This document shows, one piece after another, positions 1 through 64,000 of a DNA stretch of 64,000 nt. A program made the position numbers and the translations under genes. The stretch's first letter is position 1, and every line of letters starts with the position of its first letter. The stretch comes from Cliona cf. orientalis (Eukaryota > Porifera > Demospongiae > Clionaida > Clionaidae), in the NCBI GenBank assembly GCA_963930775.1, contig OZ005705.1, positions 3,348,001-3,412,000 on the forward strand. Direction: 5' to 3'. The notes beneath the pieces were generated by a model. The model ran no database searches. It was not told the DNA's origin and worked only from the letters and a program-made list of their open reading frames with translations.

Positions 1-559
1 TTTGTTGTTGAAAGGTCGAAATGTGCCCGATTCAAGTTACGCACCGATTATTGCATAAGGGTGCAGGATTGGATCAATATACAAAGTATACTAAAATATA
101 TCACAAATATGCGTATAACTGTCTAACCAATGGATTATACAAATATACATTAGTATACCTCAAGTATGCGTATAATTGTCTAATCCAATACTATGCCTAA
201 ATATAATATATAATTGTATCAGTGTTGAAGGCAAGTATAATTTGCATAAAGTGCATAATTATATAGACGTTATACAACAAATATGCAATAGTATACCCTA
301 TACAGTCTAACTGTATAATGTATAATATGTACAGTGCAACCAAGCAAGAGAGCAAAACTTTTAAAACCATATTTTTGGCTATAAACTACACAGACAGACC
401 TACTTGATATCAAAATGGCCACAACAATCATTTTTATTGTGTTTCACAAAATTTCAAATTTCCCATATATAGCTAATACAGAAGCCACACATGTGCGGGC
501 CAGTTTTCATATATTTTTCACTGATTTTGGATAGACGTAATTAAGTTTAGACGTCCATA
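1..559. other. AT-rich 5' flanking DNA, no gene seen
   Basis: Strongly AT-rich DNA dominated by tata/ataca-type words such as ttatacaaatata. I see no coding region, RNA gene or clear element terminus. It runs into the tandem repeat that starts near 560. Confidence 0.4.
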
Positions 560-1672
560 TCCAACGTAATTATAACATCTCCAAGAGGGGCGAGATATGA
601 CTTTATGCAAATCGGACATTATACAAATATACTGTATAATTATACATAATGTATACATGTAATCTAAAGATGTATAATTATGCAAATTATGCACCTCCAA
701 GAGGGTGAGATATGACTTTATGCAAATTAGATATTATACAAATATACTGTATAATTCGGGGCGAGCCTGAGCGAGCCCCGAATACACGAGGTACAGGAAG
801 CGGTTTTATATGTATATTATATATATAATTGTATGTTTGTGGGGTGATCATTTCAGTGAAGAGAGAGTTAAATTTTGAACGCGTACGGTATTGGTCGTCA
901 CACGCATGCGCATACGCCTGCACTGCACATGATCCAGAGTGCACATGATCGATCTGAGAGACAACTCGGGCCTGTACAGGCACAAAACTGGAAAGGTGAG
1001 TGCTGTACCACTCTGGCAAGGCTCAGGTCCACGATTAACATCACTGATAGACTCCACTTTCCTGAGCATGAAGATGACTGCATGGAGGCTTAATATCCCC
1101 TCATGCAGGGCCTGGCTATAGGTACTTGGACTCATGGTCATGGCGTGTGGACTACTAAATATATTGTAGTATAGGTGATCAACATTATTGGACTATAGCT
1201 GTAGCAATCTGTGATACTTTCACTGTCGTGGTAGCTTCTCCGGCCTAGCTATTGGGGCACCAACCCCATGTACGTATGCATGCCTGTGTGCTTTCGAAGA
1301 AATCTTGTGACTTTCGCGAAGGCTCGCCCCGCACAGATGATTTTCATCACCACTAGTTATACATAGTGTATAAATGTAATCTAAAGATGTATAATTATGC
1401 AAATTATGCATTTTATACACCTTTGAGAGGTGAGATATGACTTTATGCAAATTAGACATTATACAAATATACTATATAATTATATATAATGTATAAATGT
1501 AATCTAAAGACGTATAGTTATGCAAATTATGCACTTTATACACCTCCAAGAGAGTGAGATATGACTTTATGCAAATTAGACGTTATACAATATACTGTAT
1601 AATTATACATAATGTATAAAAATAATCTAAAGACGTATAGTTATGCAAATTATGCACTTTATACACCAAGGG
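560..1672. repeat. Interrupted AT-rich tandem repeat, unit about 125 bp
   Basis: The unit contains the words ctccaagagggtgagatat, gactttatgcaaattaga and aatctaaagatgtataatt. Copies lie at roughly 560-757 and again at 1350-1672, with the last copies at about 1357-1480, 1481-1607 and 1608-1665. A GC-richer segment (about 757-1345) interrupts the array. Copies are diverged but aligned in the same direction. This is a minisatellite-like block upstream of YARS1; no coding role is seen. Confidence 0.7.
757..1345. repeat. Possible insertion inside the tandem array
   Basis: This GC-richer block separates two halves of the AT-rich array. It begins with cggggcgagcc at about 758 and ends with ggctcgccccg at about 1330, which are inverted copies of each other, so it may be a nonautonomous transposon. 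A target duplication was not resolved. Short open frames inside it (for example the - strand near 848-1141) match nothing I recognise. Confidence 0.35.
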
Positions 1673-1853
1673 AATCACAAGATTTAATATAGACTACAGT
1701 TATACAGTAGCTATAGTGTATAATATAATTATATTATAGTAATAAGACTCGGAAGCATAGCTACTACTCAAATAGACAAATTATGCTGGTCATATACGAA
1801 TTTAAGCTTTATTATACAGTATATTATACATAATATAATATGTATAAGTAATA

Positions 1854-1968
1854 GATAAACTATGGTTGCCCAGGATATACCGTTCATATACCACCCTGAG
1901 CTCGAGGGCGTAGCCCGAGAGCGAAGGTGGTATATGAACGGTGTATCCTGGGCAAACATAGTTTATCT
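1854..1968. repeat. Small near-perfect foldback (palindromic MITE-like)
   Basis: The left arm contains gataaactatggttgccc, then the words for ggatataccgttcatatacc. The right arm is its reverse complement with a few changes, ending gggcaaacatagtttatc. The loop is about 25 bp. The arms are about 43 bp each, so single-stranded DNA or RNA would form a long hairpin. Confidence 0.75.
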
Positions 1969-2643
1969 GTTTAATATCTTGACCATGATTGGTTAGTGTA
2001 ATCAGCAGACTGTTTACTTTTTCGTATTTGAGTTGGAGTAGTATAGGTAGCTAGATTCTATCATAATGACAATCTTAATAGTCTATCAAGCTGGAACCCT
2101 TCTAGTGATCGTATTATGTGTGGGAGCTACTGGCTACAGCTAGTGAAAGGCTAGTAGCTACAACACAAAGTTAACTTGGTATGCCAGTGCAACTGTGTTA
2201 TTGGACTATTGTCAGGGGTAGGGAGTTATAGTGCCTGAGGGCTGGGGTATATGGTAGTTATATCATGGCTGTTACCTAGGATACAAGGCTAAGTCATGAT
2301 ATTATTAAATAATAAACCTTAATAGTATAATAATGTAAGAGTATAACTAGTATAAAGATCCATTACTGCACAGCTCTCGATTATTGTTTTTTCATAGAGC
2401 TAAAAATTAAATCTGCAAGGCGTGTACTCAACCGATTCGCTTGTTTCGGAGCTAAAATGAAAGAGAATTTTCTAAAAGCTATCCTGTGATTTTTGTTTTT
2501 AATAATTGTATTGTCAATCCCCTCCGTTGCTAAGTTATAACTGCTTTAATGCACCTATGTCGATCGTCCTGAATCGCTACCCGTACCAAAGGGGTTAAGT
2601 GTGACCATAGATGTGACCTTTGACCCTCCGCTGTGCCCAAAAT
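1969..2643 (+). promoter_or_regulatory. Presumed promoter and 5' UTR of YARS1
   Basis: This stretch lies between the foldback and the YARS1 start codon and must contain the promoter and 5' UTR unless a further upstream exon exists. I see no convincing TATA box or named factor site. The context just before the ATG (aaaatATGG) is a reasonable translation start. The assignment is positional only. Confidence 0.3.
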
Positions 2644-2745
2644 ATGGCAGGGCCCGTGAGTTCAAAAGAGCGAGCTTCATTTTCTGTCGATCCTGATACA
2701 CTTTGTGCTGACAGAAAAAAATATTTTATCACTAGAAATTTGGAG
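2644..2745 (+). CDS. YARS1: YARS1 exon 1 (start codon)
   Basis: 34 codons, phase 0 at the end. ATG at 2644 sits in aaaatATGG; the exon ends ITRNLE before donor gtaaat. The ITRNL motif is conserved just before the catalytic core in metazoan YARS1. The N-terminus before it is slightly longer than in vertebrates. Confidence 0.9.
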
Positions 2746-5700
2746 GTAAATTAGTACTATGCTTGCGTGTATAGTGATATTATGTTGTCTACACGTACTA
2801 TGTATCATAGATCATAATGTTATACATATGATCTATGAAATGTATCCACAGGAAGTTCTTGGTGGGGACAAACTAGATGAGCTGCTAAAGGAAGGCAAGC
2901 CTATCAGCATTTATTGGGGTACAGCTACAACTGGAAAGCCTCATGTTGCGTACTATGTAGGCGTTACCAAAATTGGTGACTTTCTTCGTGCTGGCTGTGA
3001 GGTATTTGTATTTCTACATAATATTATTCTCTACACAGGAAAAAAAATTCTAAATCACAATATTGTAAATTAGAGCTCTATAGAGCACATACCCCGCACG
3101 CACATTGCGCAATCTATAGATCTGCTTTTGTTGCCTGCAGCCAAACGTGTGCCATTAGCATTATTGACGACCTTTACCAGTCCATAATATTCAATTTTAT
3201 GTGCATGAGCAGAAAGCTCAAGGCATGTATGCATAATGCATTAAGTGGGCACTGTCGATAGGCGTGGTTACGAAGGCTAACAAAAAGGCACTATTTGTGA
3301 TGCTCGTGGACCATATCCCTCGATTCGAAACACACTGAAGCCCGTTTTTTGTCAAATGCTACTGATTCATTGTGCTTACCAGTCGCTCAGGTGCCTAGAC
3401 CTCGAGATATGGCGATTTTTCTGCTAACGACGACAGGACCGATTACTTTACCCCTTGCGCATGCGCGCGGGGTAAATATATTGGATTTTAGATTATTCCC
3501 AATTTCATTTTCCAATATGAGATTTGTGGAGCAATTTCCCGTGTAGTTGAAAAATACCATAATGTGTTTATACTTCCTAATAATGGTATTTATATGAAAG
3601 TGAGACTGTTTCCAACAATTGAATGCATGATCCCGATATCGGGTGTCTCTGGCCTCAAACATACTGAACAAAAAATTAGTACGTGTGGTCCTGCCTATCA
3701 TTATACAATTAGAGCAGACTGTATCCTAGGTTTTTAACTTGGCGAAAAGTGATGTAAAATATTTAAGTGCTTATCACTTAATGCTTTGTATGGAAATAAA
3801 TATTTGCATGCACGTAGCGCAAAATTAAATAACCTTAAGCTTAGTGTCCTGGGCAAAGGCCCACTCCCAGAAAGGTGCCTGTATTCATGTACTGCATTTA
3901 AGTGCTTATCACCCAATGCTTTGTATGGAAATAAATGTTTGCGCATAACGCAAAATTAAACCGTATACTGTAACCTTAATAGTGTCCTGGGCAAAGGCCC
4001 ACTCCCGGAAAGGTGCCTGTACATGTACTGCATTTTAAGGGTCAGTGTGGCAGCTTCTGTACAAGTGTATAGAGTTTATATCCTGGTAAGCGCCCATGTG
4101 GATCAAATAGCGAGTTATATGTAGACGCCCATGGGTGCTTACCTGGGATACTATGTTAATGCATGGGAGTTTATTGGCAGGGGATAAGAGGGAAATTACC
4201 ATCTCCCACGTGGAGCGTGAAGCCAGAGATAATTTATTAGTTAAAATTAATGTGACCAAAATATTCTATTTAGATAGTTTTTGCATTACTTTTGTGGGTG
4301 AAACTTGTACATTAATTTACATACATGTATATGTTGTGAATATGATATGTGGTGGCCATTCCCATGAGGGGGCAGCTAGCTTCCAGGAGGGGGTAGAGGC
4401 TGTGAATGCCCCCCCCCCCTAAATGAAACTCTGGACTTTGACAATGTGTGGGTGGAACACTATCCATAACCTCAATTAGCATCTTGGCATACAAATTTTC
4501 TCTATGGTTATAGTGTGAGGAACATGCACATCTCTATTCACTGAGGCTGATGTATTTAAGTAGCATCTCTTTTGTTAGGTAATAGTTCTTTTGGCTGATC
4601 TTCATGGTTATTTGGACAACCAGAAGGCTCCTTGGGAATTACTGGAGCTTAGGACAAAATACTATGAATTTATTATCAAGGTAAACAGCTACATACGTGT
4701 ACATGTATATGTATACAATGTGCCTTGACTTATAACATGAACTACAGGCGATGTTGGAGTCCATAGGGGTTCCTCTTGATAAGCTTAAGTTTGTACGTGG
4801 AACTGACTACCAATTGAGCAGGTAGGAATTGCATGTAACTGTAGCTGCCTGTACGAGATTAATTCTGTCTCCCCCCTCCCCCCCCCCCCCCAAGAAGGTT
4901 TCATTTAGGATTTTCATCAAGGGGTGGGGGGCAAACGTGACAGTTGCAGAGGTAAAGGGGGACAAAGACTAGAGTATGTTTTTCCATCTACGAAGAATGA
5001 TGTAGTGCTTGTTAACTTGATTATATTAGGGGGTGTGGGGGCGGTATGCTCACCCTGGAAAATGTTTCAACCTCTGGGACTTTCTGGTGGCTTCTGAGCA
5101 CTCAGATGGGAAAGCCTATCAGTAATATCCACTGGTTCCCTTTCATTATAAATCAAATGTTGCCAGGATATGGATGTATCTCGATCCTACCGTGCGTAGC
5201 GTGACGCTTCAGCTAGTTTATGGGTTAAATGTGCAAAACTGCCACTTTGGACACTTTCATCATTCCAACTTTTTACTTGTACATGTCTGGATGGTGGCTA
5301 CTCTCAGGGGGGTGCGAGTGCCCTCCCCACACCCCCTAAATGAAACCCTGCCCCCCCCCCCCCCCCACACACACACAAAATGGGAAGTTAATTAAAAGTT
5401 TGGGATTTTTATTTTATGGTTAAGGGTCAGAGTTCTAGGGAAATATCTGTGACAAAAAACAAAATTGTTTACTTCAGTCCAACAGTGCATGCATCAAACA
5501 AACTAATTAGAACCACATAGACCTACAATAAATAAACAAGGAGACAACGAGTATGTGTTAAATAAGAGGTAACCAATTTGGTGAATAAAAGTGTATCTAT
5601 GGTATATACGCGGATCCACTTGACTGAACTGTGTGTCAGTTTTTGTCAAACTGATAGCCAATTATGAAACAAAACCTACGACGTACATGTACACTGTATG

Positions 5701-8700
5701 ATGGCTTTTACAATGGTGCGGGGCCACATGGAGCATTTTTTGTTTGGTGGAGTCACTGAAAGGCATGCGAGCGCTAGGCAGCTGTTGAGCAACTCTAAGA
5801 ACGATAACTAACGGGTCCAAAAGCTTGTACCATGAAGCAGAACTACAATTTTAATTACAGAGAAAAGGCTATACTGGCACTGCTTTAGTAATGATGCTAT
5901 TGTAAGAAACTCTATCTTGTGCCAACTGGCTGTAAGATTTGATGCAATTGAAGTTCAAATGGCTACTTTGAGAGTCTCCAACGTGGTTAGAGACAATCTT
6001 TGTTGGTCACGTGCATAAAACGTATTGCGTTTGTACATCATATGGGCGTACGTGATAATTTCCATGTGTGGACGGAACACTAACCTTAAACGAGTATGTG
6101 TTAAATAAGAGGTAACCAATTTGGTGAATAAAAGTGTATCTACATGTATGGTATATACCGTATACTTTCTGATTTAGGCGCCCCTAAAAAATATAAAATA
6201 TTTACAGATCACGCAGGTGCCTCCAAATAAATTCACAAGCAGGTCAAAGGGCGCCTAAATTAGGGAGGCACCTAAGCGCTACGCTGCAATTAGAACAGGT
6301 CTAGAAGTTTTGCCAGAGCTATCACTAATTATAACCAGTACTATTTAGTGGCAGTGGCAAACTGAGGAACAAAAATATGGTTCTAGTTCTAGTTTCAGTT
6401 CTTTTTGGAAGTTTCACTCTGATCCCTGAATCATGCTGAGTTGCTGGTACCATAGCCATCAGAAGGGTTATCTCTGACTCCAGAAAGATATCAAAGCAGT
6501 AGGTAAGTGCCCATATAAATGTAAGCGATAGCTTAGTTTGACATCTAAACTGCTAGCTTGATAGATCAATTATTGACAATACAGCGGTATTGTGATATTG
6601 CACGTGGCAATACGTTCCAATTAAATAGGCGCCGCCTAAGATGTCCAAAATTATTGATGTCCGGAAAGGCGCCTTACATTAGAACTGAAAAAATTGCACA
6701 GGTCTCAAAAGGCGCCTAAACTAGGGCGGCGCCTATATTAGAACATATACGGTAAGTATATTTAATGTCACAAGTATGGGATAATGCTATAGTATGCATA
6801 AACATCTATTAACAGTACATACACACAAAGTGTAGAGACGTAGTTAATGCACAAACAGTATCCTGCCTGTGCAAGATTGCCATTAGTACCATGCTCATGC
6901 GCAGATGGAAGCTGCATGAACTTTGAACCTGTATCAGTTATTATAGAGGTCACACCCCTCACAGGAAGCAGCTGCTCTGGTTCCAACTAAGTGTGCAATG
7001 ACGATATTCTCACTCTGCTCAAACGTCGCTACCGGACTACTGATTGGTATGACAATGGACAGACCTCACCTCTCGCTTTGCTCGAGGCTCAGTGGCTATA
7101 GTGCCAGCGCCTGCTTAACAGGCCTCTCAAAATGCAGGGCACTTTTGCGCCAATCATTCGACAATGCATCTCTAGCTGTAGCTATGGCCCAAGGCGTTAA
7201 GGCCACTCTTTTTTGTGCACGCAGCCCTACAGTTTTGACCAATCCTGAGCCTTAACTTGTTGTGTGGACTTACTCTCTGCTCACGCCGCACGTTCATAGC
7301 ATCCAAGACACATATCCACGCCCTCTTGTAATGACACGGACTATATAAGAAAAAGGATCGTCTAAAAAATATTTTCCATTGTTATACTCTACAGAACCAT
7401 CACCATCGTTGGCACTAGGCAAATCACCACTCTCTTTCACCACCTGGATTAACATCACCACTCTCTCCTTCACCACTTGGAGTAACTTCACCATCATTAC
7501 GTTCTTTAGGAGTTGATATCCATGTTCAGTTCAGGGGATATACCCCTGAATCTGCTGGTTAGAACTTGTGGCGCAGAGCCATGCTTCTTTGAAGAGGCAA
7601 TTGAATATAGTTTCGAAATTACCCAAGTGGAGTGCTTTTGGTGAAAAGAGTGGATAATATCACCTCAGTGAACCCTTAGAGGACTGAAATAACTATAGTC
7701 AAGTGGCTGACACTCATGTGTATGCGGTGGGGAACAAAATGTGATAATTCCATACTCTTGAGTAAATCTTATGGTCTCTGGCTTAAAATGAGAACTGTTA
7801 CCATCCAAGAGCAGCAGTAGTGGATGAGCAGCAACAGCATGATTCAGTCATCCAAAAGTGGAATAAATCCAGCCATTATTGTTCACTGCATATCAGCTAC
7901 ATTGTACCTAGTACTTTGTCCTTCATCCATAGATTGTTCTGCTACTTGGTGGCGAAGATGACATACGGTGGAATATTCTGGCTGGTAGCATTGCTACACC
8001 CATTGACTGTGATCTGGATTTCTGACCAGATTACCTGTAGTGCTATTTCTTCTGTCCTTTCAGAACCACGACTTAATGTGGACGAGCATCTAGGGGCACA
8101 ACGGTCTCATCCGTGTTATAAATCCTTTCAGGATGATTTTGAAGTCTAAATCATTGTAGACTTCTTCCAGCAGGTCAATGTAATTCTTCATAATTATTCT
8201 CCTCATTTGTGGCATCTATCTGAACATCTGCTGTTGCATCACCGGCTCGCAAAGACATTCCAGGATTACGATCTGAAAGCCAAAGCCACGTACATTGTAC
8301 CATCCACCTGATATAGAATTATTATGTGTTAGTTTCAGCTGCATTCTCTGCATTCTCAGCAATTTGCATTAGTATTTTACCTCATTGGTTAATTTGGTTA
8401 AGTGATGGACCAAGTCCTCTTCTTCTGGGCAAAATTATGGGCTTTGTTCCGTGGACAACTCATCCACTTGGTCTATCGATCCTTTAATGTCGCCTTGGGA
8501 ACACCACACAATTCTGGTGCTTTTAAATTGTTAATGGAAACATTACCAGAGGAGGTAGCCTCCATTGCATCATGCATTTGCTGGTCCACTGTTCACATTT
8601 AGCAGGATACCAGTATCAAAATTTGTTTGCAGGAGGGGGTGGGGGTGGAGGAGCCTTAGCTCTTTGTTTCTTGCATCTTGTAAATCGCTTGACTTTTGGC

Positions 8701-11658
8701 ATGGTCAATGCGTGGTCATGGACAATGTTCACCCGGTATACGTTGTAAAATATGGGCCTGATAAACGTGTATGATGATATACCATTGTCACCAAAGTTGA
8801 AATGCTGTTGAATAGTATGTAAATCTAGTGAAGCGATAGTCCATTACACAGGTAATAGCTTACGTAGCTCTTTGTCCTACAGATCAGGTATACAAGGTTC
8901 GATTGTCAAGCTTGCATGAGGTTGAAGCTGTGCGGTGATGTGATTGATTACAGTATAATTATACTACCTTAAACTACTCTGTTCACAACTGAACGATATT
9001 TGGTATCAGTTAGTATAATTATGGCACTTTGAATTATGGTCAGAATTTGTGCATCTTTCCTGTCATCCCTGTAACATTCACAATTTTTTGTGCACACACA
9101 ATTACTATTAGGGAATATACTTTGGATGTCTATAGGATGACGTCAGTAGTGACCGAGGTATGTACAAATGCTTTTCATAGAATACTATACATATGATCAT
9201 TATTACGTGGGTAATGGCCCACTTATATGCAAAACAGTTTTTTGATTGTATATAACTTCAGTAGTTACTTTGAGCTTAAGACTTGGAGCAAACATTCTTC
9301 TGTTTGAAGACTCGTAAATTGCACACTCTGCCCACCTCCATTACGAGCATGAGTACATATATTTTGCCTGCTGTCAAAGTCTGTAACTTTAACTTTAACC
9401 ATTCATTGTTTCCAACTAATTTAGCTGGAGATCCCAAAATACTGTATTTAAGTAGTAAAAGGCCGAATCCCAGACCTTATGATAAATTTTTTGTATGGCC
9501 AGTCAAAATGTCCGATCAAAATTAAATTCGACCAGACATTTACACCAAATGCCCGGACACCAATATATGTTAATTTTGTATTAATAATTCTTTTGGGCCA
9601 ATGTTAGTGAACTATCCATGCTGTAACAGGTATATTGACAGTAGTAGTCCAATGACATGCATACAATGCCACTAGCAGACATACAGCTGCTGAGTCATTG
9701 TGGTCAGTGTAGTTTGTGGGTGCTAGGCCCACCCAAAGCCAGCCTCCAAAACCATAGTTGACACAGTGACAGCTACTGCAGTGCCTAAACTAGTAAACAG
9801 GATACCAGTCAATCATTAGTGCTTGAACTGCACTATTGAATGCTGCATTGATTGAACGGAAAAAGTATCCAGATAATCAAGTCAGTGGTCGGACATACTG
9901 GCTGTTTGTCCGGAAAATGTCCGATGTCCGACCGTTATCATAAGGTCTGGAATCCATGTACAAGCAATAGAGGCTTCTGTATTTTTGTGTATTATTGAGA
10001 AGTACATATACTGCATACAATCTAGTGTTTGTCATTTACAGAGGCTTCTGAAGTTTGTGTGTGTTGACAGGTCGAGAAGTAGTACAATCTAGCCTAGCAT
10101 TTTGCATTTGCACAACGTGGACCCTTTTATTATATTCGGTCACATACGTGTAGTTATTGGGGCAAATCGAAGTGAACCCCACGATTATCACTTATACAAG
10201 AAAGCCACCATACATGCATGCATATGCGTGTGTATGTATGTGTGTAGCAATACATGTACATCCACATACTTGTTATCTGATAGTGCATGTGCATAATTAA
10301 CCCTCGGTGCAAAGTGTAGGCGGAGGGTTACTGCAATTGTTTGACGATTTTTGTCCGTCTATCCGTTGCAACCCTCCTTTGCTAAATGGTAAGGGTCGTC
10401 ATAGAGAAAGTACGCATTCTAGGTATATGCATGCAGCATAAACGAGGAGTGCATGGTCCTGCCCAGCGGAGTAGTAATGTGCAGCTGCTGCAACCTGCCA
10501 AACTGTGTTTACATGGCACCTACCTCAATTACAGGACCGACTGCCATTCTGTGCTTTGCTAGTCAGTTGTCAATGCAGTAATTGCAGGGGCTGATCCGGG
10601 GGGGGGGGGTGGATAGGGTTGCTAGCCACCCCCTTCACCAGTTCCTTTATATAGGAGATGTCCACCATTATCAACCAGCCACCCCCTTTGCACCAGTATG
10701 GTTTACTAAGGGTAGCCACCCAGTCAGCCACCTTCTATGCAAATTTTCTGGATCAGCACTTGGATAGTGTGAACAGGCAGTGGCTCTCAAGTGCATGATT
10801 CAGTTGAAGTGCGTATGTCACTGAGGCTTTCAGTTTATATTATAGTGGCATAGCCAGGTGCCTTCCCCAACTGTTAGATTACTGACCAGGGCTGCATACA
10901 GAATTTTTTTTCTGGGGGGGGGGGTGTCAAGGATGATTTACTTTGTACATGTGTATATGCACCGCTGCCATGCGCATACTAGTAAATAAATCACACAATA
11001 ATACTGTGATAACAAATGATGTCTTCTTGCTTGTGTATGTAAGAGTATTTACAGTAGGAGTCAAAAAAACGGTGACGCTTCCATTCCGTTCCGTCCCATT
11101 CAGGCGGAAGTGAAACGGCCGTTCCCCATGCCCAAGAATGGAAACGGGACGGGCGGAGGCCGACGCGACGGAAAATGCAGTCAACTATTCCAATTGTAGC
11201 TAGCACGAAAATGACGCCTCAAAAGCCTAAGAAAGCCAAAAGAAGCATCGCTCTATCCAAGCGATCGCATTTGGAGGCGATCAGAGTCGATTGGCAACGC
11301 GAGATCGATCGATCGTCGATAGCAGACTTCGAACCCAGTCGGGCCTCGATCGCAGAACTCGCTCAAAATCGAAGAGCGGCAGTAGTTAACTGCCCCAAAA
11401 CAGTTTAGAAGACCGTAGCAGTATGAAACTATCGATTCTAGTCGGCGAATCAACGTGTTGGCCTTCCTTTTTTGCACGTCGAAAGACCACGCCCAATTAC
11501 TAATTATGCATGCATGCATACTGAACGGAAATGGAACAGCTGGCATGAACGGGTGCAACGGCGTCTGAACGGGACGGAATGGAACGGAAGCGTCACCTTT
11601 TTTTTGACTTGTGCTGTATACGTAATATTATGGAATTCTTGGGGGGGATCCAAGTGCG

Positions 11659-11689
<31 letters not shown>

Positions 11690-14600
11690 TATGCAACCCT
11701 GCTGACTCTATAATTATAAAAGAGAACATCTAGGACCAGAACCCTGTTTAGGTGCAGGGTATGTAGTTCAGTAACACCACAACCCTATTCAGGTGTAGGG
11801 TATGTATGTAATTCAATACTGTTAGAATTAAGTGTTCGTCTAGACTGGTTCATTCACAGCACAGAATATTGTCAGAAGGTTTTGGTCCTATTGCACGCTG
11901 TGAACGTTGACGATTATTACTGCAATAATGAATGCACAGAAGTGCAGAACCCTCACCGCTACATGCATGCATATAATATAGCATGGCTCACTGTGTATAA
12001 TACTATGCATGTTCAATGCCAGGAGCCTTGAAAGTTTACAGGCAAGATGGTACTCATGCAGATTTACTACATATAGGTTTGCCTTGCTATCCCTTGGCCT
12101 TAGCTAATAATATAGTATACATGTAGACTATGCTGCTAATAGTGCCATCAGGTAGACAGATATTTATGCATGTACTTTGGATCCAATTTGCTACTACAAA
12201 ACTACAAGATCATAGATGGTGCTTGGAGAGGCAACCCAATCCTCCCCTTACTGCACTATCCAGGGGCGTAGCCAGGATTTTAGGTAAGGGGGTGCTGGAG
12301 TACGCGCGCGAAGCGCGCGCGCAAAAATTTAAGCCACGCCCACTTATTAATCGTCAAGGTCGAAGTTCAAATTGTCAAAGAGAACACGTTCTGAATGTAG
12401 CTAGCGAGCTAGCTCAAGGTTTTCGGCCAGATATTGGGATAAGATAAGTTTCTAACTGTCTTCTAAGCTGTTGTTTTTGTAGTTGTTTTTGTAGTTGATG
12501 ATAGTTTGGAGTAGCCAAGGGGGTGCTGGATGAGACTGTTCTATGAACTATGTGAACTAGGCATGACTAGGCCAAGAGCAGAGGGGGGTGCTCGAGCCCC
12601 CTGAGCACCCCCCTGCCTACGCCACTGCTATCTATGCTGTGAACGAACATTTGTCAAGTTGATGACTTATTATGTGTACATGTACATCACCCTATAATTA
12701 GTTTCTGCAATACTATATACAGTAGCGGTCAATAAAAAGTTAATGTTCCGACGATCGTACCAACGGGCACACTGATTGATCTTCACACCGTTCTCATAAA
12801 CATTATCGCAAGCTCACTTTTGTTTTCGATCTCACAACACGGCCCGCGCTATTATTGAAATAAACGGCCACACCTACTGTACCGTTTGCATTTGATGTTC
12901 AACGTTTGTTCACGTTCAGTTCTACGCAACTGAGACGTGTGAAAAGATGGTTTTTTAACATACAAGAAGCAGCGAATTCTCTTTTTTGCTTCGAGAGGTC
13001 TGAAGAGTCCTGCTATGGCAAAAGAACTACAAAAGGAAGGATTGAAGTGTTTGAGGATTGGTATTTACAAGTTTTTGAAGAAGTGTGAAGCGACTGATTC
13101 AATCCAAAGACGAGTAGGCTCTGGACGTCCATCAAAGGTTACAGCAGAAATCAAAGAGACAGTTAAAGGACAAATGAGAACTGACGGCGAAACTACTGCG
13201 TACCAGCTTCATCGCCTCCTGACGGACAAGGGCTACACCATCTCCCTTCGCACAATACTTCGTTGTAGGACTGCTCTGGGATGGATGTTTCGCGGTAGTG
13301 CGTACTGCCAGCTAATACAAGAAGCTAACAAGGCCAAGTGACTTGCATGGGCCCAAGAACACCTCGATGATTCCTTCGAGGATGTCATCTGGACCGATGA
13401 GTGTACAGTGCAGATGGAGAGTCATCAAAGATTCGCGTGCAGGAAGCTTGGTGAAGCTCCTTGTCCAAAGCCAAGGTACATTTGTAAAAAATAATCAAGT
13501 CAGTACTACATTGTAGCTATTATCGTACATGTACATTGTATCTTTGCATAGGCCTAAGCACCCAACTAAGGTCCACGTTTGGGCAGGGATTAGTAAGAGG
13601 GGAAGAACAGGAGTGTGTACATTTGAAGGGACAATGAAAAAGGAACTGTTTGTAAGCATCTTGGATGGGACTCTGCTCCCCTTCATTGAGAACGTGTATC
13701 CGGAAGGTCACAAATTCATGATGGACAATGATCCTAAACATACCAGTCTGGTTAATAAGCGCACATGCCTATTAAGCGCATGCTTCCTTCCTGTTGTTAA
13801 GTATTGTCTAATAAGCGCATGCCCCCAATAAAGACGACAGCAGTATTCACTGTTCGATCAAGAGTGTTGCATGCTCTACATGGCTAGAACTAACTTACCA
13901 ACCTATTTTCGGATAGCCAGCTGCACGAGATCGGCTACACTCAATACTGTGATGTTCCACTGAGATGGGTTCGGACTCTTTATATACCTTGACTTCGAAG
14001 CGAGTCTCCCCGTAGAAGTCGGCTTTTTTTCCGCGGTTTTCTTCCAGTGATGGCTTCCGATCATACGGCCATGAATTAATACAGAGCTTATTCCAAGAAT
14101 CGCTGTGTTCATAACTTGCTAGCTTTGTGATCGAGCACTCGAACGTACTGGCAGTGGGCGGGGCCAAAATTTCACTCTCTATTAAGCGCACATCGTCTAA
14201 TAGGTGCATATTTCCTTACCACCGAGAGTGATAAGCGCATGCGCTTATTAACCAGACTTTACGGTACTTCAGGCTATGCTGCTGACTGGATGAAAGAGAA
14301 TGGTGTCAATTGGTCAAAGACCCCGGTCGAGTCCCCTGACCTCAATCCAATTGAGAACCTGTGGCACGAGCTGAAGGAATATGTAAGAAGAGAAATTAAG
14401 CCAAGATCAAAGGATGAGCGAATTCAAGGGATTGTCCAGTTTTGGGGAACAGTGGACACTGCCAAGTGCTTGAAGTACATAGGCCACCTCCTCACTAAAG
14501 TCATTCCTAAAGTAATAGAGTTACAAGGAGCAGCCACAGGTTACTAGTAGTATTATCTGTGTGTATCAATCAAACTACATGTATTATCCCATAATTATCA

Positions 14601-17600
14601 CTTTAGCCTCATTATTTTTAACAGGTGATGATAAAGCACTTTAGCCTCCTTATTTTAAACAGGTGACTCTAAAACAATCTTAATATGCATGGTAATACTA
14701 CATCTGATTTAATGTGCATGGTAGTTTAGTTAGTGCATATGATGCTATACACTGCATGTACATGTAACAGATTGTTGCTACAAGTACTTTCTTGAGCTAG
14801 ACCTTAGCCTCTTGCACGCTTGCCCAATTGAGTCTTCGGCACACCTACACTGCTCTTCAAATTCATACGGGGACTTCCAGTACTGGAGGAAGAGTGAAAG
14901 GATCTTACTCTTTAACTCGTTCATCTCACGCTCGGGAAGCCCAGGAAGGTCTTGTTCTCCAGCCACAGTACATTGGTCCATGAAGGCCTCCCCAAAGTAT
15001 GTGTAACGAACAGGAAACATTGTGTAACTGATTACTTCCTGTATTACATCATAGACGGTATAGTGTGTGCATGTGTGTATCGTTCAGTTATCCGTAGTAT
15101 TTCCCCTTGTTTAATACCTCCAACTACTGTACGAGAGCGCAGGCAGGGAGCAGTCGTTACAGGTGGGCCCCGTCCGGGGTCCTGCGACCACTCGTAGACG
15201 TGCGTCTGCCAATCAGTGTGACTTGGGATCGAGATCGAGCGTGGCGTTACATTTGGCGTACCTTGCCAGGATCGACGGCAGTTTGTGCAAGACAGCACTG
15301 ATCAGAATTCAACGAGTTCATAAACCACGCAAAGGACAGACATTGAAACTGTTAGCAGTATCTTTGAGTCACCCGTTATTGCCGAGAACCCCAAGATGAA
15401 AGCCTTGTCAGTGTTTTAATACCGACATCGCAGATGCAGCAGCGGTGCTGCATGTTTGTCGCAGTTTGCAAAGCCTCAGCAGTGCTACCCAGCTGATGCT
15501 GAGGAGGGATTTTACTTGGTGACCATAAGGAGAGATAGTGGTTTGTTCTGGTGAGACAAGGGTGACTAGGTGAATGGTGCTAGTGTAAACAATTAGTGCA
15601 CTCAGCTCAGCTGTGAGGGCTTTGATGTGTAGCTAGCAGCCTCAACAGTGGAGGAGTTGACCACAAGGACCTGAGTGGGCTTGGAGCCCAAGGAGTTGGA
15701 TGATGGAGATCCAGCTGACACCACAGACAGTCATAGGTGCAGTGGAGGTGGAGACCACAGGAACTGGTAGAACTAGGTGGACGGCAGGACTGGCGGAGAC
15801 AGGGTGGAGATCACAGAGACTGGCAGGTGGCCAGGTGAAGACCACAGTGTCAACAGAGCCAGGCGGAGTTCACAGCAGCTGGTAGGACCAGGTGGAGACC
15901 ACAGAAGGGGAACCACGAGGAAGTGGATCGCCTGAGCACAGGACTGGCAGTGGGTACTCTGGTTGCAGAGTGAGGTAGAGACTTTAATGGAGAGTGTGAG
16001 ATCCCTAGGAAGTGGGATGACAAGAAAGTCGAATTCAGAAGGAGACTGAGAGAAATCAGCGACAAGTTGTGAGTCGCATGGAAAGCAAATTGAGTGCAAG
16101 AGTATGGTACCAGCTAAGGGTGGGGACCACCCTGAAATGGCCAAGAATCACAAGTTAAAGGAGAACCAAGTCAAGTCTGAGAGTGTAGTGTTCCCTAAGG
16201 GTGGGGACATCAACGTAATCAACAGAAACAACCAAGACACTTTGAAAACACTTACTGTCGAGTGAAGAACCCAGGTCGAGGATGCCCTGAACTTAAGGGT
16301 GGGGATATGTAACGAACCGGAAGCATTGTGTAACTGATTACTTCCTATATTACATCATAGACGGTATAAATGGTGTGTGCATGTGTGTATTGTTCAGTTA
16401 TCCCTAGTATTTCCCATTGTTTAATACCTACAACTACTGTAAGAGAGCGCAGGTAGGGAGCAGTCGTTACTGGTGGGGCCCGTCCGGGGTCCTGCAACCA
16501 CTCATAGACGTGAGTGAGTCTGACAATCAGAGTGACTTGGGGATCGAGATCGAGCGTGGTGTTACATATGCTTCCTTGGCAAGCTTCTGTGCCAACGTTG
16601 GCAACCTGCTGTCGCAAAGAAGTTTGGGATTCTTTCTGATGATAACGTCTGCTGGCAATAGTGTGGCTGTGTCAATAGCAGACGATGGCAAGGGTGGCTG
16701 GGTGGGCTTCTTGCTCTTCTTCCTCCGATAAGCCACAATGTCACCCATGCTTAAAGGTTGTAGCTGGCGGAATGGAAGGCGGCTGAGTTGATTTTAATCT
16801 TGGATAGATGGAGGCAATGGCTGCGATGAAGAATGTGACTGAGCTGGTGGTACATGTCCTGGTGATGGGTTCACTTGCGGTACATGTCCTGATAGTGGGC
16901 GTGGTGGTGGTAAATTTTCATCTGGAAGCATTGGTAGTGGATGTTCTTGACGAGAGGGGTGTGCCAGTCCACAGTCGGGATGTGCTTGTGGTCGACGCCC
17001 TGGTTGAGGAGAGGAGTATGCTGGGCGTGGTTGTACTGCTGGTGGAAGCAGAGGACGCCGCACGGGTGTACTTCCAGGCACTGGAGGTGGATGAGCTGGT
17101 GGAGGGGTATGAGTACTGGTGGCTGATCGAAGGAATAATCCTGTTTATCATTGAAACTGTAGCAGGTTTGATTGTTCTCTAGCTTGACTAGCCTAGTCAA
17201 AATTTCATCTTGCTTTTGTAGAATTGATCTTTGTATCACCAGCATGTGTACATGTCCTTCCTCCAACACAGTTACCCGGTCTAATAGTTCTTGCACCTCC
17301 ATCTCTAGAATCAGAGAGTCAACAGCTTCATGTGGTGGAGTAGGCTTAGTTGGCGACACAGAGATGCGGTACTTAACTGGTGGTGGAAGTGAGCAAACAC
17401 TGGAAACACTAGAAAAGCTGGACGACAGTTCCAGGAGAGGGTACGGCTGTTGTGGCTGAAATACTGTCCCAGAAGGTCCTGGCTGAGATGATGCTGTCCC
17501 AGAAGGACCTGGCTGTCCAGGACCACCACACACTATAGCTGAGTCAGGCTGAGGTGAAACACCAGCTGAAGACTCTGGCCCAGTTGGTTTTAGTGGTAAA

Positions 17601-20600
17601 CAGGCTTATAGTTGACTGTTGTCTGTATCTGGCTTTGGTGGTGAACTGCTATTGGGTGCCTGTGGTTGACTGTTGTCTGCATCATGAGCCACAATCTGGA
17701 GAATCTTGCCTGAGAAGATCAACATAAAGGAAGTTAATGTCCTATTGTACACTACTTGCACTAAATTGAATGTGCATGTACATGTACATGTAGGGTGTGC
17801 ACTGACCTTCAGACTTTTGCTTCTTTTTCTGCCCCTTTACAGCAGAGCTGGTCTTACTCTCTTAGATTTCACTCGAGCTGTATGACATTAACACAGTTTT
17901 ATCAGACACTGATGTTATGCACAAATGGTGTACATGTACATGCATGTATTCATACATGTACGCATGTCACTTTAGGTTATTGCAATGGTTACTGACCTTC
18001 ATCCTTTTTCCTGGGAGGCTTTCCTTCTTCCACTGTTTCTCCTCTTGGTCTCTTGAACTGCACGATGGAAAGAATGGAGTTAATACAACTAAGGAGAGAG
18101 AGAGGGGGGGTAGAGAGAGAGAGATAGTGAGAGAGAGGGAGGGAGGGAAGGAGGGGGAGAGGGAGAGGGAGAGGGAGAGAGACCTTTTTTCTTGCTTGTT
18201 TTTGTTTTGATCACTTTCACACTGGCTCTTAGTGCATCTGAATCTTCAGCTGCCAATAGATAAGAGCAGTTACATGTATGTACATTATGTACATATTCAT
18301 ATGGATAGTACATATACATGTACGTGTGCATGCATATACATACATACATACATACATACACATACACATACACATACACATGTACAGTAGTGTACATAAT
18401 ACGTACCTCGATCTTGAGTTGTTGATGAATGGGACTCTTCAGCTTCATCAGCGCTTTCTAATTCTTTCCATCGTCGCTCTATCTCCACTTTTGTTCCAAT
18501 TGCAGTTATAGTTCCTGAATAGAACTTTCCACCTTGCTTCACCTTAGCAATCGCTCCCACAGTGGCTTCCTTGGGCTCAACAAGTTTGGATTCTAGCACC
18601 TTGCTATAGCACTTCTCATCAGCCCAGTACAGCAGACAGTAGCATTCTGCGGTGGGTTAGAAATCAATTCATGCCACACCTACTATGATAATATGGCTTG
18701 AACCATAATACAGCCAATCGTTTTTAAGCCAAAATCTGCCGAATAAAACTAATGTACTTTATAATAACGCTTACTTTTCTTGTCCCGTAGATCTTTGAGT
18801 TCCCGTTGAATAGCCATGACCACGGCGATCGAGAAGCCCGTATACTGATTGGAGTCCACCGACTTCGAGTGTTGGCGTGGAGCTGGCTGCAATCTTGGTA
18901 GTTGTAGATCGAGAACTTCAGCTTGGCAGTCTTCGATATCAATGTCGTTTTAACCAACTGCATCTTTTATGAATGTGCAAATGTCTCAACGTGTGTCAAA
19001 CGATGACAACCTTTGTACCCAACGCCCTGTACCGTATATTATCTGCACGTGTGCGCACTTTCTCTTTCCGTTTTTTTAGATCGCTCATTTCGTCGGAAAA
19101 CAATGCTTTAACTTTTTATTGACACTACTGTACATGTACAGTAGCGATCAAAAAACATTGCCATTTCCTCTATACCATTTGTACCCTTGCAAAACAGAGC
19201 AGGAACCGATTGCAAATGCAGACTAGCACCTCCATTCCCTTCCATTCATTTCCTGCAGTTGTATACTGGGCTAGGCTTCAAGCTCTGTACTGTGGTATGG
19301 GTACATGTAGCTTTTACAAGTGCATAGTGGGCAAGCCCAGCTTGTACCAAAACAGGAAGCGAATGTAGCAATCAATTTGCTAGGGGGTTCTATACCATAG
19401 AAGGAATGGATGGCAACCAAAGGGGTAGAAGGTAACAAAAACGGCAATGTTTTTTTACCGCTACTGTATATTGTGCTTATATAGCATGATGCAAAGAAGG
19501 CAGGAGCTGAGGTTGTCAAGCAAGTTAAGAATCCACTTCTAAGTGGATTGCTATATCCTGGATTACAGGCCAGTATTATGAATGAATAAATTAGCATGTA
19601 TTGAATCATATGCTCTAATTTAGGCTCTCGATGAGGAATATTTAAAAGTGGATGCCCAGTTTGGTGGAGTAGATCAGAGAAAGATTTTTACCTTTGCTGA
19701 AAAGGTATGATTATTTATTGTATGTTATCCTTAATTGATGTATAAGTATATTGATATCTCTTAATAGTATCTCCCTCATTTGGGCTATAAGAAAAGAATC
19801 CATCTGATGAATCCCATGGGTATGCACCTGTACACTTAATGGATATTTAGTTTTAACAATTGTTCAGTTCCAGGGTTGACTGGTGGTAAAATGAGTGCAT
19901 CTGAACCGGTAAGTATAGTCAGTAGTATTGACAAAACGCCAATGAGTATGTGATTAAAAGTGCTGCTGGAAGCTCTGCTAGTTGAAAAGACCATTGATGA
20001 TGCTTTGATTCTACATTCACGCCTACGCACTGATTGCCATATCACCCATATGTTTGGATCTGCATGCACAGGCAGGCACGGATAGCCCACAGTGTATCCA
20101 CAACCAGGAAGATACATACATGTATCAGCAGCCAGAAAGAGAGTAAACAGCGAGCAGGATGCGGGATGCGTGCAGATCTCATGTGGGTGTATCATTTAAA
20201 GCTTTCTGCTGATCTAGTACTGTCAAACCGCAAATATTGATACTGACTGACGGCTCTCTGACTTTCCACGAAATTTAGCACCCCCAAATTATACATGTAC
20301 CCGTGCTTACTATGCAAAAACATTCATGGTAGCAGAGCATGATATTCATCTGTGAAGCTAGGGGTGCTAATCAGTACGTCTTCGCCATCCTCAGATACAT
20401 CATGTACGTTTTACCTTTAGAATTAACGTACCACACATTCAAGTCAAAACGGTTCTTTAGGAGGATATGTGAAACTATGAGAACGATAGCAGATGTGATA
20501 ACTGACCAAATCAGAGTGTTTGAGCAGGTCCTGAATGCGCCGGTGTGCGCCACTGATATTGGTCACATGACTTCATCATGGCAACACTGTATAAGCGTGG

Positions 20601-23600
20601 GCATTATGTGAGAACTATCAGTAATACTGGCTATAGCAACAGTAAACCTACTGGCCTATATAATTCGGTCCTTAAAACACGAGTTATTCATCGCTACTTG
20701 GCCTAAGTTTGCTGCTGTCAGCCAACCTTCAGGTTTGAGTTAATGAGGTGCAGGCCGGCTTCATTCGCATGTAAATAGGTCATTCTAGTACAGCAATGCC
20801 ACGCACTGGAACAACAGCTTGGCATTGGAAACCTGCAGCTATGTGTCAAGAATCCCACTGTTGTATGTTCAATAGTGTGTGATATAAATGGAGACATCGT
20901 ACTAGCTATCAATAGACTGGATTTGCACTTAAATATGAGGAATCATGATTAAGCTGAAACCTATGGCCCAGGATGAGCTCTTGTCAGTATATGGTGTTTG
21001 GGTAAGAAACTCACAGGGAAATTTTCTTGGGCCTATTAAAGATTTAATGCACAGTTCAACTAAACGACTACTTTTGACAGTCTCTCTGATCTATAGCGGT
21101 TAGCTTTTTTGGTCACGTACACAAAACGTTATGCAATTGTATGGGCATGCACGGTAATTTCCCGTGCATGGGCAGCACACTAGCTATCCCGTAACAATGT
21201 TTAAATATTGTATTTAAATGATGTTAACTTCTGAGGCCTAGGATGCACAGCATGCGTGGTTACATCATCATATAGCAGCATGCATTAAACATATATCTGT
21301 GGTACAAAAGGCGGGAGACTGTTGGCATTGGCGTACACAAGGTCAATCCATAAAAGATAGTGCTGCACAAGATCACAGCCCTGAATTATTTCGATAAAAG
21401 AGGCAAATGCAGCGGAGTGTATAAGATAGAAAAGAAGCAGTGATGGAGATATACCATGGGACCAATGCCACCACCGCTTGTCAGCAACAGCAATCTTCGA
21501 CTCTTCAGTGACATTGACCATCCACCCATTCACAAACCTATTAATTTCATGCTAAATTGAGTTTCCATTGGCCAAATGTGATCAGTCCTGGGGAAGAGCG
21601 AATGTTGGCATTAGCATGCCACCAGAAATAGGTAATGTCCCAATCCCCATAATAGGGTGGGGAGTTATTGTGCTTCCCCCAAACACTTACCAAACTTCTT
21701 AGATTAGATCCAAGGTTGTAGGGGACATAAATATAGATTGGAGAGGATCGGCAGCTGTCAAGAAGTTAAGTTGTAGTTAAAATTCCTATGCTTATAACTA
21801 TAATATGTTTTTTGAAAAGCTACATATATAATAATATATCTATAGGATGCACAACCCAAACCCATAACATTACTGGCTATTTCTCCTCACATAGCACTAC
21901 TGAATCATGCAGCAGCTTCTCAGTATCAACAGGTGGATAGGTAGTCGAGAAAAAAATTCGAAATTCTAGCTAGTTCCATTAAAATGAATAGGCAAGCCAT
22001 ATCTGTTCACTATAGTGTCATGCCCAGCCCCTTCAAGTCTAGAAGGGGCTGAGCATAAGACTATATAGTCAACTAGGTGGCATTGATGAATGACAATCAT
22101 AAGGGCATAAACAAGAACAATAATAAGTATAAAAAACATGGTAGTGCCAAAAGGTACACAAGCAAGATTTATTTGTAGGTTATTTTACATCCCTATGCTT
22201 GCTTTTCGAGTAGTTATGATGCACATGTGTAGTCAATACTGAGTACACGTGCATAGACATGCATATGCATATGCATAATGCAGACTGACTCATCACTGGT
22301 CACAGTAAGCTGTCAACTACGCTTACTTTGTACTATGTCTGCTGATCTGGCATGCACATGGAACTATTACATAACACCATGTAATTGGTGTGCAATATTA
22401 GTACGTCGTTGTGGTTACTCTCTACAACACTGCTAATGGCAACAGTGTTGCTGGTGGCCTAGGTTAAATTCGATCCTGCTCAACCTTTGGAGTTTGTCAA
22501 AGTATCGTACTAGGTACGAGGCTAAGTATGTCGCTACTATTTCTTATTATTTACATACTAAGTAGTTATACACTAAGTAGTTATATTATACACTAAGTAG
22601 AAAAAAAAACAAAAAAAACTTTTATAATCTAATTCATGGGGGATTTGGGAGCACTTGGGGACATATATTTTACATTGGCACGCAGAATGGGTCAAAGTAA
22701 TAGGTTTGACCAAACGGAATTTTGATTCGCACCTTAGAATTGAAGTTATGGCTCTTTAAGGTTCCCATATGTTTGTATAGGAAGCCATGCATTTGCAATG
22801 TTTGGCCATAAATAAATTAAGGGTGCGCGGGGTACGTTGACGACCCTTTACTGAACAGTGTTTATATTGCTTCTGTTTGCATTATATGGCTCTACTCTGA
22901 ATTTTCTTGCATTATAAGGTTCTACTAGGAGTTTTCTTGTATTTTATGGCTCCATGCAATCCACCAGTACTTTATGGTGTTTTCTGGACAATTGTTTTTC
23001 CTGCTTACGTGGGCACACAGAATGGGTCGAAACTAGAGATTTGATCTTGGGGAATTTTGATTCATATCTTAGAATTAAAGTTACGGCCCTTTGAAGTATC
23101 CCATATGTTTGTATAGGAAGCTATGCATTTGTAGTGTTTTCCGCCCATGCGCTATGCGAGCACAGTAATGTGATGACCTTTACCCACTTTTGTTGAAATT
23201 GAAGTTTAGGCTGCCTACTTGCATTGCATGTGTCTATGTGGTGATTTATGGACTTTTCCTGCTTATTTGGGTCTGCTGCTTGTTATACAGTAAGTAGAAA
23301 TTGTGACCCGCTATGGAAAAACCGACCACTCGCGCTAAAATATGATTTTGCAGTAGGGGATTCGATTACTCGACTCAACGTTATTTTTTCGAACTTTTTT
23401 TCTTGGATATTCTGAAAGTATAGTCCTTTGCCCATCCATTTATAAAATTTCAGCGCGATCCGAGCTTGTTCAGTGTGTGTACTGCTCAAAAGAAAGATTG
23501 GCGTTCAGTTTTAGCTAGCTACGTGAACGGACCTACAGTATTATCAATCTATTATAATCTACAAGTCGCAGTCGATCACCATGACGATACCCGCGCTTAG

Positions 23601-26600
23601 CATAGCACAGTAAGTCAGTAGTGGCCGACTCGAGGCCCTTGTCTTGCTTTCGATCCTACACAGAGCAGCCGCTCACCCTCGTCTCCACGATTGACGGCAC
23701 CAGATGTCAATCAAGAAGACAGTCCAACCCATCCACCCTACCCCCTAATCATACAATACACTGTCATAATACTGAATTGAATTATTTACTAAAATTAATA
23801 TCAATGCCTAACTATGTAGACCAGCAGAGCTCAACAGCAGCAGCCCAGTCCTGCCTGAGGGAGCCCACAGCCTTGAGCACAACAGTGCCTGTGAGCTATC
23901 TGAAGACTCAGAGAATCTAAGAGGGAGGGGGGCGGGGAGAAGAGAGAAAGAGATACATGCATGCAACGGGGGGGGGGGGGGGGGGGAGAGGGGGGAACAG
24001 ACAGACAGCGAGAGAGAGGGAGAGAGAGTGAGAGAGAGAGGGAGGGAGAGAGAGAAAGTTAGAGGGATAGAGAGAGAGGAGGTAAATACCAAGGTAAATT
24101 ACATGGACATACATGTACATTCACAGATAATTTGACATGCATGTTACTTGTACGGTTATGGACGAGGATGAATGAACTAGTACCTGTGCAGCAAACTTCA
24201 TAAACAGCTACTGAGAAGACCTTGTCAATGTACCAGTCTCAGAATCACTGTTGAGTCAACAGCCACTATCCTCGTTGACATCCACACAAACCCCAGCTCA
24301 AATGTGCCAGCTTGGATACATACCTGTCCCACCATATACGATCTCATGCAAGACTAGTCGACTCTCCTCCCTCATGTTTATCACCGACTTTAAGCCCTTC
24401 TCTCCTTCCCCCTCACCCCAATTTCTACAAGTACATCGTACATGTACATGCACGCATGCATGCACACACACACTCTTCAACATGCACACAAACTCTCCCT
24501 GTTTACTATACATGTACCTTAGCTTTCCAAATCTTAAACAATGAGCAGACTCATCCTCACAGTGAGAGTATCACATCCAGTCAGTTGGTAGACTCACAGC
24601 GCAGTACAGAGCCTTCATTTTCTACAACAAAGGTATAAAAGCTTTTCACAACCTGCACAGCGCAGTCAGAGTCTTCAAGATTACATTTTCTACAACAAAG
24701 GTAAAGCTTTTCACAATCGTAGGTCATACTAAACAGCGCACACAGCTAGCTAATAAATTCACCGCTACGAATGGCTATCTCATGTGTCAGACTCCTTCAT
24801 ACTTTACCAGAAGTACTTCATGTTGAATCACACCCAGGGGTGTTTATTACATGCAGCCTTAGCTATAAGAACAATCATAGACAACTTACGAAGTGTAGAG
24901 TCCATCGCTTCTCTCGATATCTTCTCCCTAAGATGAAGACTGCTGTACTGGCGCTCACTCTGTGGCGGCAAATTCATTATGGTGCTAACCGCGTGGTGTA
25001 ATACGGAGCGTATACAGAAACATAGAACGTTGAGCTATGTACATACAAAACGCTCCGTTTCTCGAAAAATTGTGAACTGAGGCACGGGTGACCCGTGTAC
25101 AACTTTTTGGCAATAACTCGGCTTAGGAAACTTTTTAGAGCCTGGCTCTTTGACCGTTGAACTCTACGGTAAATTCTGCGTCGATCTACACCCAAAACAC
25201 GATTTTCATGAGAAAAAGGGAGTGATCGGTTTTTCCATTGCGGGTCACAATTAATTACACACTAAATAGAAAAAAAAGTATATTTAAATAATTAAATAAT
25301 CTAATTCGGGATTCGGGGGGGGGGGGGTTTGGGAGCACTTGGGGGGATAATTTTTACATGGGCACGCAGAATGGGTCGAAACTGGAGATTTGACCTGAAT
25401 GATTCACGCCTGAGAATTAAAGTTATGGGCCTTTGAAGTTTCCCATATGTTTGTATAGGAAGCCATGCATTTGCAATATTTTCCGCCCACGCACACATTA
25501 ACGTGACGACCATTACCCACTTTTGTCAAAATCGATGTATAGGCTGTATGCTTGCATTGTATGGCTCTATTATGCATCCAGCTCAACTATGTAGTGGTTT
25601 TCGGACAATTTTTTTCTGCTTAGTGTGTGGTCTGCTTGAAAAGGAATAAATTAATTGTTGGAGGGTGTGGGAGCACTTGGGGACGTAACTTTTACATGAG
25701 CACGCAGAATGGATTGAAAAATGAGATTTGATATGAGAAAATTTTGATTCACGCCTTAGAATTAAAGTTACCGCCCTTTAAACTTTACCCATATGTTTAT
25801 ATAGGGAAGCCATGCAATATTTTGAGTCCCAGTGTGCGTTATTTAGAAAATTGCTAGGCCAGCACATGCATGGGCTACCATGCAGCTGGTATTGTATTCA
25901 GAGGCTTGCTGAATTGATGAAGAATCAGCCACAATAGTAGCTCTCCCGTTTTTGCTGAGAGGTAAGTGGCGTAATACAGCTATAATCTTACACTGTGCAT
26001 GCATGGATGTGTGGAAAGTACATTGAGTTGAGAAACATAACTAAAATTGTTTTGTGCTTTTCCCCTAGCCTTGTGTGTGTGCTGTGGTGATCTTTAGTAT
26101 TAAGTAGGAAGTAACGTGTTGCAGGGGCCACTGGTACTGAACCTCAATACTGATCATATACATACTCTGAGTTTCTAGGCTCTACTAGGAACATAGATGG
26201 CCTGCTTTCATTGTATGGGTCTGCTAAGCATCCAGCTCAACTACGTGGTGGTTTCTGGGCAATTTTTTTTCTGCTTAGTGTGTAGTCTCCTTTAAAAAAG
26301 AGAATTTAAATAATTAATAGTGGGTTTGGGAGCACTTGAGGAGATAATTTTTACATGGGCACACAGAATGGGTCGAAACTAGATATTTGACATTGGGGAA
26401 TTTTGATTCATACCTTAGAATTAAAGTTACGGCCCTTTGAAGTTCCTCCATATGTTTGTATAGGAAGCCATGCATTTGCTATGTTTTCCGCCCGTGCGTG
26501 CACATGAACGTGACGACCATTACCCACTTAGATCAAAATTGATGTACAGACTACCTGCTTGCATTGTATTGTATGGCTCTACTATGCATCCAGCCTATGT

Positions 26601-29600
26601 GGTGGTTTTCGGGCAATTTTTTCTGCTTAGTGTGTGGTCTCCTTGAACAAATATAAAAAATGATTGAAGGATGATGTAGGGATGACAGGGTCAGAAAGTA
26701 CACAAACAAGATTATGGATAATCACATCCACTATACATCCTTACGCTTGCTTTTATCAACCATGCTCCTGTTGATGGTGACCCATTGGTGCTATCCTTAA
26801 TTTGAATTATATTAATATGGAAGAAATTCACTATGCATGCTCATAGGAGTGGGGTTAGCCTTCTACGAGGCTAGGGTGGGGGATGATCAGCTTTGATTAT
26901 CGCATTACTGCCTGGTTAGTTAATTCTTGTGCCTACTCAAAAAGCAAGCATAGGGATGTATAGTGGATATGATTATCCATAATCTTGTTTGTGTAATTTT
27001 TGACCCTGTCATTATGGGCACGTAAATATGCTAATTTTTTGTCTATAATGCTATTCTCAAATGCTCAAAAATTTCTAATAATGCTCATGAAGTGTACCTA
27101 TAATTCCCAATACATTGCCCATTATGCTCAAGTTGAACCGATTATAATATTAAGAAAAAACTGATATGAGGCATGAGGAGACTCGGTCAATTACACTATT
27201 TTCAAATGCAGCCATTTCAGTTTTACGTGTATTCAGATTCAAAAGTGGGTACCAGGTGATTGATTAACCCTTTACCAGTCCATAGTATGTAGTCCAGGCA
27301 TTGCGACAAAGGTCGATTAACAGCTACTTGCAATTGTGCCCTGAAATTCTCAAAATTATGCCAATTGATGCCTATAATGTTAGCATAATTCTCAAATGCT
27401 TACACACACCTGTTATGCTCAAAATTATGCCGGCATACCGTATAGTGGGAAACTTTCGAGGGAGAAAACTTTCATGAATTTCGCGATTTTTCCGCCATCC
27501 GCGAAAGTTTTCTCCACGAAATTCTAGGCATGCCACACCCATTATGCGACCAATTTTAACATTCCGCGAAATGCTCCTTTCCTACCGATCCGCAAAAATT
27601 TTCTCCCTCGAAAATTTCCCGCTATACGGTAATTTACCTATCCCTACCTCATCCTTCAATTTATTTAATTATTTTTAACCCTCGGCGCATGCGCCGCAGG
27701 GTTACGGTAGTCGTTCTGTGTGTGTGTGTGTGTGTGTCTGTCTGTCAGTCTGTTACCACAAAATCAGCTGCCTACCTCGTTTTTACCTCGCAAACAAAGT
27801 TTTATAGGGTTCTTTATGGTGTTTTCAACGTTTTTACCGTTTGGCTTTCCCTGAAAACGCTTCGTTCAAGAGTTATGGCGTCATTTGCTGGTCAACCCTT
27901 CTCGCTCCCTGGCGAACTTTCGACGGCCAAACGAGACAGCGATGACTTCTTTTCAACTCGACTGCTGCGATCCAACAACACGACTGGTTCATCGCTGATA
28001 GTACTACACTGGCAGAGAAGCTTCTTGGCTGTCTCTGCATGCTACAAAATGCTGACACAGCATTACACACGTGATACTGCTGGACATTACGCAATCGCAT
28101 GCAATGTGCATTCTTGTGGTTACTCTCTAGGAAGCCTATCATTCATGTATAGGATTGCATGAAAGCATCTTGCACTAATGCAGTACTGCTCAGTGCTTGC
28201 GCGCCGAGGGTTTTGCACTATAGTGCTTCATTATACTTGTTTTGCTCTTTTTTTATTGCCCGGCCTCTGGGCAATTCACGTCTTACACTATAGCTACCTG
28301 GCATGGTTTGCCCTTTCAATGCTGAACTTTATCGTCAATGGGTAAAACTACGTCTATGTTTTCATCCGCTATCTTGTAGCTATCTTCTGTAAATGTGTAG
28401 CTAGCAGTGTGTTCAGAAGAACTTCCGAAGATTTTCGTTCTTGCATAATAATATTATGTAGCTATACATATAATAATATTATTATTATACTCCCATCACC
28501 ATCAGAAGGTTGGCCTAAGAATAGGCATGTAATATTAACCTTCAATTTCAGGTTACAAGACCATTGGAAGACTGAATGCATGGTAACCCAAAAGTTTTAT
28601 TACCATAGCCATAGCTACCATAACCGAGGTGTATAGCCAACTTCTACCATGCTAAATACTGTCTGTAGCTAGAGTACCTACGCTGCCGTTCGCTTCGCCA
28701 TTCAGGGCCTTCTGTATCGACGAAGAGCACTAAAGCCGCTCGAACACAGCCATGACGAGCGACCGCGATAGTTACCGACGATTGAAACGGTTTCCTTCTT
28801 TCAAGGCTCCCAGAATCTGGCCTGCAATACAGTGAGCATGGCCTTCGTCATCTACTGCAGCGATATCTCGCTGATCAAGTACAAAAACGACAGTTCTTCT
28901 TGCAGCATCGAAGCAGCCACGCAGCAGTCAGAAAAATTGCTGACCTTGCATCCAATTATTCCACCCACTTAATTACCTTTCAAACGCGCGCGCCCCAACT
29001 CGCAGGTTGATAAATAACTTGTTAGGTTGATAAATCTCTTGTAGGTTTGATAAGTGATTTATCAACCTCCATTTGAGCAATCTGATTGGTCAGAATGTTA
29101 CAACCATGGTAGAGTAATTAATATTCAGTGATTGTCCTTCACTTGTATATGCAATGATGCATAATAATTAATTTTTTTAGATTGAAATTTCATGGAGGCG
29201 TCAGTGTAATGGCTTCTGCCAAGTGCTATGTTGTTTTAGCTATGCCGAAACATTGGCTCAGTGGCTAGAGCTCAGTGAACACCCTGCATAAGCCTGGTAC
29301 CCGAATACCATACTCAAGAGCTTCACTGGGAAGATGAGAATGTAGCCACACCCCTCATCACCTCATTCCTGAAGATAGCTGGCGCAGTGACAAAAGTGAA
29401 AGAAAGCCGTTTTGGACCACGTAGTGATGAGTACCTTCTAATTGGGAAGCGATGTTTAGTGTTGGTAGCGACCATTCAGTTGTCGCTGAGCGCTCGTAGT
29501 TCAGTGATTGATTGAGCGCTTGCGCTAGCGCTGCTCGATGCGCTGGTGCGCATCACTAACACTGACATCATGACTTAACCATGGCAATACTACACGAGCA

Positions 29601-32600
29601 TGCACATTATATGACAAAATGGCATATCGGAGATGACCAATTGTGTGAAATGCCCTGCATAATCCCACGATTTATCAATCGTCACGATAACACAAAAATA
29701 GCGTCCCATAGACGTACGTTTAGCAAAATGGAGTGGATTTATACCGTACCCTCGCGAAAGAGGGCTCACTACGGAATGTCGGCCCACCCCCCCCCCCCCC
29801 CCCCCACTTTGGGCTCAATTTCCTGCTAAGGTCTAGTGTTTACTTGAATAGCTGCCCTTGAAAACAGCTCAAATGGCTGGTTTATGAGGACTGAATTTCG
29901 AATAGTCTATATAAGATCGATAAGTAACGTGCTAAACAGCCGTAAACTTAACCTAGCTAGCTTTATGCCACGTTTCTGCAGAAATAAACGAGCGTACATG
30001 GCTAGCGATCATAGCCACGCCCACTTATTATGGTGAAGTATCGCGGCCGCCCTTGCTCTGGATTGGTAACCGTGCTTGAGTAAGGCTGAAATCAACAGAA
30101 GCCGCTGCTACTATTCAAATTATGAAGCTAGCGTAGGTAACCTACCTGGGTGCTCTTTCGCCTATAAATGCGATACTTATACCTTGAATATCAGCCCATC
30201 CCCCAATCTTGGCCCAATGTAAGGTGCACCACCCATTGGCCCTCTTTGTTAGGTGTATATGCCCAGCAAGCCACCTGAACAACGAGCGATCGGTTACATG
30301 AGCCCAGAAAGAAGGCTAGAAGTAGGCTGGAGAAGAAAACGTTGAGAATTATGCTCTCTGGTCACTTCTTGGCCATCGTTGTAGGCCTTTCTACCCTCGA
30401 CATGTTCTTTACGCGCGCCCCACCTACCGTGTTTTAGCACTTTTAATTAAGCGCACATTTTCTTGCTGCCGCGTATTACAAGTGCATACGCTTAACAACC
30501 AGTTTCTACAGTATTCTGGTGTAGATCACGAATATGAAAGTTAAAATTCATAGAAATTAATTTGCTGTGAGATATTTGATGTTTTGTAATGTATTACATT
30601 ATTATTATTACAGTATGGCATATCTGGGTCATCCCTAGTTATAGAGTCTACCGACTCTATGATAAATCTCACAGCGACGAGAATTGGCACCAATGGTGTG
30701 CATTGAAAAGGGGCTTGTATGATACATACCGTATAGCAGGAAATATTTGCGGGCATTTAATTTGGCGGTTTGGCTCCAAACTGGGCATTTAAAAATAACG
30801 GAATTTAAATTTGGCGGTTGCCCCAGCCAAGGTCGCGGTGTTCAGTATTCTCCCTAGCATACCTAAGGCATGTCAGCCCAACAAGCCTTCAGTACAGAGT
30901 TACCCTTTGGTGTTGGGATAGGGATAATCCGTGTGCTTTGATGTGGCCACAGGCTCCACCCAAACTATGCCCTCCCATCATGCCTTGAATTTAGCTTGGG
31001 GAGAACACTGGTGTTAATTATGCACTCTACGCATACGTGCACAGCCGGTCGCATACGTACGTTCTAAGTCTAGTAGGTGGGGTCTATTCAAGTGATTCCC
31101 AAGCAGAAATGAACCAGCTAATGCTCTTCGTCTTGAAAACAGCACCTGACACATCCACCTTTACCTCGTGCACTGGAACTGACTTTAGTTGCTTCTGCAC
31201 TTCATTTGCATACCATGAATGAAAATGAAAGCTCTTTTTCAAGTCATCTTTGATAGGCTTATTAACAGAGACGTCCAGTGGCTGTAGCCTATCAGTGCAG
31301 TTGGAACTTGCATAGAGACGATATTGTGCCCTTTGAGCAAAGATAAGAATACGGGGGTGGTTTGTCCACAAAAGCAATCAAAAATTGCAAGACCTGGGTG
31401 TGACATGCTGAGCTGTAAAGCAACCCTCTTTGCATCAAGATAAGGAACAACGATCTTTTCGACATACCACTTCCTTCATGGTCTCTTCGTTTGACCAGTG
31501 GTTGTCATTGTGCCAAAGATCCCAGCCACTGGGCACAGAAATTTTTGGGTATGAGCGCTCTGTCTTCCCTTTGTAGATGACTTGGGGTGCAAGAAAGTCA
31601 CCAGTCAGGGTAGCAACGAAAACAGCTGTAACTTCGTCACTATTTGAGATAATAATCACCTTCTCTCTGGCGTGATGCATGGTCTACTGACCTGTTGACA
31701 CGAGGTGGAGTGCCGTCTGATCCCCAGTTGAAGATCAGTTCTGGTGGCACTTCGTTCATCACTACCTCGGCGTGGATGTCAGCAAGAAAATTTTCCAGAA
31801 TCTCCTTGAAATGGGGAAGAGATGTCTCTCTTGCATTGGAACATTAATTTTTCTCTTGACATAGCCCATTTTTCCTAAAAGAGATTTAGCCCATAATTTC
31901 TTGATCTCAATATTACACTATTGGTGAGTGGTGCAAATCCAGGTTCAGTGACATACCACCTACAGGCTATTTGAGAACATCTAGTTAAGTGTTTTGAAAT
32001 TTTTTAGCTCACTCCATTTCCACAAAATTAGACTATGTACATCTTTTAATCCTTAGACATAATAGTGTGATGAGTAAAATTGATTGTTACGATGACCATT
32101 AAAATGAGATAGACAAGTAATACGAGGATAACAGATGATCCATGAGAATAGTATGACATTGTGTGCATGGAGAGGATATGAAAGTGTGTGTGCATGAGAA
32201 CTCATAGCAATATTTGTCTTAAGCTTCTGTAGCAGCTGTGACAGCATCAAGGATTCCAGTTTTCTTGAAACCATTGATGACGATGCTGTTGCGATCGTAT
32301 ATACACCACAATCCTTGACACCTAACTGCTTCGGCCCATATTCAACCTTGGCAGCAGATCCATACAATAAGGAAAGAAGCTTCTGCATTGGTAGGTCGAT
32401 GGATGCATGAAGGGAATCAAACACTTTTGGTGAGCCGATGGGGTATCCTGATGTAGTAGCAACGATCCAGTGGTTTCCTCTAGTGTGTAAGATCTGTAGA
32501 GAAGGTGCAGAACTGGCTAGATTTCTGTGATTGGCCAGCAAGAGGGTTGAGTTAAGTCCAGTGAGCTCTTTATGATGCTTTCTTAGAAGAGCTTGAGCAA

Positions 32601-35600
32601 AATCAATGTGTTTGTCAGATAGAAGATTGCCGGAGGTGATAATACATCTATCAACCATTGTTAATTCTATATTAGCACAGGTTAGCCATGGAACTGGAGC
32701 CTTGGAAAAAGAGTCTGGCATGTCCAGTTCATCGACATTGATAACATCCAACTTCCTCTTCTTAGTTGGCTGGCTCACTTCAGGTTGCTTTTCATGAGAG
32801 AGTGTGAAAAGCTTCATCCTTTTTTAACATCTTTTGATTCTCCCTTTAACTTTAAAGTACAGGGCACTTCCAGCCCTCCTTGAGGAAGATCAGCAGAGAA
32901 TCATCTTTAGCCTGTCATGATGCAATCTGTCATGCCTCCTCTACGAAGAAAGAGTGAGCAGGCAGCTGATATTCGCCGAGGGACGTGACCAACAATGTCA
33001 TCCCACTTCATGACTGCAACTGTGTATGGGTCACTATCGTTGGAATCTTCTGTTATACACTGTAGCTCCTCGCCAAGTGTAGGAGTCCATATACGATTGT
33101 AAACGTGATGTCCCCAAACGCAGCTGGCTACTTCAATTGTCTCCATATCATGTCAGCAGCTGTTCACTCCTAGATCCTAGTGCTACTTAAGGCTGTCCCG
33201 AGATGACCACCATACTGTACAAGTAGGCTCCGATCTCAAGCAGCTATGATTCCTTCTGCAGCTGCCATTACGATGACCGTGTTTACAACCCCTCCTACAG
33301 TTCTCATGGACATGACGTAGTCTTGTACAGCTTTATCCAAAGCTTGGCCAAGAAGCAGTGGTCTTCCCTGCTCCTTAGTGGGCAAACTTTTCACTGTAAG
33401 AGATGTCTCATCATTGACGTCTTGGACTTCTTGAAGTGCTCGCAACTTGCTCAGGTACTCGGTTTTCAATCTTCTTGCTGTTGGTTCGGGAACGTTCCTA
33501 CTCATATGCTTAGAGAAATGCTTGGCGGCTCTGGTGGATCCATTTTCTGCTGCGTACTTTCCAATCTGAGCTCTTTGTTCTGGTTTGTAGCCGTTATACT
33601 TTCCCCTTGTCGTCGGTGTTCGGGTCTTACTCGATTCTTTTTTGAGGCAGTCTTTCACCTTCGCGTTTGCCGATTTTAGCTCCTTTTCTGTTAACAATGG
33701 GCAACTCTCTTTGTCTGGAAGCGGATCTTTTTCTCTCTTCAAGTACTTCAACAGTGCTATCGATGCCAACAACAAAAACGGCTAGGGACATCAACGTTGC
33801 GGAGCCAGCTATAGCTGACTAGCATTACGTCATTCAAGTACTGGGCGTGCAAAAATATTGGCGGAATTAAATTTATCGGTTTTAGCGTCAACCGCCAAAC
33901 GCCAAGTTTAATTCCCTGCCAATATATCCAGTTATATGGTACACTGTATAGATTGGACAGAGTTTTACAAACAAAAAATGCCAGATCATCTTGGAAGTAC
34001 AAGCTGAGTGAAGAGAATACTTATTGTGGTCTCCAGTACACATAATTTCCATGTTGTGAGCTATCAAGTGGATTTGTTTCAATCTGTACATTATAAGTTA
34101 GGCAGCTTGTCAGTTATGCACTTAATTAACCACTCTTTTATGTTTAATGGTGACTGCACTTAACTGGCTTCGGTCGGAATGGTAAGCTATGGTTATCACT
34201 TGTCCATTATAATATATATATTATTATTTCTATGTTGAGCCATGGTAGCACAAGTGAATGCCATAAACCTAAACTATTCAGATAAAATATAAAGTAATTA
34301 AAGCATTCCAGTCCATTTTCATTGCTCATTTGTGTGGGCTGAACAACAATTCCATGTATATGTAGGAACATGGGCATGGAATATAAAGAGAGAAGCGAGA
34401 TTAAATTTAATGTGATAACTATAACTTGTTGATCTGCCATATTGAAATTGGTGATTGGTCATATTTCGTACCTTGAGGATGTGTTTAATAATGCATACTA
34501 TTTTAGTTGTGAATTTTACGATTTAGATCAAAAACGACAATACATACTCAGTACCCGCAAATATCAAGAGTAATTTCGAATTTTTGAGTAATTAGGAACG
34601 AGATCAAGGTCAGAGTTAGTCTCCACTGTCTTCTGGATTTCAGTGCATGTCATGTTTAGAGGGCGTGTTGCAGCTGCTATGACAGTGTCAGTACCAATGG
34701 AGGCAGTGCATATAGAAAGGTATTGTGAATGTGGTCTATTCAACCACAATTAGTATCGGCACAATGTAAGGAGTAGCCAAGTCCCAAAGTTAAGTGCAAG
34801 TAATTAAACCTATCTTAAGGTAGAGCAAATATGAGGAGTAGCCATATCACAAATTAAGCACTTGTAATTGAACCTGTCCTTAAGGTAAATACATTTCCTG
34901 AAAAGATCACCAGCTTAAACTGAATACATACGCATTCATGATGCTGATTATGCTGACTAACAGCTATTTCATGCTCCTCAAACTTACTCGATATATAACA
35001 CTCACCTTTCAGGAGTCTAAGATCGACCTCCTAGACAGTGTTGATGATATTAATAGGAAAATTAAAAAGGTATAAATTATAATATGCATGTACAATTTGT
35101 ACAGTGTTGCATTTATATGTGCACACATCTCAGGCTTTCTGCGAACCTGGAAAGGTGAAAGATAATGGAGTTCTAGCTTTTGCTCGATATGTACTGTTCC
35201 CTGTACTCGCTGGAGAAGGTAAATCACAAAGAAATGCTATCAGTATTGTTTTGTTTTACAGCAAATTAACATCTCATGCACATTAATACAGAGGGGGAGG
35301 CACCGTGGGTTCCCCCAACCCTCAGTTGCCCAATGTTATACTAATAAATGTTGTAGAAATTTATTGCATATGTTGTCTCAGAGGCCACCAGATACTGTAT
35401 ACTCTCTGAGGTTGAAAATTTCAAACTATTTACTCTGGATCATGCCCCAGATCCCTCTAGTTAGTGTTGGTATACTACCACATTTTAGAATTTCTCCCCC
35501 TACAAAAAATTCTGTATTAATCCCTACCATGCAGTAAATTCATAGTTGATGTGCATAAGAATTTGCCTACATGTTATTAGAAAGTTGCCAGACCAAAATT

Positions 35601-38600
35601 GAGTGGCAGATTTATCAGTATCACAAATGTGACGTGAACATGATCATACGTAAGCAAACTAAGTGTACCGTACTCGATCAAATTATCTGAACGACCAAAA
35701 ATAGTTATTAATATCGTCTTTCAGCGTCAAATATATAGTAATTTCGGCCAATGGCTTGTTCAAGAGTAAATACAACGGATCCGGTGAAAAAGGAATAGAG
35801 AAAGCACTACAGTCATTAGGCCAGTGGTCCAAAGTAGTAAAAACGTTGCAGATCCAGGGAGTGCACCCGGTGGCACATTCCAGTGCATGCAAGTTTTGCC
35901 ATCTATTTCTCCTACCTGTTTTATCTTGGCCATCTTTCACTTCTAGGACTCCAAACAACGACCAGAAGACAGAGTAACCCTTCTACTTTCTTATTGTTCG
36001 AGTCCTATAACCCAGAGACATTCATAAGCTCCGTGGCGACCGCTTTTGTGCATGCTACTCTCATGCCCTCATAAGAAGTGGCACGTTTTGGTTCCCTAGG
36101 ATGGATTCCCATGATTCAAGTACCATTCAGTAGCTCTTGTACTGCTCTACAATATGAGACTGGAATGAAGTTTTTCCATCGAGCAACTCCAAAGTTACAA
36201 GCTGTTTAAAATGCTCATCAATAGCTGATTATCACCTAAGAGATTGTGTACTTGTACATACATGGGGTAGAGGTGTGTGAGAGAGAGAGACAGGTAGGAC
36301 TTTGGAAAAGTGCTTGCTATTTAACTTCCATGGGTATAAACTTGTGCTTTTCAGCTTCGATATCAGCTGATTTACACAAATTATGGCGTAGATATATTAA
36401 ACCATCTATCAATTTCAGCTGGTAAGGCTCACCCTCATCCCTGGACTTGCCTCACACACTAGACTATACCAAACAATTCCGTCTAGGTTCTTTCTTGAAA
36501 GTTTGAATATTGAAAGATACCGTAAATCTGGAAATTTTCGTGTAATAAAACTTTCGTAATAAAAAATTTCGTGTTTAAAAATTTTCGTAGGACGACTCAG
36601 CCTACGAAAATAATTTTACATCGAAATTTTATTAGCAATGCTTTTACTTACAAAGAAGATCACGAAAAGGCCTACAATCTAGTGAGCAGCCGTCGACAAC
36701 AAAACTGAGATAGGTAGGCAGCAAGGTTGATCGACTCTTGAACACGCGGACCGCCCCGTACTGCACTGCTGGCTGTAGCGTACGTTCGCGCATGCGCACA
36801 CGCTCTAATATTTCGCTGCTTTAAAATTTCAACGTAGAAAATATTTCGTGATATTTAATTTCGTAGTCGACAGGGACTACGAAAATATTTCAACGACGAA
36901 ATTTTCCAGATTTACGGTACTAAACATTTCAGTGTTCTCCATAGGATTTTTTGTAAGCCCTCACTGTTTGATCAAATTTATTAAAAGGTAGTATGCAAAA
37001 CCAAAACTTAAACAATTATTTTGTAAAATAATCAAATTTAATGTGTGTGTGATTGTTTTGTGAAAAAAGAGTTGATTATTGACTTGAATTCGTCGGTTTC
37101 GCCATGAAGCCCAGAGATCATGAGCCCGGTAATAAGGAGAATCAGTTGGAGCTGGTCCTTCAAAAGCAATCACCAGTAGGTGATTGAGCATTCTGGCAGA
37201 AGTCTATTGCGTAAACTAGTCTTCACACAAGTCAAAGCAGAGAATCCCCGCTCACAATCCACTGTAGATATAGGCAGAAGCAAGCCAATTGCAGCCAGTA
37301 TCGCTAAATTTGGGAACATAAGCTTCAATTCCTCCGATTTCAATAAGTGAGACATTAGTTGATGGGCCGACATCCTCTTAAGCTCTGCATTGCTTGCCAC
37401 CACACTATTGAAGGTTTTTAGTTCCACCTGACATTCTTCTGTGTCAATGACTCCATGCTGACCATAGTGATCGGTCAAAATACGAAGCATGTCAGCACCA
37501 TGGGTTGCATGTGTTATTATATCCGAAGGAAGTCCAACTGGATGAAAAATTCCAAATCCCTCAAACAAGGCAACATCAGGAAATCGGCCATTAATGTGAC
37601 GAGACAGAACTATTAAGTGCTTTTCATATACATTCTTCTTGAAATCTTGTACCTCATTGTCACTTGATTGTCCAACTCTAAACTGCCTCAGCTCCGGTAA
37701 GACAGTAGAAAGACTCTGAAAATGTTCTCCAGGAGTCATAGGAAGAGCATCAATTGTGGCCTTTGTACCCTGAACAAGAGGTTTGACAGCAGTAAAGTCG
37801 ACTTCCTTTCTTTGGAAGAGATTGGCCAATGGGGGTAAAACATCTGAGAACATGTATAAGGCAGCCACAAACTTGTATTTTTTGGCAAAGGCGACCAGAC
37901 CAGCAGCTTGAGCGCAATTTTGTTCTTCTGCTTCCCTTTCTAAACTGGTAATTACAGAGGAAAAACATCTTCTCAGATTACTAACTGCTTTCTCATGCGA
38001 AAGCCACCTTACATCTTTAGCTTGTGTGAGTTTCAAATGAGGATCATTCAAAACTGTCTGTATGGCTCTCAATCCAGCTGTATGAACAGCGGAATTCTCA
38101 TAATAGCGGTACAATTGATCCAATATATCTTTGAATCTCTTTAAGTATGGAATTTCATTGGCAGCCTGACCACATGCTAAGGCAACACGATGTGCAATAC
38201 AGTGATTGGCCACAAGAAAAGGGGTCTGTTGCTTCAGTAGAGTCGAAACACCACCACGCACACCAAGCATAACGGATGCCCCATCACCCCCCAATCCACA
38301 AAGCTTTTGAAGATCCAACTGTAGTTCATCACAAATCTGACAAACCTTTGCTACAATTGTCTCAGCCTTGCCATCACTTATTTCACAAATTTGCAAAAAG
38401 CTGGTTTTCACCTCTCCATGGTCAAGGTGTCGAGCATAGATGATCAGCTGCTTGGTGACAGACATGTCCGTTGTTTCATCAATGTATAGAGAAAAAACGG
38501 GGAAGCTTGCAGTGACTGTATGATATCTTGTGATATTATTTCAGCAAGTGCTTGAATACTTTCCTGCATGAAGCGCTCTGAGGTGTACTTGGCATTTCCA

Positions 38601-41600
38601 CCAATATTCATGTCTTCCAAGTAGGTGGCACCCAAAGACTTGCACAGCTCGATAAGAGGTAAAAAATTTGTCGTATGCGCTATCTCCCTCTTATTTAAGA
38701 AATACATACATTTGAGACCACCAATAAAGACCCTTCTTTCAGCAAACACCACTCTATCATATGCTTTCTCGATACCTCCATCTTTTCTCGAGGAAACCAA
38801 GGCAGCTTCCATTTTTGTCGCCGTTACATGGCACTCGCTCTGACTATGCCGCACTAGGCTTTGTCGGGTGATGGTAGTACACAGTAAGTCGATCCAAGTA
38901 GCTTTTCCAACGGTAATCTTCTTTGGTCGTCGACTGTGCTTTCGACATAAATGACAAAACATCCCCCCATCTCTGTCGGACACCTCTAGCCACGGAAAGT
39001 CCTCTTTCCATTTCGGATCGACGCCACTTTTTCGATGCTTGGCTGTCGAAGAAGACGAAGATCCAATGAGAGAATGTTTGGCCATTTTTTAGCACTAGCG
39101 TGCTTGCTAGCTAACTGTCATATGATTGCGCACGTGATCGTACACGTTACTACGCATGCGAGCATTCATATAATATCAGTAGGCGTGGCTGGAAAGCTGT
39201 AGATTATCGTGTAGCGGTCGCTACGCGTCAAAACAAGAAGGCGTAGCGGCCCGCTACGCCAAAATGGCCTGGGGAGAACACTGCATTTGAATGATGATGT
39301 CTACTCCTTAGAAACTTGGAGCTCCATAATGAGCACTCCCCTCCTTGGCATTTGCTGGATAAAATTTAATCGTCAGACACCTTGATAAAACTTCTAGAGG
39401 ACATGGAGAACTCCACGCGGTTGTACTGAGATTTTCCAATTTTTTATGGCATGTAACTCTGGAACCGCTTGATAGAAAAACTTTGTTCCAGTCTCATTGT
39501 AGAGCAACACAAGAGCTGTTGAATGGGACTTGAATCATGAGAATCCATCCTAGGGAACCAAAATATACCACTTTTTGCGCGAGGCACTTTTTGTGAGCGC
39601 TTGAGTAGCATGCACAAAAATGGTTACTGCGGAGCTCAATAATGTATGTTTCAGGGTTATAGGACTTGAACGAGCAGAATGTAGAAAGTTCCTCTGTTTT
39701 CTGGTCTTTATTTGGAGTCCTAGAAGTGAAAGATGGCCTAGATAGAACAGGTAAGAAAAATAGATAAAAAAGGCAAAAGTTGTATGCACTGGAATGTGCC
39801 ACCAGATGCACTTCCTGGATCTGCAACAATTGGACCGCTGGGCCTAACGGCTGACTAGCGATGAAGAAGCAGCAGTTGATATCCAACTATAGGTTTATCG
39901 TCGTCATCTCTAGAGCTCCAGTATCGCTGTGCAATTGTAAAATGATCGCCGTCTGTGTTACCTTCCGCTCTTAGATGTTGTCCAAGATGTGGTAGCCATA
40001 CTCTTCGATGAACGTGGAAGAGTTATCTTGAGCTCCTGTCATACCGTACCATGTGGCTGTTCAATTGATTGTTGATTAGAGTGGGTGAGAAAAGTTGAAA
40101 TTCAAGATGTTCGATGAATTAGGAAGGAAATACATCACTTAAACTTGCCGTTCGGGCTATTAGAGTGTTTGAATAATTAGAGCGAATATGGTAGTTACTG
40201 TACCATTGAAGTGAAGGTTGCTAGCACAAACTTTCTGCAAGTGCAAATTTTGTGGTTTGATCTTTGATTTCACAATTGCGTGCTGATGAATATGCATTTC
40301 ATCTTCCTCATGCCAGTAGAAGTTTCATTTCAATATCTTACTCCAAACAAAAGTTATAACAGATCTTGTGACCTCTAAATCAAGTATGGCTATATAGTAT
40401 AATATGAAGGGCTCACGGTGCCATTTTTTTGTATTGAAATTTCCGTCATATATTTGTGACCCGCTATGATAAAATCGACCATTTGCAAGAAAACTAAATT
40501 TCGCAGGACGGGGTTCGGAAGTCGCCGAAACTTTTTTTTTCATTTTCTTTTTTTTTTGTCATATTATGGAAGTATGATCCTTTCTCTGTTCATTCATAAA
40601 TTTTTACTGAAATACAAGGTTGTTTGACTACTATAATGATCGGGAGAAAGAAGGGACTCTGTTTTAGCTAGCTACGTGCACGGACTTACAGCGATTATCA
40701 ATCAATAAAAAATCTACAAGCAGCGGGCAGTCTCCATGACGATACCCGCGCTTTTAGTCGCACAGTGCATGCAAGCAGCTATGGCTGACAAGGTAGCTCG
40801 AGCGCTCAACCTTCTCGGTGCTGATCAAGATCTCTTCAACTTGGCCGACGGCAACGCTCTCCTGGACCTCATCGATGAGTACCTGGACAATTCCGGAGGT
40901 ATAACCCCACCCTTCAACCCAGCCCGTTAATTATGTAGCATACCATCACAATGATGAATGACATTGCTATGTTATGCTATACTATACTATGCTATACTAT
41001 ACTATACTATACTATACTATACTATACTATACTATACTATACTATACTATACTATACTATACTATACTATACTATACTATACTATACTATACTATACTAT
41101 ACTATACTATACTATACTATACTATACTATACTATACTATACTATACTATACTATACTATACTATACTATACTATACTATACTATACTACACTACACTAT
41201 ACTACACTACTATGTAGACCTAGATGACTCTGTAGCAGCATCTAGCCCTGCTCCTCCAGAGGTAGCCGACAACCCAGGTCCTCTTGAGGTGGAGAGCAGC
41301 CTCGGCCAGCTGGATGACGATCCCGAGGAGGAAGAGCCAGCGCTTGCAGACCCAACAGCAGCTGAGATTGTGCAAGCTGGAGTTGCTCTAGGCTAGCTGG
41401 ATGTGACGACTGTCCCCATCGATCAGCGAGATCTGGATGTGACAGAAGAGCAGCTTATACAGGAGTTCGTACGAGATGGCTGCAAGTGTGACCTTGGTCC
41501 AAGCCGCACTCCTTGCTCTTCGTCCATCACCGTGGATCACTTGCGAGCAGTGCGCTGTCAGATGGGTGACCTGACCCATGACGAGTTGGATTAAGTTGTC

Positions 41601-41903
41601 ATGGGTCAAGTGATGGCAGGTTGCTTTTCGTCGGCGACGTTCCGGAAGCAGGAGAGAAGTAGATCTTTCACCATTTTCCACCACAATGGTGCACGGATCT
41701 GCCAGAAGACCTTCCTTTTCCTCCAGACCATGGGCTACGGGCGCTTCAAAGCGATCAAGGCCAGCTTCGTGGCAAATGGAGTGCTACCTCGTGTCCATGG
41801 CAACACAGGGAAGAGCAAAAGGAAGGATAGGCTGACTCTGAACCAGATCCAGGACGTCGTTCAGTTTGTCATGAACTATGCTGGTATGTGTATAGCTGTA
41901 GAG

Positions 41904-41948
<45 letters not shown>

Positions 41949-43835
41949 TGTGTGTGTGTGCGCGTGTGTGTGTGTGTGTGTGCGTTTGCGTGTGCGTGTG
42001 CGTGTGCGTATGTGTGCATGCATGTGTGTGTGTGTGTGCGTGCGTGCGTGTGTGCGTGTGCGTGTGTGCGTGTGTGTATGTGTGTGTGTGTAAATGTGCA
42101 TGCAAAAGAGAGAGAGCAAGTGTGAAACTGAACAAGATTGCACTACTCCTACACTCGTGTATGTATAATTACTCCTTCTCATAACTTACCAGACTCCAAT
42201 GCGATGCTTTTGCCTGGGTGGATACAAGGACTCAGATGTCAAGCTTCTCCCCTCCAGTACCACCAAGCACACCATCTGGGAGCAGTACATCCAGGCAGCG
42301 GCAACCACCTTGATGAGGGCTGTGGCATACTCAACCTTCACTCATCTCTGGCGACAGCTACTCCCCAATGTGATAGTGATGAAGCCGATGAGTGATCTGT
42401 GTTGGGTATGCCAGCAGAATAGCACTGCCATCATGCGTTCTGCAAATCGCCCTGATGAGGAGAAGACAACAGTAAGCACAGTAGACAATGCATGCTAATG
42501 CAACAATGTATCACAAGGTGGGCATTAATTGAAGTATACAAATGCATGGTTTTATGTCATGCAGACCGTCAGACAAGCTCAGCTCCATCTCCTTGATGTG
42601 ACGACGGAGAAGTCGGTGTACCAAGGAGCGCTGGAGTAGGCCAAGTTGTCAGTGGTGCCCTACTTCTCCCAGGATGGCACCTTCTCCCCACCACCACCAG
42701 CATGCAAGCGACCCCCCAACGAGACACCCATCTCTGCCCACTACAGTTTCGACATGGCGCAGCAGGTGTTCTACCCCAACGACCCCCTCCAGCCCAGCCC
42801 AATGTACTTTTTAACACCTAGAAAGTGTGCAATTTTTGGAGTATGCTGCGAGGCCATTCCCCGACAAGTCAATTACTTCATTGATGAAGCTGTCGACATG
42901 GAGAAGGGCTCTAACGCCATCGTCAGCATGCTCCACCACTTCCTTGCACACCACGGGCTGGGCGAGGAGAAAGTACACCTGCACGCCGACAACTGTGGTG
43001 GGCAGAACAAGAACGCCATCATGGTGCAGTATCTGCTCTGGAGGGTGATGACTGGCCAGCACAAGGAGATCACGCTCTCATTCATGATTCCCGGCCATAC
43101 TAAGGTCAGCCCCGACTGGTGCTTCGGACTCCTCAAAAAGAAGTACAGGAGGACAAAGGTCGGTGGTCTGACGGACTTGGTCGGGGTCGTGAATGAGTCA
43201 GCTACCGTCAACGTCACCCAACCTACTGGACGGGAGGATGGGAGTGCTTTGGTGACCACGTACGACTGGCAGGAATACTTCAAGACCTTCTGCACAAAAG
43301 TGCCTGGAATTAAGAAGCTCCACCACCTTCGGTTTGACTCAGCACATCCAGGCTGCATCTTTGTGAAGGAGAAAGCTGGGTCAACCGAAGTGAGGAGGTC
43401 AATCCTGAAGGTCCAGTCGTGGTCACCGAAGGCTGATGAACTGCCTCCTGTCCTACCTCCAGCAGGTCTCTCCAGCAAGCGGCAGTGGTACCTGTATGAG
43501 GAGATACGGGAGTTCTGCCCGGAGAACTTCAAGGACATCACGTACCCTCGGCCATCCACTCCATTAGAGGGTTTATCTCCTTTGCGCTCCCCATCTCCGG
43601 CACCACCACCACCAAGCTCATCCACTCCTCTTTCCACTGGTACCACTGCTGCCACAGCCATGCCACCACCTCCACCTCCACCTCCACCTCCACAGCTACC
43701 ACCACTGATACGGACGAGCCTCCAGCCAAAAGAGCACGGCTCTGTAGAGCTTGTCGGCAACCAGGGTACAATGCATGCTCGGACGTGCCCTAGTAACACA
43801 AAGTAATTAATGATCATTTTTGTTCACACTTATTC

Positions 43836-43885
<50 letters not shown>

Positions 43886-46800
43886 CTCCTTTTTTTATAT
43901 CAGCAACACTTTACCTTCGTTGTTACTGCTGTTGCCGTTGCTGTTATAGTAGATAACCACTGAGGATCATCCCAGGCTCTTCTGCCAGGGTGCTCAACAA
44001 ACCTGCCAACAAGAGATCATACTATAATGGCGCTTCAGTGTACAGAACGAGCACTACATGTAGTACGGTCGGTACCCAGACTTAGTGCGCTAAGAATTGG
44101 GAAACTATCACTCAAGCTTAAAATCACTAGAAGCGATTCCCAAAAATGTTAATCGTTTGATACAGATTTTCATCCCCCCCCCCCCCCCCACGGCTTCACG
44201 TTGAGAACTGAGTACCACCCAAGCCCAAGGACTGTTGAACTAGCAGTAATACGAACAAGCCTACCTTTCAGAATGTTTGTTCTTGCCACTTTCTTTCTTC
44301 ATTGCCTGTCGCGAACTTTTCCCGGCAAATCCATTAAGATTGCTAACCATGCGGTATGATACGGAGCGTATACGGAAACATTGAACGTTGAGCTATGTAC
44401 GTACAAAACGCTCCGTTTCTCGAAAAATTAGACACGGGTGACCCGTGTACAATTTTTTGACCATTACTCGGCTTAGGAAACCTTTTTGGGCCTGGCTTTT
44501 TGACCGTTGAACTCTACAGTAAATTCTGCGTCGACCCATACCCAAAACGTGAATTTCATAAAAAAATTGCAAATGGTCGATTTTATCATAGCAGGTCACA
44601 TTTTCAGACGTCGTTGCTAAATTTAAATCATAATTAACTTCTCTCAGGAACGAGATATGAACATAAATGTCCAGTTTTGTGAGATGAAAGAATGAAGTAC
44701 ATTTCTGACATTTCAATTTTGGTTGTACACTGCAATTAGCTGTATAATCAAAGCAGGCACGGTCATAGTAGCCACCATGCATTACCACTTTCAAAATTTG
44801 GACTGTTTCTGATGTTTTAGTTGACACGAGGCTTAGGGCAGTGACCACAGTTTACCAAATGGAGGAGGTGGAGCCAATAGGCTAAACGTGTACATTTAGC
44901 AGAAAAGCCACTACTAGCAAGCGGTGCAGAAAGTACCGTTCAAGTTATCGGTTAAAGAAGGTATCTCCTTGCATAATTGGCACAAGTCACCTACTTGTGG
45001 AAGCCAAATTGCTCACAAATGCTTGGTAGTAGCAGTGCTGTTTGCTTCAAAAGAGCTTCACCTATTTCTATAGCTAAGTGTAATGAATTGCTTGATCAAA
45101 TGTGTGTACATCTGATGCTCTAGGGTATCATGCTGAACCTTAGCTATTAAGATCAACATCTGTACTGTGTACTGAGCTGTTTAAGAGTTTAATTATTGTG
45201 ATATGGGATTTGTAGCATGCATAGCATACTCTGTTATCAGTAGCTATTTAACCAGAAAAGTCCGTGTTTTACCTATGTATCGGGTTGAGGACAAGCTGAT
45301 ATATCAATCATAATATTCTTGTTGCAAGTCCTCTACACCTACTTTGGAAGGGATGTTTGTGCATGCCCCATATTGTATCGCTATGGTGGTGATCTCCTAC
45401 ATGCACTTAATGTATCGCTAGGTTCATCCAGAGTACAAACAGCTATTAAATTATGATTGTACAGTCAGATGACGAATTTCAAAGTAATTAACTTGTCATA
45501 AACATGCCTCGCTTTAAATCCCAAGTTACATTTCAGCATCCATAAGTTTTTGAGACAGGATGCTGTTCATCCCCAGAACATTGAAGACATTGATATAGAG
45601 CAATGTATCAGCTGATATCTGGAAGGCAGTATGCTTATTAACGCGCTTATCACTCTCAGTGGTAAGGAAATATGCACCTGTTAGATGATGTGCGCTTAAT
45701 AGAGTGAAGTTTTGGCCCCGCCCACTGCCAGCACATTCAAGTGCTCTATCACAAAGCTAGCAAGTTATGAACACAGTGATTCTTGGAATAAGCTCTATAA
45801 TAGTTCATGGGGGTATGATTGGAAAGAAAATAGCTGACTTTTTTGATGAGAGTCACTTCGAAGTCAAGATCAAGAGTCCAAACCTGTCTCAGTTGAACAT
45901 CGCAATGTTGAGTATAGCCGATCTCGTGCAGCCGGCTATCCGAAAATAGGTTGGTAAATTAGTTCTAGCCATGTAGAGCATGGAACGCTCTTGATCGAAT
46001 GATGAATATTACTGTCGTCTTTATTGGGCGCATGCACTTATTAGACAATACTTAAAGAGATGGTGGCATGAAAAATTTTAATTTTTTTTATTGGCTATTT
46101 TTGAACCTTGGGTCGAGTTATATTCACACAATTTTTTGGAGAGTTTTTGCTCTGCAACTTTTTGTAGAAAACGAGATCAGTTTCCACTGATAATTGCATC
46201 CACTTTTGCTCCATCCGGTTAGGGCATGGTTTCGATGTGACGTCAGGAAAGGAACGTTGCACGATCCTTTAGCATTAAAAAGATAGGGGTTGGCTACCAT
46301 GTCGCAGCGATTCTGTGGACCTTAGCCTGTCCTTTTCAGTTTCTTGCGTTGAATGCGAAGAGTATGAAGCATCAGAGGTAGAAGGTGATCTGGAAATGGT
46401 CGAAGCGTATCAGTTTGAGTCTGAGGTTAGTGATCATTCACCAGGAGAACAGTTTGAGGATACAACAGAGTCAGTCACAGAGGCAGGAGATGACGACTCT
46501 GGAGACAAGGAAAGGCTCCACAGCAGAGACTGGTAAGAATCTGAATCAAAATGCATGGATAAGATATTATTACATAAACTTTAGGTGCCAGTCGGGAACA
46601 TGCATTTGCTGCTGTGAGGTGGAAAGGGTGATGATGAGAATGCTAGTGAGATCAGCTGCATAACTGATCATGAAGGGTTTGAGTCGGTATGTGCAATATT
46701 CTCTTTTTAACAAACCTTTGCTTCCATAGATACTGCTTCATTTCAGTTTCATATCGGCAGCTTCATGGTTGGTTGGTGCTGCAGATGGCTTGATCAGAGA

Positions 46801-49800
46801 ATGAGAGTGGTACTCCCAAGCTATGTTGTATTAGGACTAGTTTTCCATCTGCTATAATATTATTATAGCTATGCAGGATTCAGATATCATTATGTTTAGT
46901 ATTGTGCGTATTAATAATCATGAGAAAATTGACAGCACTATACATTTAAAAAAAAAAGAACCAAGCTGACAGCAAACTCATGAATTATCTACTTTGTTTT
47001 GTATATTGCGAAGACGGCTATTCAAATGCGCTACCGAGACTGGGGGGCTGTGATGTTGGTTCAGTTGAACTGGGTGTAGATCCCTTGCTGCATAGTGTCA
47101 CGGTCTCCTAATAGTTCGTCTAGTAAGCTGCAGCAAGAAGTGATGTTAACGTGTGTGAATAATACATTACCATAATTATGTTGCATCTTGGACAACTTTG
47201 TAGCCACCCTTCTTGTACTTGGGAAACACGATATCGTATCTCTCTTCACCCTTATTTACACTGGTATGACTGCTATAATGGATACATGATGAAAACAGCA
47301 ATAGGAGAGATAATTCAAACACCAGTAGAGTCTGCTCCTTCCGTATGTATGAAGAATCGGGTTCGTCAGATCTAAAGGAAAGACAGGGGGTACCATTAGA
47401 GTTAGAAACTACCGACTCCATTACTCAAGTTTCGAGTAGCTACATGTATGTGTATACACACAATGTCATGTACACTTGGATGTTGGGGAGGTTCAACAGG
47501 AATCTCCATTGGTGTCCGAGTCTACACTGACTCGGCTAGCTACTGCATGGGGCCCTGATGTCTCAAGAAGTTCATGGACAATCTGTACATATTAGCTACA
47601 CCAGGAGTACATTACTAGGAGTGTGCAACGCACACAATAGTAGTGCAAACATCTCTTTCCAGATTTGACATCACAACCACCCTTGTACATGGGCCTGAAT
47701 ATCATTAGAAGGTACTTGAGTTGCAACCACTGAGTTACAGTCTCTATAGCTGCAGCTGCAGCTAGTTACTAATAGGACAGTGCAGCAGTGGCGTAGCCAA
47801 GGGCGGCCTGGTAGGGCCTAGGCCCTACCAATCATCATCTGGGCCCAAGCATTCAACATCCCTTGCCATAGCTACAATTTGAACAAGTTTTCATGATAAA
47901 CTTACAGAATACAAGGGAAAACGAGCTGCTCCTATGCCTGATGGACCCTGTGTTTTCTAAAAAGCATCAGAAAGGGACAAACCAACACGAACTCTGACTT
48001 CAACTAGCATAATTTTCATTACAAATCGAGAAATACACGATTCCGTAGTGGGTGTGGTCACACCTTGCACATGCGCAACTGTGGCCCTACCAGATCAATA
48101 GCTCTAGCTACGCCACCGAGTGCAGACACAACCTTCATGGCTTCATGGTTTTAGTGGTTGCATATTAATGATATTCTGTGATGTCAAATCTGGAAAGAGA
48201 TGTTTGCACTACTCATGTGTACGTTGCATACTCCTAGTAATGTACTCCTGGCTACACTGAATAAAACCCTAGCTAGTGCTAATATGTTGGCTTTTATAAT
48301 ATACCTTAAACCTCTGTCTCTTCTCTACAGCTCCTCTCCTTTTATATACTTGAGATCCCTCGTCAGCAACCATTGGAGCGGTCCTTTTGCGTGACTCTCC
48401 CCAGTCACAGCGGCACCCTGTGTCATGGATGGTCAGTGGAATATTGTTGGAATAGCTCCAGACTTCAACCACCTCCTTCTCTTCATCCCAAACTTAGAAG
48501 CAAGTGCCGAGTGGACGTCGAAACAGTCCCCAGTCACTGGTAGCTCATAGAAATGTCATTGACACAATGAGTGCTCAGTAGCCTTCCACTGAGCTCACGT
48601 CCGCTGTACCTGCTTTTCAGCATCGCTGGGTAACTTGAATAGGCTTACACAATTGCTAGGGATGTTAGAACACCCGGCAACCACGCATCTGTTGATCATA
48701 TTCTATGGCTAGCTAGCTTGAGCTAGCTCCACGTGTTCCTTTTCTGACGTCACATCGAAACTGCGCCCTCCTTACACTACAACCGGATGGAGCAAAAGCG
48801 GATGCAATCATCAGTGGAAACTGACCTCGTTTTCTGCAGAAAGTTGCGGAGCAAAAAATTCCCCAAAAATTATATGAATATAACTCGACCCAAGGTTCAG
48901 AAATAGTCAATAAGAAAATTAAAAATTTTTCATGCCACCCTCCCTTTAACAACAAGAAGGAAGCATGCGCTTAATAAGCATGTGCATTTATTAACCACAG
49001 ACTCTACTGTATTGTACGCTTCTTGAGATATAGCTTGGTAAGTGTGCATAAAAATTTTATTGATTTTACCGGGGGTGGGAGATTAACGTAATATGTAATG
49101 CATATTAAATCAAGATTATAGGTGCAAGGATGTACTTTAGGGGCGGTGGTGACTAGTGAGTATTAGACAAATTCCCTCCTTGAATTGCAGATTTAATAGT
49201 TGAAAGACCTGAGAAATATGGTGGGAATGTGACATTCAGCACTTATGAACAACTTGAGGAGGCCTATGTTAAGGAAGAAGTATTTCCTTTAGATCTCAAG
49301 ACTAGTGTTGCTAATCAACTCAACAAAGTACGTATTCTATAATGGTATTTGCATATATTGACATGAAGATGACCCAAATGTTTTTTCATTAGATGCTGGA
49401 GCCTGTTAGACAATTATTTGCCTCAAATCCTGAGATCCAGAAGGTCCGACAAAAAGCTTATCCTACAGAGAAGAGTAAGGGTTTCAATGCAATTATTAAT
49501 TGTCTTGTATTCACAAATTTGAAGTAGTGTGTGGAAAAAGCATGGGTGCCAGTGGTTTTAACAGAGCTGTTGACATTTCACGACTGGATATCAGAGTTGG
49601 GAAAATAATTTCAGCTGACAAAGTAAGTACATACACCCAAAACTATCAATGACTTATCTCAAGTATCTTTTTAGCATGTTAATGCTGATTCCCTGTACAC
49701 CGAAAGAGTAGATGTTGGTCAAGGAGGTATATACAAGTGGTATAGCCTAAAATTTTGGGTTTGAAATTTTTGTAGTTTTGGCATGTTAGACATAGACCAC

Positions 49801-52800
49801 AAAAATTTGTCCTGCAAAGTATTCAGTTCCGTAGTGCAGTCAATGATTTGTGGGTGTGGCCAACTGTCTCTGCAGTGAGTGGAGTCTACTTGGTTCTATA
49901 CTCAGTGGTTTATAGTGTTCATGTCTCTTCTGAAGTGCTTCAAGCAAGCTGCCGGTAGGTCACTTCCATGTCCTACTGGCCCACTATCCACAGTGACGCC
50001 ATCTGATAGCGATATCACCTACAAAGAAGCTAGTCCATAGCCTCGTCCCCAGGCCACTCCCGCCTTTTCAATGTTACACGCAGAAAAGGGGGAGGGCCTG
50101 GTACACTAAGTCACGTGCGCCATGTCACAGATTGACAGAAGGTGTAGACAGAAGGTCTGATGTGAGTGAGTGGACAAGCCAAAGGTCAGCAGTTTTGTGA
50201 GTCTTCCCGTTCGTAGCGGGTCAGAAGTAACGCTCTAAAACATAAAGCATACAGCCGATTGTAGTGCGGTTGTTTAACTAACAAATACCTTGCTAACAAG
50301 CCATCCTTTTATAAACTATGGCCTGAAACAGGCAGCTTTAAAAAGCGATCTCTCGCTCTCACTGTGTGACGTGTATTGGCATCACGCACGTGAGTTCACG
50401 TATCAGGCCCTTCCCCCTTTTCTGCGTGCAACATTGAAAAGGCAGGAGTAGCCTGGGGACGAGGCTAGCTAGTCCAAGCTAACCTCTGGATAGCATAGGG
50501 ATCACTTGCGTTCCCACTCCATATTTCTCAAGGTAAGGTCTGTTTGATGATAGTGATATATCTTGTGGACGCAACAGCCTCGAGAGAGTCGAACCACTGT
50601 CTTGTCAAATACCATCGCATACTGTTGCCTCACCAGCACTGCAAGTGCTTATGCAGGGCTTGACCACAAAAATTTACAATTTGGCAAACTGCAAAATATT
50701 TAATCCCCACAAATTTTAGGCTATAAAGTATGTTCTTGTAGTGTCTCATTTGTAAGGTATTTATTTTATTTCAGAGTTACGAACAGTTGTTAGTGGTCTT
50801 GCCAAATTTGTGCCTCTGGAGCTACTTAAAGATCGTTTGGTGGTTGTTGTCTGCAATCTCAAACCAGTTAATATGAGAGGTATAGTGCTATTGGCTAGAA
50901 ATAATACAGTAGAATCCTGATTACGCCCCCCCCCCTCGCGCATAAGCCCCCCCCCCCTGCATTTTTAGCTCAAGTTCCTGCATAGGTAGTTTTGTCTCAC
51001 ATATAAGCCCCCCCCTGACTGTACAATGGAGTCCATAAGTCAATAAAAACAGTAGCTACAGCTAGCAAACTAGCTATTTGTGTCATAGTATGCCTTGCTT
51101 TGTTGTTTTCTCGAGTTTTGCCCACCAAACAGCCAGAGAAAGTACAGAGATCGCGCGCCCATGTGGCATTCAGCGGTCGGTAATGGTAGTCACACGGAAA
51201 TGTTAGGATCCCGCGTATAAGCCCCCTCCCCACTTTTGCCCAATCCTAGCATGCACAAAGGGGGGCATAATCGTGGGATTCTACGGCAGTTGTGTGAACT
51301 ATAGAAGTACCGCCATCATCATACCACCATATATTATTAGATTGTCTGGTATTAAAATTTAGTTGCAGCACCTTGCTTGAGATGTAAGATTTCTTGTTAA
51401 ATTCCCCACCCCAACCCAGTAAGTGCTTGTAAAAAAAGAGCTTTCACAGTGGTGTTGCCTTAGACTATCCATAGAAAAAGATTATGAAAAAGAATCTTGA
51501 GTCAAGTATTGAACCATGTACATTCTTGCACAAGTAGCTAATTTTTACATAGCACATGCAACGAATTTCATAGTATTTGTGGACCAGAGGAGGTAAGATG
51601 GACCTTACCTTTGGCTAAGACATTGCTAATAAGTCTTAGAAAATGTTTTTGATGAAAGTTAAAGCATTTTTCGAAATCAGCACCATTGATTTAGTGATTT
51701 AGTGGCTTGGCCCCTGTTAGTGCTGTGGAAAGAATTTTAAGCTGTTGGAATATTAATTAGCTTTATTAATCACCAAAATATTATATAATTATTATCTCCA
51801 GAGTACATGGTAGACAACAGGGGTCTTCCAGGTAAATTAATGGTGCTGATTTTGCATTGATTTCTATTGACAACCTTCACTAGGCCATGTGTGACCGTAT
51901 CTGGAAAAACCTGGCATATAGTGAATTCCAAGAAATTTAGTTAGCTATATGATATGCTCACCTCCAAGTTTCAGACTGATCGCACACTTTGCGTAGCAGC
52001 TCAAGCACTTTGTTAGCGATCATGACACACCCACAATAATCAAGAAAAACCAGTCTAAAGGCATCGTTATACATGTGTATGATATTTCTGCATACTACCT
52101 ACCTACACGTTAACCAGAAATCAGATGGCCACTGTACCACAGTTAAGTTCAAAGGTCACTTCTGATTGGTCAAACCAGCTATAATTGGTCATGTGAAGGG
52201 GCAGGTTTGGTTTGGTATAGGATTTTGAAAACAGCTGTGGGATAATTCTTAAATGTACCTGGGAGGAGCCATTCGAAATGAATATAAGGATCAAGCAAGG
52301 GTCAAATTTCTTCATTGGCAATGACAGCCAATTGTTCTTTGAAGCTTGGAAGTGAGTGAACATTGATGAATCTACCTGTATCAAGGTGCTATTGGGCTTT
52401 ATGCTAGCTTTAAGATGTGGTATGTGTGGATTTTGCTGAAATCACTTTGTTCAAAAGTTTTGGTAACATTTATTGACTGCCACTGTCTTCTTCACTTCTT
52501 GTTGAGCTCTCGATCGATGATAGAGACAGCGACCACTTCACTTCAAGGAGATTAGCATGTAGGTCTAGCAATAGCTCTTACAACTCGACTGACTCATCAC
52601 TAGTCACAGTAGGCTCTCAACAATTTTGCACTAGATCTGCTGATCTGACATGCACGTGGTACTATTACATATACCATGTAGTCACATTCTTGCTCATTTC
52701 TTCCATGCGGCATCAGAACGGTCAATTATTGCAGTACGGTCACGCCTACCAATTAAGCGTTTGCGTGAATGTAAAAACGATGGATGCGCACGTGTGCGTA

Positions 52801-55800
52801 CTTCCCCGTACCGTGGAACGGTGTGAAAACGGAAACGTTCTCACCTCAAAACGATGGTGCAACGGAACTGAATGTTAACTTTTCATTGACCACTGCTGTA
52901 TGCAATTAATCAAGAGTGGTATCTAGTACGGTAGTCTTTAGCAGGCAGACCTTTCGTGGGACAACAGGGTCTAGTGATGCAATTTATATACACAGAGTTG
53001 TACCAGTATACTGGCTTATAGCTTTTCTGCATTACTTCACCTAGGTAAAAGGGACCGCACAAATACGTGGTTAGCACGAACGTTGGTGGGTACAATGCGG
53101 ATATCCACAGTTATACGCGAAGTATTGACAGTTTTTCGTCAAACATGTTCAATGCAAGCGGTTCAAAAATTAATAATGTTGGCTTTTCAACATTAAAGCC
53201 AGTTTGTAGGAGATAATACCCAGGGATGTTGAAGCTTAGAAGCCGAATGTTCAAACATGCACACAGTCAAAGTGCTCCTTTCTTAACCAATTATGGGCGG
53301 GGTTGTACGTGTCAATTGAACTTTGAACTCCGATATTTATATGTTATCATTAACAACATACACATAAACCATACACCTATTGAAATGATAGCAAACACTT
53401 GCTGCCCAGTGATAAATTCAACATGATGTCATCTTAAATGCCACCTATCATGATATTATGGCTGGTAATTTTTGTGGGGTGCTAATTTTTGCTATTTTGT
53501 GGTTGACTTGACGGTCACAAAAGTTTCCACCCACAAAGTTAAATACATGCACAGTGGCATATCTAGCATGGAGCTCAGGGTTCTCCCTCAGCTTTGGTAC
53601 AACAGCCAGCTCAGTACCTCAGTGATAAATGTTATCTACATAACTGGCGGCTCCTACCAACAATTAACTTACTGGCCTCTAAAATTCGCTCCTTAAACGT
53701 TTTCTCATCACCACTACGCCTAAAACAGCCTTCTTTGTCAGCAAGCTATCTTCAAGAATGCGCAAATGAGGGGCATGGCTAATAAGTTTGCGCGCGACTA
53801 ACCTAACACCTCCCTCCTACGAATCCTGGATACGACACTAATGCGAGTGGATAGATGATGGGTGTGGCAGAAAATGTGGCAGCACGGCCAACTGTTTGCA
53901 GTGTTGTAATAGCAAACAACAGTAGCCACTGTCATCCAGCTAATAGCCACGGGTGTTTCAGCGCAATACGCATGTGGAAACTTAGTTGCACAAGCATAAT
54001 TTTTTCGTACACCTAGCAACGAGGGATGCACTTTCCTAGCTAACACTCTATGCACTTTGCACTGGTATGCTGTGAATATCGTTAAAAACACGTGGTTTTC
54101 CACAGCATAGCAAGATGGAACAATTCAAGCTGAGTTGAGTGGTCCAACGTTGACTCTTTTATGACATTCGTACACCGAGTTATGGCTCCGCCAAGGGTAT
54201 TTCAACACGGTACTTAATCTTTAATTAGAATTAATTTTATGGTACGATTGTAAATTTCAATTATACGCATAGCAACGCGAACTCACTAGCGACCTCAGTG
54301 GTTGCTATATATACTACCAGAGTATTTTGCCATAGAAGGCAATAAAAACAGTCTTAAAATAGCAAACCAAGTCCCCTGATTCACCCCAAACCCAGTGTAC
54401 AAATATAGAACTGTTTGTATCGTAGTGCGCATAGGTACAACAGTTGCCACCCCTGAACAAGATTTTCACAATGGTCATGTTTGACAGCCTACATTACATC
54501 TGCTGAAGTTTTCCTGGCTTCTTTTCCACTTCTAGCAGGTAGCTGAAGGCTTAACCAATCCAAAAGTACCATGAATCACTTTACACTTATTTTTTTACAT
54601 GTGGATATCAAGGTTCAAAGATTCATGAATAATAGGTATCAAACACACTGAAATAAGCTAATCTACAGATTCAGCAGCATCATTAGTCACCAAAGAAGTC
54701 CCTGGGGCTCTGCAAAGGTGCTGGGAGATGAACTTCTGCATAACCAGGGCTAATACAGTCCTGCTCAGTGTGTGCAAATGTATGATAGCACCTGGCATAC
54801 AATGTCCTATATATTGTACACTGGTTGGTCACGATATGAGAGAAAGCAGCACAGGAATGAAGAGAAGAGGGGAAGGAGAGAGGGAGAGAGAGAGGGGGGG
54901 GGGGGGGCAGGGCTCAATATAATGGTTGGACATCGGCCATTTTCTGAACATGCGCATGAGATGACCGGCAACACGTGACCTCAGACTGTCAAAATGGTCG
55001 GTCGAAAACATGCAAGTAGTACTAGTAGTAGTTCTAACTATGAATCTAGCCAGTCTGAAAAGAAAGGCAGGCGCCAAATTACTGTCAGGACCTTTGAAAA
55101 GTGGCAGGGCCAGTATATCCCTGCCCATGAAAGTCTCACTTGGTTGCAATGTGATAAAGATCCTAGTGACAAAACCCTCATCTCCGAGCTATGGTGTGAG
55201 CCCTGTCGAAAGTACGAGGCTCGAATGAAAGGACAAAAAAATTTCTCAAATGCCTGGATCCGAGGGACATCCAACCAACGGACAAGCAACGTTATTGATC
55301 ACGCAAGCAGCAACCAGCACAAGACTTCAATGGCTTACCTCAAAGCTGATCTGGCTAAGGCTAACAATCAATCCTTTTCACCTATTGCTCATTCGTTGAT
55401 GAACATGGACGCTACTACTAGAGAAAGAATGAAGCGCAAATTTGATATTTGTTATGTCATGGCAAAGGAAGTCATGGCCTTTTCCAAGTATCCTACTCTA
55501 TACAATCTTGAAAGTCGACACGAGGTAGACTTAGGTGTGGCTTATAAGAATGATGTTAGTGCCAAATCTTTCACTCACTACCTAGCTCAGAGTCAGCGTG
55601 ATCATTTTGTTCGTTCTCTGTCTAAATCATACTACTTCAGCTTTCTCATGGACGGAACAACAGATTCAGAGAAAGTGGAAGATGAGCTGGTCATTGTCTT
55701 TCATTGCAAACAGGATGATGTTGTCAAGGAGATCAGGGCTTGCGCTAGATACCTGATAGTTGTCACACCGAACAAAGCAGATACAGATGGGCTCGTTGAC

Positions 55801-58800
55801 TGCCTCAAAGGAGCTTTGAAAAGGCTCAACATTGATGATGTGTTAGACAAAGACAGCGTCCTTTCTAGTAAGCCAGTGCTGATTGGAGGTGGAACCGACA
55901 TTGCATCTGTGAACGTTGGTCAGCACAATAGCATGAGAGCCAGGCTGCAAGATGCTCTTCAGTGGATGTTTTGGGCTTGGTGCTGTGCCCACCGGCTTGA
56001 ATTGGCATCAAAAAGTGGTCTCATAAGTAAGCTTTTCAAAGAGATAGAAGAGATGTTGCTTCGATTGTACTATCTTTACGAAAAGTCTCCGAAGAAGACA
56101 CGTGAACTGGCATCAATTGTGGAAGATTTGAAGGAAACTTTCAATTTCCCATGAGCAGTGAATGTTCCCATACGTTCTCAAGGTTCTCGCTGGATTAACC
56201 ACAAGAGAAGAGCACTTCAGAGGATGACTGATCGATACGGAGCTTACATTTCTCACCTCATAGCACTCTCAGAGGACATCTCCCTCAAAAATGAAGACAG
56301 AGTTTGGCTGAAAGGCTACCTTGAGAAATGGACGCAAAGCTTGTTGGTTGTGCAATGTACATAGAGGTGTTAAAGCCACCCTCAGTCCTCAGCTTGTCTC
56401 TTCAAGGGTCAGATACCGACATTATTTTTGGTATCAAACTGCTCCTGAAAGCATCAACTACCTTGATATCCATATTGAAGCAAGATCCTCTTCAGTGGCT
56501 AACTGTCAAACTCTTTTTAGATAGGGTGAAGAATGAAGGTGGCGAAAATATCTACCAAGGTGTGACTCTAAAGAAGTATGACACAGCAACCTAGTCGTGT
56601 TCACGTGAAGCACTTGCTGATCTCGAGAGACTTACTGAGAAAATGTGTGAGCGATTTGAGTGGTCAGATACCAATCTGCTGAGAGCTTTACTTGTGTTTC
56701 TCGAAACGCAAAGTTGGATGAAAAGGAATGTCAGCGACGATGATAGTGACCCAGCACTGGTTGAACTAAAGGCGGCAATTGAGCTGATTTCATCACAATT
56801 TAGGGATCCACAGGAGTAGCTGTGTCCAGTCTTCAAGATGAGATCGAAGATGCAGTTGATTATGCTCGGCAATACCTGAGTCTGGAAAGCACTGACTACA
56901 GGAAAGTGTGGTACAACCTTCACGTTTACCCAGCTGCTAGTTCTTGGCCCAACCTTCTGCTTTTGTGTGAGCTGGTGTTCAGCTTACCTTCTTCTAATGG
57001 TAGGGTTGAACAAAATTTTTCCTCTCTGAAGGTCATCAAGACCATGAATAGGACAAGTCTGTCTGTGAACACCCTGGACGATCTCCTGGAGATCTTTGTC
57101 GAAGGACCACCTCTGGACTGCTTTTCTGCCAATTCAGCTGTGGACCTGTGGTGGAGCAGCTGCTGCACTACTAGGAGGGTTAATCAAGGTCCTAGGAAGC
57201 CTTACAGACCAAGAAGTGGCAAATCTGGTCCTTCAACAGAATCAGTAACCCCTCAATCTGACTCAGACGAGGAAGTGCATTTGGCTCTCGGATGACTGGG
57301 ACAACTGGTTTGGAGGTGTAAACTCAGACACAAGCCCTTCAGAATCTGATCATCAAGACGAATTTGATGACATTTAACTCTCTCTATCACTCACATTTTT
57401 GTGTACATTTATCATCAATAAAGAGCAGTACACAATGTAGTAGAATAATCATAACAAAAAAAACAATTACTCATAAAAAACTTGACTGTAAATGCACATG
57501 TGTACTTGGAAGGAACTTGTTGGCTCACAGAGACGGCTGGCCAGCAGACCCTTGGATCTGCCGTTTTTTTGTCATGGACTGTCATAATGACAGGCTACCC
57601 TAAAAAATATATTGAGCCCTGCGGGGGAGGGATGTGCATGCATTTGCATGCTAACTATACGCATTGACTATATAATATACTATACAGGCAAGCACACGGC
57701 GAGTATAAACCCCACAATACCTTTCTGAGAACTGAAATACAGTATTTGAAGGCTATTTCAGGCTGTTTAATCAACTAACTATGCCATTTATTATTTAAAC
57801 CTACTTTGATACTGGGCTTACCATTCACATATTATACGTCCAGGAACCATAGATAATGCTTGGAATATCACTAATTTTCGATCAAGTAAAACATCAACTA
57901 AAAAAAAACTAGAGCTCTATAGAGCACATACCCTGCGCGCACATTGCACAATCTATGGATCTACTTTTGTGTGTATGGGGAAACAAAATTATTGAGTAGA
58001 AATGCTGCTTGGTTGTATCAAGGGCTTATGGACCCCATGAAAGCCCTTGGTTGTATATAGGGCTCTTGGTGATATCAGTCAAAAAACCACTGATTCTCTC
58101 CCTGCACCAGATCTAGACTAGGTAGATATAGGTATCTTACACTCTTATTGGATGGGGCTTTGTATTCCAGTCTACAGATAATTAGCAGCCAAACGTGTGC
58201 CACTGGCATTATTGACAATCTTTACCAGTCCATGTTATGTACATGAGCAGAAAGCACAAGGTCTGCATGCATAATGCATTGAGTGGGCACCGTGGTTACA
58301 AAGGCTAACAAAAAGGCACTATTTGTGACGCTTGTGGACCATGTCTTTCAATTCAAAACAGACTGAAGCCTGTTTTTCGCCAAATGCAACTGATTCATTG
58401 TGCTTACTAATCGCTCAGGTGCCTAGACCTCAAGATATGGCGATTTTTGTGCTAACGACAAGAACAACGACGACACGATCGATTACTTGACCCCTTGTGC
58501 ATGCGCGCGGGTTAATAAGTGTAAACTTAAACTATGGCTCACGGGTAACTTTAGTCATAGTACAGGGCTACTTATAAACTCACCTTGGCAGGAAAACTTC
58601 ACAAGAGCCAGCATAGGCTGTCAAAGAGACCCATCACAAAAAGATTAGTGTGCGCACGGAGCCATAACTCGATGTAGGAATGTCATAGAAGAATCAGCCT
58701 TGGACCACTAAACTCAGCTTGAGCTGCTCCATCTTGCTATGCTGTGGATAGCCAACGTGTTTTTAACGATATTCACAGCATACCAGTGCAAAGTGCATAG

Positions 58801-61673
58801 AGTGGTTGCTAGGTAAGTGAATCCTGGTTGCTATGTGTAGGAAAAAATAGTGCGTGGGCGACTAAGTGCCCGGAAGTGCCATACATTGAAACACTCGTGC
58901 TGCGCGCACACTATTTTTTTTGTGATGGGTCTCTTTGACAGCTTATGCTGGCTCTTGTGAAGTTTTCCTGCCAAGGTGAATTTTTTGAGTAGCCTTGTGC
59001 TATGACTGAAGTTACCTGTAAGACATAGCTATATAAGTTGCTACTCCTTTTTTTTAGTTTGTGTTTTACACGATGGAAAATTATTGAAATTTACAAGCTC
59101 TGACTATGGTTCCTGGCCGTTTGTGAGAATGGTAAGCCCGGAATGAAGATAGTTTCTGTTGTAAAGGGGCAGTTAGTTGATAAAACAGCCTCAGGCAACA
59201 TTCAAAAGCTGTGTATTTCAGTTCTTGGGAGGATGTTGTGGGGGGTTGTACACTTTATGTATTCGTATAGGCCTAGTAGTCAATATTATGTACAGTGAAC
59301 ATACGAGGGTTTACCTTTCTTCTCCTAATTATTCTCTCCCATCTTTTTTTCCCTTCTACCTGTCTCTTACTCTCTCATACCATGAGCAATAAGAAATTTG
59401 TATACAATACATCGTGACATTGTATATTCCAGTACTATCGTACATTTGCACGCACTCAGCAGGACTATTAGGCCTGGCTAGGCAAGACTTCATTCCACAG
59501 CACCTTTACTGAGGCTTAGCTGGTGTCTCATGATCTTGTTGGATCTGTAGATTATCTTATTTCAGTGTATTTAGTAGCAATTATTTGTGAATTTTTGGAC
59601 CTTGATATCCACATGTAAAAAAATGAGTAGCAAGTGACTCGTGGTGTATCTGAATTGTTAGACCTTCAGCTATCCATTGGAAGTGGAATAAACCCAGGAA
59701 AACTTCAGGAGATGCACTGTAGGATGTCAAAGAGGACCATTGTAAATTCTTGTTCTGGGGTGGCAACCGTTGTACCTATGCACACTACTGTACAAAGCGT
59801 TCTATGTTTGCATAGTGGGTCTTAGGTGAATCAGGAGACTTTGTTTGCTATTATCTTTTATGGCAAAATGTTCTGGTAGTATATATATAGTAACCATTGA
59901 CGTCGCTAATGAGTTCATATTGCTACACGTGTAATTGAAATTTACGACCGTACCATAAATTCTAATTAAAGACTTAGTGCCGCGTTGAAACACCCGTGTG
60001 GCTTCATGACAAAGAGAAAGGCAAGTGAGATCAAGCATGTGTATCGATTACATCATCATTTGTGCAGTGCCACGCCCCTGGACTGGGTTGCTGTCATGTA
60101 TGAAATAGCATTGGTGGGTAGAACAGGCAGATATATAACCCCAAAATCAAGTGGTTCAAAAATTGACGATGGTGTTCTGACCTTGAAGTAAACTTGAAGT
60201 GGGCGATATTCACATGCATGAAAGCTTAGAGCTTAGTAGCCGAAGATTCAAACATGCACAGGATTGAAGTGCTCATTAACTCTTTTGATCACACCAGAAA
60301 TGAATGGTGTGGGGTGGTGCCATGCACGATTGGCGTGAAATCCACATATTTACAACAATAAACTGCTTGCATACGCGTTCCTTTCCACCTGGGATCTAAC
60401 TGCGATGGTGATACTTTGAATACTGGCCCATCCCCCAGTCCAGGGTGCACTGCCCATGGGGCCTTTTCACGAATGTACGGTATTGTATGTTGGTAGAGTT
60501 TAAGGCTCAGTTGGTATACCATATCTTCATACTGTTAAGAACATGTGCTTATATCTCCTCTATAAGAAAAGCTGTGCTTAACTGCGAAGTGTGCCTACCA
60601 GTGAGCTGCACCTAACTAGAAATACTGTACAGTGGGGGAACTTCTGAGGGAGAAAACCTTCACTAATTTTGTGATTTACAGCCATCTGCAAAAAGTTTAT
60701 CCACAAAATTTAGGCATACCACATCCTTTATGCGATCAGTTTAACATTCTGCAAACGTTTTCTCTGCAAAATGCTCCCTTTCTACCAATCCATGAAAGTT
60801 TTCAGTTTCCTGCTATACAGTAGCTACGTCCCAAGTACGCATGCGCGTTCACAGGCATGGCAATCGCTCGATGGATCACATGATGGTTTGCTCTGCACCA
60901 TGCTGCACTCCAACTAGCTAGAAATGGTGTTCACTCTAAACATACCCTGAAAATCGACTGTGGCCATCATATTTTTGACTAACTCATAAAAGCTGTGCTA
61001 ACAATCAAGCATGCAAATATCAAGGTCAGTGGTCACATATGCGCTGAAATGTGCTTAATATTGAGTGCTTGGGCCACTCAGAATTAAATATTTGTTTGAA
61101 CTAACCCGACGGACTATAAAATTTAAAGCATCCAAATAGCTGAGTTTACTACAGGCATATATACCGACTCAGACTTTTAATAGAAGCGTCTTAAAAATGT
61201 ATTTTTTACGCTACCGCACAGCACAAACCTCTAGACAGCTGGAATACTCTACCTACAAGTTTACATAGAAACACTGACACTTGTATCTTTGGTTGAATTA
61301 TCATCCACCTGACCAACTCTAATCTCATGGTCTTGTTAGTTTAAACAATTTATTCTGTGTGGCCTTAGGCCAGCAAAATGCATCTAATAATAAGAAAATA
61401 TGGTTCTGCCATAAATGCTAACCAACTGGACTTGAACTATTCTTACCTGCTCATATTAACTTGAATGACCATGACTATTTCTCAAAGGTGTCAAGTCAGA
61501 AGCAATGCTCCTTGCTGCTTTCAGGTAAGTTGTGTTCAAACACCTACCTGCATAAGGCTAGATGTGTACATTGTATTTCAGTGACGATAAAGTAGAACTT
61601 CTTGATCCACCATTCAACTCTGAACCTGGAGAGTGTGTATTTGTTGAAGGCTTTGAGAGAGAGATTGTAGGAG
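2644..61673 (+). CDS. YARS1: Cytosolic tyrosyl-tRNA synthetase, 18 exons, 3' end not in window
   Basis: The product attaches tyrosine to tRNA-Tyr in the cytosol. Exons: 2644-2745, 2852-3001, 4579-4680, 4748-4821, 9112-9157, 19485-19568, 19624-19704, 19768-19819, 19868-19908, 35013-35069, 35134-35218, 49191-49327, 49393-49474, 49528-49622 (or from 49525), 49675-49726, 50775-50879, 61488-61524, 61582-61673. Reading phases match at every junction and give about 491 codons without a stop. Landmarks: class I Rossmann-fold catalytic domain, [13 protein letters not shown] at residues 56-68 (HIGH position), LLELR at 105-109, GGKMSAS at 236-242 (KMSKS loop), then an OB-fold EMAPII-like domain opening RLDIRVGKI. 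Human YARS1 is 528 residues, so the C-terminal tail is missing here. One intron (6) appears to use a GC donor. All large introns are filled with transposons. It is the only host gene I can support. Confidence 0.95.
2852..3001 (+). CDS. YARS1: YARS1 exon 2 (HIGH-motif exon)
   Basis: 50 codons between acceptor ccacag and donor gtattt. It encodes [12 protein letters not shown] and then [13 protein letters not shown], in which PHVAY fills the place of the class I HIGH signature that contacts ATP. It ends FLRAGCE. Confidence 0.95.
3072..3474. mobile_element. MITE, copy 1 (TACCCCGC termini) in YARS1 intron 2
   Basis: Starts near gagctctatagagcacata; TACCCCGCACGCACATTGCG at 3090 is mirrored by cttgcgcatgcgcgcgggg-TA ending at 3474. 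A second copy lies at 57908-58515 in the same orientation. The 18 bp before TACCCC are shared by both copies, so the true left end may be 3072. Noncoding. Confidence 0.65.
3475..3759. other. Intron 2 filler, nothing recognised
   Basis: Intronic DNA of YARS1 between the MITE and the tandem pair. I see no gene, terminus or repeat in it. Confidence 0.3.
3760..4034. repeat. Two tandem copies of a ~138-bp unit
   Basis: Both copies contain tttaagtgcttatcac, aatgctttgtatggaaata, gtgtcctgggcaaaggccca and aaaggtgcctgta. Copy 1 is about 3760-3897, copy 2 about 3898-4034; copy 2 has an extra short AT insertion. Intronic. Confidence 0.8.
4579..4680 (+). CDS. YARS1: YARS1 exon 3
   Basis: 34 codons from acceptor tgttag to donor gtaaac. 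It encodes [14 protein letters not shown], followed by [10 protein letters not shown]. The ELR tripeptide, which in the human enzyme fragment is linked to cytokine activity, is retained at residues 107-109; its role here is unknown. Confidence 0.95.
4748..4821 (+). CDS. YARS1: YARS1 exon 4
   Basis: Acceptor actacag, donor gtagga. It encodes [16 protein letters not shown], then RGTDYQLS, and stops two bases into an Arg codon finished by exon 5. Confidence 0.95.
4822..6155. other. Intron 4, left part: poly-C blocks and a split direct repeat
   Basis: Long C runs occur at about 4872-4890 and 5346-5367, the second next to ctaaatgaaaccctg, a word also seen beside the C run at about 4411-4435 in intron 2 (ctaaatgaaactctg). 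A 60-bp direct repeat with ttaaataagaggtaacca and ggtgaataaaagtgtatc occurs at 5549-5609 and 6090-6155, 541 bp apart; the second copy abuts the next MITE. No gene seen. Confidence 0.5.
6156..6754. mobile_element. 599-bp TA-flanked MITE with GGCGCC-rich ends
   Basis: The left end reads TACCGTATACTTTCTGATTT then aggcgcc; the right end, reverse complemented, reads TACCGTATATGTTCTAATAT then aggcgcc. Further aggcgcc/ggcgcct words lie inside each end. TA target duplication and TACCGT start fit a Tc1/mariner/pogo-type nonautonomous element. No coding region. Confidence 0.85.
6755..7499. other. Intron 4 segment, nothing recognised
   Basis: Open frames here are short and not conserved with anything I know. 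No inverted termini were found. Confidence 0.25.
7500..8620 (-). pseudogene. Decayed pogo/Tigger-type transposase
   Basis: Read on the - strand from about 8600. First comes a psq/CENP-B-like HTH piece, [17 protein letters not shown] and [10 protein letters not shown]. After a gap, [18 protein letters not shown] follows, then [15 protein letters not shown] (the first catalytic Asp region of DDE_1 transposases). Next come [19 protein letters not shown] (second Asp in LDGN) and the [11 protein letters not shown] region (third acidic residue). Stops and frameshifts break the reading many times, for example TAA in ARPH*VVV. Such enzymes cut and paste DNA at TA sites; this copy is dead. It lies antisense in YARS1 intron 4. 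No flanking inverted repeats were located. Confidence 0.75.
9112..9157 (+). CDS. YARS1: YARS1 exon 5 (46-bp microexon-like)
   Basis: Only 46 bp, between acceptor ctattag and donor gtatgt. With the two bases from exon 4 it reads [16 protein letters not shown], the helix that follows the tyrosine-binding loop. It is isolated by a 4.3-kb intron upstream and a 10.3-kb intron downstream. Confidence 0.93.
9158..9463. other. Start of YARS1 intron 5, nothing recognised
   Basis: Short stretch of intronic DNA between exon 5 and the next MITE. No feature seen. Confidence 0.3.
9464..9955. mobile_element. MITE with CCAGACCTTATGATAA inverted ends
   Basis: Left end GGCCGAATCCCAGACCTTAT continuing gataa; right end reverse complement ATGGATTCCAGACCTTATG continuing ataacgg. 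Words with tccg and gtccgat are reiterated near both ends. About 490 bp, noncoding. Superfamily not determined. Confidence 0.65.
10297..10440. repeat. Solo end of the AACCCTCGG repeat family
   Basis: attaaccctcggtgca and the nearby ggagggttactgcaat resemble the left end of the 27676-28212 element (aaccctcggcgca, cagggttacgg). Only one end is present, so it is probably a truncated copy. Confidence 0.45.
10887..11701. mobile_element. Nonautonomous hAT-like element, 5-bp TSD ctgac
   Basis: CAGGGCTGCATACAGAA at the left is mirrored by gtatgcaaccctg at the right. Identical ctgac lies immediately outside both ends (10882-10886 and 11702-11706). The element carries a G run near its left end, a run of about 32 C near its right end, and a nested Tc1/mariner-like MITE (11050-11619). 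The 5-bp duplication matches four other elements in this window. Confidence 0.8.
11050..11619. mobile_element. Tc1/mariner-like MITE nested in the hAT MITE
   Basis: Left TACAGTAGGAGTCAAAAA, then ggtgacgcttccattccgtt; the right end reverse complemented is TACAGCACAAGTCAAAAA, then ggtgacgcttccgttcc. Inverted ends extend more than 50 bp. TA lies at each tip. It shares the TACAGTAGnrGTCAAaaa tip with the large element at 12718-19132. A 77-codon + strand frame (11175-11408) has no recognised similarity. Confidence 0.85.
12261..12627. mobile_element. hAT-like MITE (CAGGGGCGTAGCC), 5-bp TSD ctatc
   Basis: CAGGGGCGTAGCCAGGATTT at the left and cctacgccactg at the right are inverted. ctatc flanks both sides exactly (12256-12260 and 12628-12632). 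A related element with CAGTGGCGTAGCC lies at 47786-48120. Internal GGGGGTGCT blocks are also inverted. Noncoding. Confidence 0.85.
12951..14547 (+). pseudogene. Tc1/mariner (DD34E) transposase, broken
   Basis: A cut-and-paste transposase that would excise DNA and reinsert it at TA. Reading: [20 protein letters not shown] and IYKFLKK (HTH), [13 protein letters not shown], then [22 protein letters not shown] holds catalytic Asp 1. An intron at 13476-13551 (gtacat...catag) joins to [21 protein letters not shown] holds Asp 2 and [13 protein letters not shown] the Glu; with the inserted MITE removed the spacing is 34 residues. It ends [11 protein letters not shown] at 14547. Lesions are a TGA at 13339-13341 inside KAK*LAWA, no clean start codon in this frame upstream, and the MITE. 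The 5' end is an estimate. Confidence 0.85.
13741..14263. mobile_element. TA-inserted MITE splitting the transposase, copy 1 of a family
   Basis: Tips are cc-AGTCTGGTTAATAAGCGCA (left, with a 4-bp deletion) and, reverse complemented, CCGTAAAGTCTGGTTAATAA (right), set between TA dinucleotides. Removing it restores cat-act-tca-ggc-tat (HTSGY) of the transposase. A second copy lies in opposite orientation at 45629-49011. Both copies keep a short frame with MNTxILGISS and SxADLVQxAIRK on one strand, but a frame change between them argues against a conserved protein. Confidence 0.9.
15002..15251 (+). repeat. Left LTR of the miniature retrotransposon
   Basis: Runs TGTAACGAAC to GTTACA. It shares acattgtgtaactgatta-type words, gtatttcccc, the gagagcgcagg block, cccgtccggggtcctgc and cgagatcgagcgtgg with the right LTR. 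It differs by scattered substitutions and small indels, so insertion is not very recent. Confidence 0.9.
16308..16566 (+). repeat. Right LTR of the miniature retrotransposon
   Basis: Direct copy of 15002-15251, a few bases longer (extra aatg after cggtata and agtgag near the end). It is immediately preceded by the purine tract. Confidence 0.9.
18085..18181. repeat. (AG)n purine tract in BEN-gene intron
   Basis: Imperfect gagagagagg/gggaggga run on the + strand, about 95 bp, within the intron between the third and fourth BEN exons. Purine-only DNA of this length can form triplexes. Confidence 0.8.
18330..18381. repeat. (CATA)n/(CACATA)n microsatellite
   Basis: catacatacatacataca grading into acacatacacatacac, inside an intron of the BEN gene. 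Confidence 0.85.
19137..19468. mobile_element. Tc1/mariner-like MITE abutting YARS1 exon 6 acceptor
   Basis: Left TACAGTAGCGATCAAAAAAC continuing attgccattt; right end reverse complemented TACAGTAGCGGTAAAAAAAC continuing attgccgttt. It begins 4 bp (catg) after the end of the 12718-19132 element, whose tip it resembles, and stops 16 bp before the first base of exon 6. Noncoding, about 332 bp. Confidence 0.85.
19485..19568 (+). CDS. YARS1: YARS1 exon 6, followed by apparent GC donor
   Basis: 28 codons, [14 protein letters not shown] to LLYPGLQ. The acceptor is atatag. The exon must end at CAG 19568 to join GCTCTCGAT of exon 7 in frame; the bases that follow are gccagt, so the intron begins GC rather than GT. 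Confidence 0.93.
19624..19704 (+). CDS. YARS1: YARS1 exon 7
   Basis: 27 codons, [18 protein letters not shown] then RKIFTFAEK, between acceptor atttag and donor gtatga. [12 protein letters not shown] is the conserved segment that lines the tyrosine and adenylate pocket. Confidence 0.97.
19768..19819 (+). CDS. YARS1: YARS1 exon 8
   Basis: Encodes [17 protein letters not shown] plus the first base of a Val codon; acceptor aatag, donor gtatgc. The next intron is only 48 bp. Confidence 0.95.
19868..19908 (+). CDS. YARS1: YARS1 exon 9 (KMSKS-loop exon)
   Basis: 41 bp encoding [14 protein letters not shown] across the junction with exon 8. KMSAS is the KMSKS-type mobile loop of class I synthetases. 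Donor gtaagt opens a 15.1-kb intron. Confidence 0.95.
19909..22559. other. Intron 9, left part: no firm gene
   Basis: Contains short open frames only. The - strand at 21285-21533 ([11 protein letters not shown]...) is faintly reminiscent of a piggyBac C-terminal segment but lacks the usual GGVD motif, so I do not call it. cagccccttcaagtctagaag at about 22025 forms a small hairpin. gtacacaagcaag and ccctatgcttgcttt near 22153-22205 resemble one arm of the 26691-27011 foldback. Confidence 0.35.
22560..26650. repeat. Cluster of a ~350-bp dispersed repeat, about five copies
   Basis: Copies at about 22615-22850, 22980-23180, 25300-25610, 25650-25830 and 26310-26640 share ttgggagcacttgggg, gcacgcagaatgggtcgaa, gaattttgattcac, agaattaaagttacggccc and catatgtttgtataggaag. 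All have the same orientation. Between copies 2 and 3 sits the transposon at 23302-25249, which suggests that it landed inside an older array. Noncoding. Confidence 0.8.
23302..25249 (+). mobile_element. TGTGACC-terminated transposon, internally deleted copy
   Basis: Left TGTGACCCGCTATGGAAAAA, right end reverse complemented TGTGACCCGCAATGGAAAAA. The first 300 bp and last 270 bp match the 40455-44600 element, including the start-codon region atgacgatacccgcgctt and the 3' words ttgaacgttgagctatgta, caaaacgctccgtttctcg and gtaaattctgcgtcga. The middle lacks the large coding region; it has a (G)n/(GA)n tract (23925-24080) and a short tandem with ttctacaacaaaggta. Nonautonomous. Confidence 0.85.
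26691..27011. repeat. Foldback element with ~70-bp arms
   Basis: The left arm has atgacagggtcagaaagta, caaacaagattatggata and atccactatacatcctta. The right arm is the reverse complement, ending tttttgaccctgtcat. Related arms occur near 22130-22210. Confidence 0.85.
27436..27631. mobile_element. 196-bp TA MITE (TACCGTATAGTGGGAAA)
   Basis: TACCGTATAGTGGGAAACTT at the left, reverse complemented right end TACCGTATAGCGGGAAATTT, both followed by tcgagggagaaaa. Internal ttcgcg and cgaaagttttctcc words are palindromic. The tip matches the pogo-like element at 30727-33941 (TACCGTATAGCAGGAAA), its likely source of transposase. A diverged copy is at 60623-60822. Confidence 0.9.
27676..28212. mobile_element. 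AACCCTCGG-bordered repeat element
   Basis: taaccctcggcgcatgcgcc at the left and gcgcgccgagggtt at the right are inverted. A (GT)n run follows the left end. A 157-codon + strand frame (27689-28162) crosses the (GT)n run and both repeat ends; I recognise nothing in it and treat it as incidental. A one-ended relative lies at 10297. Confidence 0.7.
28213..30425. other. Intron 9 middle, nothing firmly identified
   Basis: Holds a small hairpin region at about 29005-29070 (ggttgataaat repeated, then atttatcaacc), a (C) run at about 29789-29806 and short open frames without recognisable motifs. No element ends were paired. Confidence 0.35.
30426..30511. mobile_element. Very short TA MITE (86 bp)
   Basis: TACCGTGTTTTAGCACTTTT continuing aattaagcgcaca; the right end reverse complemented is TACAGTAGAAACTGGTTGTT continuing aagcgtatgcac? 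The aattaagcgcaca and gttaagcgtatgcac parts recall the 13741-14263 family tips, so this may be a near-empty relative of it. Confidence 0.4.
30843..31010. mobile_element. Short hAT MITE (CAGTATTCTCC), 5-bp TSD gtgtt
   Basis: CAGTATTCTCCC at the left and gggagaacactg at the right are inverted. gtgtt flanks both sides (30838-30842 and 31011-31015). The tip is the same as that of the hAT element at 36930-39283 (CAGTGTTCTCC), whose transposase could have moved it. Confidence 0.85.
31084..31910 (-). pseudogene. Pogo-like transposase, C-terminal DDE half
   Basis: Begins [20 protein letters not shown] at about 31913 and continues to [14 protein letters not shown] and [13 protein letters not shown], where NWDQTG would be usual, so catalytic Asp 1 looks lost. 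Then [49 protein letters not shown] (Asp 2 region) and [20 protein letters not shown] (Asp 3 region), ending near [11 protein letters not shown] and beyond. Several frame changes occur, for example near 31681 and 31430. The half is separated from its N-terminal part by about 1.3 kb. Confidence 0.85.
32053..33146 (-). pseudogene. HIRAN domain plus Ulp1-like cysteine protease frame
   Basis: From ATG 33146: [20 protein letters not shown], then [20 protein letters not shown], a HIRAN-type domain, normally a DNA-end or repair-associated module. Two stops near 32890 interrupt [20 protein letters not shown], which links to KTKKRKL-like sequence through a one-base shift at 32817. The second part (32817-32053) reads [25 protein letters not shown] (His), VFDSLH (Asp) and [14 protein letters not shown] (Gln and Cys), the catalytic layout of C48/Ulp1 SUMO-type proteases. 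It was probably one HIRAN-Ulp1 protein. It lies inside the transposase on the same strand. Confidence 0.8.
33202..33775 (-). pseudogene. Pogo-like transposase, N-terminal half
   Basis: Reads [20 protein letters not shown] and [20 protein letters not shown] (HTH), then [20 protein letters not shown] and [21 protein letters not shown] follows at 33236-33238 and the frame continues [12 protein letters not shown] to about 33202, where transposase sequence stops. The next expected residues (EIKKLWAKS) resume at about 31910. The N-terminal part before MLLASIALL may start further upstream. Confidence 0.85.
33942..34758. other. Intron 9, right part, nothing recognised
   Basis: AT-rich DNA with a few short open frames. 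No paired ends or known protein motifs. Confidence 0.3.
34759..34900. repeat. Two tandem ~70-bp units
   Basis: Both units contain aggagtagccat/aagtc, aattaagcacttgtaatt (or aagttaagtgcaagtaatt), aaacctatcttaaggta (or gaacctgtccttaaggta). Intronic, 110 bp before exon 10. Confidence 0.7.
35013..35069 (+). CDS. YARS1: YARS1 exon 10
   Basis: 19 codons, [19 protein letters not shown], from acceptor ctttcag to donor gtataa. It starts the helical anticodon-recognition domain. Confidence 0.95.
35134..35218 (+). CDS. YARS1: YARS1 exon 11
   Basis: Encodes [18 protein letters not shown], then [10 protein letters not shown] plus one base; acceptor tctcag, donor gtaaat. AFCEPG is a conserved anticodon-binding motif of eukaryotic and archaeal TyrRS. 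Confidence 0.97.
36518..36919. mobile_element. 402-bp TA MITE (TACCGTAAATCTGG)
   Basis: TACCGTAAATCTGGAAATTT at the left equals the reverse complement of the right end. Repeated internal ttttcgt/acgaaa words make it highly foldable. It stops 10 bp before the hAT element starts. Confidence 0.92.
36930..39283 (-). mobile_element. 2.35-kb hAT transposon, 5-bp TSD cattt
   Basis: Tips CAGTGTTCTCCATAGG and, reverse complemented, CAGTGTTCTCCCCAGG. cattt lies directly outside both (36925-36929 and 39284-39288). It encodes one transposase on the - strand. The 5-bp duplication, instead of the 8 bp usual for hAT, fits the hAT5 group. gcgtagcg/cgctacgc words are clustered in the right subterminal region, possible transposase-binding repeats. 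Confidence 0.88.
37060..39085 (-). pseudogene. hAT transposase (ZNF862/TTF-finger type), two frameshifts
   Basis: Start MAKHSLIG at 39085. [20 protein letters not shown] and CHLCRKHSR...H form a TTF/BED-like zinc finger. [20 protein letters not shown] holds the first catalytic Asp, [16 protein letters not shown] the second, and [12 protein letters not shown] the conserved CxxH of the helical insertion. [15 protein letters not shown] follows, and the C-terminal dimerisation segment reads [18 protein letters not shown] and [10 protein letters not shown] frame change near 38450 precedes DETTD; another near 37180 moves the end to [11 protein letters not shown] and [10 protein letters not shown]. 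It would cut and paste DNA by hairpin formation; this copy needs two repairs to read through, so it decayed recently. Confidence 0.92.
40971..41215. repeat. (CTATA)n pentanucleotide microsatellite
   Basis: About 240 bp of nearly uninterrupted actat units inside the first intron of the transposase gene. Repetitive open frames on the + strand here are artefacts of the repeat. Confidence 0.98.
41908..42095. repeat. (GT)n microsatellite, impure
   Basis: About 190 bp of gtgtgt with cgcg interruptions in the second intron of the same gene; it can adopt left-handed DNA. Cys/Val and His/Thr frames over it are not genes. Confidence 0.97.
43835..43887. repeat. (CT)n tract
   Basis: ctctctct run of about 50 bp just after the transposase gene, followed by ccttttttt. 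Confidence 0.95.
44601..45628. other. Intron 11 segment, nothing recognised
   Basis: No gene or element end found between the TGTGACC transposon and the next MITE. Confidence 0.3.
46275..46850 (+). pseudogene. P2X7-ballast-like cysteine-rich domain exons, decayed
   Basis: Exon A (to 46532) encodes an acidic lead ending [20 protein letters not shown] and [14 protein letters not shown] intron (46533-46584) joins W to [15 protein letters not shown] in exon B. After a one-base shift it reads [19 protein letters not shown] before gtatgt. Exon C (about 46748) has SYRQL and, shifted, [20 protein letters not shown]. This order, the WCxC...CCCE cluster, CITDHxGFESVC and RVVLPS, is that of the zinc-binding ballast domain found at the C-terminus of vertebrate P2X7 and in many stand-alone invertebrate proteins. 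No transposase was found next to it. Confidence 0.75.
47595..48258. repeat. Foldback with ~80-bp arms inside the TTAA element
   Basis: Left arm: ccaggagtacattactagga, tagtgcaaacatctctttcc and agatttgacatcaca. The right arm is its reverse complement, ending tagtaatgtactcctgg. The hAT MITE at 47786-48120 lies between the arms. Confidence 0.85.
47786..48120. mobile_element. hAT-like MITE (CAGTGGCGTAGCC), 5-bp TSD tgcag
   Basis: CAGTGGCGTAGCCAAGG left, ctagctacgccaccgag right. tgcag flanks both sides (47781-47785 and 48121-48125); the shared word extends to agtgcag if the right tip ends at ccaccg. Related to 12261-12627. Confidence 0.8.
49191..49327 (+). CDS. YARS1: YARS1 exon 12
   Basis: 137 bp after a 14.0-kb intron; acceptor ttgcag, donor gtacgt. 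It encodes [16 protein letters not shown], then [20 protein letters not shown] and ends NQLNK. This is the end of the anticodon-binding region. Confidence 0.95.
49393..49474 (+). CDS. YARS1: YARS1 exon 13
   Basis: Encodes [16 protein letters not shown], then [11 protein letters not shown] plus one base; acceptor cattag, donor gtaagg. It is the last part of the catalytic body before the linker. Confidence 0.95.
49528..49622 (+). CDS. YARS1: YARS1 exon 14 (linker and start of EMAPII-like domain)
   Basis: Two in-frame acceptors are possible, gaag with exon start 49525 or gtag with start 49528; they differ by one codon. The exon encodes a short linker ([15 protein letters not shown]) and then [16 protein letters not shown], the opening strand of the OB-fold tRNA-binding domain. 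The linker is shorter than in human YARS1. Donor gtaagt. Confidence 0.9.
49675..49726 (+). CDS. YARS1: YARS1 exon 15
   Basis: Encodes [17 protein letters not shown] plus one base; acceptor ttttag, donor gtatat. HxxADSLY is the hallmark loop of the EMAPII/tRNA-binding OB fold. Confidence 0.95.
50026..50479. repeat. Foldback element in intron 15, ~75-bp arms
   Basis: The left arm has gctagtccatagcctcgtcc, ccaggccactcccgcctttt and gttacacgcagaaaagggg. The right arm mirrors it, ending ggcaggagtagcctgggga and cgaggctagctagtcc. No target duplication was resolved. Confidence 0.85.
50775..50879 (+). CDS. YARS1: YARS1 exon 16
   Basis: Encodes [18 protein letters not shown], then [18 protein letters not shown] across the next junction; acceptor tttcag, donor gtatag. 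RTVVSGL and NLKPxxMRG are conserved EMAPII-domain motifs. A 10.6-kb intron follows. Confidence 0.95.
50905..51288. mobile_element. 384-bp TA-type MITE with C-rich ends
   Basis: TACAGTAGAATCCTGATTAC continuing gcccccc; right end reverse complemented TGCCGTAGAATCCCACGATT continuing atgcccccc. Internal ataagcccccc words repeat near both ends. It begins 25 bp after exon 16. Confidence 0.88.
51289..52720. other. Intron 16, left part
   Basis: At 51890, tgtgaccgtatctggaaaaa continuing cctggcatat resembles one end of the 62211-62866 MITE, but the other end is not present. Otherwise nothing recognised. Confidence 0.4.
52721..52900. mobile_element. Truncated Tc1/mariner-like MITE end
   Basis: The right end reverse complemented reads TACAGCAGTGGTCAATGAAA continuing agttaacattcagttccg, like the tips of 11050-11619 and 12718-19132. 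The left end is missing or too diverged. Confidence 0.6.
52901..54907. repeat. Intron 16 dispersed repeat region
   Basis: Segments recur at 58540-60300: ttcaaacatgcacacag (53250, direct), the gtgaatatcgttaaaaacacg block (54070, inverted at 58770), and tacggtcgtaaatttcaatt-like plus gaggtcgctagtgagttcg-like words (54240-54300, inverted at 59905-59950). The pieces are in mixed order and orientation. No coding region. A GA run and a G run precede the hAT at 54860-54907. Confidence 0.55.
54908..57621 (+). mobile_element. 2.7-kb hAT transposon (CAGGGCTCAATAT)
   Basis: CAGGGCTCAATATAATGG left; CAGGGCTCAATATATTTT as the reverse complement of the right end. It sits between a G run and cgggggaggg, so the target duplication cannot be read. 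It encodes one transposase on the + strand. Confidence 0.85.
54994..57377 (+). pseudogene. hAT transposase with N-terminal zinc finger, broken
   Basis: Starts MVGRKHASS at 54994. [30 protein letters not shown] and [15 protein letters not shown] form a TTF/BED-like finger. [20 protein letters not shown] holds the first Asp, [10 protein letters not shown] the second, and [14 protein letters not shown] the Cxx[16 protein letters not shown] follows, with the C-terminal dimerisation region [20 protein letters not shown] and [17 protein letters not shown]; the acidic tail [11 protein letters not shown] ends about 57377. Lesions are TGA at 56152, TAG at 56592 and 56817, and frame changes near 56335, 56820 and 57290. 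It differs clearly from the 37060-39085 transposase. Confidence 0.9.
57622..57907. other. Intron 16 spacer, nothing recognised
   Basis: AT-rich DNA between the hAT and the next MITE. No feature seen. Confidence 0.3.
57908..58515. mobile_element. MITE, copy 2 (TACCCTGC termini), with an internal insertion
   Basis: Matches 3072-3474 from gagctctatagagcacata to gcatgcgcgcgggttaa. An extra ~215 bp (about 57971-58189) separates ctacttttgt from cagccaaacgtgtgcca, which are adjacent in copy 1. The insertion contains two ggttgtat..agggct units. Confidence 0.75.
58543..59018. repeat. Foldback with ~105-bp arms
   Basis: Left arm: gggtaactttagtcatagt, ttcacaagagccagcatag and gacccatcacaaaaa. The right arm is the reverse complement, ending gactgaagttacc. 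The 54070-type segment lies in the loop. Confidence 0.85.
59019..60622. other. Intron 16, right part, no gene seen
   Basis: Contains diverged inverted copies of 53100-54550 segments (about 59700-60000) and a direct copy near 60150-60280. Short open frames are not recognised. Confidence 0.4.
60623..60822. mobile_element. 200-bp TA MITE, diverged copy of 27436-27631
   Basis: TACTGTACAGTGGGGGAACT left, reverse complemented right end TACTGTATAGCAGGAAACTG. It shares gagggagaaaac, caaaatttaggcatacca-type and atgcgatcagtttaacatt words with the 27436 copy. Confidence 0.8.
60823..61487. other. End of YARS1 intron 16, nothing recognised
   Basis: No element ends, gene or tandem repeat found. It ends at the exon 17 acceptor. 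Confidence 0.3.
61488..61524 (+). CDS. YARS1: YARS1 exon 17 (37 bp)
   Basis: Short exon encoding [12 protein letters not shown], matching the conserved segment where S-x-AM(L/I)L lines the RNA-binding face. Acceptor caaag, donor gtaagt. Confidence 0.93.
61582..61673 (+). CDS. YARS1: YARS1 exon 18 (last exon found)
   Basis: Encodes [18 protein letters not shown], then [13 protein letters not shown] plus one base; acceptor tttcag, donor gtaagt. ELLDPP and PGExVFVEG are typical of the EMAPII C-terminal part. The remaining C-terminal exon or exons were not recognised before 64000. Confidence 0.94.
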
Positions 61674-61725
61674 GTAAGTGTAATATTCTGTCATTCACAA
61701 TCCTGGATCTGGCCTTTCTCAAGGC

Positions 61726-62072
61726 TAGTCTGGCGAGCCAGCCCCTTCACAAGAGGGAGGAGGAAAGGTCTGGTGTCACAAATTTATACCTGCTGCAGCC
61801 AGGAGTGCAGCCCAATCAGATTGCTCCATGTCATCACCAACATTATGGTGTTATCCCAAACGCGCAGGCTGACCAATCAGGTACCAGATCTTCTTGTTCA
61901 AAAATTTATTGGGACTGTCCCTGTTATTCGCTCTGACCAACCAGGTGCTAGATCTTCACGAGCGCTGTTTTGCATACATTGCATAACAGCTAAGCGTTGG
62001 AACAATTCGTGTATAGGCACGATACCAGACCCTTCCTCCTCCCTCTTGTGAAGGGGCTGGCCCGCCAGACTA
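61726..62072. mobile_element. Mutator-like MITE with 9-bp TSD tctcaaggc
   Basis: TAGTCTGGCGAGCCAGCCCC left; TAGTCTGGCGGGCCAGCCCC as reverse complement of the right end; inverted match of about 49 bp through agggaggaggaa and ggtctggt. tctcaaggc lies directly outside both ends (61717-61725 and 62073-62081). Inside are tandem gaccaatcaggt/ccagatcttc words. Noncoding, 347 bp. Confidence 0.92.
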
Positions 62073-62210
62073 TCTCAAGGCTTGGTAACAAGGGAACTAC
62101 CGTACTTAATCTAATACAACGCATAGGAAAAAATTTCAATTTTGAAAAGTGCGCGTTTATGTGGTAAAGGTCAATCGCGCCATATATAAACGTTATGAGA
62201 ATTCATAAAA

Positions 62211-62866
62211 TGTGACCGTATCTGACAAAACCCGGCATATGGGATCCGCGCACTATTTGCACAATGCGCGTTTTTTAGTACCTCAAGTCAAAAAATGTCG
62301 AAGTTGAGTTTTTGTCATATTCATGCCAAAGAACCTTTCTACTAACCTTTGTCGTTGTCTACAGAGGCTAACTGTACGTTACAAAGGCGAAATGAGCCTT
62401 CATTTGTACCTACCTAGTCTGTACAGCTGCTGTACACAGAGCCCGTTACTATGTACCTAGATAAAGCTAGATTCATCAAACTACTCTACTGTATGTTTGC
62501 TCACCTTTTTAGCTTCTTGGGCATCAAAGAACAATTGGCTGTCATTGTCAACAACGAAAATCAACTCTTGCTCAATCTTTACGTTCATTTCGAACGGCTC
62601 CGCCCAGGTCCATTTAATTGATTTCCGGATCACGCGTAGTATGCGGAAACACCACACGCGTGCATAGCAACGCCTTTGGACCATAATTTCTCAATTATTG
62701 GGGGTGTGGTGTGATCGCAAACAAAGCGCTGTATCTCCACAACCAAGTGCACAGTGTGTCTGAAACTTGAACACAGGTTAGCTCTATGGTAGAGCTTATC
62801 AACCATACATAAAACTCAACTTTCATAAAAAATCCCGTATGCCAGGTTTTCTCGGAGACGGTCACA
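62211..62866. mobile_element. MITE with TGTGACCGT termini
   Basis: TGTGACCGTATCTGACAAAA continuing cccggcatatgggat; right end reverse complemented TGTGACCGTCTCCGAGAAAA continuing cctggcatacgggat. About 656 bp, noncoding. One end of a relative lies at 51890. Confidence 0.85.
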
Positions 62867-63188
62867 AATGCTAGTTTCTTGCATTGAATTGGATCATGTG
62901 TTGTATTCCAGTATCAAGTTAGTGGTGGAGTTTTGATCTAGTGATTGCGAATTGCAATCATTGAACTTGCAAGTAACGTGAGTATTAGAGGAGATTGGAT
63001 GTTTATGCTATATAAATATATGATCTTGGTATACTATTACGCTGTGGTTCAAAAGAATTCTATTTGCAAGTATAGCTGGTAGCTAAATGTTTGCATGTGT
63101 GAACTAAGGCCAAATCTGAAGCTGAAACAAATGAATCGTGCAGATCTAATGTAACGTACGGCAAAAGAAGCCGACTGCAATCAGCAAA
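62867..63188. other. Spacer, nothing recognised
   Basis: No YARS1 C-terminal codons and no element ends seen here. Confidence 0.3.
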
Positions 63189-63688
63189 TACAGTGTAGTC
63201 CACTTAATTCGAATTTACAAATCCACCCAAATAATTTGAATTAAAGGAAAATTTGAATTACAGCAATATCCACTTAATTCGAATTTTGCTCATATGAATG
63301 ATAATTTTGAATTAAAGGGATAACAGTTATCATACATAGTAATAATCTTTACATATTCAGATGCAACAACCTTGTTCTTCTCTGGAGGCAGACTGTCCAC
63401 TCTATCTACTATTGCTAGCTTTCTTTTAATAAACAGTTTAGAGCCTGATACTGCTAGATATAGCTACTTCTGGCTAGTGCAGCTGCACTCAGCTGCAGCC
63501 ATGTGGTGCCCACGTGATCTATGTTCTGTATACTATATGTACATGTCCGTATACTAGACCTTGTGCTTCTAATTAAGCGAAAGTGATCTTTCGAATTTAT
63601 GTATTAGCTCTATGTGGGGAATTGGAAAGACTTCGAATTAGAAGAAAATTCGTGGTATACGGATTCGAATTAGGTGGACTACACTGTA
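63189..63688. mobile_element. 500-bp TA-type MITE (TACAGTGTAGTCCACT)
   Basis: TACAGTGTAGTCCACTTAAT continuing tcgaatt; right end reverse complemented TACAGTGTAGTCCACCTAAT continuing tcgaat. ttcgaattaaa-type words repeat near both ends. Noncoding. Confidence 0.9.
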
Positions 63689-64000
63689 CTGTTTTTGGTG
63701 TTACCATTCTGAGGAACGAGTTTTATCTATTTGCAAGATATAGCGGGGGTGGACGGGTGGGGTATGGCACTGGATCTTGTTTTCTCATGAATTTCAAAAC
63801 TGTCTTCCAGGCTTTAGGTCATGATTTACATTTTGTACAGTGTTATATATGGGGCAATACACCCACTGTGCACACGTGACTGCATGATTATCTTTTATAG
63901 TATATGATACAGGGTCAACTATCGCAATTATAGTTTGGCACATGGTTAGGGTAATCTGTTACCACTCTCTACAGCCAGTGCAAGACATTTGTGAATGTAC
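63689..64000. other. Right edge of window, no exon confirmed
   Basis: An acceptor-like ctctacag at about 63976 would open a frame that meets TGA after a few codons in the phase needed by exon 18, so it is not accepted as the next YARS1 exon. Confidence 0.35.

What the first reader, a model, noticed from the sequence alone, without database searches (positions are those of the whole stretch)
12718..19132. Tc1/mariner-type transposon that carries a second, spliced BEN-domain gene
Seen: matching inverted termini (TACAGTAG..TCAATAAAA) with TA at both tips enclose a DD34E transposase on + and a multi-exon BEN-domain gene on -, converging tail to tail. No terminus lies between the two genes. Known: Tc1/mariner elements normally carry only a transposase, and BEN domains bind DNA or chromatin. 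Inference: the BEN protein may be an accessory factor for targeting, repression or evading silencing. I know of no described Tc1/mariner group with this layout, though I cannot search.
Basis: partly seen in the sequence, partly recalled or inferred. Interest (0 to 1): 0.88.

Follow-up and report, generated by a model that had tools for sequence, protein, structure and literature searches.

The report
Two-gene jumping element with BEN partner

Summary
The window copy (12718-19132) is a dead relic: its transposase is broken by an in-frame stop and a MITE-like insert, its BEN gene by an LTR-flanked insert. Elsewhere in the same 217-Mb assembly the arrangement recurs: 29 of the 30 best transposase loci have a BEN exon convergent to the transposase, 31-1035 bp past its end. 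Fifteen other elements of 4.0-5.6 kb have TACAGT-type inverted termini around both genes; two of them, both 4115 bp on different contigs, are 99.93% identical over the 2942 bp compared. Among 18 TIR pairs examined none has single-gene size. Of 127 BEN places 85 lie within 3.5 kb of a related transposase (chance 0.48): 68 convergent, 17 same-strand, none divergent. BEN codons are under purifying selection (omega 0.10) and co-diverge with the transposase (r 0.84). Best reading: a Tc1-type lineage with a stable BEN accessory gene; its role (chromatin targeting or anti-silencing, transposome factor, or repressor) is inferred. Multi-gene Tc1/mariner elements are known (TBE, Fanzor-mariners); five literature searches showed none with BEN.

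The parts
12718..12743 (+). left terminal inverted repeat, TA at tip
19108..19132 (-). right terminal inverted repeat (one mismatch and one gap against the left), TA at tip
12958..13476 (+). transposase, N-terminal part (HTH and first catalytic Asp), with an in-frame stop at 13339-13341
13550..13744 (+). transposase, middle part (second catalytic Asp) after a short intron-like gap that several copies have at the same place
13745..14258 (.). MITE-like insert with 28-bp inverted repeats inside the transposase
   Evidence: I2
14259..14547 (+). transposase, C-terminal part (catalytic Glu) to the stop
14793..15001 (-). BEN domain, C-terminal half
15002..16566 (.). LTR-flanked insert (LTR-like repeats 15002-15251 and 16308-16566, TGTAACG...GTTACA, TATG on both sides) that splits the BEN domain
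   Evidence: D1, D3, D11, D14
16567..16793 (-). BEN domain, N-terminal half, and upstream conserved segment
16871..17605 (-). proline-rich and coiled-coil-like part of the BEN protein
   Evidence: frame; resemblance to other copies by eye
18407..18646 (-). exon with the conserved N-terminal domain (Tudor-like, tentative), with splice-like AG before and GT after it
19137..19468 (.). separate neighbouring MITE with a related TIR tip (not part of the element)
   Evidence: I1

Best explanation
It is a decayed copy of a Tc1-type (DD34E, TACAGT-tipped, TA at both ends) DNA transposon lineage whose standard gene set is two: a transposase, and a spliced gene for a protein with a conserved N-terminal (possibly Tudor-like) domain, a coiled coil and a C-terminal BEN domain. 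SHOWN: both genes lie inside one pair of termini, move together, have stayed together through the diversification of the family, and both are under purifying selection. INFERRED: the BEN protein is a DNA/chromatin-binding partner made by the element for itself. I think it most likely oligomerises by the coiled coil, binds DNA by BEN, reads chromatin by the N-terminal domain, and so either keeps the element's chromatin open or steers the transposase-DNA complex to a chromatin type (about 0.45 for this pair of roles); next a transposome accessory factor binding the element ends (0.3), then an auto-repressor of copy number (0.15).
For: 29 of 30 best transposase loci have a convergent BEN exon 31-1035 bp behind the transposase. 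15 convergent elements other than the window have TIRs around both genes: 10, C2:7449562-7453676, C4:5615253-5619367, C7:3863292-3867937, C14:5217220-5222559, C2:9611699-9617300 (termini, genes). For the ten the 12-base flanks differ, except one segmental duplicate pair; pairwise matches between several elements stop at the termini. The C2 and C4 copies, both 4115 bp between termini, are 99.93% identical over the 2942 bp compared, which hold the transposase (331 open codons in both) and the BEN exon; their left flanks differ. 85 of 127 BEN places lie within 3.5 kb of a transposase place, chance 0.48, none divergent. Among 18 adjacent TIR pairs from the 100 listed of 203 places: 6 of 573-610 bp and 12 of 4.0-11.3 kb, none of single-gene size. 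Omega: BEN 0.104, transposase 0.068; fixing omega at 1 costs 228 and 611 log units. Mantel r 0.844, 0 of 9999 permutations as high, n=18; several shared subclades and the same main split in both trees. Acceptor-like AG just before the N-terminal domain in 23 of 24 printed copies, donor-like GT after it in about half (by eye).
Against: Function is untested: no expression, binding or transposition data. 42 of 127 BEN places have no transposase within 3.5 kb, and 31 of 116 transposase places no BEN there (22 at 6.5 kb); seven of these 31 are among the 75 best-ranked (ranks 28, 35, 40, 49, 61, 62, 68 of my list). In the convergent clade BEN is a weak Pfam match (5 of 17 members not listed at E<=1; best 5e-8), and the PDB profile match to BEND3 is E=0.27; it is firm in the same-strand clade (BEND3, 5.8e-7). 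The profiles were seeded from peptides of five of the loci then scored (and, for the N-terminal domain, the window's). The Tudor-like call is not significant (Foldseek E 0.27, model pLDDT 66). The close pair C1:23.4/C1:35.8 Mb has BEN omega 1.42 (1 synonymous, 5 nonsynonymous); it is a segmental duplicate. The omega=1 run fixed kappa at 2.0 while the free fit of BEN gave 1.15. The BEN tree splits the two clades far more deeply (0.99+1.32 per column) than the transposase tree (0.17+0.25), so BEN may have been captured twice. All context evidence is from one assembly, and related copies are not independent of each other.
Confidence: 0.85

Rival explanations
1. BEN is a passenger: a host chromatin gene captured by chance and carried along without helping the element.
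For: Captured genes are known in DNA transposons (general knowledge). The BEN protein has long variable low-complexity linkers. Relative orientation of the two genes varies.
Against: Omega 0.10 over the element tree and retention in 29 of 30 loci; co-divergence r 0.84; no transposase-only derivative with two termini among the 18 pairs examined. A neutral passenger would be expected to decay or be lost.
Confidence: 0.07
2. Two independent elements or a host BEN gene lie side by side and only look like one unit.
For: The window copy is full of inserts, and one MITE with a related tip lies next to it.
Against: Same convergent layout at many sites inside one TIR pair; two 4115-bp copies on different contigs with different left flanks, 99.93% identical over 2942 bp.
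Confidence: 0.02
3. BEN is an element-encoded repressor that limits copy number, not a helper.
For: BEN proteins are known as transcriptional repressors (title of Dai et al. 2013, seen only as a reference entry). Copy numbers per family can be low: the TIR of the C2/C4 family occurs 8 times with <=3 mismatches, 4 of them exact.
Against: A repressor that hurts its own copy is expected to be lost more easily than the transposase; BEN is kept with the transposase in 29 of 30 loci.
Confidence: 0.15
4. BEN was captured more than once: the convergent clade and the same-strand clade took up different BEN genes independently.
For: Much deeper BEN than transposase split between the clades, and different layouts.
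Against: L086 and L087 of the same-strand clade share the protein plan (similar N-terminal domain, coiled-coil-like stretch, C-terminal BEN, by eye), and BENs nearer to the same-strand clade also occur convergently, e.g. C6:9326121, C6:5690236, C1:36476138, C16:5052964 (42-51% to the L086 BEN).
Confidence: 0.3

Closest known systems
Tc1 family of Tc1/mariner (Tc1, Sleeping Beauty)
   Same: DD34E transposase with DDE_3 and a weak HTH_Tnp_Tc3_2 match; the only solved structure at E<=1e-5 for P0006 (99% identical to the L086 transposase) is the Sleeping Beauty catalytic domain, 3e-23; TACAGT termini and TA ends (Tc1 and SB TIR tips recalled, no call).
   Different: About 4.0-5.6 kb between termini instead of 1.3-1.7 kb (sizes recalled), with a second spliced gene in the opposite or same direction.
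TBE (Oxytricha) and Tec (Euplotes) ciliate elements
   Same: TBEs are Tc1/mariner elements with three ORFs: a 42-kD transposase, a 22-kD ORF in reverse orientation and a 57-kD zinc-finger/kinase ORF, all apparently under purifying selection (PMC4724952, passages read). Extra genes of Tec elements are recalled.
   Different: No BEN gene is mentioned in the passages read; the accessory proteins are of other kinds; germline elements of ciliates.
Fanzor1-carrying mariners and viral mariners with endonuclease/methyltransferase genes
   Same: Mariner-type TIRs and TA duplications enclosing a transposase and further genes (PMC3627910, passages read).
   Different: Captured gene is Fanzor1, nuclease or methyltransferase; the four examples the paper calls most interesting are single-copy and virus-borne or possibly so.
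PIF/Harbinger (ORF1 Myb-like + transposase)
   Same: Two element-encoded proteins, one a DNA-binding accessory required for movement (PMC2836001, passages read). A working analogy.
   Different: Different superfamily; here the transposase keeps its own HTH region, so BEN need not supply end recognition.
BEND3 and other BEN-domain chromatin proteins
   Same: BEN domain of the same-strand clade matches BEND3 chains 7v9g/7w27; BEND3 binds CCCACGCG sites, and its loss raises DNA methylation in mouse ES cells (PMC10602864, passages).
   Different: Host genes, not inside transposons; BEND3 has several BEN domains, these show one.

Membership tests
Tc1/mariner superfamily, Tc1-type | DDE_3 transposase with D..D34E spacing | tested here: met
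   (7.6e-23); spacing 34 counted by eye in the C4:7.92-Mb and window sequences
Tc1/mariner superfamily, Tc1-type | paired-type HTH N-terminus (HTH_Tnp_Tc3_2) | tested here: inconclusive
   3.7e-5, 24.4 bits, below the curated cut-off 31.5; 0.002; many database relatives carry it as a precomputed domain
Tc1/mariner superfamily, Tc1-type | TIRs with TA at both ends (TA target duplication) | tested here: met
   no empty site was compared, so duplication itself is not shown
Tc1/mariner superfamily, Tc1-type | short, single-gene element | tested here: not met
   15 convergent elements besides the window with two genes; no single-gene TIR pair among 18. This is a usual, not a defining, feature
Tc1/mariner superfamily, Tc1-type | placement in the Tc1 branch of a superfamily tree | not tested
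   no tree with reference families was built
BEN-domain proteins (PF10523) | BEN profile match | tested here: met
   12 of 17 convergent-clade members at E<=1, best 5e-8; 3e-7, 31 bits over the cut-off of 23.2 in the same-strand clade; window's own pieces no match
BEN-domain proteins (PF10523) | sequence-specific DNA binding | not testable with these tools
   needs a binding assay
Tudor domains | significant fold or profile match | tested here: inconclusive
   Foldseek top three are Tudor chains but E 0.27-0.91 on a pLDDT-66 model; Tudor_2 E 0.011, below cut-off, in one relative
TBE/Tec elements | their particular second and third ORFs | not tested
   no comparison with TBE proteins was run; their domains as described do not include BEN

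The most novel reading that the evidence does not exclude
A deep, multi-clade lineage of Tc1-type transposons in animals depends on its own BEN (plus Tudor-like) chromatin protein as a regular second gene, carried in three gene arrangements, to reach or reopen particular chromatin; some of the BEN genes without a neighbouring transposase in this genome would then be domesticated from it.
Probability: 0.35. Interest if true: 0.85.

Novelty: new variant of a known kind. Interest (0 to 1): 0.74.

Why it matters
Tc1/mariner elements are the textbook case of a transposon that needs only its transposase. A large lineage that keeps a chromatin-type partner gene under strong selection asks what the partner is for, and offers young copies with which to test it. 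It could also change how BEN genes are read, since at least 85 BEN places in one genome sit within 3.5 kb of a related transposase, and it offers a natural pairing of a transposase with a putative chromatin protein.

Tried and rejected
Rejected: side-by-side elements (see rivals); BEN as an ordinary host gene at this locus. Led nowhere: BEN profile in viral contigs and genome contigs, transposase P0006 in viral contigs: none (these collections hold viruses, bacteria and archaea). Matching contig lengths between BEN hits (3672, 2663, 1210, 3437, 2321) and the nearest transposase hits (1730 and 2250 for the 91-93% ones), to put both genes on one foreign contig, gave no coincidence. Fold of the BEN region of P0005: helical but mean pLDDT 53, not searched further. 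No TIR found by my scan for L084 and L087. The C14:4.97-Mb copy lacks the terminus on the transposase side in the DNA held.

Literature: 'BEN domain' with transposon + Tc1 (2 papers), with transposable element + transposase (4), with mariner (3), with DNA transposon (2), 'BEN domain-containing' + sponge + transposon (0). None of the titles and abstract starts listed describes a BEN-carrying Tc1/mariner. Passages of PMC5704228 (only a reference entry), PMC4190172, PMC10602864 and PMC11075544 were read and do not either; PMC9579193, PMC8228293, PMC4574769 and PMC4641500 were seen only in the listings. Passages of PMC7325037 gave nothing on BEN in the part shown (12 of 44 places). Abhiman et al. 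2008 is not held. Repbase-type reports and most subscription journals are outside that library.
Full report
WHAT IS IN THE WINDOW. Between them lie a transposase on + and a multi-exon BEN gene on -, tail to tail. The copy is dead: the transposase has an in-frame stop (13339-13341) and a 514-bp inverted-repeat insert (13745-14258); the BEN domain is cut in two by a 1565-bp insert with LTR-like direct repeats (15002-15251, 16308-16566) and TATG on both sides. Taking those two inserts off the 6415-bp span leaves about 4.3 kb, the size of the better-preserved relatives (arithmetic).

DOES IT RECUR? The window is part of a 216.8-Mb assembly of 149 contigs. The BEN exon gave 23 matches, the transposase C-terminus 133 (150 of 192 candidates scored, so a lower bound), the N-terminal exon 35. 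In 29 of the 30 best transposase loci a BEN exon lies on the opposite strand, 31 to 1035 bp beyond the transposase end; the miss is a fragmented transposase (C4:5611274). Inverted termini of the same kind enclose both genes in ten of the assembled loci, and in five more: C2:7449562-7453676, C4:5615253-5619367, C7:3863292-3867937, C14:5217220-5222559 and C2:9611699-9617300 (with the genes). In the ten the short flanks differ, except C1:23.4 and C1:35.8 Mb, which share theirs and are a segmental duplicate. The C2/C4 pair is 99.93% identical over the 2942 bp compared, both copies are 4115 bp long between perfect 30-bp termini on different contigs, with 331 open transposase codons in both and different left flanks; right flanks were not compared. 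The C4:7921870-7926222 copy has a different terminus sequence, a 334-codon open transposase and large BEN exons.

IS THERE A SINGLE-GENE FORM? Of 203 TIR matches (control 0) 100 were listed; they form 18 adjacent inward-facing pairs within 15 kb: six of 573-610 bp (MITE size) and twelve of 4.0-11.3 kb. None has the 1.3-2 kb of a transposase-only element. One pair, C1:24862289-24868902 (6.6 kb), and the 11.3-kb pair were not looked into.

HOW FAR DOES THE PAIRING REACH? Searching with the Pfam BEN model and two BEN proteins gave, with four places, 127 distinct BEN places; 85 are within 3.5 kb of one of 116 transposase places (chance 0.48): 68 opposite strand downstream, 12 same strand downstream, 5 same strand upstream, 0 divergent. 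42 BEN places have no such neighbour; 31 transposase places have no BEN within 3.5 kb, 22 within 6.5 kb. Among the 75 best transposase places 68 (3.5 kb) or 71 (6.5 kb) have one. The same-strand form was read in four loci: L085 and L086 have TACAGTAC-type termini 4471 and 4180 bp apart around an open transposase and a BEN gene; no TIR was found for L084 and L087. Further termini of the L086 type surround the C13 and C11 copies.

IS IT BEN? In the convergent clade the match is weak singly (12 of 17 members hit PF10523 at E<=1, best 5e-8; P0005, a 45% relative in the protein database, passes the cut-off at 26.6 bits). In the same-strand clade it is firm: 31 bits (cut-off 23.2) and BEND3 chains at 5.8e-7. 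The protein also has a conserved N-terminal domain (alignment A2). By eye 23 of 24 printed copies have an acceptor-like AG within 13 bases before it and about half a donor-like GT after it. In P0005 the stretch before BEN is a confidently predicted long helix. The N-terminal domain's model from the window (pLDDT 66) resembles Tudor chains best, but without significance.

SELECTION AND CO-DIVERGENCE. On 18 elements, codon models give omega 0.104 for BEN and 0.068 for the transposase C-terminus; omega 1 is 228 and 611 log-likelihood units worse, with kappa held at 2.0. Pairwise BEN values for the six closest pairs: one pair without any change, then 0.45, 0.11, 0.29, 0.16, and 1.42 for the segmental duplicate. 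Protein distances of the two genes correlate at r=0.844 (0 of 9999 permutations), and the trees share several small clades and the same main split; some inner forks are unsupported in both. The BEN split between the two clades is much deeper than that of the transposase; faster change or separate capture both fit.

WHAT IT DOES. Shown: a two-gene unit, moved and kept as one, with BEN under selection. Follows from known families: BEN domains bind DNA, BEND3 at CCCACGCG (PMC10602864, passages). Inferred: the protein serves the element. The transposase keeps an HTH-like N-terminus, so BEN is not needed in place of it, unlike the Myb-like ORF1 of PIF/Harbinger (PMC2836001, passages). I favour a chromatin role. 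The absence of divergent pairs is compatible with each gene being driven from its own end.

NOVELTY. Multi-gene Tc1/mariner elements exist: TBE with three ORFs apparently under purifying selection (PMC4724952, passages) and Fanzor1 or nuclease/methyltransferase mariners (PMC3627910, passages). Five library searches showed no BEN-carrying one. Related transposases are numerous in the protein database (2008 at E<=1e-10; 1180 at E<=1e-60; organisms not shown), but whether BEN goes with them there could not be tested. I rate it a new variant of a known kind.

Noticed in passing
window 15002-16566: LTR-flanked insert (about 250-bp repeats, TATG on both sides), TRIM-like, inside the BEN exon.
   Followed up: partly
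window 13745-14258: MITE-like insert with GTCTGGTTAATAAGCGCA inverted repeats in the transposase; a copy 88% alike lies at C10:4327013-4327507, just beyond another two-gene element.
   Followed up: no
window 19137-19468: 332-bp MITE whose TIR tip (TACAGTAGCGATCAAAAAAC) resembles the element's, next to its right end.
   Followed up: no
C1:29066692-29067291, C7:6217949-6218521, C1:30501832-30502441 and three others: Six TIR pairs 573-610 bp apart: probably non-autonomous derivatives mobilised by the two-gene elements; their insides were not read.
   Followed up: no
C8:4089745, C1:29281957, C1:23074179: BEN places with open frames of 630, 498 and 440 codons and no transposase within 6.5 kb: host BEN genes or domesticated copies.
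   Followed up: no
C6:159228-941718: Ten similar BEN places on the same strand at the start of contig C6 (five with two or three TGA in frame), several of them 5-10 kb after a transposase place: a repeated array.
   Followed up: no
L087 1-984: A second, different transposase-like frame next to the same-strand BEN element (by eye, no family search).
   Followed up: no
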